From NCBI GenBank assembly GCA_030272155.1, contig CP126193.1, forward strand, positions 1,860,001 to 1,924,000: DNA of 64,000 nt. The letters are read 5' to 3'. Under the pieces are notes generated by a model. The model was given only the letters and a program-made list of their open reading frames with translations, was not told the origin of the DNA and ran no database searches. The DNA comes from Tetradesmus obliquus. Its lineage: Eukaryota; Chlorophyta; Chlorophyceae; Sphaeropleales; Scenedesmaceae. Below are positions 1 to 64,000 of the stretch, one piece after another. Each line of letters starts with the position of its first letter. Position 1 is the stretch's first letter. A program made the translations under genes and the position numbers.

Positions 1-146
1 GCCAACTGCCAACAGGCCTCAGCAGCTACACGCTGACAAAGCTGGTGCCTGGTGTGGAGTATGCCTTCACTGTTGCAGCAGTCAACAGCAAAGGAGACAG
101 CATACCTGCCACAGCCATGTCATCCACGCCCAAGAACAGGCGTTGA
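1..146 (+). CDS. FN3-domain secreted protein, 3' terminal exon (partial)
   Basis: Only the last exon is in the window, open from about base 6 and ending at a TGA at 144-146. It encodes the end of a fibronectin type III domain: a Tyr-Thr-Leu strand, the PGVEYAFTVAAVNSKGDS core and a basic tail ending NRR. This is nearly identical to the C-terminus of the complete FN3 gene at 2508-5917, which ends in the same strand order and a basic SRR tail, so the two are tandem paralogues on the same strand. FN3 domains are beta-sandwich binding modules; by analogy with the complete copies the protein is probably secreted or wall-associated. The rest of the gene lies left of the window, so its length and domain number are unknown. 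Confidence 0.75.
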   Translation, partial: QLPTGLSSYTLTKLVPGVEYAFTVAAVNSKGDSIPATAMSSTPKNRR

Positions 147-1457
147 CAGCAGCAGCAGCAGCAGCAGCACATCAGGCAGATCAGCGGCCATGCAGTGCTC
201 CGGGATGCCCGGCATGTACTGACGTGTCAGTCAAGCAGGTCAGCCACATCGGAGCTGCATTGAGTCTGCTGGTGGTGCAATGCAAGGATATGCATTGCTC
301 CAGCATTGTTCTGTATCCCTGCTACGCTTGCCCTTCTGAATGAAGCAGGGGGTTTACTTGCCACTGCAATATATGAGGGCCGCTTGCGGTTTGACCAACC
401 TCGTACTGTACATGTGCTGCGTGCTGTGTTCCATTGCAGTGGCGCTGTAGTATCAATGCGCCGCTTCAGCTTACTCTGTTGTTTCGGCTAACAGATTGGC
501 GTTCCGTGCGCGTCTTATGCCTGCTATTAACTGGCATGGCTGTGATCATGTTTTGACATCTCATCCCCAGCTCCGACAACAGACTGCCTGGGGCACGAGA
601 TGAGTGCATTTCATTACAGCATGCATTGCACCTGTATGCCGCTTCGTAGCCAACGGTGGCTGGAAGTGTATCAGCAGCGCCTGCGCCGTGCTGAACCTGA
701 GGTGTTCTGGTGATGGCGAAACAAGGCACGCTACGGCACACAAGGGTGCTATCGGTGCTCAGTGTCTGGCTTATTATGTTAGCGCAAACTCAATCCCATG
801 CGGGAACATGCAGTGGTAATGGATATTAAGTGGCAGCAGCGACATGCGAGCCGCTTACTGGGGCGTGGTTTTGATGGGGTGAGAGGCGTGAGTGTTATCT
901 GTGTGGGTGCAATTTGCGTCCGTAAATGGCTGCGCAGGGGTTGCGGTTGAGCAACTAAAAAGCGCAGCCATTGGCTGAGTGCGCTGCCAAGTTGAGCACG
1001 GACCTCCTGTGGTAATTGGGTTTCCTGCATAGTTGAAACAACATGATGAGCTTTGGTGGATGGGTTTGGTGTTGTGAAATGTGGTGGAGGCAGCGCACGT
1101 GCAGCATTCTGTGCAAAGAACCAGCTGCCATGCATGATAGGCTTGGCGGCCATGTTAGATGGATTGACGAAGCCCAGGCGTGTGCGTGTGGGGGCGCGTG
1201 TTGCCCGGCCACATATGAAATGCATGCTTGCGGTGCTGCTGCTGCTTCTGGTATGAATTTCTGCCTGGCTCCTCAGGGTGATCTGCATTACCTCGGAAGC
1301 ATGCATGCCGCTGTCCGGAGATTGATGGTCAGCAGTGCAGCATGGCACAGTGCATGTACCAGTATATATCCGTTCTGCTAAACAGGAGTGCCCAGTGGTG
1401 CTGCAGGTTGCAGTGCATCATTCACGTGACTAGAACCGCTGGTTGAACGTAAAACGC

Positions 1458-1519
1458 GTGAGTGGCTGTCTCTGTGTCCACAAAATCCGTGAGTGGCTGT
1501 CTCTGTGTCCACAAAATCC
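1458..1519. repeat. 31-bp tandem repeat, two copies
   Basis: Two adjacent identical 31-bp units, 1458-1488 and 1489-1519, starting GTGAGTGGCTGTCTCTGTG and ending AAAATCC. The unit begins with a splice-donor-like GTGAGT, but no exon adjoins it. Confidence 0.85.
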
Positions 1520-1686
1520 GTCAGCTTTAGGGGGATGTTGAAGGCAAGGAAACAGCAAGCTGTGCACCTCAGCAGGCTCCAGGGCGGTGCATTCATTTGG
1601 CGCAGTGCTGGGTTTAGGCCGCTCTAGAGAGAGATCTGAGTGATCTGTCAGGGACACAGAGTGTCACCTGTTATAGATCCCTTTTG

Positions 1687-1753
1687 TTAAGGCTGTCACT
1701 GTCATGACTAAGGCTGTCACTGTCATGATTAAGGCTGTCACTGTCACTGTCAT
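1687..1753. repeat. short tandem repeat AAGGCTGTCACTGTCATGA
   Basis: Three to four imperfect copies of an approximately 23-bp unit containing AAGGCTGTCACTGTCATGA in a row, in intergenic DNA. Confidence 0.7.
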
Positions 1754-2507
1754 GACTAATCAGTTACAGATCCTCACTCCAGGCGAAAGCCCCGTGCATC
1801 AACAGCGCTGTGCCATTGCTGGAACATTCAAAGGTTGCACTGCACTGAGACTTGTGGCTAGGTGGCACAAGGCAACGTTTGTTACCTGCAATTCTTTATA
1901 CTAAGGCTTCAACGCACGGCGTGTGTTGGCACAAAAAAACGAGTCAGTGGCAACCAGCTTAGCCAGCTCTGCTGAGATTCGTGGCTAGCTAACCGGGTTT
2001 GCGTGTTAGATGTTCACCTGCAGAACCTGCTGTACGTGGACTCTCAAGGATGCTGTGGGCCGAAGCACCAAGCTGTCATGGCAGCTCCACTGCTGCTTTG
2101 GGTGACCATCGCAAGTCGGACCTATGTCCCTTTGATGAGTGGAATCGAACGGAAGTATTGATAGACAAAAAACAAAGTTGTTGGTTTGAGAACTTCGTTT
2201 GGTGTCTCAAGCCACAGAGCAGGACTCTGCACACGAGGTTGCCGGGAAGTCGACGCACAGTGGTACCAATAGCAGACACGGCGCATCAAAGGATTTTTCC
2301 GTAAGTAAAAAATATTAACAGCGAAACTTCTTGCGTTGCCTCAGTCACTCGTAACACTGTGGCGCAGGTGATAACCTAACGCTTGAGGGTGGTTGCAGCA
2401 GGTGACATGCGCGCATGCTGCATGATCTCGTCCTGCAGCTTGCAAGCAAGTTAATCAACCACTAGCTGTGTTTTTCCAGACTATTAGATACCCTTGCTAA
2501 GGGCACG

Positions 2508-5500
2508 ATGGGGCGCTTGGTGGCTGCTTGCGTGCTTTTGATGGCACTAACCTGCCAAACAGCGCACGCCTGGACATCGAGAATGTACACAGCAGACAGA
2601 ACACGGTGTAATGATGTCAAGCCGAACAGGGCCCCACAGCAGGCTGTAGTCAGTGGCTACCCTGACCCCTGGAGCGTATCTTTGTCCTGGAAGGCGCCTG
2701 GAGGCGCATGTGTGGACTTTTACTACGGTGAGAGTATAAAGATTGGTGCTATTGGACACTCAACGCTACAATCGCCCAGCTGCTGCCAAGAAGGCGGGCG
2801 TTCCATATTGTTCTATGACAGCAGCAGCAGGGATCAGCCTTGATACGTGATGATCAGCACACTTGCCACGTATTGTTAAATATCTGTGGCTGTCTGCAAT
2901 TGCTGGCATCCCGCAAGCTGTGCGCTTTGCAATTCACAGTGTGCTGGTGGCACCAGCAGGGCAGCTGCCCAGGGAGTGTCCCATGACAATCCATATTTCC
3001 ATAACGCACACACCATCAGGCATATGCACACCGCTGCTGCACTCTGCTCACTGCAAGGCCTGATGCTCAGGCATGTGTGCTGTTACTCGCAGCAGGTCAC
3101 TGCTCATTTGCTGGCTCGGGACAAAGGTCCCTTTGCACATGTCTGCTGACAAGAAAACCTCACAGCAAAGCTCATCTGTGCTGATATACAGTGCTGCGTC
3201 TCACATGCACTGCACAAGCCACGCATACGACACCCCTTGGCAACAGCTCGCACAGTGCCACCCGCTGCTGACAGCAATGCATGCAACTGCTCCATGTGTC
3301 AGTCACCCACGCCCACGCCTCAACAGATGTCAAACCAGCAGCAATGCAGAATATGCTGGCGACATTCTCACTATTCTGCTGCCTCGCCTGATTATTTCCT
3401 GCAGTGTTTGTGCGGCCCAGCACCAAGCAGCGGCCAGGCGACAGGGACGCAAAGCCGTACCAGATCCTCACCACGGACCAAAGCAGCATCGTGGTGTACA
3501 ACCTCAAGTCCAGCACACCATACAGGGTGGACATTGTTGCAGTGAACAAGTGGGTGTGCTGGGCGGCTCGTGCATTGTCAGCACGCGCGCAGGCGTACAT
3601 AGCAGGGCAAGTGTGTGTTAGAAGGGAAGGATGGAATTAGGATGTTGCGGAGCCACATCAGGTGTGTTGCACTCCCAGTTGATAACATCTTTTCCTCTGA
3701 ACAGCAGCAGGTACTGCAGCTGGCAGTGTGACTGCAAACCATGTAATTGCAAGGGGTCGTCAAATATGGGATCCTGGATGGATGCACGTTATGCAGTCAC
3801 CATAGTGCATGCCTGGGAAGGAAACAGCAGGCCCAGGCCTGACCTCAGTGTCCCGCAGCTGCCACAGCATGGTGCCGCGGTGAGGCGAAACGCGCTTACT
3901 ATCGAGTTAAAGTGCACATGATGCCAGCTCAAAACCACAGGCAATGCCCTAACATCGCTCCGTCGCTGCGTTGCATGCACATTCTTGTGTGGCTGCAGGC
4001 GCAAAGGCAGGAGCCCATACGCCTCTGTGACTCCCTCCACCCCGCGGGATGCTCGCTTTGATGTGAAGCCATCCGCACCAGCCAAACCAGCAGCAGCACC
4101 AGCAGCAGCAGCAGCAGCACGGCCAAAACAGCCTGCAAAGACACCTGCTCCAGCGCCAGCACGCGCAACACCAGCAGCAGCAGCAGCAGCACCACGGCCG
4201 GCACGCCGCGCAGGCCCCGTGCTGTGGCCCGGATTCATGCCTGTGGGTACAGCCGCTGCCGCGCCAGCAGCTGCTGCCCCTGCAGTGTGCGATCCCAGCC
4301 GGCCGCTGCAAGCGCCTGCAGGCGTCACTGCGGTGTTCCCTGCTGGAGCCAGGGACAGGGCGCAGATCAGGTGGCAGGCCCCGCCCCTGTCGAGCTGCAG
4401 CCTGCAGGGGTACAGGCTGACTGCAGTGGATGCGTCAGGTGAGCCCAGGGCTCGTGTTATTGAAGGTTTTGAGAGTTGAAGCGGTGCCGCATTCACTGCT
4501 CTTCAGCTCACATCCTGGCACATGCGGCAAGTTGACAGGTGGCTTGCAATACTCTTCTGCGGCGGCTGTCATTGACTTCTCTTTGTGTTGTGCCCGTTGT
4601 ATGGCTGCCTTTTCTGCAGGCCCCACTGTGCTCAATACACAGCTGGCGGTCAGCAACTTGCTACTGCCAGATGCTGCTGCTGCTGCTGTCACTAAGCTTT
4701 GTGTTGTGCGCTGCGTGGCTGCGTTTCCTGCAGGCACCACTGTGCTCAATGCGCAGCTGGCGGCCTGCGACACGCTTCTGCCATACGCTGCTGCTGCTGC
4801 TGCTGCTGTCACTAAACTTTGTGTTGTGCGTTGCATGGCTGCGTTTCCTGCAGGCACCACTGTGCTCAATACACAGCTGGCGGTCAGTGAGCGCGACATA
4901 ACCGTGAACAACCTGGGCTTCTACACCAGCTACACCTTCGCGCTGTCGGCCCTCTCGCCAGCCGGCGACGGCGCCGCAGCAAGCGTTGCTGTCAACCCCT
5001 CAACAGGCGGCATTTCTGTCACCGGGGCCAGTTCTGCACCTGCAGCTCGCGCTGCAGAGGTCACCCGGGTGGCTGGTGCAGCAGCGGACAGTGCAGCGCA
5101 GCAGCAGATGCCGCCGCCGGGTCCTATGGACTCGAATGGCGTGCAGAACATGCAGAATGGGGCGAGCTGCCGGGCAGATGTGGAGCCTGCTGCTCCTCAG
5201 GGCTTTGTGGCGACGCCTGATGGTACGGGGAGGATCACTCTGAGCTGGGGCAATAAAGATGCCAGCATCTGCACAGGTGAGCCACTGCTGGTTGTTGTGA
5301 GTTGCAGCAGCTGCAAACACTGCAGGAAGGCAGCCATGACCGGCCGGTTTCTTGATGAAGCAGCATTTGCTGGAGCAGTGAGAGCTGTTTGGTGGCACGT
5401 GGCAGCTGACTCGCTGTTTGTCACTGCGGCATGATCGCTGTGTGGTCACAACTTGCAAGACTTGCACTTGCACTGCAAGTTGTGGTCACAGGAAGACATG

Positions 5501-5917
5501 TCTTGGGTGGCACGTCAAGTCAGCAGCTGCAATGCAGCAGAAGTCCACTTAGTGACATTCCAGAACATCAGCTGCTGCCCAAGCACTGCAGCGCTGCCGT
5601 AGTGGCCTCGCTTCCTGTTCAGCACAGGGAGTGCCGCACACTGCTGCGGCCCCTCCCCACTGGCTGACGAATGTACTGCCGTGCTGCCCCCTGCGCTGCT
5701 GCTGCTGCTGACGCTCTGGACAGACTCCTTCAAGATTGACGGCTACGTGCTGAAGACCGGCGACCCAGTCATCTCCACGCAGACTGGCTCCACCAGTTAC
5801 ACGCTGACTCAGCTGCAGCCAGGCGTGGAGTATGCATTCACAATTGCTGCCGTCAACAGCAAGGGCAACTCCACGCCTGCCACTGCCATGGCCTCCACAA
5901 CCAAGAGCCGGCGGTGA
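2508..5917 (+). CDS. secreted protein with three fibronectin type III domains (FN3-A)
   Basis: Five exons: 2508-2727, 3405-3549, 3999-4438, 4854-5276 and 5724-5917 (473 aa; all junctions in phase 1 or 2 and the sum divisible by three). Residues 1-21 form a signal peptide (hydrophobic core, AHA before W22). Three FN3 domains follow at about 38-140, 226-315 and 378-470. They are separated by an Ala/Pro-rich linker (about 145-215) and a second low-complexity linker, and the protein ends in a basic SRR tail. Each domain has one Cys before strand A and one in the B-C region 33-35 residues later, a likely disulfide. FN3 modules usually bind proteins or sugars; an extracellular or cell-wall role is inferred. 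Paralogues lie at 1-146 and 11132-13307; the latter shares introns 1-3 at the same positions and phases but lacks intron 4. Intron 3 holds two extra in-frame acceptor copies. No catalytic domain is seen. Confidence 0.87.
4563..4769 (+). repeat. two extra copies of the intron 3 acceptor and exon 4 edge (FN3-A)
   Basis: The last part of intron 3 plus the first 40 or so bases of exon 4 (true copy 4801-4895) occurs twice more upstream, at about 4563-4653 and 4681-4769. Each copy has its own CTGCAG acceptor, at 4619 and 4733. Acceptor spacing is 114 and 120 bp, both multiples of three, and the frame stays open from 4620 through the true exon. Use of an upstream acceptor would therefore insert about 78 or 40 residues instead of breaking the protein. 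Confidence 0.9.
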
Positions 5918-8900
5918 AGGACAACTGTTACGTAACATGTTATTTTGTTACGTGTGCAGCGGTTTGCAGCTGGTTGGATGGGGCTTGACATGGCGGCTGG
6001 TGCATGCTGACGGACCTTTGGCTGTGCTTGCTGCAGCGTGTGTGACGCTGCGTGCAGTGGCATCATCTGAGCAATGGGTTGGTACAGGCTTGCTGGTGAC
6101 TGTCTTGCTGCACTTGCTGCACTTGCTGCACTCTCTTTGCTGAGTCCTGAAGCTGCAGTGCTGAGGGAGTTGGGTGTTTGGGTGATGTTGACACTGGCAC
6201 CATCTGCTCCCAGGCTAGAGAGCTTGTGTCTTGCCTCACACAGTGAGTGATCAGGGGGTGTTTTAGGGTACACAAGGATACATATTGAAACGAGGGTGCA
6301 ATCCAATTCATCAGCTGCTGCCGGGTAAGGCAGCCAAGCCTTCAGCAGAGCTGGCATGGCACCTGGTGGGCTATACTCCGCCTCTGGTCCAGGGTTGTGT
6401 GTGTACATACGTTGGAGGGGTTGGAGTTGTGTTAGCCAGGTGTGCGGTGCATGGCAAAAGCATCTGCGGAGCACATCTTGTGCATGTTACAGCAGTGGAG
6501 TAGCCAGTTATGCAGCTGCAGGTGAACAGCTTGTGCAGGCGAGAGCAGGACTGTGCACAGCAGTTAGGTGCAGGCAGGCAGCAGCGGAGACAACAGGCAG
6601 AGAACAGCATGTACATATGACGGCTGCTGCTCAGGGGTGTGCCTGCCATGCTTAGCCTTGCAACAGAAGCTCTCCCGTTCATCGGCATTGCACAGGCATA
6701 GACACAGAAGCCGTGGAGTGCATGCTATAGGAAAGGCAACGCATGAATGAGTGATGCGCTGCACCATACGTGCACATGGCCGGCAAGACTGTGCGCACTG
6801 TATGGCTCTGTGTAGAGTTCCCTGTTGTTATTGTTACTGTGCTCTGAAAGATCCTTGGCTTCCTTTCAACTGCCGCTGCATCTGTGCTGGTGCCAGGCAT
6901 ATAGCATCCTATGCAGAAGCCAAGAGGTGTGCTGTGATGCAGCTTTTTGTTATGCAGGTCATGTGCAGGGTGCTTTTTGGCTTGTTTGCCACAGTTTACA
7001 CCGCATGCAAAGCAAAAAAGCACAGGTGCCACAGGGGCGGGTCCGCTACAGCACAAGTTGAACGTTCGCACACAGCATCAGGGTGTGTGTGCTCACATTC
7101 TGCATCTAAGATGGCCGCTGTCTGTTCAACTTTGCACAGTGCTCAATCCGGACCCAGATTGCCTGGCCCAGCTGGTTGCAGGCAACTGGGTTTGTACTGC
7201 ACTCTTGCCTTTTAAATCATGGCAGGCGCGTTGTTGGTTACAGGCATGCGCAAAATGTGACGCACTTGATGGTAGATATGTCCTGCGATGCGTGTGCCAT
7301 GTTGCTGCACCTGCTGCAGGTGTTGTTGTGCAGCTGCAGAGATACTCTAGATATCCTGCACATGTGAGTCTGGTCTGGCAGTTTGATGCCGCAGTTAGCG
7401 TGCGCGGCTCCTGCCTCATCTTATGTTTCACCAGAGCAGAATGCAGAATGCAGTTTGCAGGTGCAGGCCCCAACTTGTTAGCCAGACTTGGATCTTCCTG
7501 GAACATGTCAGCACATGCACTTTAAGCAGCGGCGCATGCATTCTTGCAGGCTCGTGCTTGCAGGTCATGGCTTTGTGTACTGGTTTTGGACATCTGCTGC
7601 TGTTACTGATCCAGTACTGATGCCGACCATTTATGTAGCCGGCGTTCTGTCAGCAGTAACTGCCCTGAACTGGCGACAGAGTACTGGGCAGGTAGGCACC
7701 ATGTGTACGGGGCCCAATGGAGAGGGTTATGACTTGTGTTGTTGCAGTGTAGCCGTAGGTTGCTAATTTATTGTAGTGTTGTATAGTCTGACCCAATGTT
7801 GCCATTACCATTGACTTATCGTTGCTTTAGCTCAGCTTGACTTTTTGTTGCTAGTTTATGTTGCCTGCACTTGTGCATTTGCTGACTGTGATGTGAGAGG
7901 CTGAGAGATTGCGTAGTGCTGCCTGGTTGCTGGTTTCCAATTGCCTCGGGCTGCAGATGTAGCAGAACGCTGTGTTGCTGCATTGTTGACGCCGAAATGG
8001 CTACTAGCCTATTTGGGTTGATGCACTGCATCGGCCCCTCTGTTGGGGCACCAACAAAAAAGGTAGCTTGGCAGTTCCCGGCTGACTCATGCGTCTTGAT
8101 GTTGCACCTTGGGGTGGGGTGTATGACCACCAGACAAGGCTGCTTTCCAGCTGCTATTGCCAAAGCAAGGTTTGGTGCGGCCCCTATCTGCAAATTGGAG
8201 GCAGGCTGTGCAGGTGATACACATCATTGCCTAGGTTACTGAGTGACTGACGCCTGCTTTTCTTTGTTTGGCTGAAGTTTCAACTTGAAGTGCCGTCAAG
8301 CAGGCACTGCCATGCCATGTGCGCTCTGGGATCCTGGCGTGCTTCTGCAACAGCACATCCGTTGAGTCGTACTAGTATAAAGATTTGCAGGTAACACACA
8401 TTGCAGTATCTGATGAGTCGTACTACGAGTCACGCAGTTGGAGTAGGGCGCCTGTGGATGTGTCCCCGGCACAGCTTCAACAGTTGCACCAGGAACAGCC
8501 GCCGGCGTGCAACAGCTGTAGGTGCACACTGCTGCTTTATCCAAGGCCCATGGCGGTGACTCACGGCAACAGTTCATCACAGCATCAAGTTTCAACCGCT
8601 TTGTGTATGCTGCAGCTGGAGGTACCACAGTATGAGATGAGTCCATGTGCGCACTACATGTAGCACATGTGCTTTGGATGTAAACCAGCTATAGTGCAGT
8701 GCAGCAGCAGCCAGCAAGCCCCTCCATGCATACACACCCTGGGCCCACTCCAGCAGGTAAATGCGCCAGCAGAGTCCTAGCAATGTGAAGCAACGTTGTG
8801 AAGCAAGACACTCGGTCTTTGACCCATCACGGCTACACTGCTATGATGATGGTCGTGATGATGCTGTACAACGAACAACACGCGCCTGGCAACACGCCTC

Positions 8901-11131
8901 GTGGAGCCGCTGCATGCAGCACGAGAGCATGCAACCCTAAAGTTGAAGGCAGCCAAGCAACTGCAGGGCACTGCATACTGCAACTCAGTGGCACCACCAA
9001 CCAGGAGGCTGCTGTTGCCAGGGCGCACCGCTTGCCACCCCATCGCAAGGTACGGCTGCAATTCTTGGTATTGCCAACACTCAGTGGATAGCACACTAGT
9101 ACTACAGACGTTGAACTCGTCACTAACATAGCCACAGCCCTACCGCATCAGTACTGTGCCACATGCAGCGCACCAAGTAAATAAAAGCCAGCTTCATGCA
9201 TTACAGTTCTTCGCAAGCAGAAAGCCAATTGGAAGCGCAACCCTGCCGCCTGCCGCAGTGCATGGTGCGCTGCTGCATGGCTGCTGCATTGAACACCGCC
9301 CCTATTACACGCCAAACAGCACACCAACCTGCGGTACCGTGTGCGATGACGCTGAGTCATGTTCATGTGGCTGGTGCATGGCACATGTGGCACACACATA
9401 GCACATATGGCACACACATGGCACACACATGGCACACATGGCACACGCAGGAGCAACTACCAGCAACAAGTTGCCCTACCCCTGTCTGCTACTGGGCACA
9501 GGGGCATGTCCCTGTACAGGGCCTGTCAGCTGTGCGGCGCGGTGGCCACGTTGGCCATGGCCAACTTGCTGGTGTGCTTACAAAGGCATAGCAACAGCGT
9601 GGATCCACAAGAGCATAATTGTGATGATGCACATACATTAGTATTGTATTATTGTGAGGTAATCAGGCGCTGGCATCAGCACACAGTTGTCAGACCCCCC
9701 CAGGCCCCTGGGCAATCTGTCCAAGTCATCAACGTTCAGTAGGCCGATGCTCCAAAGCTGCTGTGCACGCACGGCTGCTGGCAGCCACCAACACAGGCTC
9801 AAGGAGGAGCAGGGGTTCGAACACAGCCCCCACACAATGCGCTGTCAGGTGTGCAGACACTGCCAGAAGAAATCTGCCAACTCTTGCCGCACTGCGGCAG
9901 TACAAGTGTTGGCCTAGGTTGCTGCCCGGCAGCAGGTGTGTGCTGCAGAGTGCGCTGCATCTTTTGGATGCAAAAAGAAACTGCATGAGCAGCTGCCGAC
10001 AAGCACGTGGTCACCACAATGGAGTTTGACGGCAACTGCAAGCACAAGGCCCACAGTTCTACAATGCAATGCGGAGCACACACAGTCACCACTCCCCATG
10101 ATGCGTTTCACCAGACTAAGACTTTCACACACAACCCTCTCACTGACAGTAGCTTGCAAGCTGGCACCAGTTATGGGTGTCACTGTGTGCAATCAGGCAT
10201 GCATACACACAATGCACGCCAGATGTAAGCAGGTCTGTGCAATTGAGGCACCTCCAATGAAGCCGATTCATTGCGTTGCAGTTTGCAGCTGCGTGTGTGC
10301 CCTCCTGTACAGCAGTGCACACGTGCACTCTTGAATATCACGCCTACCAACAGCACTGCACACATTATCACCAGCACAATAAATTGTATATGCAGGCAAT
10401 CAAAACCTGGCACCAGTGAAGGGTGCCACAGGAAGCCGCTGAAATAAGCTGTAATCAAGCTGTGGTAGTAAAACCAGAGCAGCACATGTGTAGGTGAATC
10501 AAGGGAGGATAGGCTGCAAATAACCTGCGCGCCAGCAAGTGTTTCAGAAGTCAAATCAGATAAAAACACACACTGACACTGTACAACAAAGTGCGGGTGA
10601 TACCCAAACCAACAAAGCCGCTGGCTGCCAACCAGGGTGACCCACAGCCGAGACATATGCTACCATGCATTGGTTGAAAGTTGTGCCGTTGCGCAGCATG
10701 CGTGGTAAGGACGCAGCGATGCTGCAGCCGAGCAGCCAGTGCTGCAGCTGCAGTTTCCAGACACCTTTCCCTGCTGCTTGGTGCCCCAGCGTAGCATGCC
10801 CTGTCACATGTGTATCCAGCTGCTGATTCGCCGAGTCTTGGTAAGAAGAAAGGCCAGCAGCTGCTACCTTGAGCACTGGTGGCACCAGTCAAGCTGCTGT
10901 AGGTCAACTTACATGCAAAACACACCACAGAGCTGCAGGCGGCTGCAGCACATGTCCTGGTATCACGCCTGCAGCAACCACATCACAGTGTGCCATGCAG
11001 CAACAGTGGTGCATAGTTGCCCCACTCAAGCCCAACAAACAAGTGGTGAATGGAACCATCCGACATGCCTCTGGACACACAGCAGACCAGCACCACTGTC
11101 ATATGCATACACACTTGCAGTCACTGACACC
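5918..11131. other. 5.2-kb intergenic region, no gene recognised
   Basis: Lies between the 3' ends of two convergent FN3 genes, so it should contain two 3' UTRs. I found no open frame with family motifs or consistent codon use on either strand. On the minus strand a TGTAA, the usual chlorophyte poly(A) signal, lies near 10907-10911 and could end the minus-strand FN3 gene. Two simple repeats are present: a TTGCTGCAC repeat near 6108-6132 and a CACATGG-type repeat at 9380-9446. A non-coding RNA or a small unknown gene cannot be excluded. Confidence 0.45.
9380..9446. repeat. CACATGG-type minisatellite
   Basis: About seven head-to-tail copies of GGCACACACAT or GGCACACAT with small changes. Intergenic. 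Confidence 0.85.
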
Positions 11132-13307
11132 TCAGATGGTGCAGTATGCTGTATCTGGCACCGAGTCTCCAGCAGGGTTGACCGCAGACACAGTGAACAC
11201 ATACTCCACGCCCCTGTGCAGCCCAGTGAGCGTGTATGCATTGTACACTGTCTCAATCTCCGCAACCCTCTCGCCCGTTTTCAGCTCGTAAGCATCGATT
11301 GAGAAGTGCTGCGTGCAGATGCTGCGGTCACCATTGCCATATGTAAGCTTGATGCTGCTGCCGCCGTCTGCAGTTGCAGTGAAGTCCACTGGAGCTTTCG
11401 GCTCCTGGCTGTGTCTGCAGCCTGGGTTGGAGTCTGCCACGTGCATAGGAGCAGCAGCAGCAGCAGGCGGTGTAGCAGGAGCAGGAGCAGGGGCTGGTTT
11501 GTGCTCTGTGGCTGCAGCAGCTGCTGTTTTGCCAGCTGCTGCTGCTGCAGCAGATGATGATGAGCCTGCAGCCGGCTTGGTGGTGGCATGGTGATTTGCT
11601 GGTGCTGGTGCTGCTGCTGGGGCTGCATGGCTTGTTGCTGCTGGTGCTGCTGCGTGTGTGTGGCTTGCTGGGGGTGTTGCTGGGGTTGCAGTGTGTGCAG
11701 CTGCTGGTTCTGCTGCTGGCGTTGGCGCTGCATTTGTCGTCACTTGTACCAGCGCGCTGTCACCCGCGCCGCCCGGCCACAGCGCCCCCACGTAGATGTT
11801 GTACAGCGTGGCAGGCTTGAGGCCTGTCACTTTGGTCCTGCGCACCTCCATGCCCTCAGTGACTGCAAACACTCGCTCGCCTGCATCACACCAGCAGCAG
11901 CAGCAGCAGCAGCAGGAGCGGTGGCAGCAGCAGCAGCAGAAGTTCGGCCGTTTTCAAATGGTGACCTGGCATCCAGTACCAGAAGTGGGCTGTGGTTCTA
12001 GTCATCAAGCGGGACGCAACCAGCTGCAGCAACTGCAGGCAGTTGTGACAGCGCACGCCAATGCAACTGAGTGTGGAAGCGGCAGTAGCCACCAGTGTGG
12101 CTTTTGCTAGCCGCCTCACCTGTAGCTGCATCAAATGCTCCCACCACAAAGCCAGTCACGCAGGCCTTGTAAGGGTACGGAGCACTGTACAGCAGCTGAA
12201 TGCTGTCGGAGCGCTCTGCAACTGCCCTGGCCTTGACTTTGATAGGCTTCTCTGGCTTGATCGCCGGGTTACAGGAGGGGCTGTCAGGTGTTGTGATGGC
12301 GGCTGTCACAGGTGTTAGCAGCCCGAACTTCCTGCGCAGCAAAAGCATCAGGCAAGGCAATTAATGGTAGACCTCGTGCACAGCAGAGGATTCGACACAG
12401 ATAAACGTTGCAGGGGCCGAGACAAAGATACCGCCTGCAGCTGCTTTTTGCTGCACATGCTTGAGGGCACATCGTTGAGGAATGTGTGATGATCAGCGAG
12501 GCATGCTGCTGGCAGCATCCCTGTTCTGCTGCGTGATCATGCTGTCACACACTGCCAAGGTGCCGCACTCACTTGCTGATAGGCACAACCTCCACACGAT
12601 AGGCGGTTTTGGGCCTCAGGTTTTCCAGGGACGCTCTGGTCTTTGCGCCGACTATGGTCAGGTAGGGCTGGGAGCCCTGGGCAGCTGTTGCCAGCCATAC
12701 CCGCACTGGGAAGCAGCAGCACACATGTCAGACAGGCAAGAAGCACAGACAGTCAGCAGTGAGGGCGGCACTCCATGAGGGAAGGCAGATTGTGGATAAA
12801 GTGTCTGTTGGCACCTATCAAGGCGCTGCGTACAGCCTCACGGCTGCGGTTCCCGTTGAGTCTCCACGCACGGTCACGCCCGCTATGCCGCACATCTCAA
12901 CTAGGGTTACTCGGCAGTGCCTGTGCACGAATACTAGCTAATGCTGTTCTGAGCACGAATTTGGCTCACTGCGAGCCGGTAGCCTTTCCTATTCCACAAT
13001 CACGCCCTGTGTCACTGGCCGGGTGATACTCGTCGAGTATCCTTGAAACCCTCCACGTGGTGCACGCCAGGACTTGTCAATCACATCAGAGCTTACCCAT
13101 ATACTGATCGACGCAATCCTTCGCGCTGGGGGTCCAAGATGCCTTCACTGCCATGTTGGGAGGACTGTAGGGAACGGCCCTCAACTTCAGCTGTGCAGCC
13201 CCTGCGGATGGCCTTGCAGTGCATTCACCCTCTGCTAAGTTGAACTCTATGACTATGCATGCTAAGGCAAGCGCCAACGCACGGCACCACATTCTTGTCG
13301 TTCTCAT
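11132..13307 (-). CDS. secreted protein with three fibronectin type III domains (FN3-B)
   Basis: Four exons on the minus strand: 13307-13097, 12705-12573, 12331-12120 and 11880-11132 (434 aa, sum divisible by three). I chose the ATG at 13307 because the preceding in-frame codon is GTG. Residues 1-27 form a signal peptide (MRTTRMWCRALALALAC and on). Domain 1 spans exons 1-2, domain 2 spans exons 3-4, and domain 3 is at the C-terminus after a long Ala/Pro/Gln/Thr-rich linker. Each domain repeats the Cys pair of FN3-A (spacing 33-36). The first three introns match FN3-A in position and phase (1, 2, 1), which shows duplication of an already intron-containing gene; the fourth FN3-A intron is absent here. 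The protein ends PDTAYCTI without the basic tail. An extracellular adhesive or binding role is inferred from the fold only. Confidence 0.86.
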
Positions 13308-14010
13308 CACGAAGGCGGACGCATGGCATCAACTATTCAAAAACGGTTAAAGTAACTTGAGAGTTAAATGATTCTGCTGTACAATCACCCGCAGAAGCCT
13401 GCGAAAAGCAGGGACTCTCGTGGCCGATATGACATGTTGTCCTGCAGATGCCAGGTCAGCCAGTCACTCCTGCCCTTTGCGCGAGCTATCCGTGACGTCG
13501 CCGCTGCGTAATGCAGACCACATTATAATCAGACTTTTATCGTAGCGTTTTCGGTGAAGAGTCGGCTTAGATAGCAGCCTGCACCTGTGTTGTCCTACTA
13601 CTTGTGCTACTAGTGATCACTAGTCATGACTAGCAGAATAAAGAACTGCAGGGAGGACAATACTTTCTGCAACAGCTGCATGCAACATATTGCTCACTCA
13701 GCAGGCCAGGGCTGGGCTGCCTGGCATGTCTGCAGCTCTTAATCAGCAGCAGGAGACCTCTCCAAGTGCGGTTATCCACATGCAGCTGCCTAAATGGCAA
13801 ACCCAGCACCGTTGCACACGAGATCAACTCTGTTACAGCTGCTACCCTTGCAACACTCAGCCTGAGGCTGTTCAGACCAACCAGACCCCTATGTACGCGG
13901 TGAAGGATCGCACGTTGGTCAGGTCTGGCAACCAATGCAGCAACTGCAGCCCAGCTCCGCCGCCAGCAACAGCAACAGCAGCAGCTGCAGCCGGCCCTAT
14001 CTTCCAAACC
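13308..14010. other. intergenic region between FN3-B and the OPR-like gene
   Basis: About 700 bp. It should contain the promoter of FN3-B and the 3' UTR of the OPR-like gene, both on the minus strand. A cluster of CTAGT/ACTAG words with local inverted symmetry lies at about 13594-13632; a similar word cluster is near 57440-57460. No gene seen. Confidence 0.5.
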
Positions 14011-16019
14011 CTAATCCTCAGCCGGCCCTTCACTCCAAACCCTGTTCCTTGACATCCTCGCCAGGCGCTGCGGCTCCCACTGGCGCGGCCACACAGCAGC
14101 AGCCCGCTGCCGCATATGCAGCACTGCCAGCCTCCTGGCAGCCAGCACCACTGCAGCACTGCGCTGCTGCTGCCGCAGGGCAACAGCAGACCGCCTGCCA
14201 GCAGCCACACCACGCTCCACACCATGCTGCTGCTGCTGCTGCTGCTGCCCTGTGGATGCTCTGGTGCTTGCTGCATCTGCAGCTGCTGCTGCTGCTGCTG
14301 CTGAGCTGCTGTGCCCTTGTTGGCGCTTGTGCTGCGCAGCCACGTGGCCCCTTCGCAGCGCAGCACGCTGCTGCCTCCGCATGCGCTGGAACTGCTGCCA
14401 AATGCGCGCATCACGCTGCTGCTGCTGCTGCTGGGAGTGCATGTCCACGCCCCAGCTCACTCTGTTGAGCTCCCGCACCAGCCGATACTGCAGCTTGCCG
14501 ACTGTATGGCTGCCGCGGTAGCGCCAGCAGCGCACCAGCGCAAAGTGCATCACCCGGAGCTGCCAGTTGCGCACAGCTTCAACACTGCTGCCGCTGCCAG
14601 CTGATGCGGCAGCGGAGCTAAGTGCTGGCTGAGCAACGGTTGGCGTGCTGCTGGCTGTTGCGCGCTGCTGCTGTTGCTGCTGCTGCTGCTGCTTGCGTGC
14701 TGCTATGACGTGTAGTGCTGCTGTGTCAGCAAAGTCATCCAGCCAGGCTTGAGGAGGCACCACAGACAGCTGCGCCAGGCACCAGCACAGCTGCAGGCAC
14801 AGCACAGCAACAGCAGATGCAGAACGGGCAAACACAGCACAGCATCAGGATTGAGCCGATACACGCAGATATACGCGTGAACAACTGCTGTTAGCAGACT
14901 GAGTCTGAGGCACTGATGGACCTGCCTGCCTAACACCACCAAAAACTGCATAAAGAAAACCCGAGCCCTACATACAGGGAAACATAACGAAACCGCAGCT
15001 CACCTGCATGAGCTCCTCAAAGCGCAGCATGCGCAGCTTGCCCTGTCACAATTTGCTACCAGCGTAACCCCAGACCAGAGCCAGCCCTGCCAAGCACCAC
15101 CCTACACATCATGCAGCATAAACACAACAGCCTCAGCCGCAGCTCCCTACCTGCGCCAGCTCCTCAAAGCGCAGCATGCGCAGCTTGCCCTGCGCCCGCA
15201 GCAGCAGCGCCCGCAGCCAGCCGCCGCCCGGCCGCACCCGCAGCTGCACCAGCGCCAGCAGCAGCCCCACCAGCGACGAGCCGCGGTACAGCGCCATATC
15301 GCGTCCAGCCAGCTGCAGCAGCTGCTGCAGCAGCGGCAGCGGCGGCCGGCAGCGCAGCAGCACCATCGACTGCAGCAGGTGCAGAAGCGCGCCGGCTGGC
15401 AGCACACCTGCTGTCGCACTGCTGCTGGATCCGGAGCTTGCAGCTGCTGCTGCTGCTGCTGCTGCTGCTGCTATTGCAGGCATCAAGTAGGCCAGCCACT
15501 GCTGCTTGTCAGCCGGGCCGAGGCTGCCGATGCTCCAAGCTGCCAATCCCAAGGACTCAGGATCCAGCTGGGTGAGGTATGGCTGCAGTGCAGCACAAAC
15601 CCCAGACCTGAACCCGGCAGAGCACTGGAACGGCTGAGGAGGGCTTCTGCTACTGCTGCTGCTGCTGGCGATAACAGCAGCTGCTGCTGCCTCAGCTGAG
15701 TGTCGCCGTGCTGCTTGGCGACGGCACTGCATCGATTGCAGGAGAAGCAGCTGCACCCACGCATGGAGCAGCAGCACAGCTGCTGCAGGCCTGCAGCGTG
15801 GGCCGGAGGGGTGCTGCAGCCCCTGCATATGGAACAGCACAGCAGCCTCAACAGCAGCGTACCAGCGCTGCGGCAGCCGCCAGGCGTTATGTGTTACTAA
15901 CAGTCGCAACATAACAGTCAGCTGCTCCGGACTCACGCAGCTGCTGTGCGTGCTGCTGAGCTGCGGCTGGATGGCAGCAGCAAACTTAAACAACCAGCGA
16001 GCATGAAGCAACACCAACA

Positions 16020-16050
<31 letters not shown>

Positions 16051-16696
16051 AAATACGTTCTCTCCTTGTTGCCGGGTGCTTAGTGCCTCCTGCTGCTGGC
16101 TGTGCTGCTGCAGGTGCTGCTGTAGCTCCTCCAAACTCTGCAGGGCACCAATAGCTTGACTGCCAGGCAGCTGCTGCCACTGCTGCCGAGGCCCCTGGCG
16201 CTGCTGCCTGCCTGCCGGCTGCTGCTCTGCTACAGCCAGCAGCGCGTCCCGCAGCTGCTGCAGCACTGCTGCTGTTGCGCCTGCAGCTGGCAAGCTAAGG
16301 CTGCTGCTGCTGCTGTGCGCAATCGGTGCTCCTGCTGAGCATGTGGTAGCATGCACTGGTGCTGCTGCCCTCTCCACATTCGCTCTGTACGTTTCAACAG
16401 GGGTTGCAGTTCTGCCGAGCAGCTGCTGCTGCTGCTGCTGCTGCACAGTATCCAGGACTGTAGCCAGCTTGGCTGCTGCAGCAAGGGCAACACACAGGTC
16501 GCGCGGAGCGGCAGCAGCTGCACCACTGCCTGGCGCTGCTGCTACTGCCAACAGGAGCGGCTGCAGGCACTGACTGTGCAAGATGCTGTGCACCACCTGC
16601 CTGCTGCTGCTGCTGCTGCTGCTGCTGGAAAACCTTGTCGCTGCCATGCTGTGACTGCTGCCACTGCCAGCCCCAAGCTGGTGTACTGCTGTCTGA

Positions 16697-16727
<31 letters not shown>

Positions 16728-17106
16728 CTAGCTCTGCCAAAGCTGCCAGCTGCCACAGCACTGCAGCAGCATCGCCAGGCTCCACCTGCTGCTGCTGCTG
16801 TTTGGCTGACCTGTCCTGGCTGCTGCTGCTGCTGCTGCCGTTGCTGAGGCTAGCAGCAGCCAGCAGCTGCAGCAGCAGCGCTTTCGGCAACAGTAGCCCC
16901 ACATCAGCTGACAGGCTCAGCACTGCAGCCAGCTGCTTCAGCTGCAGTCCCTGCTGCAGCAGCACACCGCCAGGCTGGCAGCAGCAGTGCATTGCACTAG
17001 TCAGCAGCTGCAGCACCTGCTGCTGCCGCTGCTGGATGCCCAGCTGCTGCTGATGCAGTGTCTGTTCCTGCTGCTGCTGCTGTTGCTGCAGGCTGTTGTT
17101 GAGTGT

Positions 17107-17140
<34 letters not shown>

Positions 17141-17967
17141 CGCCATGCTGGGCCCTGCAGCTGCTGCAGCTGCTGTTGCTGCTGCCTGCGCAGGAGCAGC
17201 AGCCGCTGCTGCAGCAGCAGCTGCGTCTGTGATTCCTGCTGCTGCACCGGTTGTGACCCAGCAGCCTGCAGCTGACCGCGGCCAGCAGTAGCTGCTGCTG
17301 GAAGCACAGTCGCTTGCTGCTGCATTGGCTGCTGGCTTGCTGTCCCCGCCAGTTGCACCTGCTGCTGCTGCTGCTGCTGCTGCGGCCACTCCTCGCCCGA
17401 ATCCTGCTGCAGCAGCCACGCCGCGCCCTGAAGCACATTCACCAGCGCGGCACCGTTGAGCTCAGCAGCAGCTGAGCCAGACGCAACATGCTGCAGCAGC
17501 TGCAGCAGCAGGGCCACAGGCTGGTTCAGGCCCTGTGGCTGCAGCACTGCTGCACCCCTCAGCAGTAGAGCTGTCTCCTTTGCAGAAAAACCTCGGACTG
17601 CTGTGCTGGTTGACTGCTGGTGCTGCTGGGGGTTGCTGTCAATGCTGCTGTTGCTGCTGGCGCCTGCGTCAGCAGCTGCCAAGTCTGCTGCGTGCTGCAG
17701 CAGCTGCAGAGCTAATGACTGCACGACCTCATGCTCCACTTTTTGCAGTCCCTGCTGCTGCTGCTGCTGCTGCTGCTGCAGCGCCATCAGCTGCTGTGTT
17801 GCTGCCACAGTGTGGATATGCTGCACTGCTGGCCAGCTGGCATGCAGCACTGCAGCGAGCTCACTGGGGCTGCCTGCATGCTTCAGCAGCTGAGTCAGCT
17901 GCTTGCCAAACACAAGCGGCCTCACAACAGGGCCAGATACTGCTGCTACTGCGCTGCGCTCCTTGGC

Positions 17968-18008
<41 letters not shown>

Positions 18009-18831
18009 GAGCTTGTGCTGTTGCCAAGCTTGCATGCGAGCTGTTGTTGTGCTGTGGCTGTGCACTGCCTCCCAGCTGCTGCTGCTGCTGCTGCTGTTGG
18101 CAGGGTTGCTGCAGCAGCACCTGGTACCATGCTGCCCCAGGGTGCAGGCGCAGCTGCACAACAGCCCACAAGATGTGCCCTTTGTGAGCGGCAGTGAAGG
18201 CAGCTGTGTGCTGCTTTGCAAGCTCCAGCAACATCTCAGCAGCCTCTGACTGCTGCTGCTGCTGCTGCTGCTGGTCGTCAAGTTGCAGGAGGGTCTTGAA
18301 GCCCGCAGCTACATGGATATGGTTGATGGCGCTGCGCTGCTGCTGCAGCAGCCCTGCGAGCTCTTCCACATCTCTTGCTGCACTGATCTTGCGCGTAAGT
18401 GCGGGACCCTGCTGCTGCTTCTGCTGCTGTCGCTGAGGGTGTTGTGGGCTACTCTTGTTACTAGCGTATGCTGTGATGCTTTCCTGCAGCCTGTGGGTGT
18501 GCAGTGGCCGTTGAGGGAGTGGGTGCACACCAGGTGATTTCTTTGCAGCACTGGCATGCTGGCTCTGCGAGTGCCTGCTAGCCACTACAGTTTCAACATG
18601 AGGCGTCTGTTGCTGTTCAGAGGGGTTCCTGCGTATGCTGTTGCTTATAAAGCCGGATGAAGGTTCCTTGTGTTGAGCAGCCAGACTGTGTGTGGTGGTC
18701 CCTGCTGCTGCTGCCACTGCGCCACCCCGCTGGTAAGCAGTGACAGTATTGGTGTATGTAGCAATTCCAGAGCCATGTTTGCGTGAGCTCAGCCACCCGT
18801 GCGGCACAGCCCACGTGAAAGCCAGTGGCAT
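14011..18831 (-). CDS. octotricopeptide (OPR)/FASTK-like glutamine-rich protein
   Basis: A 3.7-kb first coding exon (18831-15151) and a last exon (14790-14011, stop TAG) join in phase 0 to give about 1486 aa. Segments such as ELAGLLQQQRSAINHIHVAA and ELAAVLHASWPAVQHIHTVA follow the OPR consensus (Leu-rich helix, then N/QHIH). Downstream Leu-rich helices and LAQLSVVPPQAWLDDF resemble the FASTK-like part of algal OPR proteins. Known OPR proteins bind specific organelle mRNAs, so organelle RNA processing or translation is inferred. Runs of Gln, Ser and Ala interrupt the repeats throughout. No RAP domain is seen. The start is uncertain: the frame is open to 19173, with ATGs at 19047 and 18990, but 19121 is the start of the divergent biotin carboxylase gene, so I favour 18831. 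An in-frame 39-nt copy of the exon end sits in the intron (15004-15042). Confidence 0.65.
15004..15042 (-). repeat. 39-nt microexon copy of the OPR-like exon end
   Basis: The segment repeats the last 39 nt of the upstream exon (15189-15151, encoding GKLRMLRFEELAQ) with only a few changes, giving GKLRMLRFEELMQ. It is bordered by a possible acceptor (GTGACAG) and a good donor (GTGAGC) on the minus strand. Being 13 codons in phase 0, it could be spliced in without a frameshift. Confidence 0.8.
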
Positions 18832-19120
18832 GCTATGCTGCACAGATATCGCTATATCATCATAGGCAATGAGTATAGAGAAAAACGTTAAACTGCTGAT
18901 TGGACCGATCAAACTACCTGGCCGACTCGAGTGACCATACAGGTCAGCAGCGAAACCTGTTACTTCGTGTCGACGGGCCCCGACACCCATTGTGCCTCCT
19001 GGCAGCAAAGTTCTACGCCTTACCGATACTCCTGCCCCGAGCTGCATAGAAGCAAGGTGCTTGAGGGCGAACTGGAACTGTCTGCGCTGCAACTCGAAAC
19101 GCTTGCAAGTCCTGCTTAAG
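18832..19120. promoter_or_regulatory. probable bidirectional promoter, OPR-like gene / biotin carboxylase
   Basis: The two divergent start codons favoured here (18831 on -, 19121 on +) are 289 bp apart, so both promoters must share this stretch. It is more AT-rich than its surroundings near 18850-18900. No element can be named with confidence. Confidence 0.45.
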
Positions 19121-20748
19121 ATGCAGCAAGCTCTGAGGAGCAGGCAGTGCGCTGGCGCACAGGTAAGATTCAAAGCGACCAGCTGCGGCCCAATTGACGC
19201 CGACGCTGATCGCGTCGACCCACACTTGACTGAATCGAGCTAGTGCCGAGCCCTGCCTTAACGCTGCCAAGCTCATTGCCTGAGATCTCACATTTAAATA
19301 TTCTTTGTATTCATCCTTTTACATTTGGCGTGCTGCAGCGCCAGGCCTCCGGCCGCAGTGCCTTCCTAGGGCAGAGGCAGTGCAGCAGCACCCTGACTGC
19401 TGCCCGGGCACAGGGCGTCAGCCGCAAGACCACCGCAAACACACAGGCCAGCTTCCAGAAGGTTCTCATTGCAAACCGTGGCGAGATTGCTGTCAGGATC
19501 ATCCGAGCCTGCAAGGAGCTGGGCCTGCAGACAGTCGCAGTGTACTCCACTGCAGACAAGCAGTCGCTGCATGTGTACGTGAGTGCCAGCACAGCAGTGT
19601 GACCGCAGCAACTCAGAAGTGACATCACACCTGCAGGGACATCGGTGTGAGGGCTGCATGTTGGGGACAGCACTCAATATCTAGTGGTGTGCTGATGTAC
19701 TGTGGTGGTACAGGTTTCGTGCTCTGCGCACTAGCTGCAGTGACGCTGGGGACAGCAGCGGACTGGCAACGTGCTATGCTCGTGCAGCTCGAATGTCCTT
19801 CATTCATGCATAACAACAGCAGAACTTCTGTGCGCTGCTCTGGCATCTATGAGTGTGGAACCTTTGTGCCGCAACGCTGTTACTGGCTTGCCGACATCCC
19901 ACAGCACACCTGCTCACCTTGCTGACCCCGCTGCTGCTGCCGCCGCCACCACCACTGCTGCCGCTGCTGCTGCTGCCGCCACCACCGCTGCTGCTGCTGC
20001 TGCTGCTGCCGCCTGCGCAGCTCGCTGACGAGGCTGTGTGCATTGGCGAGGCGCCCAGCAGCGAGAGCTACCTCAATGTGCCCAACCTGCTGGCAGCAGC
20101 AGTCAGCCGCGGTGCGCAGGCAGTGCACCCGGTGAGGGCCCAGCAGCAGCAGCAGCAGCAGCAGCAGCTGACAGGTGTTCTGTGACAGTTGTTGTGGTCG
20201 GTCGGGTAGTTTGAGAGCATGTCTCGCATGTGCGGCGTTGACAGGGCGCCTGCAGAGGCAGCAGCAGGAAGCAGCGTCCTTTGAAGGTTGTGTATCTTCG
20301 TTGCTGGGTTAGGCGTGGTGCAGTGCTGTGCATAGGCAGTATCTTTAGCAGCAATCAGGGTCAGCTCAGCTGAGAACGATGTCGCTTGCTGCTGAAAGAG
20401 GCCTACTCTTGTCAATGCCCTGGCAACACTGGCTATCTACAGACTGGTTTGTGAAGTACAATGGTCGGCTGCTGCCAGTGCGTTGGGTATGCGGCACTGC
20501 AGCGGCATACATGCCGGCAGCAGCAGCACACTGGTAATGCTAATGTGTGGGGCATGGCACCTCTGGTGCACCGCAGTGCGGTGCTGTCACCAGACAGCGG
20601 CTCGCAGCTAGCTCATGTAGCAAACACTTCAGCTCCGTGCCCCCATCACAACAACAGACCCTTCAGCGCAGATCATTTTGTGACCCTTTTCAAGGGCCTA
20701 TCAACTCCTTGTCTGACGCGCTGCTGCCACCACCACTGCTGCTGCTGC

Positions 20749-20798
<50 letters not shown>

Positions 20799-22463
20799 CA
20801 CACACCAATGCAGGGCTACGGCTTCCTGAGTGAGAACGCGGGCTTTGTGGACATCCACGCTTTGTCCCTCTCCTGACGCGCTGCTGCCACGCTGCTGCTG
20901 CTGCTGCTGCTGCTGCCAGGGCTACGGCTTCCTGAGTGAGAACGCGGGCTTTGTGGACATCTGCGCTGACCACGGCCTGGAGTTCATCGGGCCCAAGCCC
21001 GCACAGATCCGCATGATGGGAGACAAGTCCACAGCACGCGACACCATGAAGGTCCGCCGCTAGTGCCTTGCGCAGTTACGCTGGTTGTTTGCAGAGCGTT
21101 TGGGCATGTGTACGCTTGCCCCTGTCCGTCTGCGTCTGCACCTTCACAGCCTGGGTAGCAGCGGCACCGTGCTGGCATGTAGGCACTGCCGCCGGGCATG
21201 CTGATCCTCTGTCGTGAGCAGCCTGAGCCATGTGCGACCCGCACACTAGGCACGTGCGACCTGCCAAGCAGGCAAATGTGGAGGCCACAGATACGTTATC
21301 GCCGTGGCTGCCCTGCCAGCACACAGCAACACCACCAGCACAGCCCTGCTGCCTGATGCTGTGCTGCCACCTGCTGCTGCTGCTGCTGCTGCTGCGTGCA
21401 GAAAGCCGGCGTACCGACCGTGCCCGGATCTGAGGGCCTCATTCAAGATGAGAAGGATGCGCTGGCGGTGGCTGACGTGGTGGGCTTCCCGCTCATGATC
21501 AAGGCCACGGCAGGTGCGAGGCCACGGCTTGGGGTTTGTGTGGGGTTGTGGTTGAACGGTTCAGGGTTCGGTCAAGGTTTGGGGGTGTGGTTTGGGCGTG
21601 ATGGGCTTGCTGCTCATGATCAAGGCCAGGCCACGGCAGCTTCACCTTGCCACATCCTGCGCTGACACACTAACTGCCTGCTTCTGCCGCCGCTGCTGCC
21701 GCTGCTGCTTCCCCTATCACAGGTGGCGGTGGCCACGGCATGCGCCTGGCCACCAAGCCAGAGGACTCCTGCCGATGCTCAAACCTCCCACTCACCTGAC
21801 CTGCATCCTGCTGCTGCCGCATTTCCTCTCTGCTGCTGCTGCTGCTGCTGCTGCCAGGCGGTGGCGGCCGTGGTATGCGCCTGGCCACCAAGCCGGAGGA
21901 CTTCCTGCCCATGCTCAAGGCGGCGCAGCAGGAGGCGGAGGCGGCCTTTGGCAACGGCGCCGTGTACATCGAGCGCTACGTGCAGAACCCGCGCCACATT
22001 GAGTTCCAGGTGCGAGGGTGAAAGGCAGAAAGTGAAGTCAAGGGACGCATCTATACAGTAAATGCATGTGAACATCGAGTGCTACGTGCAGAACCCGCGC
22101 CACATTGAGTTCCAGGTGCGAGGAGGGTGTGGGAGATGGTGCAAAGTGCACTGGCTGATGCGGTGTTGTCGAATGCCGAACAAGGTTTGGAGAAGCACTG
22201 GTTGGTGGTGCTGAACCAGCGGTACATGGAGTTTCCATTCCAGGTGCAATTGTGGGGGCGCATGGCAGGTTGTGAAGTATGCTGGCTGATGGGGTGTTAC
22301 CACATGCTGCGTGTGCTGCCAGGCTGGACCCCTACAATTTACTGCCGCCTTCTTCTTCTGCTGCTGCTGCTCCCCCTGCCTGTGCTCTCCTTTTCCCAGG
22401 TGCTTGGTGACAAGTTTGGCAACGTGGTGCACCTGGCTTGCCTCCTCCTTAAAGCAGCACTGC

Positions 22464-22505
<42 letters not shown>

Positions 22506-24230
22506 CCCCCGCAGGTGCTTGCGGACAAGTTTGGCAACGTGGTGCACCTGGGCGAGCGCGATTGCTCCATCCAGCGCCGCAACCAGAAGCTGCTGGAGGA
22601 GGCACCCAGCCCAGCACTCACCGAGGACGTGAGTGGCATGACGTCATTTTGTTTGTTATTTGTTACATATTATGTCTTGTTATGCTTTGAATTGCATGGA
22701 CACCTTGTGGAGCCAACACTGAGAGGTCCGGGGATCACGAGGACGCTGCAGAGTTTGCAGCCCTAAGCTTTTGAATATGCTGTGTCTGGCGCAGCGGGTA
22801 AGCGCGCGCTGGTCGACTTGAGCGCGCGCTGGTTGACTTGGCAGCAGCCACATGTACCGCACACCCACGTGCCACCAACGCTGCTGCTGCTACCGCCTGG
22901 CCTGCTGCCTCCTGCTGTATTACACGTCACTGTCAATCCCACAGGTGCGCGAGGCAATGGGTGAGGCTGCGGCAAACCCACCACGCGCGCCGCACACTCA
23001 CGTGCTGCTGCTGCTGCTGCCTGGCCTCCTGCTGCTTTGTGTCTGTTATTGCTGTGTTACAACAGGTGCGCCAGGCGATGGGCGAGGCTGCCGTGAACGC
23101 TGCCCGCGCCATTGGCTACGTGGGCGTGGGCACCATCGAGTTCCTGTGGGAGAAGAAGGGCTTCTACTTCATGGAGATGAACACGCGCATCCAGGTGCGC
23201 TGTTGTGGGGATTATTGAAACACTTATGTTTGACTAGGGTCGTGTGGCCTCAGGATACGGTTATGCGGTTGTGCAGTGACGCTTGGTGCTATGGGAGAAG
23301 AAGGGTTACATATCATGAAGTTGAACAGGCACATCTGGTATGTTCTGTCATATGCTGTGTGGCTGGCTGCTGCTGGTGCGCCACACTGGTGGAGGACTTT
23401 TCAATGGACACGGTCTTGACTTGCTGTTGACCTTGAGTCAACTGCGGCACTTTCAACATGCAACACTGCTGTTGCTGCTGCCGCTGCTGCTGCTGCAGGT
23501 GGAGCACCCTGTCACTGAGATGATCACTGGCGTGGACCTCATCCAGGAGCAGATCAAGGTGGCGCAGGGCCTCAAGCTGCCCTTCACACAGGACGACATC
23601 AAGTTCAAGGTGCGGGGGGCGTGCTGTGATAATGTGTGCTGTTGTGGTGTGGTGTGCGCTGTGGCGGTGTTTCTTGTGGTGTGATCTGGGGTGTGATCTG
23701 GGGTGTGAGGTGTGGCGCAGGGGCTCAAGCTGCCTTGCTCACAGGACGACATCAAGTTCAAGGTGGGCGGCACGGTGTTTGTGCTGTTTGTGCTGGTCTA
23801 TCCTGTTGTGACGTGGTGTGTGCTGTTGTGGTCTGGGGTGTGGGGTGGCGCAGGGCCTCAAGCTGCCCTTCACACAGGACGACATCAAGTTCAAGGTGGG
23901 CGATATGCATTTGTGACTTGCTTTGGGTTTTATGGTAAAGGCTCCTGCTTGCTTTGGTCGTTAGCTACAGCTGCCCTTCACGCAGGACGACATCAAGCTC
24001 AAGGCGGGCGGGGTTTGTTGAGTTGTGGGTCATGTGCAAGGGCTCCTGCTTGCTTTGGTCGTTAGTGTCAACACTTAGCTACAGCTCCCTTTACGGCATC
24101 CTCGTGCAAATGCTGCACCTGCGATCCACCAACAGTCCCACGCGCTGGGCTCTGTGCCTGCCAACATCGAACTAACGCACCCATGTGCTGCTGCCGCCGC
24201 TGCTTCTGCCGTCGCTGCTGCCACACCCAC

Positions 24231-24261
<31 letters not shown>

Positions 24262-24422
24262 TGAGGAGCCCTTCCAGAACTTCCGGCCCGGACCCACTCA
24301 CCAACCAATATCACAACACTGCATCCTTATGCATCTGCAATCAACCAACACTCCCACAAATGGCGCTGCACCTGCAAACATTGACCAACACATCCACGTG
24401 CTGCTGCTGCTGCTGCACCCGC

Positions 24423-24453
<31 letters not shown>

Positions 24454-26787
24454 AGAGGAGCCCTTCCAGAACTTCCGGCCAGGCCCCGGGCGCGTGACCA
24501 CCTACCTGGCCCCTGGCGGCCCGCACGTGCGCATGGACAGCCACCTGTACCCTGACTACCTGGTGCCCCCGAACTACGACTCTCTGCTGGGCAAGCTTAT
24601 TGTGTGGGGCGAGGACAGGGAGAAGGTGCGGCCGGTTCGGTGTGTGCCTTTCCCCTTGTTATTGAGTGCTGTGGAATGGACGGGGAGGCTGTGGCTGATG
24701 ATGTGGGGTGATGATGTGGGACAGCCACCTGTACCCCGACTACCTGGTGCCCCCGAACTATGACTCCCTGCTGGCAAGCTCATCGTGTGGGGCGAGGACA
24801 GGGAGAAGGTGCGGTGCTGTAGATAGTTAAAGTTGCTTGGGTTTTACGTCGTACCCCGACTACCTGGTGCCCCAGGAGTATGGTTCTCTGCTAGGCAAGC
24901 TCAATGGGTGGGGCGAGGACAGGGAGAAGGTGCGGACACATTGATGTTATTTTGGCGTTTTGCTCTGTTGTTGGGGCCACGGGTGCCAGGTGCAGCTTGC
25001 TGGGCAAGGGTGTTGTGTGGGGTGTGGACAGAGCGCAGGTGCCGCCACGGAGGTGTTTTGCATGTTGTGTTGATGTCTAGTTATGTTGCGGCTGGGATGG
25101 GGGCAGCCTGCTAGGTGAACTGAACGAATGAATAAGCTGCGCCTGGTGTGTTCACACTCGACAGCCGCGTAAGTCGAGAAAGGGGACGTGTGTGGCGACG
25201 AGGATACCTCATGCGCCTCCATGCCTCCTACCATCAGGCGAGCTCACCATTTGGGGCAAAAACAGGCAGGAGGTGCAAGCACAGCACAGCATTTCATCAC
25301 TGGATCATTGACGTCTGTTCTGCGTGGACAGACAGCCAGTAGTAAGTTGAGATGCTGTTTCGGCATCCCAGACTACTAGCGGCTGCTGTCTGAACAGAAC
25401 AGACATCAGTGATCCAGAGACAAAATGCTGTGCTTTTCGATGAGGTGCATGCGCACCCTCGGAGCACCCCGCTTGGCGCATGTTTGCACATCGGTGCAGA
25501 TTACTGCAGCTGTGCACAGTCGCACATCCACCTGCTGACCGTCCCGCTGCCGTATGCCTTCTCAAACCACTTTCAACCCTACCGCTCTTTCCAGTGCGCC
25601 AGCGGGCACTTGACGCACTGCCCTGCTGACACATCTGCTGCTGCACGCCCCCGCCCCTTGCGCTACACCTCGGGCTATCACGCGCATGCTGCGCGCGCTG
25701 GATGAGACTGTGATCACTGGTGTGCCCACCACGGGCCCCTTCCACAAGCTCATCCTCAACACTCTACAACAACGGCTTTCAGCGCTACTAACACACCTGC
25801 TGCTGCACGCCTACCCATTGACCACTGCCTTCCTTCCTCAACACCTCCAGTGCCCCAGCGCGCGCTTGACGCACTGCCATGCTGACACTTCTGCTGCTGC
25901 ACGCCTGCGCTCATCAATCATTCATGCATTTCAGGCCATCACCCGCATGCTGCGCGCGCTGGATGAGACGGTCATCACTGGCGTGCCCACCACGGGCCCC
26001 TTCCACAAGCTCATCCTCAACAACGAGGCCTTCAGGGCGGGTGACGTGGACACAGGCTTCATCCCCAAGCACATTGACAGCCTCAGCACGCCGCCACCCA
26101 CCAGCAAGGTGAGGGGAGGGTTTTGTGTGTGACGAATACTGCTTCGGACAACAGCAGCTGTCTTACGCTGCTGAGGACTGACAGTGTTTGGTACGCTGGA
26201 GTCATGGGAGCATGACATGTTTGTGCATGACACTACGGAAAGCGTGCTGTGCGGAAAGCGTGCTGTGCAACAACAAGGGCCAATAGGGCACTGTCAAGTG
26301 AATAAGTTTAGGGTGGATGGGCATATGGACACAGGCTTGATCCCTAAGCACATCGACAGCCTCAACACCCCGCCACCCACCAGCAAGGTGAGGGGCGTCG
26401 CACACGTGTATGATGGTGTCTGCTCGACAGTGGGCTGCTGCTGCCTGTTGCTGCCTGATGCTCCCTTCACACACCCGCCGCCCACCAGCAGGATGAGGGC
26501 AGCGTGACAGCTCTACTCACGCGGTTAGCTGGGCACTGCTCACGATAGGCTTCGTCAAGCGCGCAATGCGTCGCAGCACAGTTGCATGATACTGATGTGC
26601 TAAATGCTCTGGGGACCGCCGGCCTAGGAGAGTGCCAACAGGGCAGCACGAAATGGTGTGACGTTGGTGCAGCGCTCCCAGCTGCGGCAACTGCTCATTA
26701 GTGCAGGCTGGTTAGGGCCCTGCAGTGTGTCAGCTGCGATGCAGCGCGCCGACCACTCTTTGCCACTTTGCTCTGACTGTTGTGCTG

Positions 26788-26830
<43 letters not shown>

Positions 26831-26898
26831 AGGTGAAGCAGTTCCTGAGTGACGTCGTGAAGGCCAAGAAGCCCCGCAGCCCAGTCAGCAGCCGCTAA
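19121..26898 (+). CDS. accC: biotin carboxylase subunit of plastid acetyl-CoA carboxylase
   Basis: Twelve exons: 19121-19162, 19339-19578, 20021-20131, 20920-21051, 21402-21513, 21858-22009, 22515-22628, 23066-23194, 23499-23609, 24425-24625, 25935-26108 and 26833-26898 (527 aa). Residues 1-50 look like a plastid transit peptide (basic, Ser/Ala/Gln-rich). The enzyme starts at [15 protein letters not shown] (53 onward). Further motifs are [11 protein letters not shown], the ATP-grasp loop [33 protein letters not shown] and the active-site [15 protein letters not shown], so all key residues are present. It carboxylates biotin on the carrier protein with ATP and bicarbonate, the first half of malonyl-CoA synthesis. 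There is no biotinyl or carboxyltransferase domain, so this is the heteromeric-type subunit and not a propionyl-CoA or pyruvate carboxylase. The start at 19121 gives a clean spliced transit peptide. Most internal introns carry echoes of exon edges and CTG runs before the acceptors. Confidence 0.97.
19965..20018 (+). repeat. CTG/CCG-rich acceptor tract, accC intron 2
   Basis: A run of CTG with CCG/CCA interruptions fills the end of intron 2, just before the GCGCAG acceptor at 20020, and takes the place of the polypyrimidine tract. Confidence 0.8.
20735..20797 (+). repeat. CTG repeat in accC intron 3
   Basis: About 20 CTG triplets with a CCG interruption, followed by CACACCAATGCAG, the acceptor of the exon 4 echo. 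A second CTG run (about 20891-20916) precedes the true exon 4. Confidence 0.9.
20814..20856 (+). repeat. echo of the accC exon 4 start
   Basis: 43 bases identical to the first 43 of exon 4 (20920 onward), preceded by an acceptor-like ATGCAG, then diverging. The flanking GACGCGCTGCTGCCAC is also duplicated (near 20715 and 20876), so the copied unit spans the intron end plus exon start, about 106 bp. Confidence 0.92.
21598..21640 (+). repeat. echo of the accC exon 5 end
   Basis: Diverged copy of the end of exon 5 (GGGCTTCCCGCTCATGATCA...) plus the start of intron 5; GCTCATGATCAAGGCCA is intact. It lies in the intron immediately downstream. Confidence 0.8.
21719..21782 (+). repeat. echo of the accC exon 6 start
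   Basis: Diverged copy of the intron 5 acceptor and about 60 bases of exon 6, including the Gly-rich ATP-grasp loop codons and ATGCGCCTGGCCACCAAGCC. One base is lost, so it could not encode the protein. Confidence 0.88.
22073..22124 (+). repeat. echo of the accC exon 6 end and donor
   Basis: Nearly exact copy of the last 43 or so bases of exon 6 (TACGTGCAGAACCCGCGCC...) plus its donor GTGCGAGG, about 107 bp downstream of the original. A weaker third copy ending TTCCAGGTGC is at about 22217-22244. Confidence 0.92.
22396..22436 (+). repeat. echo of the accC exon 7 start
   Basis: Acceptor TTTTCCCAG followed by GTGCTTGGTGACAAGTTTGG and on, matching exon 7 (22515 onward) for about 35 bases before it diverges. 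Confidence 0.9.
22470..22503 (+). repeat. CTG repeat before accC exon 7
   Basis: Eleven CTG triplets shortly upstream of the true exon 7 acceptor (CCCCCGCAG). Confidence 0.9.
22940..22985 (+). repeat. echo of the accC exon 8 start
   Basis: Acceptor CCCACAG plus GTGCGCGAGGCAATGGGTGA and on, a diverged copy of the start of exon 8 (23066 onward). Confidence 0.85.
23280..23342 (+). repeat. echo of the accC exon 8 end
   Basis: Diverged copy of the end of exon 8, with GGGAGAAGAAGGG and ATGAAGTTGAACAGGCACAT visible, lying in intron 8. Confidence 0.7.
23711..24006 (+). repeat. three echoes of the accC exon 9 end and donor
   Basis: The 3' part of exon 9 (CAGGACGACATCAAGTTCAA followed by G and a GTG donor, original to 23609) recurs at 23711-23764, 23843-23896 and 23966-24004. 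The first two keep a GTGGGC donor; in the third the donor GT is GC and TTC has become CTC. Spacing is about 125-155 bp. Confidence 0.95.
24228..24297 (+). repeat. echo of the accC exon 10 start
   Basis: Acceptor CCCACAG and the first 60 or so bases of exon 10 (GGCCACGCCATCGAGTGCCG and on) with one or two changes, ending where it runs into duplicated intron sequence before the true exon at 24425. Confidence 0.95.
24718..25042 (+). repeat. graded echoes of the accC exon 10 end and donor
   Basis: Copy 1 (about 24718-24808) is close to the original but lacks one base. Copy 2 (about 24850-24931) has more changes. Copy 3 (about 24970-25038) is barely recognisable (GGGCAAGG, TGTGTGGGGTGTGGACAG). 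All keep the exon-end/donor layout AGAAGGTGCGG or a remnant. Confidence 0.9.
25590..25765 (+). repeat. echo of the accC exon 11 start with upstream intron
   Basis: Bases 25590-25765 repeat intron 10 end sequence (GACGCACTGCC, GCTGACAC, TGCTGCTGCACGCC) plus about 90 bases of exon 11 (ATGCTGCGCGCGCTGGATGA and on). The original unit lies at about 25855-26022, giving a period near 260 bp. Confidence 0.93.
26314..26497 (+). repeat. two echoes of the accC exon 11 end and donor
   Basis: Copy 1 (about 26314-26395) matches the last 70 bases of exon 11 and its GTGAGG donor well. Copy 2 (about 26464-26497) is short, keeping CCGCCGCCCACCAGCA and a broken donor. Confidence 0.92.
26790..26831 (+). repeat. 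CTG repeat before accC exon 12
   Basis: Fourteen CTG triplets; the last runs directly into the CTGCAG acceptor of exon 12. Confidence 0.92.
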
Positions 26899-29800
26899 GC
26901 ACAGACGCTGTGTGCCAGCAGCAGCAGCAGCTGCTTGACCGCATTGCGCCGCTGGACAGCAGTCGCTAAGCACGCCATGCGGCGGCAGCAGCAGCAGCAG
27001 CAGCTGGGCACATGTACCGCGTCGCTGGACAGAAGCCACGCAGCACTGCCAGCAGCTGCCATGCCAGTATGCTGCTAGTTGAGAGCTGGAAGGCAGCTGC
27101 TGCAGATGTTGTACAGCTGGGTGTAGCAAGGCAGGCACAGCTGCACTACCCCTACACAGGTGCAGCAGGGGAGATGGCGAAACAGAGGTTGCAGGAACAG
27201 GCAGGAAGAGTTCTGGGTCACATACACTGTGTGCGGACCTCTGAATCTATGGCTGCATGTGTGCTGAAATGAGACGCCTTCACATAAGCAATCTTGTGCC
27301 ATGTGTGATCGTGTCAGGAGTCAGAGTGGCTGCAGCTGGCAGCAGCTTTGAGAACACAGCAAACCAGCTTGCAGGCTGCAGCCGTTGCAGAAATGTGTGG
27401 CAGCTTGGTGTAGCAGGCTGCGGTTGCTGCTCACCCGCACCTGCCTTGCATTCTTTGCGCTGTTGGCCCTACCGACGCCAGGCTGTGTTTATGCCACAGG
27501 ATAATCGATTATCTGGTGAATATCTCAAGGATAAACTGAATATCCCTCATGGCATGGCGGATATCCGGCATTATGTGTTTATCCTGTAATCGCACTAGAT
27601 AATCATCTGGATATCCTGACAGCATGGAGATTATCCACAGCGTAGTACAGGATCTCATACAGGGCATTGTGCAACGCTGCTGTTGGAGTTGGGTTGGCAG
27701 GAACTTCTGAGCAGGGTCCCTGGCAGTCATTGCTGCCATGCCAAGGCTGGCAGCAGGCCTGCGGCACCCTGCAGCACAGGTTCTGACCGGGTAGTACGTA
27801 TAAACATTTCCAGGACTCTTGTAATTGCGTTGGAAACGTCTTATTGCCCAGATTCTGCAACACCTATGAGCAATTGCCTTTCCCACTTATCATTGGCAAG
27901 CATTGCGGAGCTTCTAAGTGCAGCTGTGGTGTGTGAGTGGTGCCTGTATCATTCCTTTCCCAAGCAGCAGAGCACAAACGACGCCATGTCTCATATACTC
28001 GCAGTAGGCGAGCAGTGCACATAGGATCGCGGGAATAAGCTTGGGGGGCACTTGCTTGTCACTGTGTTACAGCACAAAATGCCACCGACAGCTATTCGCA
28101 GCTTCATCTCACAGCATGCTTTGAAGCCGAAGATAGTACATACAATGTTGGTTACGTTCAGCTTACTGATATCATAGCCTGGCTAGATGCGTGCAATATG
28201 GACACGCGAGCGCAGCAGCTGTTCGGCCGTTACCCTGCTTGATCCTGACCGTGCGCTGCCGGTCATAGTGCGTCTGATGACGCGTTCCTTGTATAAGCGA
28301 AGCATCGGTCTAGATCAGGGCTAGCCATGCAGTGTGGGGGTTGCAGGAACTGCCAACAGTTGAGGTCGCTGGCAGCGACTTGCTGCTGCTCGGCACAAGA
28401 GCCAATGCACTGAACTGGACGGTGAATAACGTATGAAGCAATACTGATGGCATATGAGCAGGTGCGTCCGTGATCTGGGGCTCTCCCCTACGTCAGAAAG
28501 CAAGTAGGTAAAGTGCAGCAGCGCAACCAAAACATACAGCAGCAGGTGACTCCATCTAGGCCATAACAGGTGTATATACTTACCAGATCTGGCAGCTGAT
28601 CTGCTGGAAATCTCTTCATCAGCTCGACATATTGCTCAGCGTTCTGATCCACAGCACTCCTGCCCTGCTGTGTGCTGCTATTGCTGGTGTGCTGCGCCTT
28701 ACCCCATACCAGGTGGGCCACAACAACGTGTTACCGGATGGGGTTGTCTTGTGACCTTCAAGCCAACTGGATTGATGACGCTGCTGCCGTTGGGTTTGGT
28801 CAACACGGCTGAACGCACGAAGCAGCGACACAGCTGGTGGTTTGGGCTGGTGTTGTGAAGGGTTGGTCAGATCTGCTGCAGCACCAGTGGTTGTTGCGGG
28901 ATGCAGTGATGATGTTTGTGTTGCCAGAAAGCAGGTACACAGCAACACGCATGCTGTCTACAGCTGCATAGTCAGCTGGATGTCGCTCTTGTATGCGGTG
29001 GGTGGCTGCCATCAGCATCACGCATCACGGCGTGCGGCACATAGCTGACGTTATTTGGTTAGCTTGACGCGTTAGCGTCAAGCTAGGCAGGTGATCAGGT
29101 GCTGGCCTAGCCAAGTGCCCTTGCAAAGTCATCAGTTTGTATAGCAGGACACGTTCTGCCAACAGCAGCTGCTAGTAGCGCTGATAAGAAGTCATCAGTG
29201 AGAGTTATAGCCAGATATATTTTGCTATGGTGACTGCCTTGTGCGCCATGCACAGCAGCACGGGCTGCGCGCACAGCGCACTGAGCATGTGCAGCAGCTA
29301 GTGTATGCTCACATGCAGTATGATATTATGTGCTGTTGCCAAATGAATACAGCAGTATTGGAGTGGCTTTCATGTTTGTTGCTGCATCAGCTGCAGGTGA
29401 AGCTTGGATCCTGCAACAATCAATGGATGTTTTCTGGCTCACCGTAGCAGACAGACAGCAAAAGATCCACGCCATGCAGGCAGACTCGGAGCTTTGAGCT
29501 AGAGCAGGAACATTTATTTGTGCTTTTACATTTGTGTTGTCGTGTTGGGTTGTGTGGCAGACCAGCTGGCCTGCAGGCAATTGCTTGGGTGCTGGTTCAG
29601 TTGCGTGCTTGCAATCTGTCTTGATGGTGTTGCTGCAGGACAGCAACTGGCTTTTGTGGATGGTGGTGCATTGTCATTGCTCTGAGTCACGCATACGGTG
29701 TGCTGTTTAGCCGCTGGTGTGTGCAATTGTGGGCATATGAGTGACCATAGCACGGTCATGACGTCAGCATCTTGCTGCATCTCAGCTGACTGACTGCTAC

Positions 29801-31107
29801 AACAGCCAGCTGCGGTGCACGTGGCGCCATTTACTGGAGCACAGCTGCATCTGTGAGGCTGACCAGCTTATTGCAGTAATCATGAATGGTGTAACAAAGC
29901 ATGTGGCGTGCTGCTGGCTGTGCCCAGAGAGTGCTGGGGTAATCTGGTACGTAGTGATAATCCGATGGATTATCCACGGCGATTATTTATCGATTATCCT
30001 GGCGATAATCCTGAGGCGAACTGAATATCCGGCAGATAATCGAGTATCCGTCAGTGCAGCCAGGGATAATCACTGGGGCGATTATCCCACGGTCCCACTG
30101 ACTTTTCACTGGATAATCACAGCCTGGCGTCTGTAGGGTGGGGGTTGTCCCTGTTCAACTGATCCAGCAAGTAATGACAGTGCAACAGCACATAGCTGAT
30201 GTTTGATACTCAAATCAACACACGTTCTGGCTCTGGCAGTTGCCAGTTGACCATGTCGGTGTGAATGTTGGACCCACATGTGACTGTTTGGTGTTTGATG
30301 GATTCGTCCGAGTGGCAATGGTCTGCCTTTATGTCCTGCAGTGGTTGCAAAGTAGGTGTAAGCAAGACATCATGATGCTGCCTCGGTGGGTGTGCATGCA
30401 TATGGCGATTGGGCACAGGCGGCAAGGCGAGGTGCTGTTTTGCCAACAACACAGCTGCAGTGCTTAGGCCTGCTTCCTGGCAGCTGGGCTATTTGCTCCT
30501 GGCAGTGCCTGGCCGTTGCAGTGGCGCAACTGCGCCATATGCACCTAGCATGCACACCACTGGCTGCCTACAAAGTGTGCGCGGGCATGCACGCGGATGG
30601 CATGGCAGCATGCTTGCAGCCACACAGCCGCTACACTCAGACATCTTGTTGGGAGCCATCTTGCTGTGATCAGGCAGTGCTTTCCTCAGATGACACTCTT
30701 GGATCTGATCCTGTTGTGGCCACGGCTTGTGTGTTACACGACCACTGTAGCATCCGTCACATGCATATGCCACGACAGATGCGGAAGCTCCATCACAATC
30801 GCCAGAGCAGCCATATATCGGCTAAACAACAATCAAATCGTTCACCGCACGCTGTTGCGTGAATGCCTTGCACAGCAGGTGCCACAGTAGGCATCTACCA
30901 AAGTAAACTCGCCTGTAGTTTCGTACTGTGCACAATTAGAAGGAATGTACACATAGCACCAAACGATTTGAAACACTGATTTAATGGAGCGGTTAACGGA
31001 TGCTACTGCACACTGTCGGCCTCGACCGAACAGCGCCTCTGTCCCAGGCGGGAAAGCAAACAGGGCGGCAGCAGAGAAGCTAGACTTCAGGAGTACATCG
31101 CAAAGTG
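26899..31107. other. 4.2-kb non-coding region containing a putative transposon
   Basis: No convincing gene on either strand. Just after the accC stop, weak copies of the stop-codon region (GTCGCTAAGCACG, GTCGCTGGACAG) recur at about 26950-27040. Most of the rest is the inverted-repeat element 27467-30138. A possible minus-strand exon with a good donor (about 28690-28583) is described under the rejected items. Confidence 0.5.
27467..30138. mobile_element. putative non-autonomous DNA transposon with 21-bp terminal inverted repeats and GATAATC arrays
   Basis: The left end (27467-27487, starting CCCTACCGACGCCAGG) and the right end (30118-30138) are inverted copies with 20 of 21 bases matching, 2.67 kb apart. 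Just inside each end is a cluster of GATAATC/GATTATC/GGATATCC words (27498-27637 and about 29945-30120). Subterminal short-word arrays of this kind are known transposase-binding regions in hAT and other DNA transposons. The flanks read TGG on both sides, a possible 3-bp target duplication, but this is weak. No transposase is seen inside. Confidence 0.6.
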
Positions 31108-32055
31108 ATGTTGACTACCATCAAGACAGCTCGCAGGCTCCGGGGGTATGGGTGCGTGCTGGTGTCACTGTACAGCAGCAGAAGTACTGTACCAGCTCAG
31201 CTCGTCAGGCTGCCAACTGTGGATGTGAGCCCATCAAACCTAAGCAATGAAACGGTACAGAAGCAAGTTGCTTTGTTTGTCAATGTCACTCAACCTCTGC
31301 TGTGCCGTGCCAGCAGTTAGCCATGGTGCAAAGCAGCTGTGCCACAGTACTGCTGTCCCAACTGCCAGGGCTTCCCTGCAGGCATAGCCAACAGCAAGCA
31401 CCAACCATCTGACCAAACTCCGTCTGCACTACTATTGCCATGTTTGCAGCTCGTGGGCCTGGCTGAGTTCATTTTCCACAGGCAGCGCTGCTTCAATCTG
31501 GGCCGTGTCTTGATTAGCATGTATGAGCCAGCCAAGCTGCACCCTGAGAAGCTGCTGGAGTCGGCTTCACTGCTGAACAGCAGCCTGACTGACCTGGGTT
31601 ACTCCCTGCAGCAGCTAGAGTACAACTACTGTGTTAAGCAGCCGCTTGCTGCAGGCAGGGATCTCAGCTGCCTAAATGCACGCCTGAGCTTGGAGGCGCG
31701 AGTGCAGCTGGCAGCTGGCATCGAACCAATGCACAAGCAGCTGCTTGGACCAGTGATACAGTTGCGCCAGAGCTCCAGTCAGCATCAGATCTTGTTTCCT
31801 GGAGTGCAAGTGTTTCAGGAGGTAGAGCAAGCGCTGCGAGTCACAGAAACTCAGCTGCGGGAGCAGGCGCTGCTTGCCGCTAAGCTGTTCAACCAGTGGA
31901 CAGAAGGGCAGCGTCTAGACCACACTTGCCCGCTCAGCAAGCCAGAGCTGCAGGGACAGGTGGACCAGGCCCTGTCGCAGCTGATGATGGTTGCTGACGA
32001 GCAGCAGGAAGATGACATTGTGTGGCTGGAGCTGGGCTGGCAGCTGCTAGACTAA
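31108..32055 (+). CDS. unknown protein with probable organelle-targeting N-terminus
   Basis: Two exons fit in phase 0: 31108-31224 (39 codons, then a GTGAGC donor) and 31450-32055 (acceptor TTTGCAG, stop TAA), giving 240 aa. The N-terminus (MLTTIKTARRLRGYGC and on) is basic, hydroxylated and free of acids, as in mitochondrial presequences. The body is Leu/Gln/Glu-rich and probably all-helical (AEFIFHRQRCFNLGRVLI, LREQALLAAKLFNQW), with an acidic end (EDDIVWLELGWQLLD). Codon use and the long open second exon support a real gene. I do not recognise the family. The exon 1 assignment is less sure than exon 2; an in-frame continuation of the first frame to 31320 is the alternative. Confidence 0.55.
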
Positions 32056-32705
32056 GACCCTGCGTTGCCACATGCGCAGCAGGTCCAGCAGCATAACAAG
32101 CAGGAGCAGGCAGCGTGCGTGTGCAGCTAAGACATGGGGCGATTGGGTAAAGGTACCAAAGAAAAGCCTTTTACTTTGGCAAATATCTTAAAACAGTGCC
32201 TTGGCGTGGATGATCACATGGTAGAGACCTTTCAAAGCAACCAGCATGAAGCAGAATAATAGCAGACAGAATATTTTGAGGCTGCACCTGCAGCGAACTG
32301 GCGCAGCAGCTTGCTGCGACAGCAGCAGCACCTCGTAAGGTGAAGTCAGGCCACCTGCAGCTCATTTTTGAGACGGTCGCACGGTCAGCAGGCTGCTGGC
32401 ATGCCAGCAGGTTGCTGGCATGCTGCCCAGCAAGGGCATGGAACGTGAGAGCGGTCGGAGAGCCGAGCATATGCGTGCAAGTGTGGCAGGCGCGGTGGCT
32501 CGGGCTGTCAGAAGGGTGGTGGAAGTTTCAGGCACTGCAGCGGCACTGCTGATTGCAGACAGACCTTTCCAGGTGTCGCTGTTGCTGCAGTACCAGCCGC
32601 ATAGGCTGTTATTGCTGGGCAGCCAGCCCATGGGCTTGAGTAACAAGTGTGGGGTGGCACAGGATGTTCGCGAAGTTTGCAACTGCTGCAGTCAGGATAT
32701 GGCAC

Positions 32706-33178
32706 CGAGTAAAGCGCTATTGAGGCAGGCCGAGTTTCACATGCGATATAAAATGTAGTTTCATATGCATTGCTGAAGCGGCCCTCTTGTGGCAAGGTGC
32801 CAGGCGTCCAAAGGCATCCCTGTGCCTGCCATGCCAAAGGTCCACCGCTGGCTTTTCTCGCGCTGCTGCCGCACCTCCAACAGCAGCAGCGGCGTCAGCC
32901 ACACCATCACTGCGCAGGCGGCGGCTGGCACTCACAGGGCGGCTGCGGCACGGCGCGCGCTCGCTGTACACTCGCTGCAGGTACGCTGCTAGAGCCGTGG
33001 ACTGCTCTGGGTGGATCCATTCCGGAGTACGCCTGGCTGATCACATGCACGGCATGTTGTCTACCTGCTTGCATGGCCCGACGGGTGTCACACACCAAGC
33101 AGCAGCGAGTGAGCCGGGTGCTTGCACCAGCCACTGGTAAGCGCAAGTAAAGGCCGCCCTCATGCTGCGGCTGCTGAT

Positions 33179-33229
<51 letters not shown>

Positions 33230-33671
33230 GAAGCAGCAGCAGCAGCAGCAGCAGCAGGGGCTCCGCGTCACAAGATCAGAACGAACGGACGTCTGCGAAG
33301 ATGTAGACGCATGCAACACAAGCGGCGGCAGCCGTCGTTGCAGCTGCAGCATCACCATCGTCCTCATCGCCTGAGCATTTGTTGTTCGAGCAGCGCGCTA
33401 CATTGGACTCAGCGGCGGATGATGCAGTGTTTGAGGTGTTCCAAGTTCATAGTATGGCTAAGCATGGCTATCAGCTATTGTGAGCGCTTAGCTGTCAATG
33501 GCCGTGCAGGGTCGAGAACAAGTGCTTCTGTTGATCAACATGAGGACATCACAGGGGCGTGTCGGCGTGCATGTCTGCATCAACTGATGCGTCATTTGTG
33601 GATGCAATGCATATGAAACTATATTTTATATCGCATGTGCAACTCGGCCTGCCTCAATAGCGCTTTACTCG
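32706..33671. mobile_element. MITE-like element with 68-bp terminal inverted repeats
   Basis: 32706-32773 and 33604-33671 are inverted copies of each other, 66 of 68 bases matching (ends CGAGTAAAGCGCTATTGAGG). The 830-bp interior is unrelated between the arms and holds a long CAG run (33179-33256) but no transposase. The sharp outer edges and near-identity suggest a recently active non-autonomous DNA transposon. I see no clear target-site duplication, so an inverted segmental duplication is the alternative. Confidence 0.75.
33179..33256 (+). repeat. CAG repeat inside the inverted-repeat element
   Basis: About 26 CAG triplets with AAGCAGAAG interruptions. Confidence 0.95.
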
Positions 33672-34373
33672 TCAGCGCAACTTTCCTGGGCAGATCATGC
33701 ATGGTCTCTATGATGGTGATGTCGCCACAGTGTCCTGCTCTTGCAAAGACAGCTATCGCGTTTACAGTGTGTCATGTGTTTTGTTTTGCCTTCAAGTTGT
33801 GCTTCGTCGAGCTCTCAGCAACAAACCCGGCAAAAAAGACGAAACTGAAAAAGCTGGGTTCGATCCGGGTACCACACATATGCTGCCGCCCTGTAGGCTC
33901 TTCCGTATGACGTCTGTCATACGGCGGCCAGGCGGTCGGACTAACGCACCAGGTACCCGAGGTTACTGCCTGCTCTGCCCAGAGTGGCGTCTTGGCTCCA
34001 TGTATACATCACTTTGCAGTGTTTTCTGCAATGGCACCCTCAGCCAAAAACTGGCGCCCCTGTCTTCGGTACGGCCCTCCCCGCTCTCTGAGCGTAGCTG
34101 CCGGGCAGGATTGCGGTGAAGTGGTTTCGGGAGGTTTACCTTCACCTGAAGTAGGCGGATCGAGATGTGCGGAAGAGCGCACGCCGGAGCAGGCGTCTGG
34201 TGCGCTGGGGACGTATGTCCCTTGTCGGCTTGAGTCTAAACAAGCCCCTGTACAATCCACCCTATCTGCTTCTTCCACCCTCAGCCATGTTCGGACACGA
34301 AAACTTTTTGATTGCACCAGAATTGCGTGTGATGGGAGAGACGGTTATGCGTGCATGACCAAAGTTGATCTCA

Positions 34374-35298
34374 CACACAGAGGTTTTTCATGGGGTTGAA
34401 CCTCATTTGAGTGACAGCCCGAGCTGAGCTGTCTGCAGCTTCAAATCCTTTCAGGTGTTAGTGGTGGCGTATGCCGCGTGAGTACACCAGTGTAACCCCT
34501 CCCTCTCTCTCCCTCAGCCATTCATTTGATTTCCTGTGTTTTCCTGTGTTTTCGGGTGTTCGTTGCAACGTAGTTGCCTGTGCACACCGTGTAACCCCTC
34601 TTCTTCTTCTTCTTCTTCCCTCAGCCATTCATGCTGAGGGTGCTGGATTGGATGCATCTGAGTCATCTGCGACGTTCCAGGATTTCGGGTGTTCGTTGCA
34701 ACGTAGTTGCCTGTGCACACCGTGTAACCCCTCTTCTTCATTGGATGCATCTTGTGGCTTGCTATCGGGTTCTCATGATATGTGAGCTGAAAGAGGGGCA
34801 AGTGACGCGCTCTAGGGCGATAGCTTGCCCACCCCTGTAACAGACCTCTCTCTCCATAGCCACGGGGTTCTTCCTCTTCACCCTCAGCCATGTGTGTTGT
34901 TCTGGGGATTCAGCCCGCCCGCTGCACTGCAAAAAGTGCAGCTTGCTGTCACTGACACTGTTTACACTAGTCCTACCGTTGTTTAGCATCAACACTGCGT
35001 GTGCTGTGACTGACGGCTTTGCCCGCGAGGCCATATGTCAAGTTACACACACAGAGAGACTTTCTGGGGTGAGTCTCCTTGAGTGACAGCCTGTTTTGCT
35101 GAGTCATCTGCGGCGTTCCAGATTACCGGGTGTTCGTTGCAACGTAGTTGCCTGTGCACACCGTGTAACCCCTCTTCTTCCCTCGGCCACAAGCCTCTCT
35201 CCCTCAGCCTCTGTGCACACCGTGTAACCCCTCTTCTTCCCTCAGCCTCTGTACTTCGGTCAGGCTTGTTGGTGTATGTGAGCTGAAAGAGGGGCAAG
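34374..35298. repeat. diverged repeat field
   Basis: A unit with GGGTGTTCGTTGCAACGTAG, then a CTGTGCACACCGTGTAACCC block and a CTTCTTC/CCTCAGCC run, occurs at about 34553-34625, 34686-34745 and 35128-35185, with a half copy at 35209-35247. GTGAGCTGAAAGAGGGGCAA occurs at 34782 and 35278, and a GAGTGACAGCC block at about 34410 and 35080. Copies are ordered, so a larger segment of about 600-700 bp was duplicated and then diverged. Confidence 0.8.
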
Positions 35299-35546
35299 GC
35301 AAGGAATGCAGCTCCAATTCAAACAATGAACAGATCAAGACACCTGCATAATTTTTTTTCAAGACACCTGCATAATGTAAACTGCCCGCTGCTGCATTCA
35401 AAATCAACTACTCGAGAGTGTTAGGAACACTACACTTGGCTGCTCTATTTTTCAACAGCTACAAACCCAAATGCAGCACCTGATGCCTCCTCTGTGTTGC
35501 AAGCAGCTGATTCAGTGTAACCTGGGGTGTCTGCCCCGCCATGCAC

Positions 35547-35660
35547 TCACCACTCACTGCCAGACACGTACACACCCCACACCGGGTGTCCAGCACCCTT
35601 GCTGCTCAGGAAGCAGTCATCCGCCCACTCTGCCTCCTCAACTGTCAACTCGAGCTCCAG

Positions 35661-35691
<31 letters not shown>

Positions 35692-37440
35692 CGCCCAGCC
35701 TCCGCATCACTGCTGCTGTCATTGTGCTGTACCACTCCACTCCTAGCTGCCGCGGCCTTTGCTCGCAGGGCTGCCATACCCTCTGCCACACTGCCAGGGT
35801 GCCCGCAGAAGAACGTCGTCCCAAGTGTGGCCTCAGGCAGAGTCAGCAGGTCTAACTTTTTCAAACTTGGCTGCGCGGTGAGGCACTCTAGGCTTGCGCG
35901 GAGCCCTGGGTAGTGCTTTTCTGGGCAGCAGCGGTTGCACAGCAGTGCTGCAGGCAGCGCCAGGCTGCTGAGGTGGCGCAGCTTCTGCAGCTCACGCACC
36001 AGCTCATCCGCCTTGGTGTAGGGGTAGCTGCAGTGCACAGTGAAAGCGCAGCAGCACAAGCTTGACACGAAGAATGTGCAATACTACTGCTGAGGTGGCG
36101 CAGCTTCTGCAGCTCGCGCACCAGCTCATCCGCCTTGGTGTAGGGGTAGCTGCAGTGCGCACAGTCGCATTTCAGCATAGTGGATCGTGATATAACAAGG
36201 TGCAGGGAAGGAAAACATCAAGGCTCGTGGTTGCTGGTGAGTGCAGCAGCCCTTGCGGAGGAGGTGCAGAGAGAGGGACATCACCATGGCTAGGGTGTGT
36301 ATATATCTGGCCTCCATGCACAGGCTATGGTTGCAACAGCTGTGCATCTACTGATGTCCACCACAAGCAGCTGCATGCAGCGCACGTCATTGGTCCTGTG
36401 CTTGTCCGCATACATCCTTGCAACGGTGATGGTGGCCCTTGTTGCCACTCACTGTGCTGCCACTGTGCCAACACACGCACAGCCACGCACATGCAGGTGA
36501 GGCGCAGAAGTCCAGCCAGCTGCATGCAACTCATTAAAACCCTGCTGCATGTAGTTGCAGAAACAATCAGCACAGCATGCTGCTAACACATGCCCACACA
36601 ATCAAAGATGAGGCACAGGTGCTGCAGCATAGCTCAGTCAGCACGCAATGTCATGCAGCTAGTTGCTGTTATGATCAGCTGCCAACAGCCGTCCACGCAC
36701 TTGAAGGTCAGCCTCAGGTGCTGCAGCTGTGCGGCCTTGCTGATGTCCAGGAAGTCGCTGCAGCCGTCAGGGTAGGAGTTGGAGTGGAACGACAGCCGCC
36801 GCACACGCTGCCAGTGCTGCAGGCCCAGCAGGGAGCGGCAGCAGCAGCAGCAGCAGCAGCAGCAGTTAGCGGCAGCTGTCATGAAGAGGCAGGGGACGCC
36901 ACGTGGCAACTGCACACCAGCAAAGCGACCAGATGCACCCTGCATGCATGGTGTGCTTCCTGCAAATCCATGCAGTGCACGTGCAGCCACTGCAGGTAAC
37001 ATCCTGCAATCAACCCCTGCATGCGGTGAAAGACGCACAATGCGCACCTAACAACCCCGGTGCAACAACCCCTGTACACAGCCAACCCACCTCACTGGCC
37101 AAGTGGCCGCTGCTGCGGATGAGGAACCAGCTGCGTGACGAGAACCAGTTGCGGCCCCGCACCTCACTCAGCTTTGGCAGCTGCGCAAGCAGCTCATCAT
37201 ATCCAGCCTCTTTCCCCTGGCCCCCTGATACCTGAGGCACCCGATACATCACTCGAAGCTGCGGGAACGCAGCTCCAAATGCTGCTGCGGCCTCAACAGG
37301 GCTGCCGGCGGCTGGCACGCTGACGGCCTGACCGCCAAAGTGTGTGAGCTGCGGCAGCGATGCCGTTACTGCAAGCTGCTGCTGCTGCTGCTGCTGCTGT
37401 TGTGCAGCTTGCGCTGCAGCAGGCTGGTCAGGGAATCCAG

Positions 37441-37493
<53 letters not shown>

Positions 37494-38921
37494 GCGGCTG
37501 GCAGCGCGGGTGTGATCTCCAGCCTGCGGCAGCCCAGCTGCTGCAGGTTGGGTGCGAAGGCTGCCACTGCTGCCAGCTCCAGCGAGGCCTCATGCGACAG
37601 GAAGCTGGCGGCCTGCGGCATCACAGGCAGCATGCACGGCTCAGCTGCAGAAACAGACACACAGAGTACAGACTGAACATGGAGGAGCATTTGTTTTGTT
37701 GACTCCTGGCAAAAGCACCAACCCAACTGTGCTCACACCATGCATAGCATGACACTTGTGCGTTGCTGGAAAAAGCTGCTTTGCTAAAGCCAGTGCCGCC
37801 TTCTGAGCTGCCAGCAGTTGTGTGTGCAACACGTACTATTGCAGCCCTAACAAATGTAGGGCGGCACAGCAATCGCTGCTTCAACAACACAACACATACC
37901 AAACCACTCACCTTGAGCACAGGCAGTGCCAGGCCTTGTGGCATTTATAACACTCCAGCTGCCATGGCCAAACGAAAGCACATCACATGTTGCCCACATT
38001 GAGCCCTGGCAGTGTCTGAGCTGCCAGCAGCTGTGTGCAACATGTTTTATCGCAGCAGTCACGGATGTAGGACAGATGACTACTTTGCTGCCTCAACAAC
38101 ACAACACAATCATATACCACTCACCTTGAGCCCAGGCAGTGCCAGGCCCTGTGGCAGGTACCCCGGCTCATCCAAGTCCAGCCGCGTCAGCGCAGTGAGG
38201 TAGGCGGCTGCAGCAGGCGGCAGGCGGCTGATGCCTGCAGGCCGCTCAGGGTCCCAGCTGGGCAGCCGCAAGCTGCGCAGCTGCGGCAGCTGCGCTACCT
38301 GTGCGATATTAATAGCAATTTACAACGAATTGCAGGTATTAGTGCAAGCAGCAGTCAGACGTGATGTGTCTGTTTGTTGGTAGAACAGGGCGGTGTACAG
38401 CAGAGTGCGACAGCCTGAGTAACTGGCGGGTGCGATGCATGCACTGGGCTGTAAAATATACATGGTTCTACAAGATGTCAGTGCTTTTCAGACTGTGTTG
38501 CATTTGAAGAGAATATATCAAGACTGAATGCAGCACCTACACAGGAAGAGTGCATCGTGTGCACAGAGTCCCATGACAGCTTACCAGCTGCTGCAGCTGC
38601 TGCCACACATCTTCGACGCCTGTAGCACCAGCAGCGCAATCCGAGCTGCTGCCATCGCCGCTGCCGCTGCTGGCAGCACCAAGAGTATCCTGTGTGTCAA
38701 AACCAGGCAGGCTAATGTCCAGGTTCAGTCGTGTTGCGTGCTGCAGGCGCTTCAGGCTGCAGGCCTTGTCAGGCCATTCCCTGAAAGTGATGCTGTTCAG
38801 CAAAGGCATGACTGCTGCTGCAAGCTGAGCGCTGCCAAGCCGAAGGGTCGCAAGTTCGGCACGTGGAACTGTCCTGGCAATAAGGGCCAGCACTTCGACA
38901 GGCAGGTGTGGCAAATCATCG

Positions 38922-38953
<32 letters not shown>

Positions 38954-39088
38954 CTGCAGCTGCTGCGTCAATTCATTGCTGATACTGCGCTGCAGTATCT
39001 CTGGATTAAGGTGTTCTTTCATATCTGTGTGAGGGGTGGCGCTTGCCAGTAAAGCGTGTGCAGGAGTCTGCACGTGTAGCGTGTCCAT
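35547..39088 (-). CDS. F-box/leucine-rich-repeat-like protein
   Basis: Five exons on the minus strand: 39088-38585, 38298-38125, about 37639-37091, 36816-36701 and 36027-35547 (607 aa if the 37639 acceptor is right; that junction is the weakest). At residues 58-100, DLPHLPVEVLALIARTVP followed by an alternating hydrophobic stretch resembles an F-box. Leu-rich segments typical of LRR proteins follow: QLPQLRSLRLPSW, ALTRLDLDEPGYLPQGL, LAAVAAFAPNLQQLGCRRLEI, QLQHLRLTF and LKKLDLLTLPEATLG. F-box/LRR proteins usually bring targets to an SCF ubiquitin ligase; this role is inferred. Poly-Ala and poly-Gln runs interrupt exons 3 and 5, and an acidic stretch lies near the C-terminus. Introns 2 and 4 carry echoes of exon edges. 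Confidence 0.62.
36089..36149 (-). repeat. echo of the F-box-like exon 5 start
   Basis: Acceptor CTGCAG plus 60 bases of exon 5 (CTACCCCTACACCAAGGCGG and on) in the preceding intron, almost identical to 36027-35968. Confidence 0.94.
37439..37492 (+). repeat. CAG run in F-box-like exon 3 (poly-Ala on minus)
   Basis: About 17 CAG triplets on +, read as Ala codons GCT on the minus-strand gene. A second CTG run at about 37376-37402 reads as poly-Gln. Confidence 0.9.
37904..37943 (-). repeat. echo of the F-box-like exon 2 end and donor
   Basis: Copy of 38116-38156 (exon end CTCAAG plus donor GTGAGT) in the downstream intron. Flanking intron words (TCAACAACACAACACA, CTGAGCTGCCAGCAG) are duplicated too, so the unit is about 210 bp. 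Confidence 0.92.
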
Positions 39089-40514
39089 CCTTATAAGCCG
39101 TGATGATCCAAAACACCTTCAAGATAAATTCATTTTTGCGTTTCTGTGGAATCGAGGCAACGTAAGGTAAGATACAGCCCGAAGTGCCCCTCGAGCCGGG
39201 ATCCCAACGAACAATGTGGTTGTCAGCCTTGGACCACACGTAAAGATCGCTTGCTACCCTGAAAACAGTCAACCCCTGCAAATTACGCTTACTATCTTTC
39301 TCTTGCTTTGTCTCTTGCTTTGTCAAATCAGACGATGCTGTCGATCAGGCGTGCCAATAGCGGAACCTTGGCGCGCCGGGTGCAGAACGCATGTCGAGAT
39401 GCAGACTTACTGACGTGCTGATACGGGTAAGATGCATATACAATTTCTAATGTGTGGTGATAAAATGAGCGGCATCGTGTATGGCGGTTCCAGTCTTGCA
39501 CATGCAATAGGTTGCGCAACCTGCTGCAATTGCAACGACAGAAGTGCACGTTGCAAGGTTCTAATGATGTATCTTATGTGTGTTTGTGTTCTGATTTGTG
39601 ACCTCAACAGCAGCTGCTGAAATGCCCAGGGAGGATCTCCATAAGCTGCTGTATCGATAGCGACGGCCTAACATGTGTAGATGCACACTGCTGCCACACA
39701 TCCTCAAGGTGACACAGGTGGATTACCTCAGCGACATACATAAACCTGCAACACAAAAAGCTCAGAGCTGGACAGTAGCAACCCAATGGCTTGCCCACAT
39801 CACTTTGTTACGCCAGCTGGCCAGCTGGCTTGCCATAAAGATGGTTCGCTGCTGCAGCAGCGAAAAGTACAGCACAACCGCTGCGGTTCCAAAGCATATA
39901 AAGGCACCTACACATGCCGCTAAGTCCGCCTACTTGTTCCACAGCAGCCACAAGTAGCAGCTGACCGATGAAACTGCTGGACGGCACCACCCCAGCACAG
40001 CAGCACCACCAGTCAAGTCTGATGTTTGTCCCATGCTGTCTAGCAATGTGCAGACTACGAGACAGCTCTTGCAACTGCAGGCTGCTTCCACAGCAACCAT
40101 GCTACATCTGCGCAACACCCTGACTGCATCATGCATTCTGGGGCCTGATGGATAATGTGCCTGCGCTGACACACAGTGCACGGCGGAGCCAACACAGCAC
40201 GCTGCTAGATCAACTCAGTCAGCTACGCTCTGCCAAGTAGTGCATGCAGCCTGGGAGCCGCATCTGCATCACCGGCATACCACAGCAGTGTGTGCAAGTG
40301 CTGGCAACACCTCCCTCTCGAGGCTTGGAGGCATCAACTCCTCTCACAGGCCACACTGCTCCCTGAACGCCTGAACTCAACCCCCATGCGCCAGAACAAG
40401 CCCAGCCAGCAATGCGCTGGCTGCACCTTCCCAGACACACGAACACATGACAGCACATTTCACCCCTCTTCCAAAGGCGCCAAGACAGTCCTAGCAGCAT
40501 CAGCCCAGTGCAGC
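39089..40514. other. 1.4-kb intergenic region
   Basis: Between the start of the F-box-like gene and the stop of the RNA helicase, both on -. It should hold the helicase 3' UTR and the F-box gene promoter. Fragments that could be exons of a small plus-strand gene (39335 onward and 39610-39660) could not be joined in phase. No other feature seen. Confidence 0.45.
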
Positions 40515-45804
<5,290 letters not shown>

Positions 45805-46004
45805 GGCTGCTGGCTCGGCTCAAGTAAGCAACTCAAGAAAACAAGCAGCCCGCAAGGCCGGCAACGCGCAGTCCCTTCCCGCTCTTGTAGCAGCACGGAC
45901 AAGAGGCAGTGAACCTTTGTGTAATGGTGATGCTCGTCAAGTAAAGCTAATACTGATGTAACAGCGCAGAAGTAGCTTTGCATGTGACTTGTTAGATTGA
46001 GGAA
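45805..46004. promoter_or_regulatory. bidirectional promoter, RNA helicase / cystathionine gamma-synthase
   Basis: Only 200 bp separate the divergent start codons at 45804 (-) and 46005 (+), so both 5' UTRs and promoters share the stretch. No TATA box stands out. Confidence 0.6.
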
Positions 46005-48146
46005 ATGGCGTGCCGGGCGGTGTATGGGGTGACCGGATCCCAAAGAATGCCGGCTAACAGCTTAAGTTGGGACAAGATGGCTTTGAACTACCGCAACCAC
46101 GTTTGCTGCTCGTTTTACGAGCAGAGCAACATCAGGCAGAAAGGTGCCATGCTCCGCAGCAATGGAGTGTCGCTGCCTATTCGGGCTCCTCGGTACAACA
46201 CACAGCGTGTGACAGCAGTGTACGCAGAGAATGGGCCCAAGTCTCCTCAGCAGCCCACCCCTGGGTCAAGGACACTGCGTGCAGCTGCGGTGGCTCCCCA
46301 GGTTGAGCAGGTTGCTGCTGCGCAGACCACAAATGGACGTGGCGATTCGAGTCACCATGACAACAATTACGTAGAGCCGGTGCTGAGGCCCAGCACTCTG
46401 ACAGTCCATGGAGGTGAGGGGTCACAGGGGTTTCGCTCAAAAGTGGCTGCGGCAGTAGACATGCACTGTTTGAGCTGGCGGTTAGTGTATTGGATGTAAT
46501 ATTATGAAGATCAAGCATGCTCAGGAGCTCCAGGGTGCATGCCAGGCATGTGCCAGCTGGATGCGCTGCTGAGGAATCTGCAGCAGCTGTTGCTGGATTC
46601 CAGCACAGTCATTGGCGCATTCACCACACCTGCAGCTTGCTGGTTCAGATCACGGGCCAACGCTGCTGTCTGTGCAGCTCGATCTCTGTGGTCTCTGCAT
46701 GCACCAAACAGCAGCTGCAGCAGCTGCTGCTGCTCCTGACAGTCCACCTCAAGCTGTGCCACAGCACGCACGCATCTGCATCTGACATACCTGCACGCTT
46801 ATCCCAGCAGCTCAGCCCCTGTCCTGCAAACTTCCTGCACACGTTCCTGCAAACTCCTGCAAACGTCCTGCAGGCGAGAACAAGGGCCGGCTGCGGCAGG
46901 GGCTGCTGGACTCGCTCACCACGCCCATCGTGCAGACCTCCACCTACACCTTCAAGAACACAGCCGAGCTCATCGCATACCAGGAGGGGCGCCACGGCAG
47001 CTTCGAGTATGGCCGATACGGCAACCCCACAGCACGTGTTGTTGAGGAGAAGATCATGGCGCTTGAGGGAGCAGAGGACTGCTTGCTGTCGAGCAGCGGC
47101 ATGTGCAGCGCCACCACAATGCTGCTGGCGCTGGTGCCGCAGGGCGGGCACATCGTGACGACCACGGACTGCTACAGGCGCACGCGGCAGTTCATCGCGA
47201 CGGTGCTGCCGAAGATGGGCATCAGTTGTACTGTGATCGACCCAGCAGACATCAAGGGCCTGCAGAGGTGAGTGGCTGGATTGATCAGCTGGTTGGATTT
47301 GAATAGCATCAGCATGTGCTTTGTGTAGAGGCAGCAGCCGCACAGAGGTGTGCTGGCAGATAGGGGCGGCAGGTGTGTTGTATGGTGCACGTTATGGCGG
47401 TTGTGCGGGTAGCAGCTGGCCCGGCTCTGGGGGTGCCAGGTTGACAGCTGACCTCTCCCGCAGCAACATACCAGACAAACAGGCACAGCAAGCAGATGAT
47501 ATGACAGCTTGCAGTTGGCAAAGCAATGGCTGCTTCCTAGCTTGCCAAGCATATGCCACGAGGTAGTGCGTCGCAAGCGCCAGCAGCATGACACACTGCC
47601 TCCTGCGCATGACTCGCTTCTTCCGCAGGGCGCTGGAGCAGAACAATGTCTTGCAGTGGCGTAAGCAATGGCTGGCACAAAGCCAGTGCCTCGCAAACGC
47701 AGCAGCATGACACGCCTTCTCTGCTACTGCTGCTGCTACTGCTGCTGCTGCCGCAGGGCGCTGGAGCAGAACAAGGTCTCGCTCTTCTTCAGCGAGAGCC
47801 CCACCAACCCCTACCTGCGCTGCGTGGACATCCCCAAGATCGCCGAGCTCTGCGCAGCCACAGACACCATCGTGTGCATCGACAGCACCTTTGCAACGCC
47901 CGTGAACTCGCGCGCGCTGTCGCTGGGTGCTGATCTGGTGATTCATTCGGCCACCAAGTACCTGGCGGGCCACAATGACGTGCTGGCGGGCGCGATCTGC
48001 GGCAGTGCTGACCTGGTGGAGCAGGTGCGGCTGGTGACACAGCAGCAGCAGCGGCAGCGGCAGCGGCACAGGATAAGATAGCTGTGTTGCTGGGTGCACA
48101 CACAGTAGTTGCCGGCCTGGTGGAGCAGGCGCGGTTAGTAGTCACT

Positions 48147-48196
<50 letters not shown>

Positions 48197-49306
48197 GCGA
48201 AGCACCTCAGCAGCGATCTGCAGAGGCGCTGTGCGGCAGCAGCAGCGGCAGCAGCAGCAACAGCAGCAGGATGCATTGAGGCCTTCAGCAGGGGCGTTGC
48301 GGGCTTGCAGCAGCAGGAGCAGCAGCAGTGACCAGGCAGCTGGCATCTTGGCAGCTAGCTGTGGTGACTGCAGCTGCTTGGGTCTTGGAGTGTGCTTTGG
48401 CTTATGCGTCTGTTGCAACACTTGCTGGTCTTTGAAGCAGCACCGTCTTTGACATCGCTTGACATAGCCTGACTGGTTTTGCTTCGTGTGTTGCTGCTCT
48501 TGTTGCTGCCTGCTGCCTGTAGGTGCGCAGCATGCACAACGTGCTAGGCGGCGTGATTGATGCACACGCAGCATACCTGCTGCTGCGTGGAATGAAGACG
48601 CTGGGCCTGCGAGTGGAGCACCAAAACAGGTGCGGCGGCAGCAGCAGCAGCGTTGCTGCACAGCTGGCACGCGCGTTGTTGCAGTTCAGCCGGCAGGAGC
48701 AGCATCACAGCACAGCGGGCAGCAGCAGCGTTGTAACGCAGCAAAGCAGCAGCAGCGCCAGCAGCATCTGCAACGACGGTGCAGTGCGCAGTTGCCAGCA
48801 CGTGACAGCAGCTGAAGATGTACAGAGATCGCCGGGTCTGTTACCGCGCCGGCAGCCAGCCAGCCAGCAGCAGCAGATGCTGCATGCACGTCCAGCGCGT
48901 AGTGGCAACCTCAGCAGCTGTTGCGGGATGGCCATGCTGGCTGGCAACTGGCATTGCCAGCTGGTTGATGCATGATTGGCGGCTGCTGGCTGATGTATGA
49001 TGTATGCTGCTGTCGGCGGCAGCGGTTACCCCTGTTGTCCAAGTAGTAGTGAGCAGCGCCATGTTCTACATGGCAACAGCAGGAGCAGCACAAACCGGTC
49101 ATGGTATCGAAGCAGTCGCCCTTTTGTTTTGCTGCTGCTGCTGCAGGAGTGCGATGGAGATTGCGCAGCGCCTGGAGGCGCACCCCAAGATCAGCCGCGT
49201 GCACTACCCGGGCCTGCCCAGCCACCCCGACCACGACATTGCAGTGAAGCAGATGTCAGGCTTTGGCGGAGTCATCAGCTTCGAGGTGGGTGCCTTGGTG
49301 GTGGTA

Positions 49307-49374
<68 letters not shown>

Positions 49375-49770
49375 CCCTTTTGTAACACAATGATGTCCTC
49401 CTGCGTGCCTGCCTCACACAACCAGTAGCATGTATGAACAGCCTGCTTGCACGCAACTGACCCTAGTCGCTCTGTCTGCAACTCCGCCTGCTTCATCTAA
49501 CTCCTTCTGCTCATCACCCACCCGCAGGTCAAGGGCGACCTGTGGAAGACAGCCGCCTTCATCGACGCCTGCCAGCTGCCCTACATCGCGCCCAGCCTGG
49601 GTGGTGTGGAGAGCCTGATCGAGCAGCCCACCGTGATCAGCTACTGGGACCAGGGGCCCGAGAAGCGCGCCGAGATCGGCATCAAGGACAACCTGGTGCG
49701 CTTCTCGTGCGGCGTGGAGGACCTTGAGGACATCTGGGCAGACATGGCGCAGGCGTTGGACCAGATTTGA
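46005..49770 (+). CDS. CGS1: cystathionine gamma-synthase (plastid, methionine biosynthesis)
   Basis: Six exons: 46005-46413, 46874-47267, 47757-48024, 48523-48629, 49147-49285 and 49528-49770 (519 aa). The first 110 or so residues are Ser/Gln/Ala-rich and look like a plastid transit peptide. The PLP-dependent Cys/Met-metabolism fold follows: STYTFKNTAELIAYQEGR, SFEYGRYGNPTARVVEEKI, SSGMCSATTMLLALVP, TTTDCYRRTRQF and the PLP-lysine loop HSATKYLAGHNDVLAG (Lys335). The TDCYRRTR, VLPKMGI and VIDPADI signature matches plant cystathionine gamma-synthase better than beta-lyase or methionine gamma-lyase. The enzyme joins O-phosphohomoserine and cysteine to cystathionine. I do not see the plant MTO1 regulatory peptide, so translation-arrest control is not indicated. 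Echoes of exon 3 flank it, and the stop-codon region is duplicated at 49841-49900. Confidence 0.97.
47571..47650 (+). repeat. echo of the cystathionine gamma-synthase exon 3 start
   Basis: Intron end (GCAGCATGACAC, CTTCCGCAG) and exon start (GGCGCTGGAGCAGAACAA) are duplicated about 127 bp upstream of the true acceptor at 47756, then diverge. Confidence 0.93.
48111..48195 (+). repeat. echo of the exon 3 end plus CAG run
   Basis: GCCTGGTGGAGCAGGCGCGG copies the exon 3 end and donor of the synthase (original about 48010-48030), with the donor GT changed to GC. The following CAG run (48150-48194) mirrors the CAGCAGCAG after the original donor, expanded. Confidence 0.85.
49303..49372 (+). repeat. 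CTG repeat in cystathionine gamma-synthase intron 5
   Basis: About 23 CTG/TTG triplets shortly after the exon 5 donor. Confidence 0.92.
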
Positions 49771-49791
49771 TCTGATCTGATCTGATCTGAG
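49767..49791 (+). repeat. TCTGA microsatellite at the stop codon
   Basis: Four TCTGA units follow the last codon and TGA stop of the synthase. Confidence 0.85.
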
Positions 49792-49840
49792 GCACTGCAG
49801 GAAGTGTCTTGGGTGATTCGGGAAGTATCTGGGCCGCTCC

Positions 49841-49900
49841 GGCGTGGAGGACCCTGAGGACATCTGGGCAGACATGGCGCAGGCGCTGGACCAGATCTGA
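49841..49900 (+). repeat. duplicated last 60 bases of the cystathionine gamma-synthase gene
   Basis: 57 of 60 bases match 49711-49770, including the final codons and stop. All three changes are T to C; at least two are third-position silent changes. Confidence 0.95.
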
Positions 49901-50301
49901 GCTGGCTGAGGAGGTCAAATCAGGTCTGCTTTGCTGCCAGTTGCCACAAGATCCATTTTTTTCGGTTGCCTGGCAGGTTGCTTGTCATGCCGCAGCTTGC
50001 TGGCATTGCGCATCGCGTGTGTGTTTGAGGGGTTGTGGTCTGCTGCCCTGACTTGTGGGGTGGCGCAAAAAAGGATGTGACGAGGTTAAGCAGCTGCTGC
50101 AGGCGCCCGCAGGTGTGGCATGGTACACCAGTAGGTAGGCACGCACGCTGAGTGCACGTGGGCTGCTGCTGTTGTGGATGCGGATGTAGAGGTATACCTG
50201 CGCTGATGCTGCATGTTGGTCGAGTAATGAAAGGGCGGTGCCTGTGCTGGAGGCGTGTAAGCAAGGATGGTGCAGGGTTGCAGCTTCAATACTGTTACTG
50301 C

Positions 50302-50339
50302 GCGGCAGGGCACCGCAGTGCACTGCGGTGCCCTGCCGC
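50302..50339. repeat. perfect 38-bp palindrome
   Basis: GCGGCAGGGCACCGCAGTG followed immediately by its exact reverse complement, with no spacer. It could extrude as a cruciform, act as a dimeric protein-binding site, or be a hairpin in a 3' UTR of the upstream gene. Confidence 0.95.
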
Positions 50340-51430
50340 ATGTGCGGCTAGGAGCCTGGCCAGTGGCTTGGCAGGCAGTGGGGGTGTTTAGCAGGCTGTG
50401 CCTGCATGTAGTTCTGTCGGGTTGTGGTCTCAGCTGTCCTGTTTTGTGATGGACATCTGTGCTGGCCCTGTGCGAGCTTGCGTTGGCTTTATCCGGACCT
50501 TTGTTAGCAGAGGTATGGGCTCCTGCCATTTTCTGGAACCGCACGTCTTGCTTCTGTGAGAGGTTGCGGTTGTCCTAGCTGCGCTTCCTCAAATAGCCAG
50601 TCTCTAAAGCAGCTCAGCACAAAATGCTTAGTTGTGACAGCGAGCCTGTTTGCTTGCTCTGTTTGCTTTGTTTCGGGTTTTGTGCAGCAGCAGCAGCAGC
50701 AGCAGCAGCAGCGCTGGCGGGCGCTGTGGCGATGTGGTGGCGCGCCGGGGTAGTGTGCTGGTTTGGTTCCTAGCTTTGTTCCAAAATGCACATTGTTGGC
50801 TGCTTCTGTTGTTGCTGCCACTGCGCTGCCTAGCCGCTTCAACAATGCTGCTGTTGCTGCAGTGCCTGCTTTGCTTTCCGTTCTACAGTCTACCTACAAG
50901 GCAGCAGCATTTTGTTGGCTGCCCACATCACACACTGGCAGCAAGCGCTACACCTGATTGTTTGTACAGTAATGTAGGAGGAGGTGTGTGCAGTGTGTGA
51001 GCAGGCTGCCATGGTGTTCTTTAGCAGTTTGTCGCATGTGTGCAGTGCTGCTGTGCATTGATTGGACGGTGTTTGCAGGTGTAGTGCTCACCACCAGCAA
51101 TGCAGGCACAGTGGCTTGCAGGGCTGTGCTGCGGATCATTGACAGGCATCATTGCGCAGGATCGTTTGCGGATCATCACTGCCTCGGTAGCCTGACAGTG
51201 GGTGCGTCGCCTGTTCCATTTGGTGTCCTGCAGTGTTAGTTGCTGGGTTTAGTGGTCTGCGTAAAGTTGCCCACACACGAAGTGCGGTATAGACGTATAT
51301 GCTCAAGGTGCCCGCGCATGTGCTGCTCACGTGGGTGGTGGCGCGTCTGTTGCAGCCTCAACAGCTCAGTGGATGGTTTTACGAATGTATATGCTCAGTT
51401 GGGTGGACTGCTGCAATGCAGTGACGAGGT

Positions 51431-51545
51431 AACTCAAGGTTACCAGGGGGTTTGCGTACCCCCCCACTGGGTTACCAGTACGCATGCGTACCACACTGAG
51501 GGTACGCAAACCGTGGTAACTGCCACGGCCCTAGTTACCACCCAA
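51431..51545. repeat. cluster of GGTTACC and GGTACGC words with inverted symmetry
   Basis: GGTAAC/GTTACC occurs about five times, and GTTTGCGTACCC is later present inverted as GGGTACGCAAAC. It ends about 140 bp before the start codon of the Crypton-type gene. Confidence 0.75.
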
Positions 51546-51683
51546 AACCTGGGTCCTGACGAACCGCACAGCGCATCCTGCAAGACGCTCGCCATCTAAT
51601 GGTATTATTATTGATGTAAGGCACTCGCAGTGCTCTGCGATTGCATTTCGGAGGCACTTGGGAGTTGAATATGATTTGAACTC

Positions 51684-52113
51684 ATGAAGAGCACACGCAA
51701 ATCTAAGGCGAAGCCAAGCGATAGCTTCAACACGGAAAAATTAGATGACCTAGTTGATGATGAATCGGAGTCTAGCAGTCCAGAGCCTCCCCCGAAGCGG
51801 GGAAGGCGCAGCAGGAAGGCCAGCAAGAGACCCCGACCCGCATCGAAACCAAAGCGCACTGTGCCCGCCAAGAAGCGCAAACTGAAAGCTAAGCAACAGA
51901 GCAGCGACGACGGCGGAGGCTATGCGCATGCAGAGTGAGCAGCACTCGTGCTTGCATGCTGCTGCTGCTTGCATGCTGCTGCTGTAGGGTTACACTTGCC
52001 TTATCTCCCAGCAAAAAGCTGTGCACAGACAGACATGCAAATGCGTTGTGGCTGAGTTAACTACACATACTGCACACATGAAGAGCAGCAGGATGGGCGC
52101 AGCAGTAGCAGCA

Positions 52114-52159
<46 letters not shown>

Positions 52160-52204
52160 AGCAGTGCATCTGCTTCGACTGGGGAGCAATTTACTTGTTG
52201 AACA

Positions 52205-52243
<39 letters not shown>

Positions 52244-55200
52244 CCGTTCATGCACTACAGTTGGCAATCAGCAGCAGCAGCAGCTTGCGTGCTGAAAGAC
52301 AGTCAGGTCAGCAGCAGAGGCCAGATATGCAGCGGTTAGCAGTAAGCGCGTCGGTGTTGCCTGAAGAAGGCACTGGCACTGCATGTACACATTTGCAGGA
52401 TCACCTCAGAGCAGCTGGAGAACCTGGCGCATGACATGGAGGGATCCAAGCGGCCTGAGACTGAGCGCAAGTACGACTCGCAGTATGCGCGCTACCTGGT
52501 GAGCTTGAAGGGAGTAGGGGCTTGCGCAGCAGCATGACTCCACTAGGCAAAAGAAAAAAGCCTGCGCATAGATGCACCCATCAGCTGTTGCTTTCTCGGC
52601 TGTTCTTGGCTGGGGAGGGCCCTGCATATCTTACACGTGCCTAGTTTGCTGCTGCTGTTGCTGCTGCTGTAGTGGCACTGTGAGCACTTGCAGGATGGGA
52701 GCGCACGCGACCCGCCCTACAACCCGGACATGTCGCTTCCAGATGGACAGGCCAAGATCACCAGCTTCATGATGTGGGTAGGCGAGAACTACCCTGGCTG
52801 GGAGGCCCCAAACAAGGCGAAACAGATCGTGAGTGTTGGCAGAACGGCGCTGTTTGTGCATGAGATTCAGCTGCTGAGCCACACCACTGGCTGCTGCTGG
52901 TCTCACCTTCATTACCATTGCATACACATACATGTTCCTGTAAAACAAGGACATGTACACACACCCACTGCAGTGCGTTGGGCTCGTTTGAACAGCACTG
53001 CAGCGGTGACAACAAGGACAGATGGCAGTGCAGTAGCAGGCATGTGCCAGATGTGCGGTAGCAATGACCAAGCAGCTTATGCCTTCCCTCACTCAGCTGC
53101 AGCCCAGCTGCAGCCTAGCGGCTGCCATAGTGAGCAATGCCAGGCATGACAGCCAACGTGGGGTTGTATGCTGCACTGCCTGCACACAGGGTTTGGGCAC
53201 GGTCAAGCAGGCCCGTGGCATGGTGAAGCTGTACTGGATGCTGCATCACCTCAAAGCTGGCCTTTCAGCAGGCGACATGGGTGGAGCCTACACGTCAGCT
53301 GCATCGGGGGCAGAGGCCAAGTCGCTGCCAGACAAGGGTGCCAGGCCAGACCGCGACCCGCAGGTGAACAGGCTGTGTGGCTATGACAAGTGCTGGGTGT
53401 TTGTACTGTACAGTGTGACACTGTCTGCTTTCCAGTCAGGGCACTTCGTGATGTGCTGGTGCTGTGATCATACGGAAAGCAGATCTGTTCTCTATCAGCA
53501 GTGGTTTTACAGCACTCTTACACACAGCGCTTGCCAATTGCAGTGCCCTGGCACTGCTGCATGTGTCTCTGCGTGGTGGTGACATTGGTGGCAGTTGAAG
53601 CAACCGATAGGGCTGTGTGAGTGGGGACTATTTGCATGCTGGCTCTGCGGGGACAACTGTAACCCAACCACACTTTCTTATGTTGCAGATCGGCACAGTG
53701 GATGACACTCTTTCGCCCGACCAGCTATTCAAGCTGTGCCTGACCATGCTGGGCAGCGACAAGCCCACAGCTGCGCGCGACCTGTCCATGGCGCTGTGGC
53801 TCACCATGACCATCGGCAGGGGTGACGATGCGCGGCTGGTGTTCCTGCCCGACTTGCTGCCGCCAGAGGTGCTGCGCGTGATAGGTAGGTGTGAAGTATA
53901 GAACAGCCAATGATTTCCCGCATCCAGTCCGATGCAATTGTGTACTATGACAAAATGCGAGCAGCGCACATAGCAACTGTGCCAGACAACAGCAATGCAT
54001 TGCTGACATCACCCTCGACAATTCAAAAACTGAAGTGGTGTAGCATGCGGCAGCAATGCTGGGTGCTGCTGTAGATAATGTCGATAAGAATGACAGCCCC
54101 GGTGTTGGGAGCACGTTGTGCACACTGTTGGCTCTGCACAAATCTGGACGTAGTGTACCCTTCATCAAACATGCCGCTGCCTTGCTGCCGCCTACGTCTT
54201 TGTTTCGATGAGCAGGCCCCAACCCTGCCATCCTGCTGTCAGCAGTGCTGCGGGGTGGCAAGCGCCAGTTTGGTGGCAAGGTGGCCTATGCCGGCTCCAT
54301 CCGCCACAAGGACCCGCTGCTGTGCGCCCATGGTGCGCTGGCGCGGCACCTGATCACCCGCTTCATGCTGGAGAAGGCCCCAGTGCCGAACGTGCTGGAC
54401 CCTGATGAGTGGCACCACACCCCGCTGTGGACTGGCAACAACCCCCACGAGAGCATCAGCTACACGCAGCACGCAGACAGCCTCAAGGCCTTCCTGGAGG
54501 CGGCCGGCATCATCATCACCAAGGTGACGCACGCCTTCAGGATGTACAAGGCGCGCGACCTGGATGAGCAAGGTGTGGATGACGGGGTGAGTGGCCTCGC
54601 TGAGCCTGGGCAGTTGCTGAGAGAAACCCGCTTTGGTGGGCGGCAGCACGCAGCATATGCCGCAGGAAGCGCACGCGCTGCTTAGCAGCTGCTGCTGTGC
54701 ATGCTAGCAGCAGCAAAGCAGAGTTAGATGTCCCGGCGGCTGCCACCATCCCTTCTGCCGTCATCTCACAATGTTGCTGGGCTGCTCTGCACCGCTTGCA
54801 GCTGATCGCTAGGATGGGCCGCTGGCTGCGCACCGCCCTCAACCTGTGCTACCTGCGCTTCTTCAAGCCCCAGGGGCTGCTGGCTGCTGCTGGCTGGCCC
54901 CAGGACCAGATGGACGCCTTCTTCGCTGAGCGCTTCTGCCTGACCTTCGACGATGATGAGGAGATGGCAGAGCTGGCGGCCGAGCTGCTACCTGTGAAGG
55001 AGGCGCAGGCGATGGTGGGTATGCTTGCTCGCATCGCAGTGGTGTGAGCACCTGCCACCTGCTGGCAGCGGTCGTGGCTACCTTCGTGTGCAGGGTTTAC
55101 TCGCTGCATGCTCCTTGTGCACCTGTTCTGTTGCAGCCATTGCGTAGCTAGTTCGCATTCTGCATGCTGTGGCAGCAAGGTGCATTGTTTACAGCGCTGT

Positions 55201-56589
55201 ACTCAAGGTCCTCTTTTACATGCCGCCTGCAGGTGGACAAGATGACGCGCAAGCAGCTGGCTGAGAACCCCTCAGCGGGTGCGCTGGCAATAGTGATGGA
55301 CTACCTGGGCAGGGTGGGAGCTCAGGACAGCTGCGGCCTGCTGTGCTGCGAGAACGAGGAGGTGCGCGAGGCTGCAGCTGCCAACCCCAGCATCAAGTTC
55401 ATGCTGGAGAAGCCGCGCTTCAGGTGAGGGCCCAAATGGGTGCAGCAGAACGCAGTGGTGATGTTTGTGTGTTGTGTGCGGTGTAGCTGTGTTTGCATGC
55501 AGCCGCTGCAGTCATGCTTGAGATGCCGCCTGTCATCAAGTACTCCACGACGGGGTGACATGGCTGCAGCAGTATGATGCACTGTCACGCTGCTTGCGTT
55601 CATGTGTTGACAACGGCTGCCCCTGTTGTCTGTTTTGTTGCTGCTGGCACACCTCCTCCCGGCTGCTGCAGGCGGCTGCTGGCCATCTTCAAGGACAAGC
55701 TGGCAGCAGGTGGTTATGAGCACCTGCGCCCCCGCAGCACCCGAGAGCGCGTGATGGACCTGGCACACGGTGTGCAGGAGATTCGCGACATGCTGCTGGG
55801 CCGCAGGGCAGTGCTGCATGAGATGGACAGCCGCAGGGTGCCGCGTGACCTCAGCGATGCTGCTGAGGAGCAGCAGCAGGTGTTTGAGACCCTGCTGCAT
55901 GCAGCAGAGGCAGCTGGGCCCTTAGAAGCGCCTGCAGCAGCAGGCCGCGGTGCACCAGTCACATCACCCGCTGCAGATGCTGCTGCAGCCAGTGCGTCAG
56001 CGGCGGCAGCAGCAGCAGCAGCAGCAGGAGCGTCGGCTGGCCCAGGTGACAGTGATGAAGAAGCAGATGTCGGCGAGGAGGAGCTGCTGTCCCTGCTGCA
56101 GCAGCTGACACCGCACCGCACCCGCAGCAGGAGTGCACGCATGGCAGCAGCAGCAGCAGCAGCAGCATCAGATGATGATGATGAGGAGGAGGAGGAGGAG
56201 GAGGAGGGGGAGGGTGATTACGGGGAGGATGAGGATGACGATTACTGTGAAGATGCAGATGAGGAGTACGAGGAGCAGCACACCACGCAGCAGCGCAGGC
56301 TACAGCGCAAACGTGCAGGGCGGAGTGCGGCAGCGGGTGGTGCCCGCCCATCAGCTGCTGCAGCTAGGGTGCGCAGACTGCAGCTGGAGCTGGAGGCTGC
56401 ACAGGCAGAGCTGGTGACAGCACGGGCAGGTCAAGCTGCCTGCGCTGGCAGTGGCAGCAGCTGCCGCATGTTCGCGGCACCAACGCTGCAGCGAGCCCCA
56501 GCAGCTCAGCCCTCGCTGTCTGCAGCGTTCTCCAGCTTGCTGCGCCCCAGCAGCTCCGGCGCCGTGCGGGCGCACACCAGCACTGGTGG

Positions 56590-56644
<55 letters not shown>

Positions 56645-57241
56645 CCTGCAGGGGTAGCAAGAGGTACTTCAGAGACTGCTGCTGTTACAGCTGCAGCTGC
56701 TGCAGCTGCAGCAGCAGCTGCTGCAGCTGTCACCGCTGGAGGGGGCACGGCACAGCAGGCAGAAGTAAGCGCTGCAGCAGCTGCTGCTGCCTCTCAGGCT
56801 GTGTCTGCAGCGCTGGCAGCTGGAGTGAGAGCAGCAGCAACATCAGCTGAGCATGCGCCCTACAGCACGACAGCAGCTGGCGTCAGCAGCGTCGCCAAGG
56901 CTGTGCCTGTGCTGCGCAACCAGCCCAGCGTGAAGAGCCTCTGGGACTGGTACACGGCGCCTGTGAGCGGGGGCATGTCAGTGCAGCAGTGCGAGGAGAA
57001 GCAGCCGCCCGACACCACATGGCGCAGCAAGCAGCCGCATGGCAAGGCGCGCTGGCGCGAGGTGCGGCTGATCCTTGACCGCATCAAGGAGCTGCAGGTG
57101 ACCTCTGGCAGCATTAGGGCAGCGCTGGAAGCGGCGGAGGGGGAGCGTGAGGAGCTCAAGCTGGCCGTGCCGGGGTACTCGCGGCACCTGGCGGCGCTGG
57201 CAAAGGAGAAGAACAAGGAGAAGGGCAGCAAGAGCGGCTGA
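51684..57241 (+). CDS. Crypton-type tyrosine recombinase with C-terminal GCR1_C-like DNA-binding domain
   Basis: Nine exons: 51684-51934, 52399-52498, 52673-52828, 53190-53363, 53689-53884, 54216-54586, 54802-55014, 55233-55423 and 55672-57241 (1073 aa, all in phase; exon 3 may start at 52691 instead). Residues 1-80 are very basic (nuclear signal). Residues 84-490 resemble the Ndc10/CBF3 domain 2 and Crypton recombinases, with candidate catalytic residues R271 (TIGRGDDAR), H398 and R401 (THAFR), W424 and Y433 (GRWLRTALNLCY). The HxxR-to-Tyr spacing of 32 and the Trp nine before Tyr match Cre. A long acidic and low-complexity middle follows, then SVKSLWDWYTAPVSGG and Trp/Arg-rich sequence at about 969-1026, like GCR1_C. 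This pair is the Crypton architecture. It may be a live element or a domesticated gene. Its introns show no exon echoes. Confidence 0.82.
52113..52243 (+). repeat. two CAG runs in Crypton-type gene intron 1
   Basis: CAG runs at about 52112-52157 and 52208-52243. Here the intron has CAG in the sense strand, unlike the CTG tracts at the accC acceptors. Confidence 0.92.
56594..56641 (+). repeat. CAG run encoding poly-Gln in Crypton-type exon 9
   Basis: Sixteen CAG codons in frame, followed by Ala-rich sequence. Confidence 0.95.
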
Positions 57242-59813
57242 GCGGCTTGTGGCGGCAGCGTGGCAACTCCTTGGCCGCTGCCCGTTGGTCGGGTTTGTAC
57301 CTTGGGCGTGATGTATAATTGGGGTGGCATCCCTGGTGTACATTTTGCAGGAAAGTGCTGAGATGTGGTGACATGGCTGCAGCAAGCACAAGGTCGTTCG
57401 TACAACATACATACATGGTCTGACATACATAGACGGTGTTGCTAGTACTAGTCACTAGTGCTGGGCTGTCCTAGTCAGCCACCTGCTGACAGTTCAAACA
57501 ATTGCACAGCGTGATGCAATCTCATGTGCTGCTTAGACCAGTGTCACCAGCCTTGTGTTGTAGCACACGTATGTGGATGGCAGGTTGCACACACGATTGC
57601 TGTCAGCAAGTGGTTGATGCCACTGCGTTGGTTCCAGTTGTTGGTGTTTACAGTGCTTGTTGTTGCTGAGTGGCCAGTTGTCTGCAAGTGGTTGATGCCT
57701 GGGCGTTGTGCGGTGGCTGTGGTCTTGGTGTGTTCTGTTACACAGTTGTGACAGCCCAAATCACTGTATTTTGATGCCTGGGCATTGTGCGGTTGCTGTG
57801 GTCTTGATGTGTTTTGTGACACAGTCGTGACAGCCTTGATCACTGTATTCTGCAATGGCAGCGCATGCATATCTTGCTGTGTGCAAAGCTCTGCATGTGT
57901 GATGTGATCCGACCGCGGTGTGATTTTTCCACCTGACAGTGTCTGACACAACTGTATTCTGTCCCTCTGAACTAGAGCAATTCTGAAGTTGCCCTTTACT
58001 TGTGATGTCGTGCACATGAAGGCTGTAGGCGTTTTGTTCTGAGCAGTAACGACGCTCGCGTGCTGAATGTCAGATGCAGCAGCTTCATGGTTGTGGGCAT
58101 GTCGAGTTGCCAGAGCGCCCCTGAAGACACCCAGGGCCCTGGTTGCATCACGACGTTGTTGCTTACAAACCATTTGGCAGCTGCTGGCATGCACATGCAA
58201 TCTGTGGATGTTGAAGTGCACGTAGTACTGTACGTTGCAGCGGACCGCTTCTCCACCACATGTGCATGCAGAAGTGTCATGAGGTGCCTCCAATGAACCT
58301 GCATCCACCTTGTCCTGACAAAAGATAAAGTTTGCATAACAACATATTGGCACAGCTTTACAGCATTATGTATGTGTTGATGTTGCCCGGAGGCTGGGTT
58401 CGCCTTGTTGCGCGCCTTTGAGGAGAACCCCCCGACCCGCCTTGCACTTGCATTTTGCAGGGTATCAGCAGAAGTGCATGCATTGTCTACCTGCTGAAAT
58501 GGGTTTCACCTACTACGCTGGTGGCATGCTGTTGCTAGGCCTGCCACCACTACATGCTGTTGCGGCTTGAGCGGCGCGCAAATTTGCGATGTTAGACACC
58601 CAACAGCAGGGCTGCCCAACATGTAACACATGAATCAGGACTCAGTGCCTGTATGAAACTGGCTGGAATAGCCGCCTGTGGCACAGTCTGGCTGGCCCAG
58701 CTGGCCAGGCCTGATGCTCAGGCTGCGTACTGGCTGAGTACTCGCTGCACTGCCAGTGCGGTACTCGCGCTAGTACTCAAACCCCCGGTAACTAGTGTGC
58801 ACTACTCGACCACTTGAATCATTCAGGTTGGCCTGACCTGTGGCAGAATGTCCCCGCACTTGGGCATGGATGATCATGGCGTGTGTTACCAGCAACACAC
58901 TGCTCAAAAGTCGCGGCCAGTATGCTCGCCTGCGAGCAATCAGACACAGGAGTGCCTTCCAAGTTGACACCACTGGCTACAAATGCAGCCTTGTGCCAAA
59001 AAAGCAAAGTCAAATGGCACCTCCCGCTCATCCATGCTTGTTAAAAGCTAATTGCAGTGCTGGCGTGCAACGCCAGCCAACTTCCCAGCATGTGCGTGAA
59101 CACGCTGCTGGACCGACCCCTCAGGATGCAAGAAACTTGCATCATACTGCACACCCTTGCAGCATGCACTGCCAACCACTGGCTACCGCTGCAACACAGA
59201 CCTACCACTGCGCTGCTGCATGCAGGAAGCGCGCCGCAGCTGTAGCTGCAGTGCTGTTGATACGCCCAGCACTGCTACCACAGCTGCGGGCAGCAAGCAA
59301 TAGCCAGCCTGGTCGTCACACGCGGCAACGGCCACAAACTCCGCCCGCGCACCAGCGCTGCCTTCAATCAAGGCAATGCAAATGCCTGCTGCTTCACCAC
59401 CAAGCTGCAAGGCCCCATGCCTGCTTTCCCCTGCCACCCCCCACCCCGAAACACGGCCCCGACTGCCGTCACAACTGCACAGGTCGGCGCAACTGTACAC
59501 TACGTGCCGCGCCTGCCTCTGCTGCAGCTCCGTACAATCTCAAAACAGCAGGCAGCTGCGCTCGCTGCACTGCTGCAGGCCCGGCCCCGCTGCCAAAGCC
59601 TCCCTCACAAGCCTCACTCCCAGCTGCTGCTGTGCGCTGCAGCCGCTGCACGCCGCGCGCCGCACTGCTGCTGCTTATGTGCAAATAAGGCGCAGCAACT
59701 TGCGAAGCCGGCAGCGCTGCAGCCGCACACGCCGCCAGCCGCAGCTGTGCTGCACAACCCGGCTGCCGCCCACCACTGCTGCTGCTGTAGACATCTGCCG
59801 CTGCTGCTGCTGC
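57242..59813. other. 2.6-kb intergenic region
   Basis: Lies between the 3' ends of the convergent Crypton-type and Ran genes, so two 3' UTRs are expected. It holds a 79-bp tandem duplication (57692-57849) and a cluster of GAGTAC/GTACTC words at about 58734-58805. A long plus-strand open frame (58840-59688) antisense to the expected Ran 3' UTR was rejected. No gene seen. Confidence 0.5.
57692..57849. repeat. 79-bp tandem duplication
   Basis: 57692-57770 and 57771-57849 are adjacent copies with about ten differences, starting TTGATGCCTGGGC and ending TCACTGTATT. A weaker third start (TTGATGCC) lies at about 57613. Confidence 0.93.
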
Positions 59814-61903
59814 TTAGTCGATGAGCTCGTCATCGTCGTCTGCGGGCAGCGGCGCGTTGACTGCCTCCGCCAGCTCGCGCTCGTTGCGCTCCTGCTCCGC
59901 GAGGTCGATCTGCACCTCGGGCGGTGGCAGCGCCACCTCCTCCACAAACTGCAGGTGGGGGTCGCTGCAGGTGATGATGAAGTTCACAGAAGTGGCAGGC
60001 GGGCATGGTGAGACACGGGAGCAGTAAATGTGGATGTGTTTGTGGGAGGCAAGATGCATTCATCATCAAGGACAAGACCTTAACGACCGAAGACAAAGCT
60101 GATGCATTCAGTGCATTGGCAACCATCCTGCTGCTGGCAGCAGCTTGATTGCAACTGCGCGCACAGTAACGCCATAATCTGCCAGCCCACACTCTGCGCA
60201 CACAGCGCTACCATCCAACAGCTACCGATGACCCGCATCAACATCCATCACAGCATACATGCGCAGCACACACACTCAAACATCGCACATGCGCTGCTCG
60301 CAAGTGGATCTCCTGCACCAGCAGCAGCCAGCCAAGCAGTCGATCACTCAATAATTTGAATCCTCCTGCTCACCCTGTCAGCTTGCGTGCCAGGTACAGG
60401 AAGGGCTTCTCGTAGTTGTAGTTGGACTTGGCGCTGATCTCGTAGTACTGCAGGTTCTTCTTGCGGTGGAAGGTCACCTGCTTGGGCTTCACCTGGCGGT
60501 TCTTCACGTCCACCTTGTTGCCGCACAGCACGATGGGGATGTTCTCGCACACCCTGCGCGGGAGCAGCGAGAAGTGGATGATGCGATGCACAGATGTGGC
60601 CAGACAGGGCAGCAGCAGCAGCAAGTAAGCAATTGCGGAACTGAGCTGGTAGGGTCGACATGTGCTGTTGCTGCTGCTGATACACGGTACGCAGGTAGCT
60701 GGCGGCCGCTGCCAAGGCGAGCATTGATGTGGCAGCCGCGTTTGCATCAACTGCTTGCTGTGTCGGCCGATGCTGTGCTGCTACCAGATCGCCAGCGACG
60801 ACACTTCTGAGAACAGACACTGCCAGACTGTGTGTGTGGCTCTGGTGCGGCAGCTGCCCCAGCGGCGTGCATTGCCTCTGCATTACTGGCCAAAGAAACT
60901 GCTGCAGCAACCCGTAAGAGCAGCAGCATGGTACCATGCTGCCCAGTGCTGCCAGCCACCAGCCCGCTACTGCCATAAACGCAGCCAGAGGTACATGAGC
61001 GTTGTACTGCTGCTGCAATGCAGCTGTCCTGCAGCTTGCGCCTATGCATGCTCCAGGGTAGGATCAGCCTGCTGCGCACTGCAATATAACAATGGCTGAG
61101 TTGCTTATGCCGCAAGGCTCAACCGCAACAGCAGACATCATGCATGCATAAACACCAGGTGTGCTGCGTGCTGCGGGTACAGCAGCTGCTGCTGTTGCTG
61201 TACATCAGCTTCTGCTGAGGCCTCAGCAGCGTCCCACCTGCACAGGTCTCTGTGCCATGTGGGCACGTTCTTGTATGTTAGCCGGCTGGTCACATCAAAC
61301 ATGATGATCGCACACTGGCCGTGGATGTAGTACCCATCACGCAGCCCGCCGAACTTTTCCTGGCCAGCTGTATCCCAGCAGTAGAACCTGATCTTGCCAC
61401 GGTTGGTTGTGAAGTCCAGTGGGCGCACCTCCACACCGATGGTGGCTGCAGGCAGGCACAACAAGGGTGGGCGTCAGGCGGTGCATGCTGCTGTGCGGGC
61501 TGCTGTGAGCTGCAGGAAATCACTTACGTTCATACTTCTTCTCAAACTCTCCTGTGATGTGGCGCTTGACGAAGGTGGTCTTGCCTGCAGAAGCAGAACA
61601 CGGGCAGTAGTGAGGCCACCATCATCGCCAGCACGTTCCCAAAGAGCCAGCCAGACAGCTGCAGCCGCTGCTGAGGGACCCCACAGCGTGATCAGATACA
61701 AACAAAACTATAAGGAAGCACTGTCGACTCCCAAGCTTGCCTGTGCCACCGTCGCCAACCAACACTAGCTTGAAGTGCGGGACACCAGCCTCTGGCAGCG
61801 CCTGCCCTGGAAGAGCCTGCAACAACGTACAATCCAGCCCTCAGCCACGCAGATCGCTTGGCGTGCACAGCTGATCAAGCCTGCCTGATAGCCCGCGCAC
61901 CAT
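59814..61903 (-). CDS. RAN: Ran GTPase (nuclear transport)
   Basis: Six coding exons on minus: 61903-61901 (the ATG alone), 61816-61741, 61584-61528, 61445-61238, 60553-60374 and 59964-59814 (224 aa). Motifs in order: [14 protein letters not shown] (G1), [17 protein letters not shown] (switch I), [20 protein letters not shown] (G3/switch II), [11 protein letters not shown] (G4), [11 protein letters not shown] (G5) and an acidic C-terminus DDDDELID like the DEDDDL tail of Ran. There is no C-terminal Cys for prenylation, as expected of Ran. It cycles between GDP and GTP to drive importin/exportin transport. Intron 2 uses a GC donor (GGCACAG/GCAAGC), and exon 1 ends directly after the start codon. 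I see no exon echoes in its introns. Confidence 0.97.
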
Positions 61904-63282
61904 TCTGCTGCTCTACTGCCCGCTCTTCAATCGTCTCTGATCAACGCTGTTACGGTGAACAAAACGTGAAGTGCACGACACTCGACGCTACAGGCTGCGG
62001 CAAATTGTTCATACAAGGCTTTCAAAGTGTCTGGAAGCAGCAGAACCGCGCTTCGTTCAAACCGGCAGTAGCACAGGTATCCACCGTCTGATGGCATCAT
62101 TGCTTGCAATCGGACTTTTTTGTGTAAAGTGTCAAGTCTTGTAGGCGCTATCGACGCATGCACTGCGCAGGGCTGCTTCAAGTGTGTGCTGCTGAGCTAC
62201 CAGTACAGCACTTCAAAAACGAACGTAATTCTCGAGTGCAACAGTGACATAAACATCCTGTTGCATCCGTACTTTGGGAAACTGCAATGCAGCAAGTGCA
62301 CCTGGTGATAGCAGCTTGTGAAATTCCCATGGTTGTGCAAAACAGGTCGATGGCCATAAAACGCACAGGGATGGATGCTGCTGTGGCTGGAGCAGCCGCT
62401 GGTCAACCATAAGCAGCAATAATCACGGTTTGATCAATCAGCAACCGCAATCTAGAACCTTTTACGGCAAGCTTGTGTGGATACACGTGACGTTTTTTTG
62501 CGGTGCTGCTGTGGAGCAGACACGTGTGTCGCTTGTACTGCCAGCCCAGAGGGCATAACAATGCAGTGTACAGTCGATAGAAAAGCACATCCGTATTCAA
62601 AAGCTGCCAGGCACGTGAAGATCAGGACTGCTTGCGCATAGTGCTGCCACAAACTTTGAAAGTAGCAGTGTCACTGCTAAGATAACAGCCGCCGTGACAG
62701 TTACTGACACCATCCTCAGTAACATGGCTGCGCCAGCACTGTTGTGGTGAGGCGCTGTTTTGCCTGCTAGCCTGGCACCCTTGACAGGCTGTAGGGCCGA
62801 GGGGCCCTTTAGCTGGGCCGCTCTCAGCGGGCTGTGCACTGGCAGTGCCTGCTGTTGCTGCTTGGCGCGTGACGCAGTAAAAGCCTCTCGAATCTCCTGT
62901 GCAACGCACAATGAGTGGCTCAACCAGGCCTTCCACAGTGCAAAGAAGGGCCAAGCCGGCTGGCTGTCAGTGTCATGTTTGACCTTTACGAAGTGGCATG
63001 TTGGGCTGATGTCGGGGCGTACTATCGCGCGTGCTCACTTTCATTGCGTTTATCTGATTCCATCAATCGATATAAATTCAGCATAAATGCTGCTGCATTA
63101 AATAAATGCTGCTGCATTACGTCAGGGGTGTTGGTGCCTACAACACGCGCGATAGTGTCCTGTAATTGAAGTTTTCTCTGTACTTGAATCTAGCTTTCCG
63201 TGGCTGGCACAACAACTGCAGTGCTGCCAGATGAGCATCAACATGATGTGTCTGCTGTTCAGTGGACAGCTGAAGTGGGCTG
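61904..63282. other. 1.4-kb region upstream of Ran and the IQ-motif gene
   Basis: Contains the Ran promoter and 5' UTR (minus) and the promoter of the IQ-motif gene (plus). A candidate small membrane-protein exon lies on the minus strand at 62597-62970 (separate entry). The rest has no recognised gene. Confidence 0.45.
62597..62970 (-). CDS. candidate small single-pass membrane protein (5' end unclear)
   Basis: One minus-strand frame is open from about 63030 to the stop at 62597. It reads PAWPFFALWKAWLSHSLC, then a Gln/Ala/Lys-rich middle, then MLLRMVSVTVTAAVILAVTL and on, a good transmembrane helix, ending SSPDLHVPGSF. There is no in-frame ATG near the start. A short upstream exon with ATG and a GTGAGC donor near 63040 could supply it through an intron of about 79 nt, which is speculative. 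The Trp/Leu-rich segment and the helix argue for coding, but no family is recognised. Confidence 0.3.
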
Positions 63283-64000
63283 ATGAGCGAGCTGGTTAAC
63301 CTAGAAACCCAGAATCAAAAAATGGGTTCAGCTGAACCTGATTCAGATTACTATGCAGCTGTGATACAGAGCCACTGGAGGGGATACAGCTTGCGGAAGA
63401 GCCTTAGAGACTTGCAACTGGGAGATGCACAGCTGCAACACCATGTTGTGGCACAGCAGCAGGGGGGCTTGCATGACAACCAGGGCCACGCGGAGCAGAC
63501 TTACATGCAGCACCAGCAGCTGCCCCATAAGCCGGTCAGCAATGGCTGCAGGCATGGGTTGACAGTAGGTGTGCAGCCAGATGTTTGGAACAATGCAGCA
63601 GGCACGCTCATCCGTAACAGGGGGGCTTTGCAGGCAAAACTGGCTGTCAGGTGCGGATGCATGTTCACGCAGTGACTGCAGTGTTTTGCTTGGTTGCTCA
63701 CAGCAATTGCGGAACAGCTGGTGCAAGCACATCAATTGACGATGGTGCTGTACACACACAGACACAACCGTGAAGTGCACTGTCAGCTCACATAGTGTCG
63801 CTCTTCATCATAGGGATAGCTGGCATAACTTGGCCATTCCACCTTGCTTCAGGTGTCAAAGTGTGCAGCAGCAGCGGGAGCACAAGTTGCAGGCATGGCG
63901 CCAGTGTGCAGAACGCCAGGCACAGCGCTACGTGCGCCCACCTCCAGCCAGCAGCAGCCTGAGGCGTATGCTAGCAGAGCCTGCTTGTTACCGCCTGCGC
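63283..64000 (+). CDS. IQ-motif protein, 5' part (runs off the window)
   Basis: Exon 1 is 63283-63650 (donor GTGCGG, phase 2) and exon 2 starts at 63853 (acceptor TTCAG) and is open to the window end. Residues 24-42 contain AAVIQSHWRGYSLRKSL, an exact IQxxxRGxxxR calmodulin-binding motif. Exon 2 is Gln/Arg-rich (QQQREHKLQAWRQCAER and on), probably helical. Calmodulin or myosin-light-chain-like binding is inferred from the IQ motif; nothing else fixes the function. The rest of the gene lies to the right. Confidence 0.7.

What the first reader, a model, noticed from the sequence alone, without database searches (positions are those of the whole stretch)
19121..26898. Exon echoes: introns of the biotin carboxylase gene are filled with truncated copies of neighbouring exon edges
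At least nine of the eleven introns contain partial copies of the adjacent exon with its splice site. Donor-edge copies always lie downstream of their exon and acceptor-edge copies always upstream, with spacing of about 100-260 bp and intron sequence copied too. This fits repeated tandem duplication of exon-intron boundary segments. It could be a source of new introns and alternative exons, relating to the known model of intron gain by tandem duplication of AGGT-containing sequence, but here it is found at most boundaries of one gene. I know of no named description of it as a gene-wide pattern.
Basis: partly seen in the sequence, partly recalled or inferred. Interest (0 to 1): 0.9.

Follow-up and report, generated by a model that had tools for sequence, protein, structure and literature searches.

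The report
Exon-edge copies inside algal introns
In what looks like a green-alga genome, introns often hold a broken copy of the edge of the neighbouring exon, almost always on the side that leaves the gene intact, and many copies look as if they came from a diverged version of the gene rather than from a fresh local duplication.

Summary
The gene is a 12-exon accC-type biotin carboxylase. It is not special to this gene. Of 97 called exons in the window and sample, 27 tails have a copy in the downstream intron and 18 heads in the upstream intron; 0 of 194 wrong-side tests hit. The sidedness fits selection: only duplications that leave the working splice site intact survive.

Fresh tandem duplication with neutral decay fits poorly. 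By the same score the intron just past the donor has a copy in 2 of 80 cases, against 26 of 101 exon tails, although 28 of 49 pairs keep weak intron similarity. Echoes without change at constrained codon sites still differ at 17% of four-fold sites. Simulated identical-born duplication misses these values; birth from a diverged functional homologue comes close. Echoes then decay about neutrally; no use as exons or new introns was found, but RNA was not available. Best reading: dead-on-arrival edge copies templated by a diverged allele. A haplotype-chimeric assembly cannot be excluded without reads.

The parts
19121..26898 (+). accC-type biotin carboxylase gene, 12 exons (19121-19162, 19339-19578, 20021-20131, 20920-21051, 21402-21513, 21858-22009, 22515-22628, 23066-23194, 23499-23609, 24425-24625, 25935-26108, 26833-26898), 527 aa
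   Evidence: spliced translation, all introns GT-AG; TIGR00514 775.9 bits
20811..20861 (+). acceptor-edge echo of exon 4, in intron 3, 96% over 51 bp, spacing 106
21597..21633 (+). donor-edge echo of exon 5, in intron 5, 86% over 37 bp, spacing 121
21693..21782 (+). acceptor-edge echo of exon 6, in intron 5, 81% over 91 bp, spacing 137
22068..22123 (+). donor-edge echo of exon 6, in intron 6, 96% over 56 bp, spacing 106
22347..22436 (+). acceptor-edge echo of exon 7, in intron 6, 80% over 90 bp, spacing 115
22880..22988 (+). acceptor-edge echo of exon 8, in intron 7, 71% over 109 bp, spacing 124
   Evidence: score 24
23291..23345 (+). weak donor-edge echo of exon 8, in intron 8 (limits approximate, read by eye)
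   Evidence: score 25; sequence
23712..23769 (+). donor-edge echo 1 of exon 9, in intron 9, spacing 153
23844..23898 (+). donor-edge echo 2 of exon 9, 100% over 55 bp, spacing 286
23964..24020 (+). donor-edge echo 3 of exon 9, 85% over 52 bp, spacing 394
24207..24295 (+). acceptor-edge echo of exon 10, in intron 9, 90% over 89 bp, spacing 192; coding differences 3 synonymous, 0 non-synonymous
24719..24814 (+). donor-edge echo 1 of exon 10, in intron 10, 94%, spacing 184; 5 synonymous and 0 non-synonymous differences plus a 1-bp deletion
24851..24935 (+). donor-edge echo 2 of exon 10, 87%, spacing 304, with amino-acid-position changes
24998..25046 (+). donor-edge echo 3 of exon 10, 82%, spacing 413; a possible fourth remnant (61%) at 25232-25280
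25590..25761 (+). acceptor-edge echo of exon 11, in intron 10, about 85% over 177 bp including about 90 bp of intron, spacing 256
26326..26395 (+). donor-edge echo of exon 11, in intron 11, 93% over 70 bp, spacing 279; short further match at 26475-26505

Best explanation
Exon echoes are remnants of short back-step duplications (nearest echo at 79-279 bp in 66 of 67 edges, mode 100-150) that occur across this genome. SHOWN: they are direct copies; they straddle the edge of an exon (or of the coding sequence at a stop codon); the copy lies in the adjacent intron on the harmless side (0 of 194 wrong-side hits in the edge test, 87 of 95 in the list of repeat pairs); 49 of 60 keep the splice dinucleotide on the outer end and the inner end shows no excess of splice signals; within arrays they change about neutrally. 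INFERRED from the sidedness: duplications that would disrupt an exon, or leave the working splice site less than about 43 nt of its own intron, are removed by selection. INFERRED, main mechanistic step: the duplicated piece is often not a fresh copy of the exon beside it but comes from a diverged, previously functional version of the same gene (another allele, haplotype or homoeologue), for example when a break in the intron is repaired by copying from the homologous chromosome past the exon edge and is then closed by end joining. This would explain why exon parts are conserved at amino-acid positions and in the splice consensus while silent sites and introns are already far diverged, and why intron-only copies are scarce.
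For: Genome-wide and sided: tail vs downstream intron 27/97, head vs upstream 18/97, wrong sides 0/97 and 0/97, unrelated introns 3/276; second test 26/101 and 16/96, unrelated 0/97 and 0/90. Direct not inverted: 233 direct and 6 inverted pairs within 1 kb in 240 kb. Intron side much less alike: intron 8-53 nt past the donor has a copy in 2/80; identity profile for donors with exon identity >=0.9 (n=22): 0.95 in the last 10 exon bases, 0.89 at +3..+6, 0.62 at +7..+9, 0.50 at +10..+12, 0.43 at +13..+16. Coding-type divergence: in 65 pairs (one per edge) four-fold sites differ at 159/676, constrained sites at 150/2238; the 17 pairs with no constrained-site change (0/567) still differ at 30/176 four-fold sites; identical-born neutral model lnL -262.6 against -242.0 with a birth offset of 0.14. 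Dead after birth: echo-specific changes by codon position [5,9,9] and [27,17,25]; splice dinucleotide lost in 11 of 60. Simulation at similar tail-echo rates (0.21, 0.22): identical birth predicts donor-adjacent intron copies 0.28, intron pieces 0.44, zero-N third-position difference 0.03; diverged birth predicts 0.024, 0.024 and 0.16; observed 0.025 and 0.10, 0.17 at four-fold sites. Spacing: 0 of 59 echoes leave <43 nt of intron, 17.9 expected under uniform placement of the same units.
Against: No second copy of the gene was found in this assembly (other scored matches <=68% identity), and the stretch with echo 1 of exon 10 matched only its own boundary, so the supposed source is not seen. 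The implied divergence (four-fold about 0.14, introns perhaps 0.2-0.3) is very large for alleles. A model in which silent sites of the exon evolve 3.25 times faster than the dead copy fits almost as well (lnL -243.4 vs -242.0), though I know no cause for it. The silent excess is clear only in the more similar pairs (synonymous fraction 0.65 at identity >=0.87); at 0.8-0.87 and <0.8 it is 0.48 and 0.46, not different from the neutral 0.43 (p 0.10 and 0.27). In 28 of 49 pairs intron parts still align better than shuffles, and some pairs look born identical (L022, L026). Intron pieces farther in do have copies (28/285 beyond 188 nt from both ends, 9/76 at 98-143 from the donor), more than the diverged-birth simulation gives. 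Echo-echo differences are 46 S: 67 N, more synonymous than the 0.28 expected, so some constraint after birth is not excluded. Two hand-set rates per model were simulated. Exons outside this gene come from a home-made gene finder.
Confidence: 0.42

Rival explanations
1. Plain local tandem duplication of exon-intron boundary segments on one chromosome (slippage, paired nicks, Pol alpha-primase fill-in and end joining), followed by neutral decay and purging of duplications that disrupt exons.
For: Direct orientation, sidedness, arrays at one boundary; intron parts align better than shuffles (z>=3) in 28 of 49 pairs, clearly so for the exon 11 acceptor echo, L022 (100%/100%) and an L013 minus-strand acceptor (85%); less similar pairs are compatible with neutral decay. 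Published boundary-crossing tandem duplication (PMC4974935, abstract) and small tandem duplications by Pol alpha-primase (PMC8355091, abstract).
Against: Predicts intron-side copies as often as exon-side copies and many intron-internal duplicates: simulated 0.28 and 0.44 at the higher rate (0.14 and 0.25 at the lower), observed 2/80 and 28/285. Predicts little silent divergence when constrained sites are unchanged: simulated 0.03-0.04, observed 0.17. Only 7 of 132 repeat components with spacing >=80 bp are >=97% identical.
Confidence: 0.25
2. Assembly artefact: a pseudo-haplotype assembly of a strongly heterozygous or hybrid diploid in which the path steps back from one haplotype to the other at exon edges.
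For: Exon parts of the most similar pairs look like a comparison of two haplotypes (conserved amino-acid positions, diverged silent sites and introns); the spacing mode of 100-150 bp is close to a short-read length (inference).
Against: No N in the window; echoes of graded decay at one boundary with amino-acid-position changes (exon 10); no echo leaves <43 nt of intron (0 of 59); the 12 exons of this gene are intact. So many switches in a 17-contig assembly would be hard to produce (inference).
Confidence: 0.18
3. The echoes are functional now: alternative exon ends, decoy or recursive splice sites under selection.
For: Outer splice dinucleotides mostly kept (31/36 donors, 18/24 acceptors) with scores close to the real ones; amino-acid positions conserved in the most similar pairs; the minimum spacing of about 43 nt resembles a minimal intron; echo-echo differences 46 S: 67 N.
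Against: Inner ends have no excess of splice signals (acceptor-like 0.31 vs 0.36 control, n=36; donor-like 0.25 vs 0.21, n=24); 4 of 22 echoes with identity >=0.93 have lost the GT or AG; a frameshifting 1-bp deletion in exon 10 echo 1; echo-specific changes are spread over codon positions.
Confidence: 0.1

Closest known systems
Boundary-crossing tandem duplication in the potato RdRp gene (PMC4974935; abstract and outline seen)
   Same: A duplication that crosses an intron-exon boundary inside a gene.
   Different: There it created one new intron in one gene; here copies occur at 27 of 97 exon tails and 18 of 97 heads, decay about neutrally, and no new intron is evident.
[quoted passage not shown] Drosophila cases PMC2891723, abstract and outline seen)
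   Same: Short intragenic direct duplication next to splice-site-like sequence.
   Different: The model needs exon-internal duplication and new splice sites at the copies' inner ends; here the duplications cross existing boundaries and inner ends carry no excess of splice signals.
Small tandem duplications by CST/Pol alpha-primase fill-in and end joining (PMC8355091; abstract and outline seen)
   Same: Candidate DNA-repair source of short direct duplications.
   Different: A local fill-in should give identical copies (my inference); many echoes look diverged at birth.
Allodiploid hybrid alga with mitotic recombination (Auxenochlorella, PMC12636532; 12 passages seen)
   Same: A green alga with two diverged haplotypes whose recombination leaves mosaics.
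   Different: Divergence between parental types there is about 2.7-2.8% on the chromosome quoted, far below what the echoes imply; exon-edge copies were not mentioned in the passages seen.

Membership tests
Local tandem (direct) duplication | Copies in direct orientation at short distance | tested here: met
   233 direct vs 6 inverted pairs within 1 kb in 24 stretches of 10 kb
Local tandem (direct) duplication | The whole unit, intron part included, is copied and decays evenly | tested here: inconclusive
   against: intron 8-53 past the donor 2/80 vs exon tail 26/101, identity falls from 0.95 to 0.43 across the donor; for: intron parts align better than shuffles in 28 of 49 pairs. So copied at least in part, but not decayed evenly
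Intron gain by AGGT tandem duplication | New splice sites at the inner ends of the copies and a new intron between them | tested here: not met
   no excess of acceptor or donor signals at inner ends, n=36 and 24; RNA not available
Alternative or mutually exclusive exons | Copy bounded by both splice sites and maintained as coding | tested here: not met
   no excess of splice signals at the inner end; echo-specific changes about neutral; RNA not available
Introner or transposable element | Same sequence dispersed in unrelated introns | tested here: not met
   exon edges match unrelated introns in 2/1314; the one echo searched against the whole genome matched only its own boundary
Haplotype-chimeric assembly | No single molecule carries exon and echo | not testable with these tools
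   no reads held; indirect evidence against: graded decay and splicing-compatible spacing

The most novel reading that the evidence does not exclude
Introns of this genome are an archive of exon edges from a second, diverged and now unseen version of each gene. DNA repair between diverged homologues drops exon-edge footprints into introns again and again, so that introns record hybridisation or long-lasting allelic divergence, and this process, filtered by splicing constraint, is a main source of intron sequence and growth.
Probability: 0.3. Interest if true: 0.85.

Novelty: new variant of a known kind. Interest (0 to 1): 0.62.

Why it matters
Where intron sequence comes from is largely unknown. 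Among the exons sampled here about a quarter of tails and a fifth of heads have a visible copy in the adjacent intron, so local copying looks like a major and datable source of intron sequence in this genome. If the copies come from diverged homologues, introns would hold a readable record of past haplotypes or hybridisation, and a repair process otherwise hard to see could be measured genome-wide.

Tried and rejected
A placement test against random positions (71 repeat components in 25 genes; one-boundary 38 vs 20.0 expected, intron-only 11 vs 32.5, exonic 16 vs 12.0, multi 6 vs 6.5) was kept only as a first look, because it mixes ascertainment with biology. First gene-finder versions were discarded: too many tiny exons, then too few. 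The edge test with windows of up to 100 nt gave wrong-side hits at score >=24: 12/116 for acceptor edges and 3/116 for donor edges; I put this down to head and tail windows overlapping in short exons, and with 45-nt windows in exons >=100 bp there are 0/97 and 0/97. Gene conversion between exon and echo was considered and rejected by argument, because it should not stop at the splice site. GC3 or CpG mutation bias was tested as a cause of the silent-site excess: with the measured spectrum the expected synonymous fraction is 0.43-0.45, observed 0.55 overall and 0.65 for identity >=0.87, so it does not explain it. A first, smaller simulation was replaced. Four searches built on my guess that the alga is a Tetradesmus or Scenedesmus listed no paper on its genome.

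Rows dropped: of 95 exon-echo pairs with >=25 aligned exon bases, 8 did not follow the side rule and were left out of the codon analyses. Three of them involve called exons of 27-39 bp; five involve called exons of 66-92 bp matched over nearly their whole length, which may be copies themselves. In one search one of 50 pairs gave no row. In one search first positions of codons starting with CT, CG, AG or TT were excluded. The gene finder called several echo pieces as mini-exons, so exon sets outside the carboxylase gene, whose model was fixed by translation, contain errors of that kind.
Full report
WHAT IS THERE. The window is G000:C3:1860001-1924000 of a 104.66-Mb genome in 17 contigs. The gene at 19121-26898 encodes a 527-aa protein in 12 exons with GT-AG introns throughout. 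It scores 775.9 bits against TIGR00514 (accC, cut-off 626.5), matching residues 53-495; the N-terminal extension suggests a plastid transit peptide (inference). Direct repeats join exon edges to the adjacent introns. With exon-edge windows of up to 100 nt aligned to their own intron (score >=24), 12 of 21 tested edges and 8 of 11 introns carry an echo. Over all 274 tested edges the same score was reached in 0 of 274 reverse-complemented own introns and 2 of 1314 unrelated introns.

IT IS GENOME-WIDE. 21 of 24 hold direct repeats within 1 kb, 233 pairs in all, against 6 inverted pairs. Exons were called with a home-made splice-aware finder trained from the carboxylase gene and iterated; the setting used here gave 205 exons in 315 kb (window, 24 stretches, and L033-L034, which were chosen as carboxylase relatives and not at random) and none in order-3 Markov controls. 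It is specific rather than sensitive. In 97 called exons of >=100 bp, with 45-nt windows and score >=20: tail against downstream intron 27, head against upstream intron 18, tail against upstream 0, head against downstream 0, exon middle 1 (upstream) and 6 (downstream), random intron pieces 13 of 164, unrelated introns 3 of 276. Without the carboxylase gene: 21/87, 12/87, 0/87, 0/87. The carboxylase gene has the highest share (12 of 21 edges) among 19 genes with at least 6 tested edges; 8 of the 19 have none. Seven of 67 edges with echoes are not splice sites; five of these are stop-codon ends with the copy in the following sequence, so splicing is not needed for an echo to arise.

GEOMETRY AND SELECTION. 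The side rule is what a back-step duplication must obey if the gene is to survive: a copy of a donor edge downstream, or of an acceptor edge upstream, leaves the working exon whole. Among repeat pairs it holds in 49 of 50 (one pair per component) and 87 of 95. Spacing from exon to nearest echo is 79-279 bp in 66 of 67 edges with a mode at 100-150 bp; all direct pairs together show a second group at 210-270 bp. The intron part between working splice site and echo is never below 43 nt in 59 pairs, where uniform placement of the same units (exon part 25-130 nt) would give 17.9 cases; in the wider set one of 67 had 35 nt. On the acceptor side this could reflect the need to keep the branch point and the CTG tract; for donors I have no firm explanation. 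Both are inference.

WHY FRESH TANDEM DUPLICATION IS NOT ENOUGH. (1) In 111 introns between confident exons, 26 of 101 exon tails and 16 of 96 exon heads have a copy in the intron, but only 2 of 80 intron pieces at +8..+53 from the donor and 4 of 62 at the same distance from the acceptor do; unrelated introns 0 throughout. Pieces farther in do have copies: 5/86, 9/76 and 5/55 in the next three bins from the donor, 7/92, 2/78 and 2/58 from the acceptor, 28/285 beyond 188 nt from both ends; some of these may be echo against echo. A tandem unit with at least 43 nt of intron must contain much of the +8..+53 piece. (2) The identity profile falls from 0.95 (last 10 exon bases) to 0.86-0.89 (+1..+6), 0.62 (+7..+9), 0.50 (+10..+12) and 0.43 (+13..+16) in 22 donor pairs with exon identity >=0.9; 11 such acceptor pairs behave alike; unrelated donors give 0.26-0.29 beyond +7. 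So there is homology past the splice site, strongly diverged: in a gapped comparison 28 of 49 pairs keep intron similarity at z>=3, partly in CTG/CAG tracts, and 21 do not. (3) Exon and echo differ like two working genes. In 65 pairs, one per edge, constrained codon sites differ at 150/2238 and four-fold sites at 159/676. Seventeen pairs have no constrained-site difference (0/567) yet 30/176 at four-fold sites. A model of identical birth plus equal neutral rates is rejected (lnL -262.6). A constant birth offset of 0.14 at four-fold sites (lnL -242.0) or exon silent sites 3.25 times faster than the echo (lnL -243.4) fit about equally. Printed alignments show it directly, including a CGG/AGG arginine pair. 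Measured mutation spectra do not produce the excess. The excess is carried by the more similar pairs; at identity below 0.87 the synonymous fraction (0.48, 0.46) does not differ from neutral. (4) Few pairs are fresh: 7 of 132 components with spacing >=80 bp are >=97% identical, against 5 of 14 with shorter spacing.

SIMULATION. Forward simulations with purging of exon-disrupting duplications, neutral decay and intron turnover were run for two models at two rates each. Identical birth at the higher rate (tail echoes 0.21) predicts donor-adjacent intron copies 0.28, intron pieces 0.44, zero-N third-position difference 0.03 and intron identity 0.72-0.83 from +7 to +22; at the lower rate (tail 0.11) 0.14, 0.25, 0.04 and 0.77-0.89. 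Birth with 30% intron and 16% third-position divergence (tail 0.22) predicts 0.024, 0.024, 0.16 and 0.32-0.47; at its higher rate (tail 0.17, head 0.28) 0.024, 0.033, 0.19 and 0.33-0.50. Observed: 0.025 and 0.10 (0.08), 0.17 at four-fold sites, and 0.42-0.62. The second model is much closer, though observed introns are more alike than simulated and intron pieces are copied more often, which points to less than 30% divergence at birth or to a mixture with identical births. Parameters were set by hand and not searched. A smaller earlier run showed that discordant intron parts can also arise by turnover after identical birth, so point (2) alone is weaker than points (1) and (3) together.

AFTER BIRTH. 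In arrays with several echoes of one edge, echo-specific changes fall on codon positions [5,9,9] (identity >=0.90) and [27,17,25] (lower), S:N 9:14 and 23:45, so echoes change roughly neutrally; changes shared by all echoes (exon-specific or older) are [4,4,14]. Echo-echo differences are 46 S: 67 N, more synonymous than the neutral 0.28, which leaves room for some constraint or for copies from different alleles. Outer splice dinucleotides are kept in 31/36 donors and 18/24 acceptors; inner ends show no excess of splice signals. So the data give no support for echoes as alternative exons or new introns; RNA could still show low-level use.

WHERE THE COPIES COME FROM. Similarity that drops at the splice site, a conserved splice consensus and conserved amino-acid positions together suggest that both copies spent much of their divergence as working exon edges. 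Inner ends show no splice signal and several echoes are visibly dead, so that time was most likely before the echo was made, in another allele, haplotype or homoeologue. In this assembly no such second copy of the gene was found (other scored matches <=68% identity), and the 132-nt stretch with echo 1 of exon 10 matched only its own boundary. The proposed step (repair from a diverged homologue that copies past the exon edge and is closed by end joining) is inference. A chimeric assembly of two haplotypes would look similar for the young echoes; graded decay at one boundary, the minimum-intron rule and intact exons speak against it, but only reads can decide.

LITERATURE. Single cases of duplications crossing an intron-exon boundary or creating introns are published (PMC4974935 abstract and outline; PMC2891723 abstract and outline; PMC3443670 passages). 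Searches with terms on intron gain, boundary duplication, exon fragments and green algae (only the listings were seen, 20 of 482 and 15 of 92 hits, 0 hits) listed no genome-wide description of sided exon-edge copies. The library lacks most subscription papers, so this absence is weak. Gao and Lynch's work on internal gene duplication is recalled, not read.

Noticed in passing
window 49528-49770; L013, L014, L026 terminal exons: Echoes also occur at stop-codon ends of coding sequences, with the copy in the sequence that follows (five edges), so the pattern is not limited to splice sites.
   Followed up: partly
window 19900-26840, introns: Many acceptors of the carboxylase gene are preceded by CTG-rich tracts where a polypyrimidine tract would be expected.
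   Followed up: no
L033 4912-5438 (minus-strand gene): A 144-bp period array of exon-like copies (93%); in one setting the gene finder called several of the copies as small exons.
   Followed up: partly
window 4545-4890, 34550-35247, 42236-42485: Further local direct-repeat clusters in the window; the last is an exon-edge echo of another called gene, the first two were not examined.
   Followed up: partly
L024 4115-6039: A long local duplication (aligned about 1.6 kb, 91%, offset 340-370 bp), unlike the short echoes.
   Followed up: no
all sampled stretches: Spacing of direct repeats is bimodal (about 90-150 and 210-270 bp, trough at 160-200), which could hint at a chromatin or repair length scale.
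   Followed up: no
window 22515, 23066 and their echoes: Exons 7 and 8 begin with GTG after the acceptor AG, so their acceptor echoes may read AG|GT and could act as recursive splice points; not tested.
   Followed up: no
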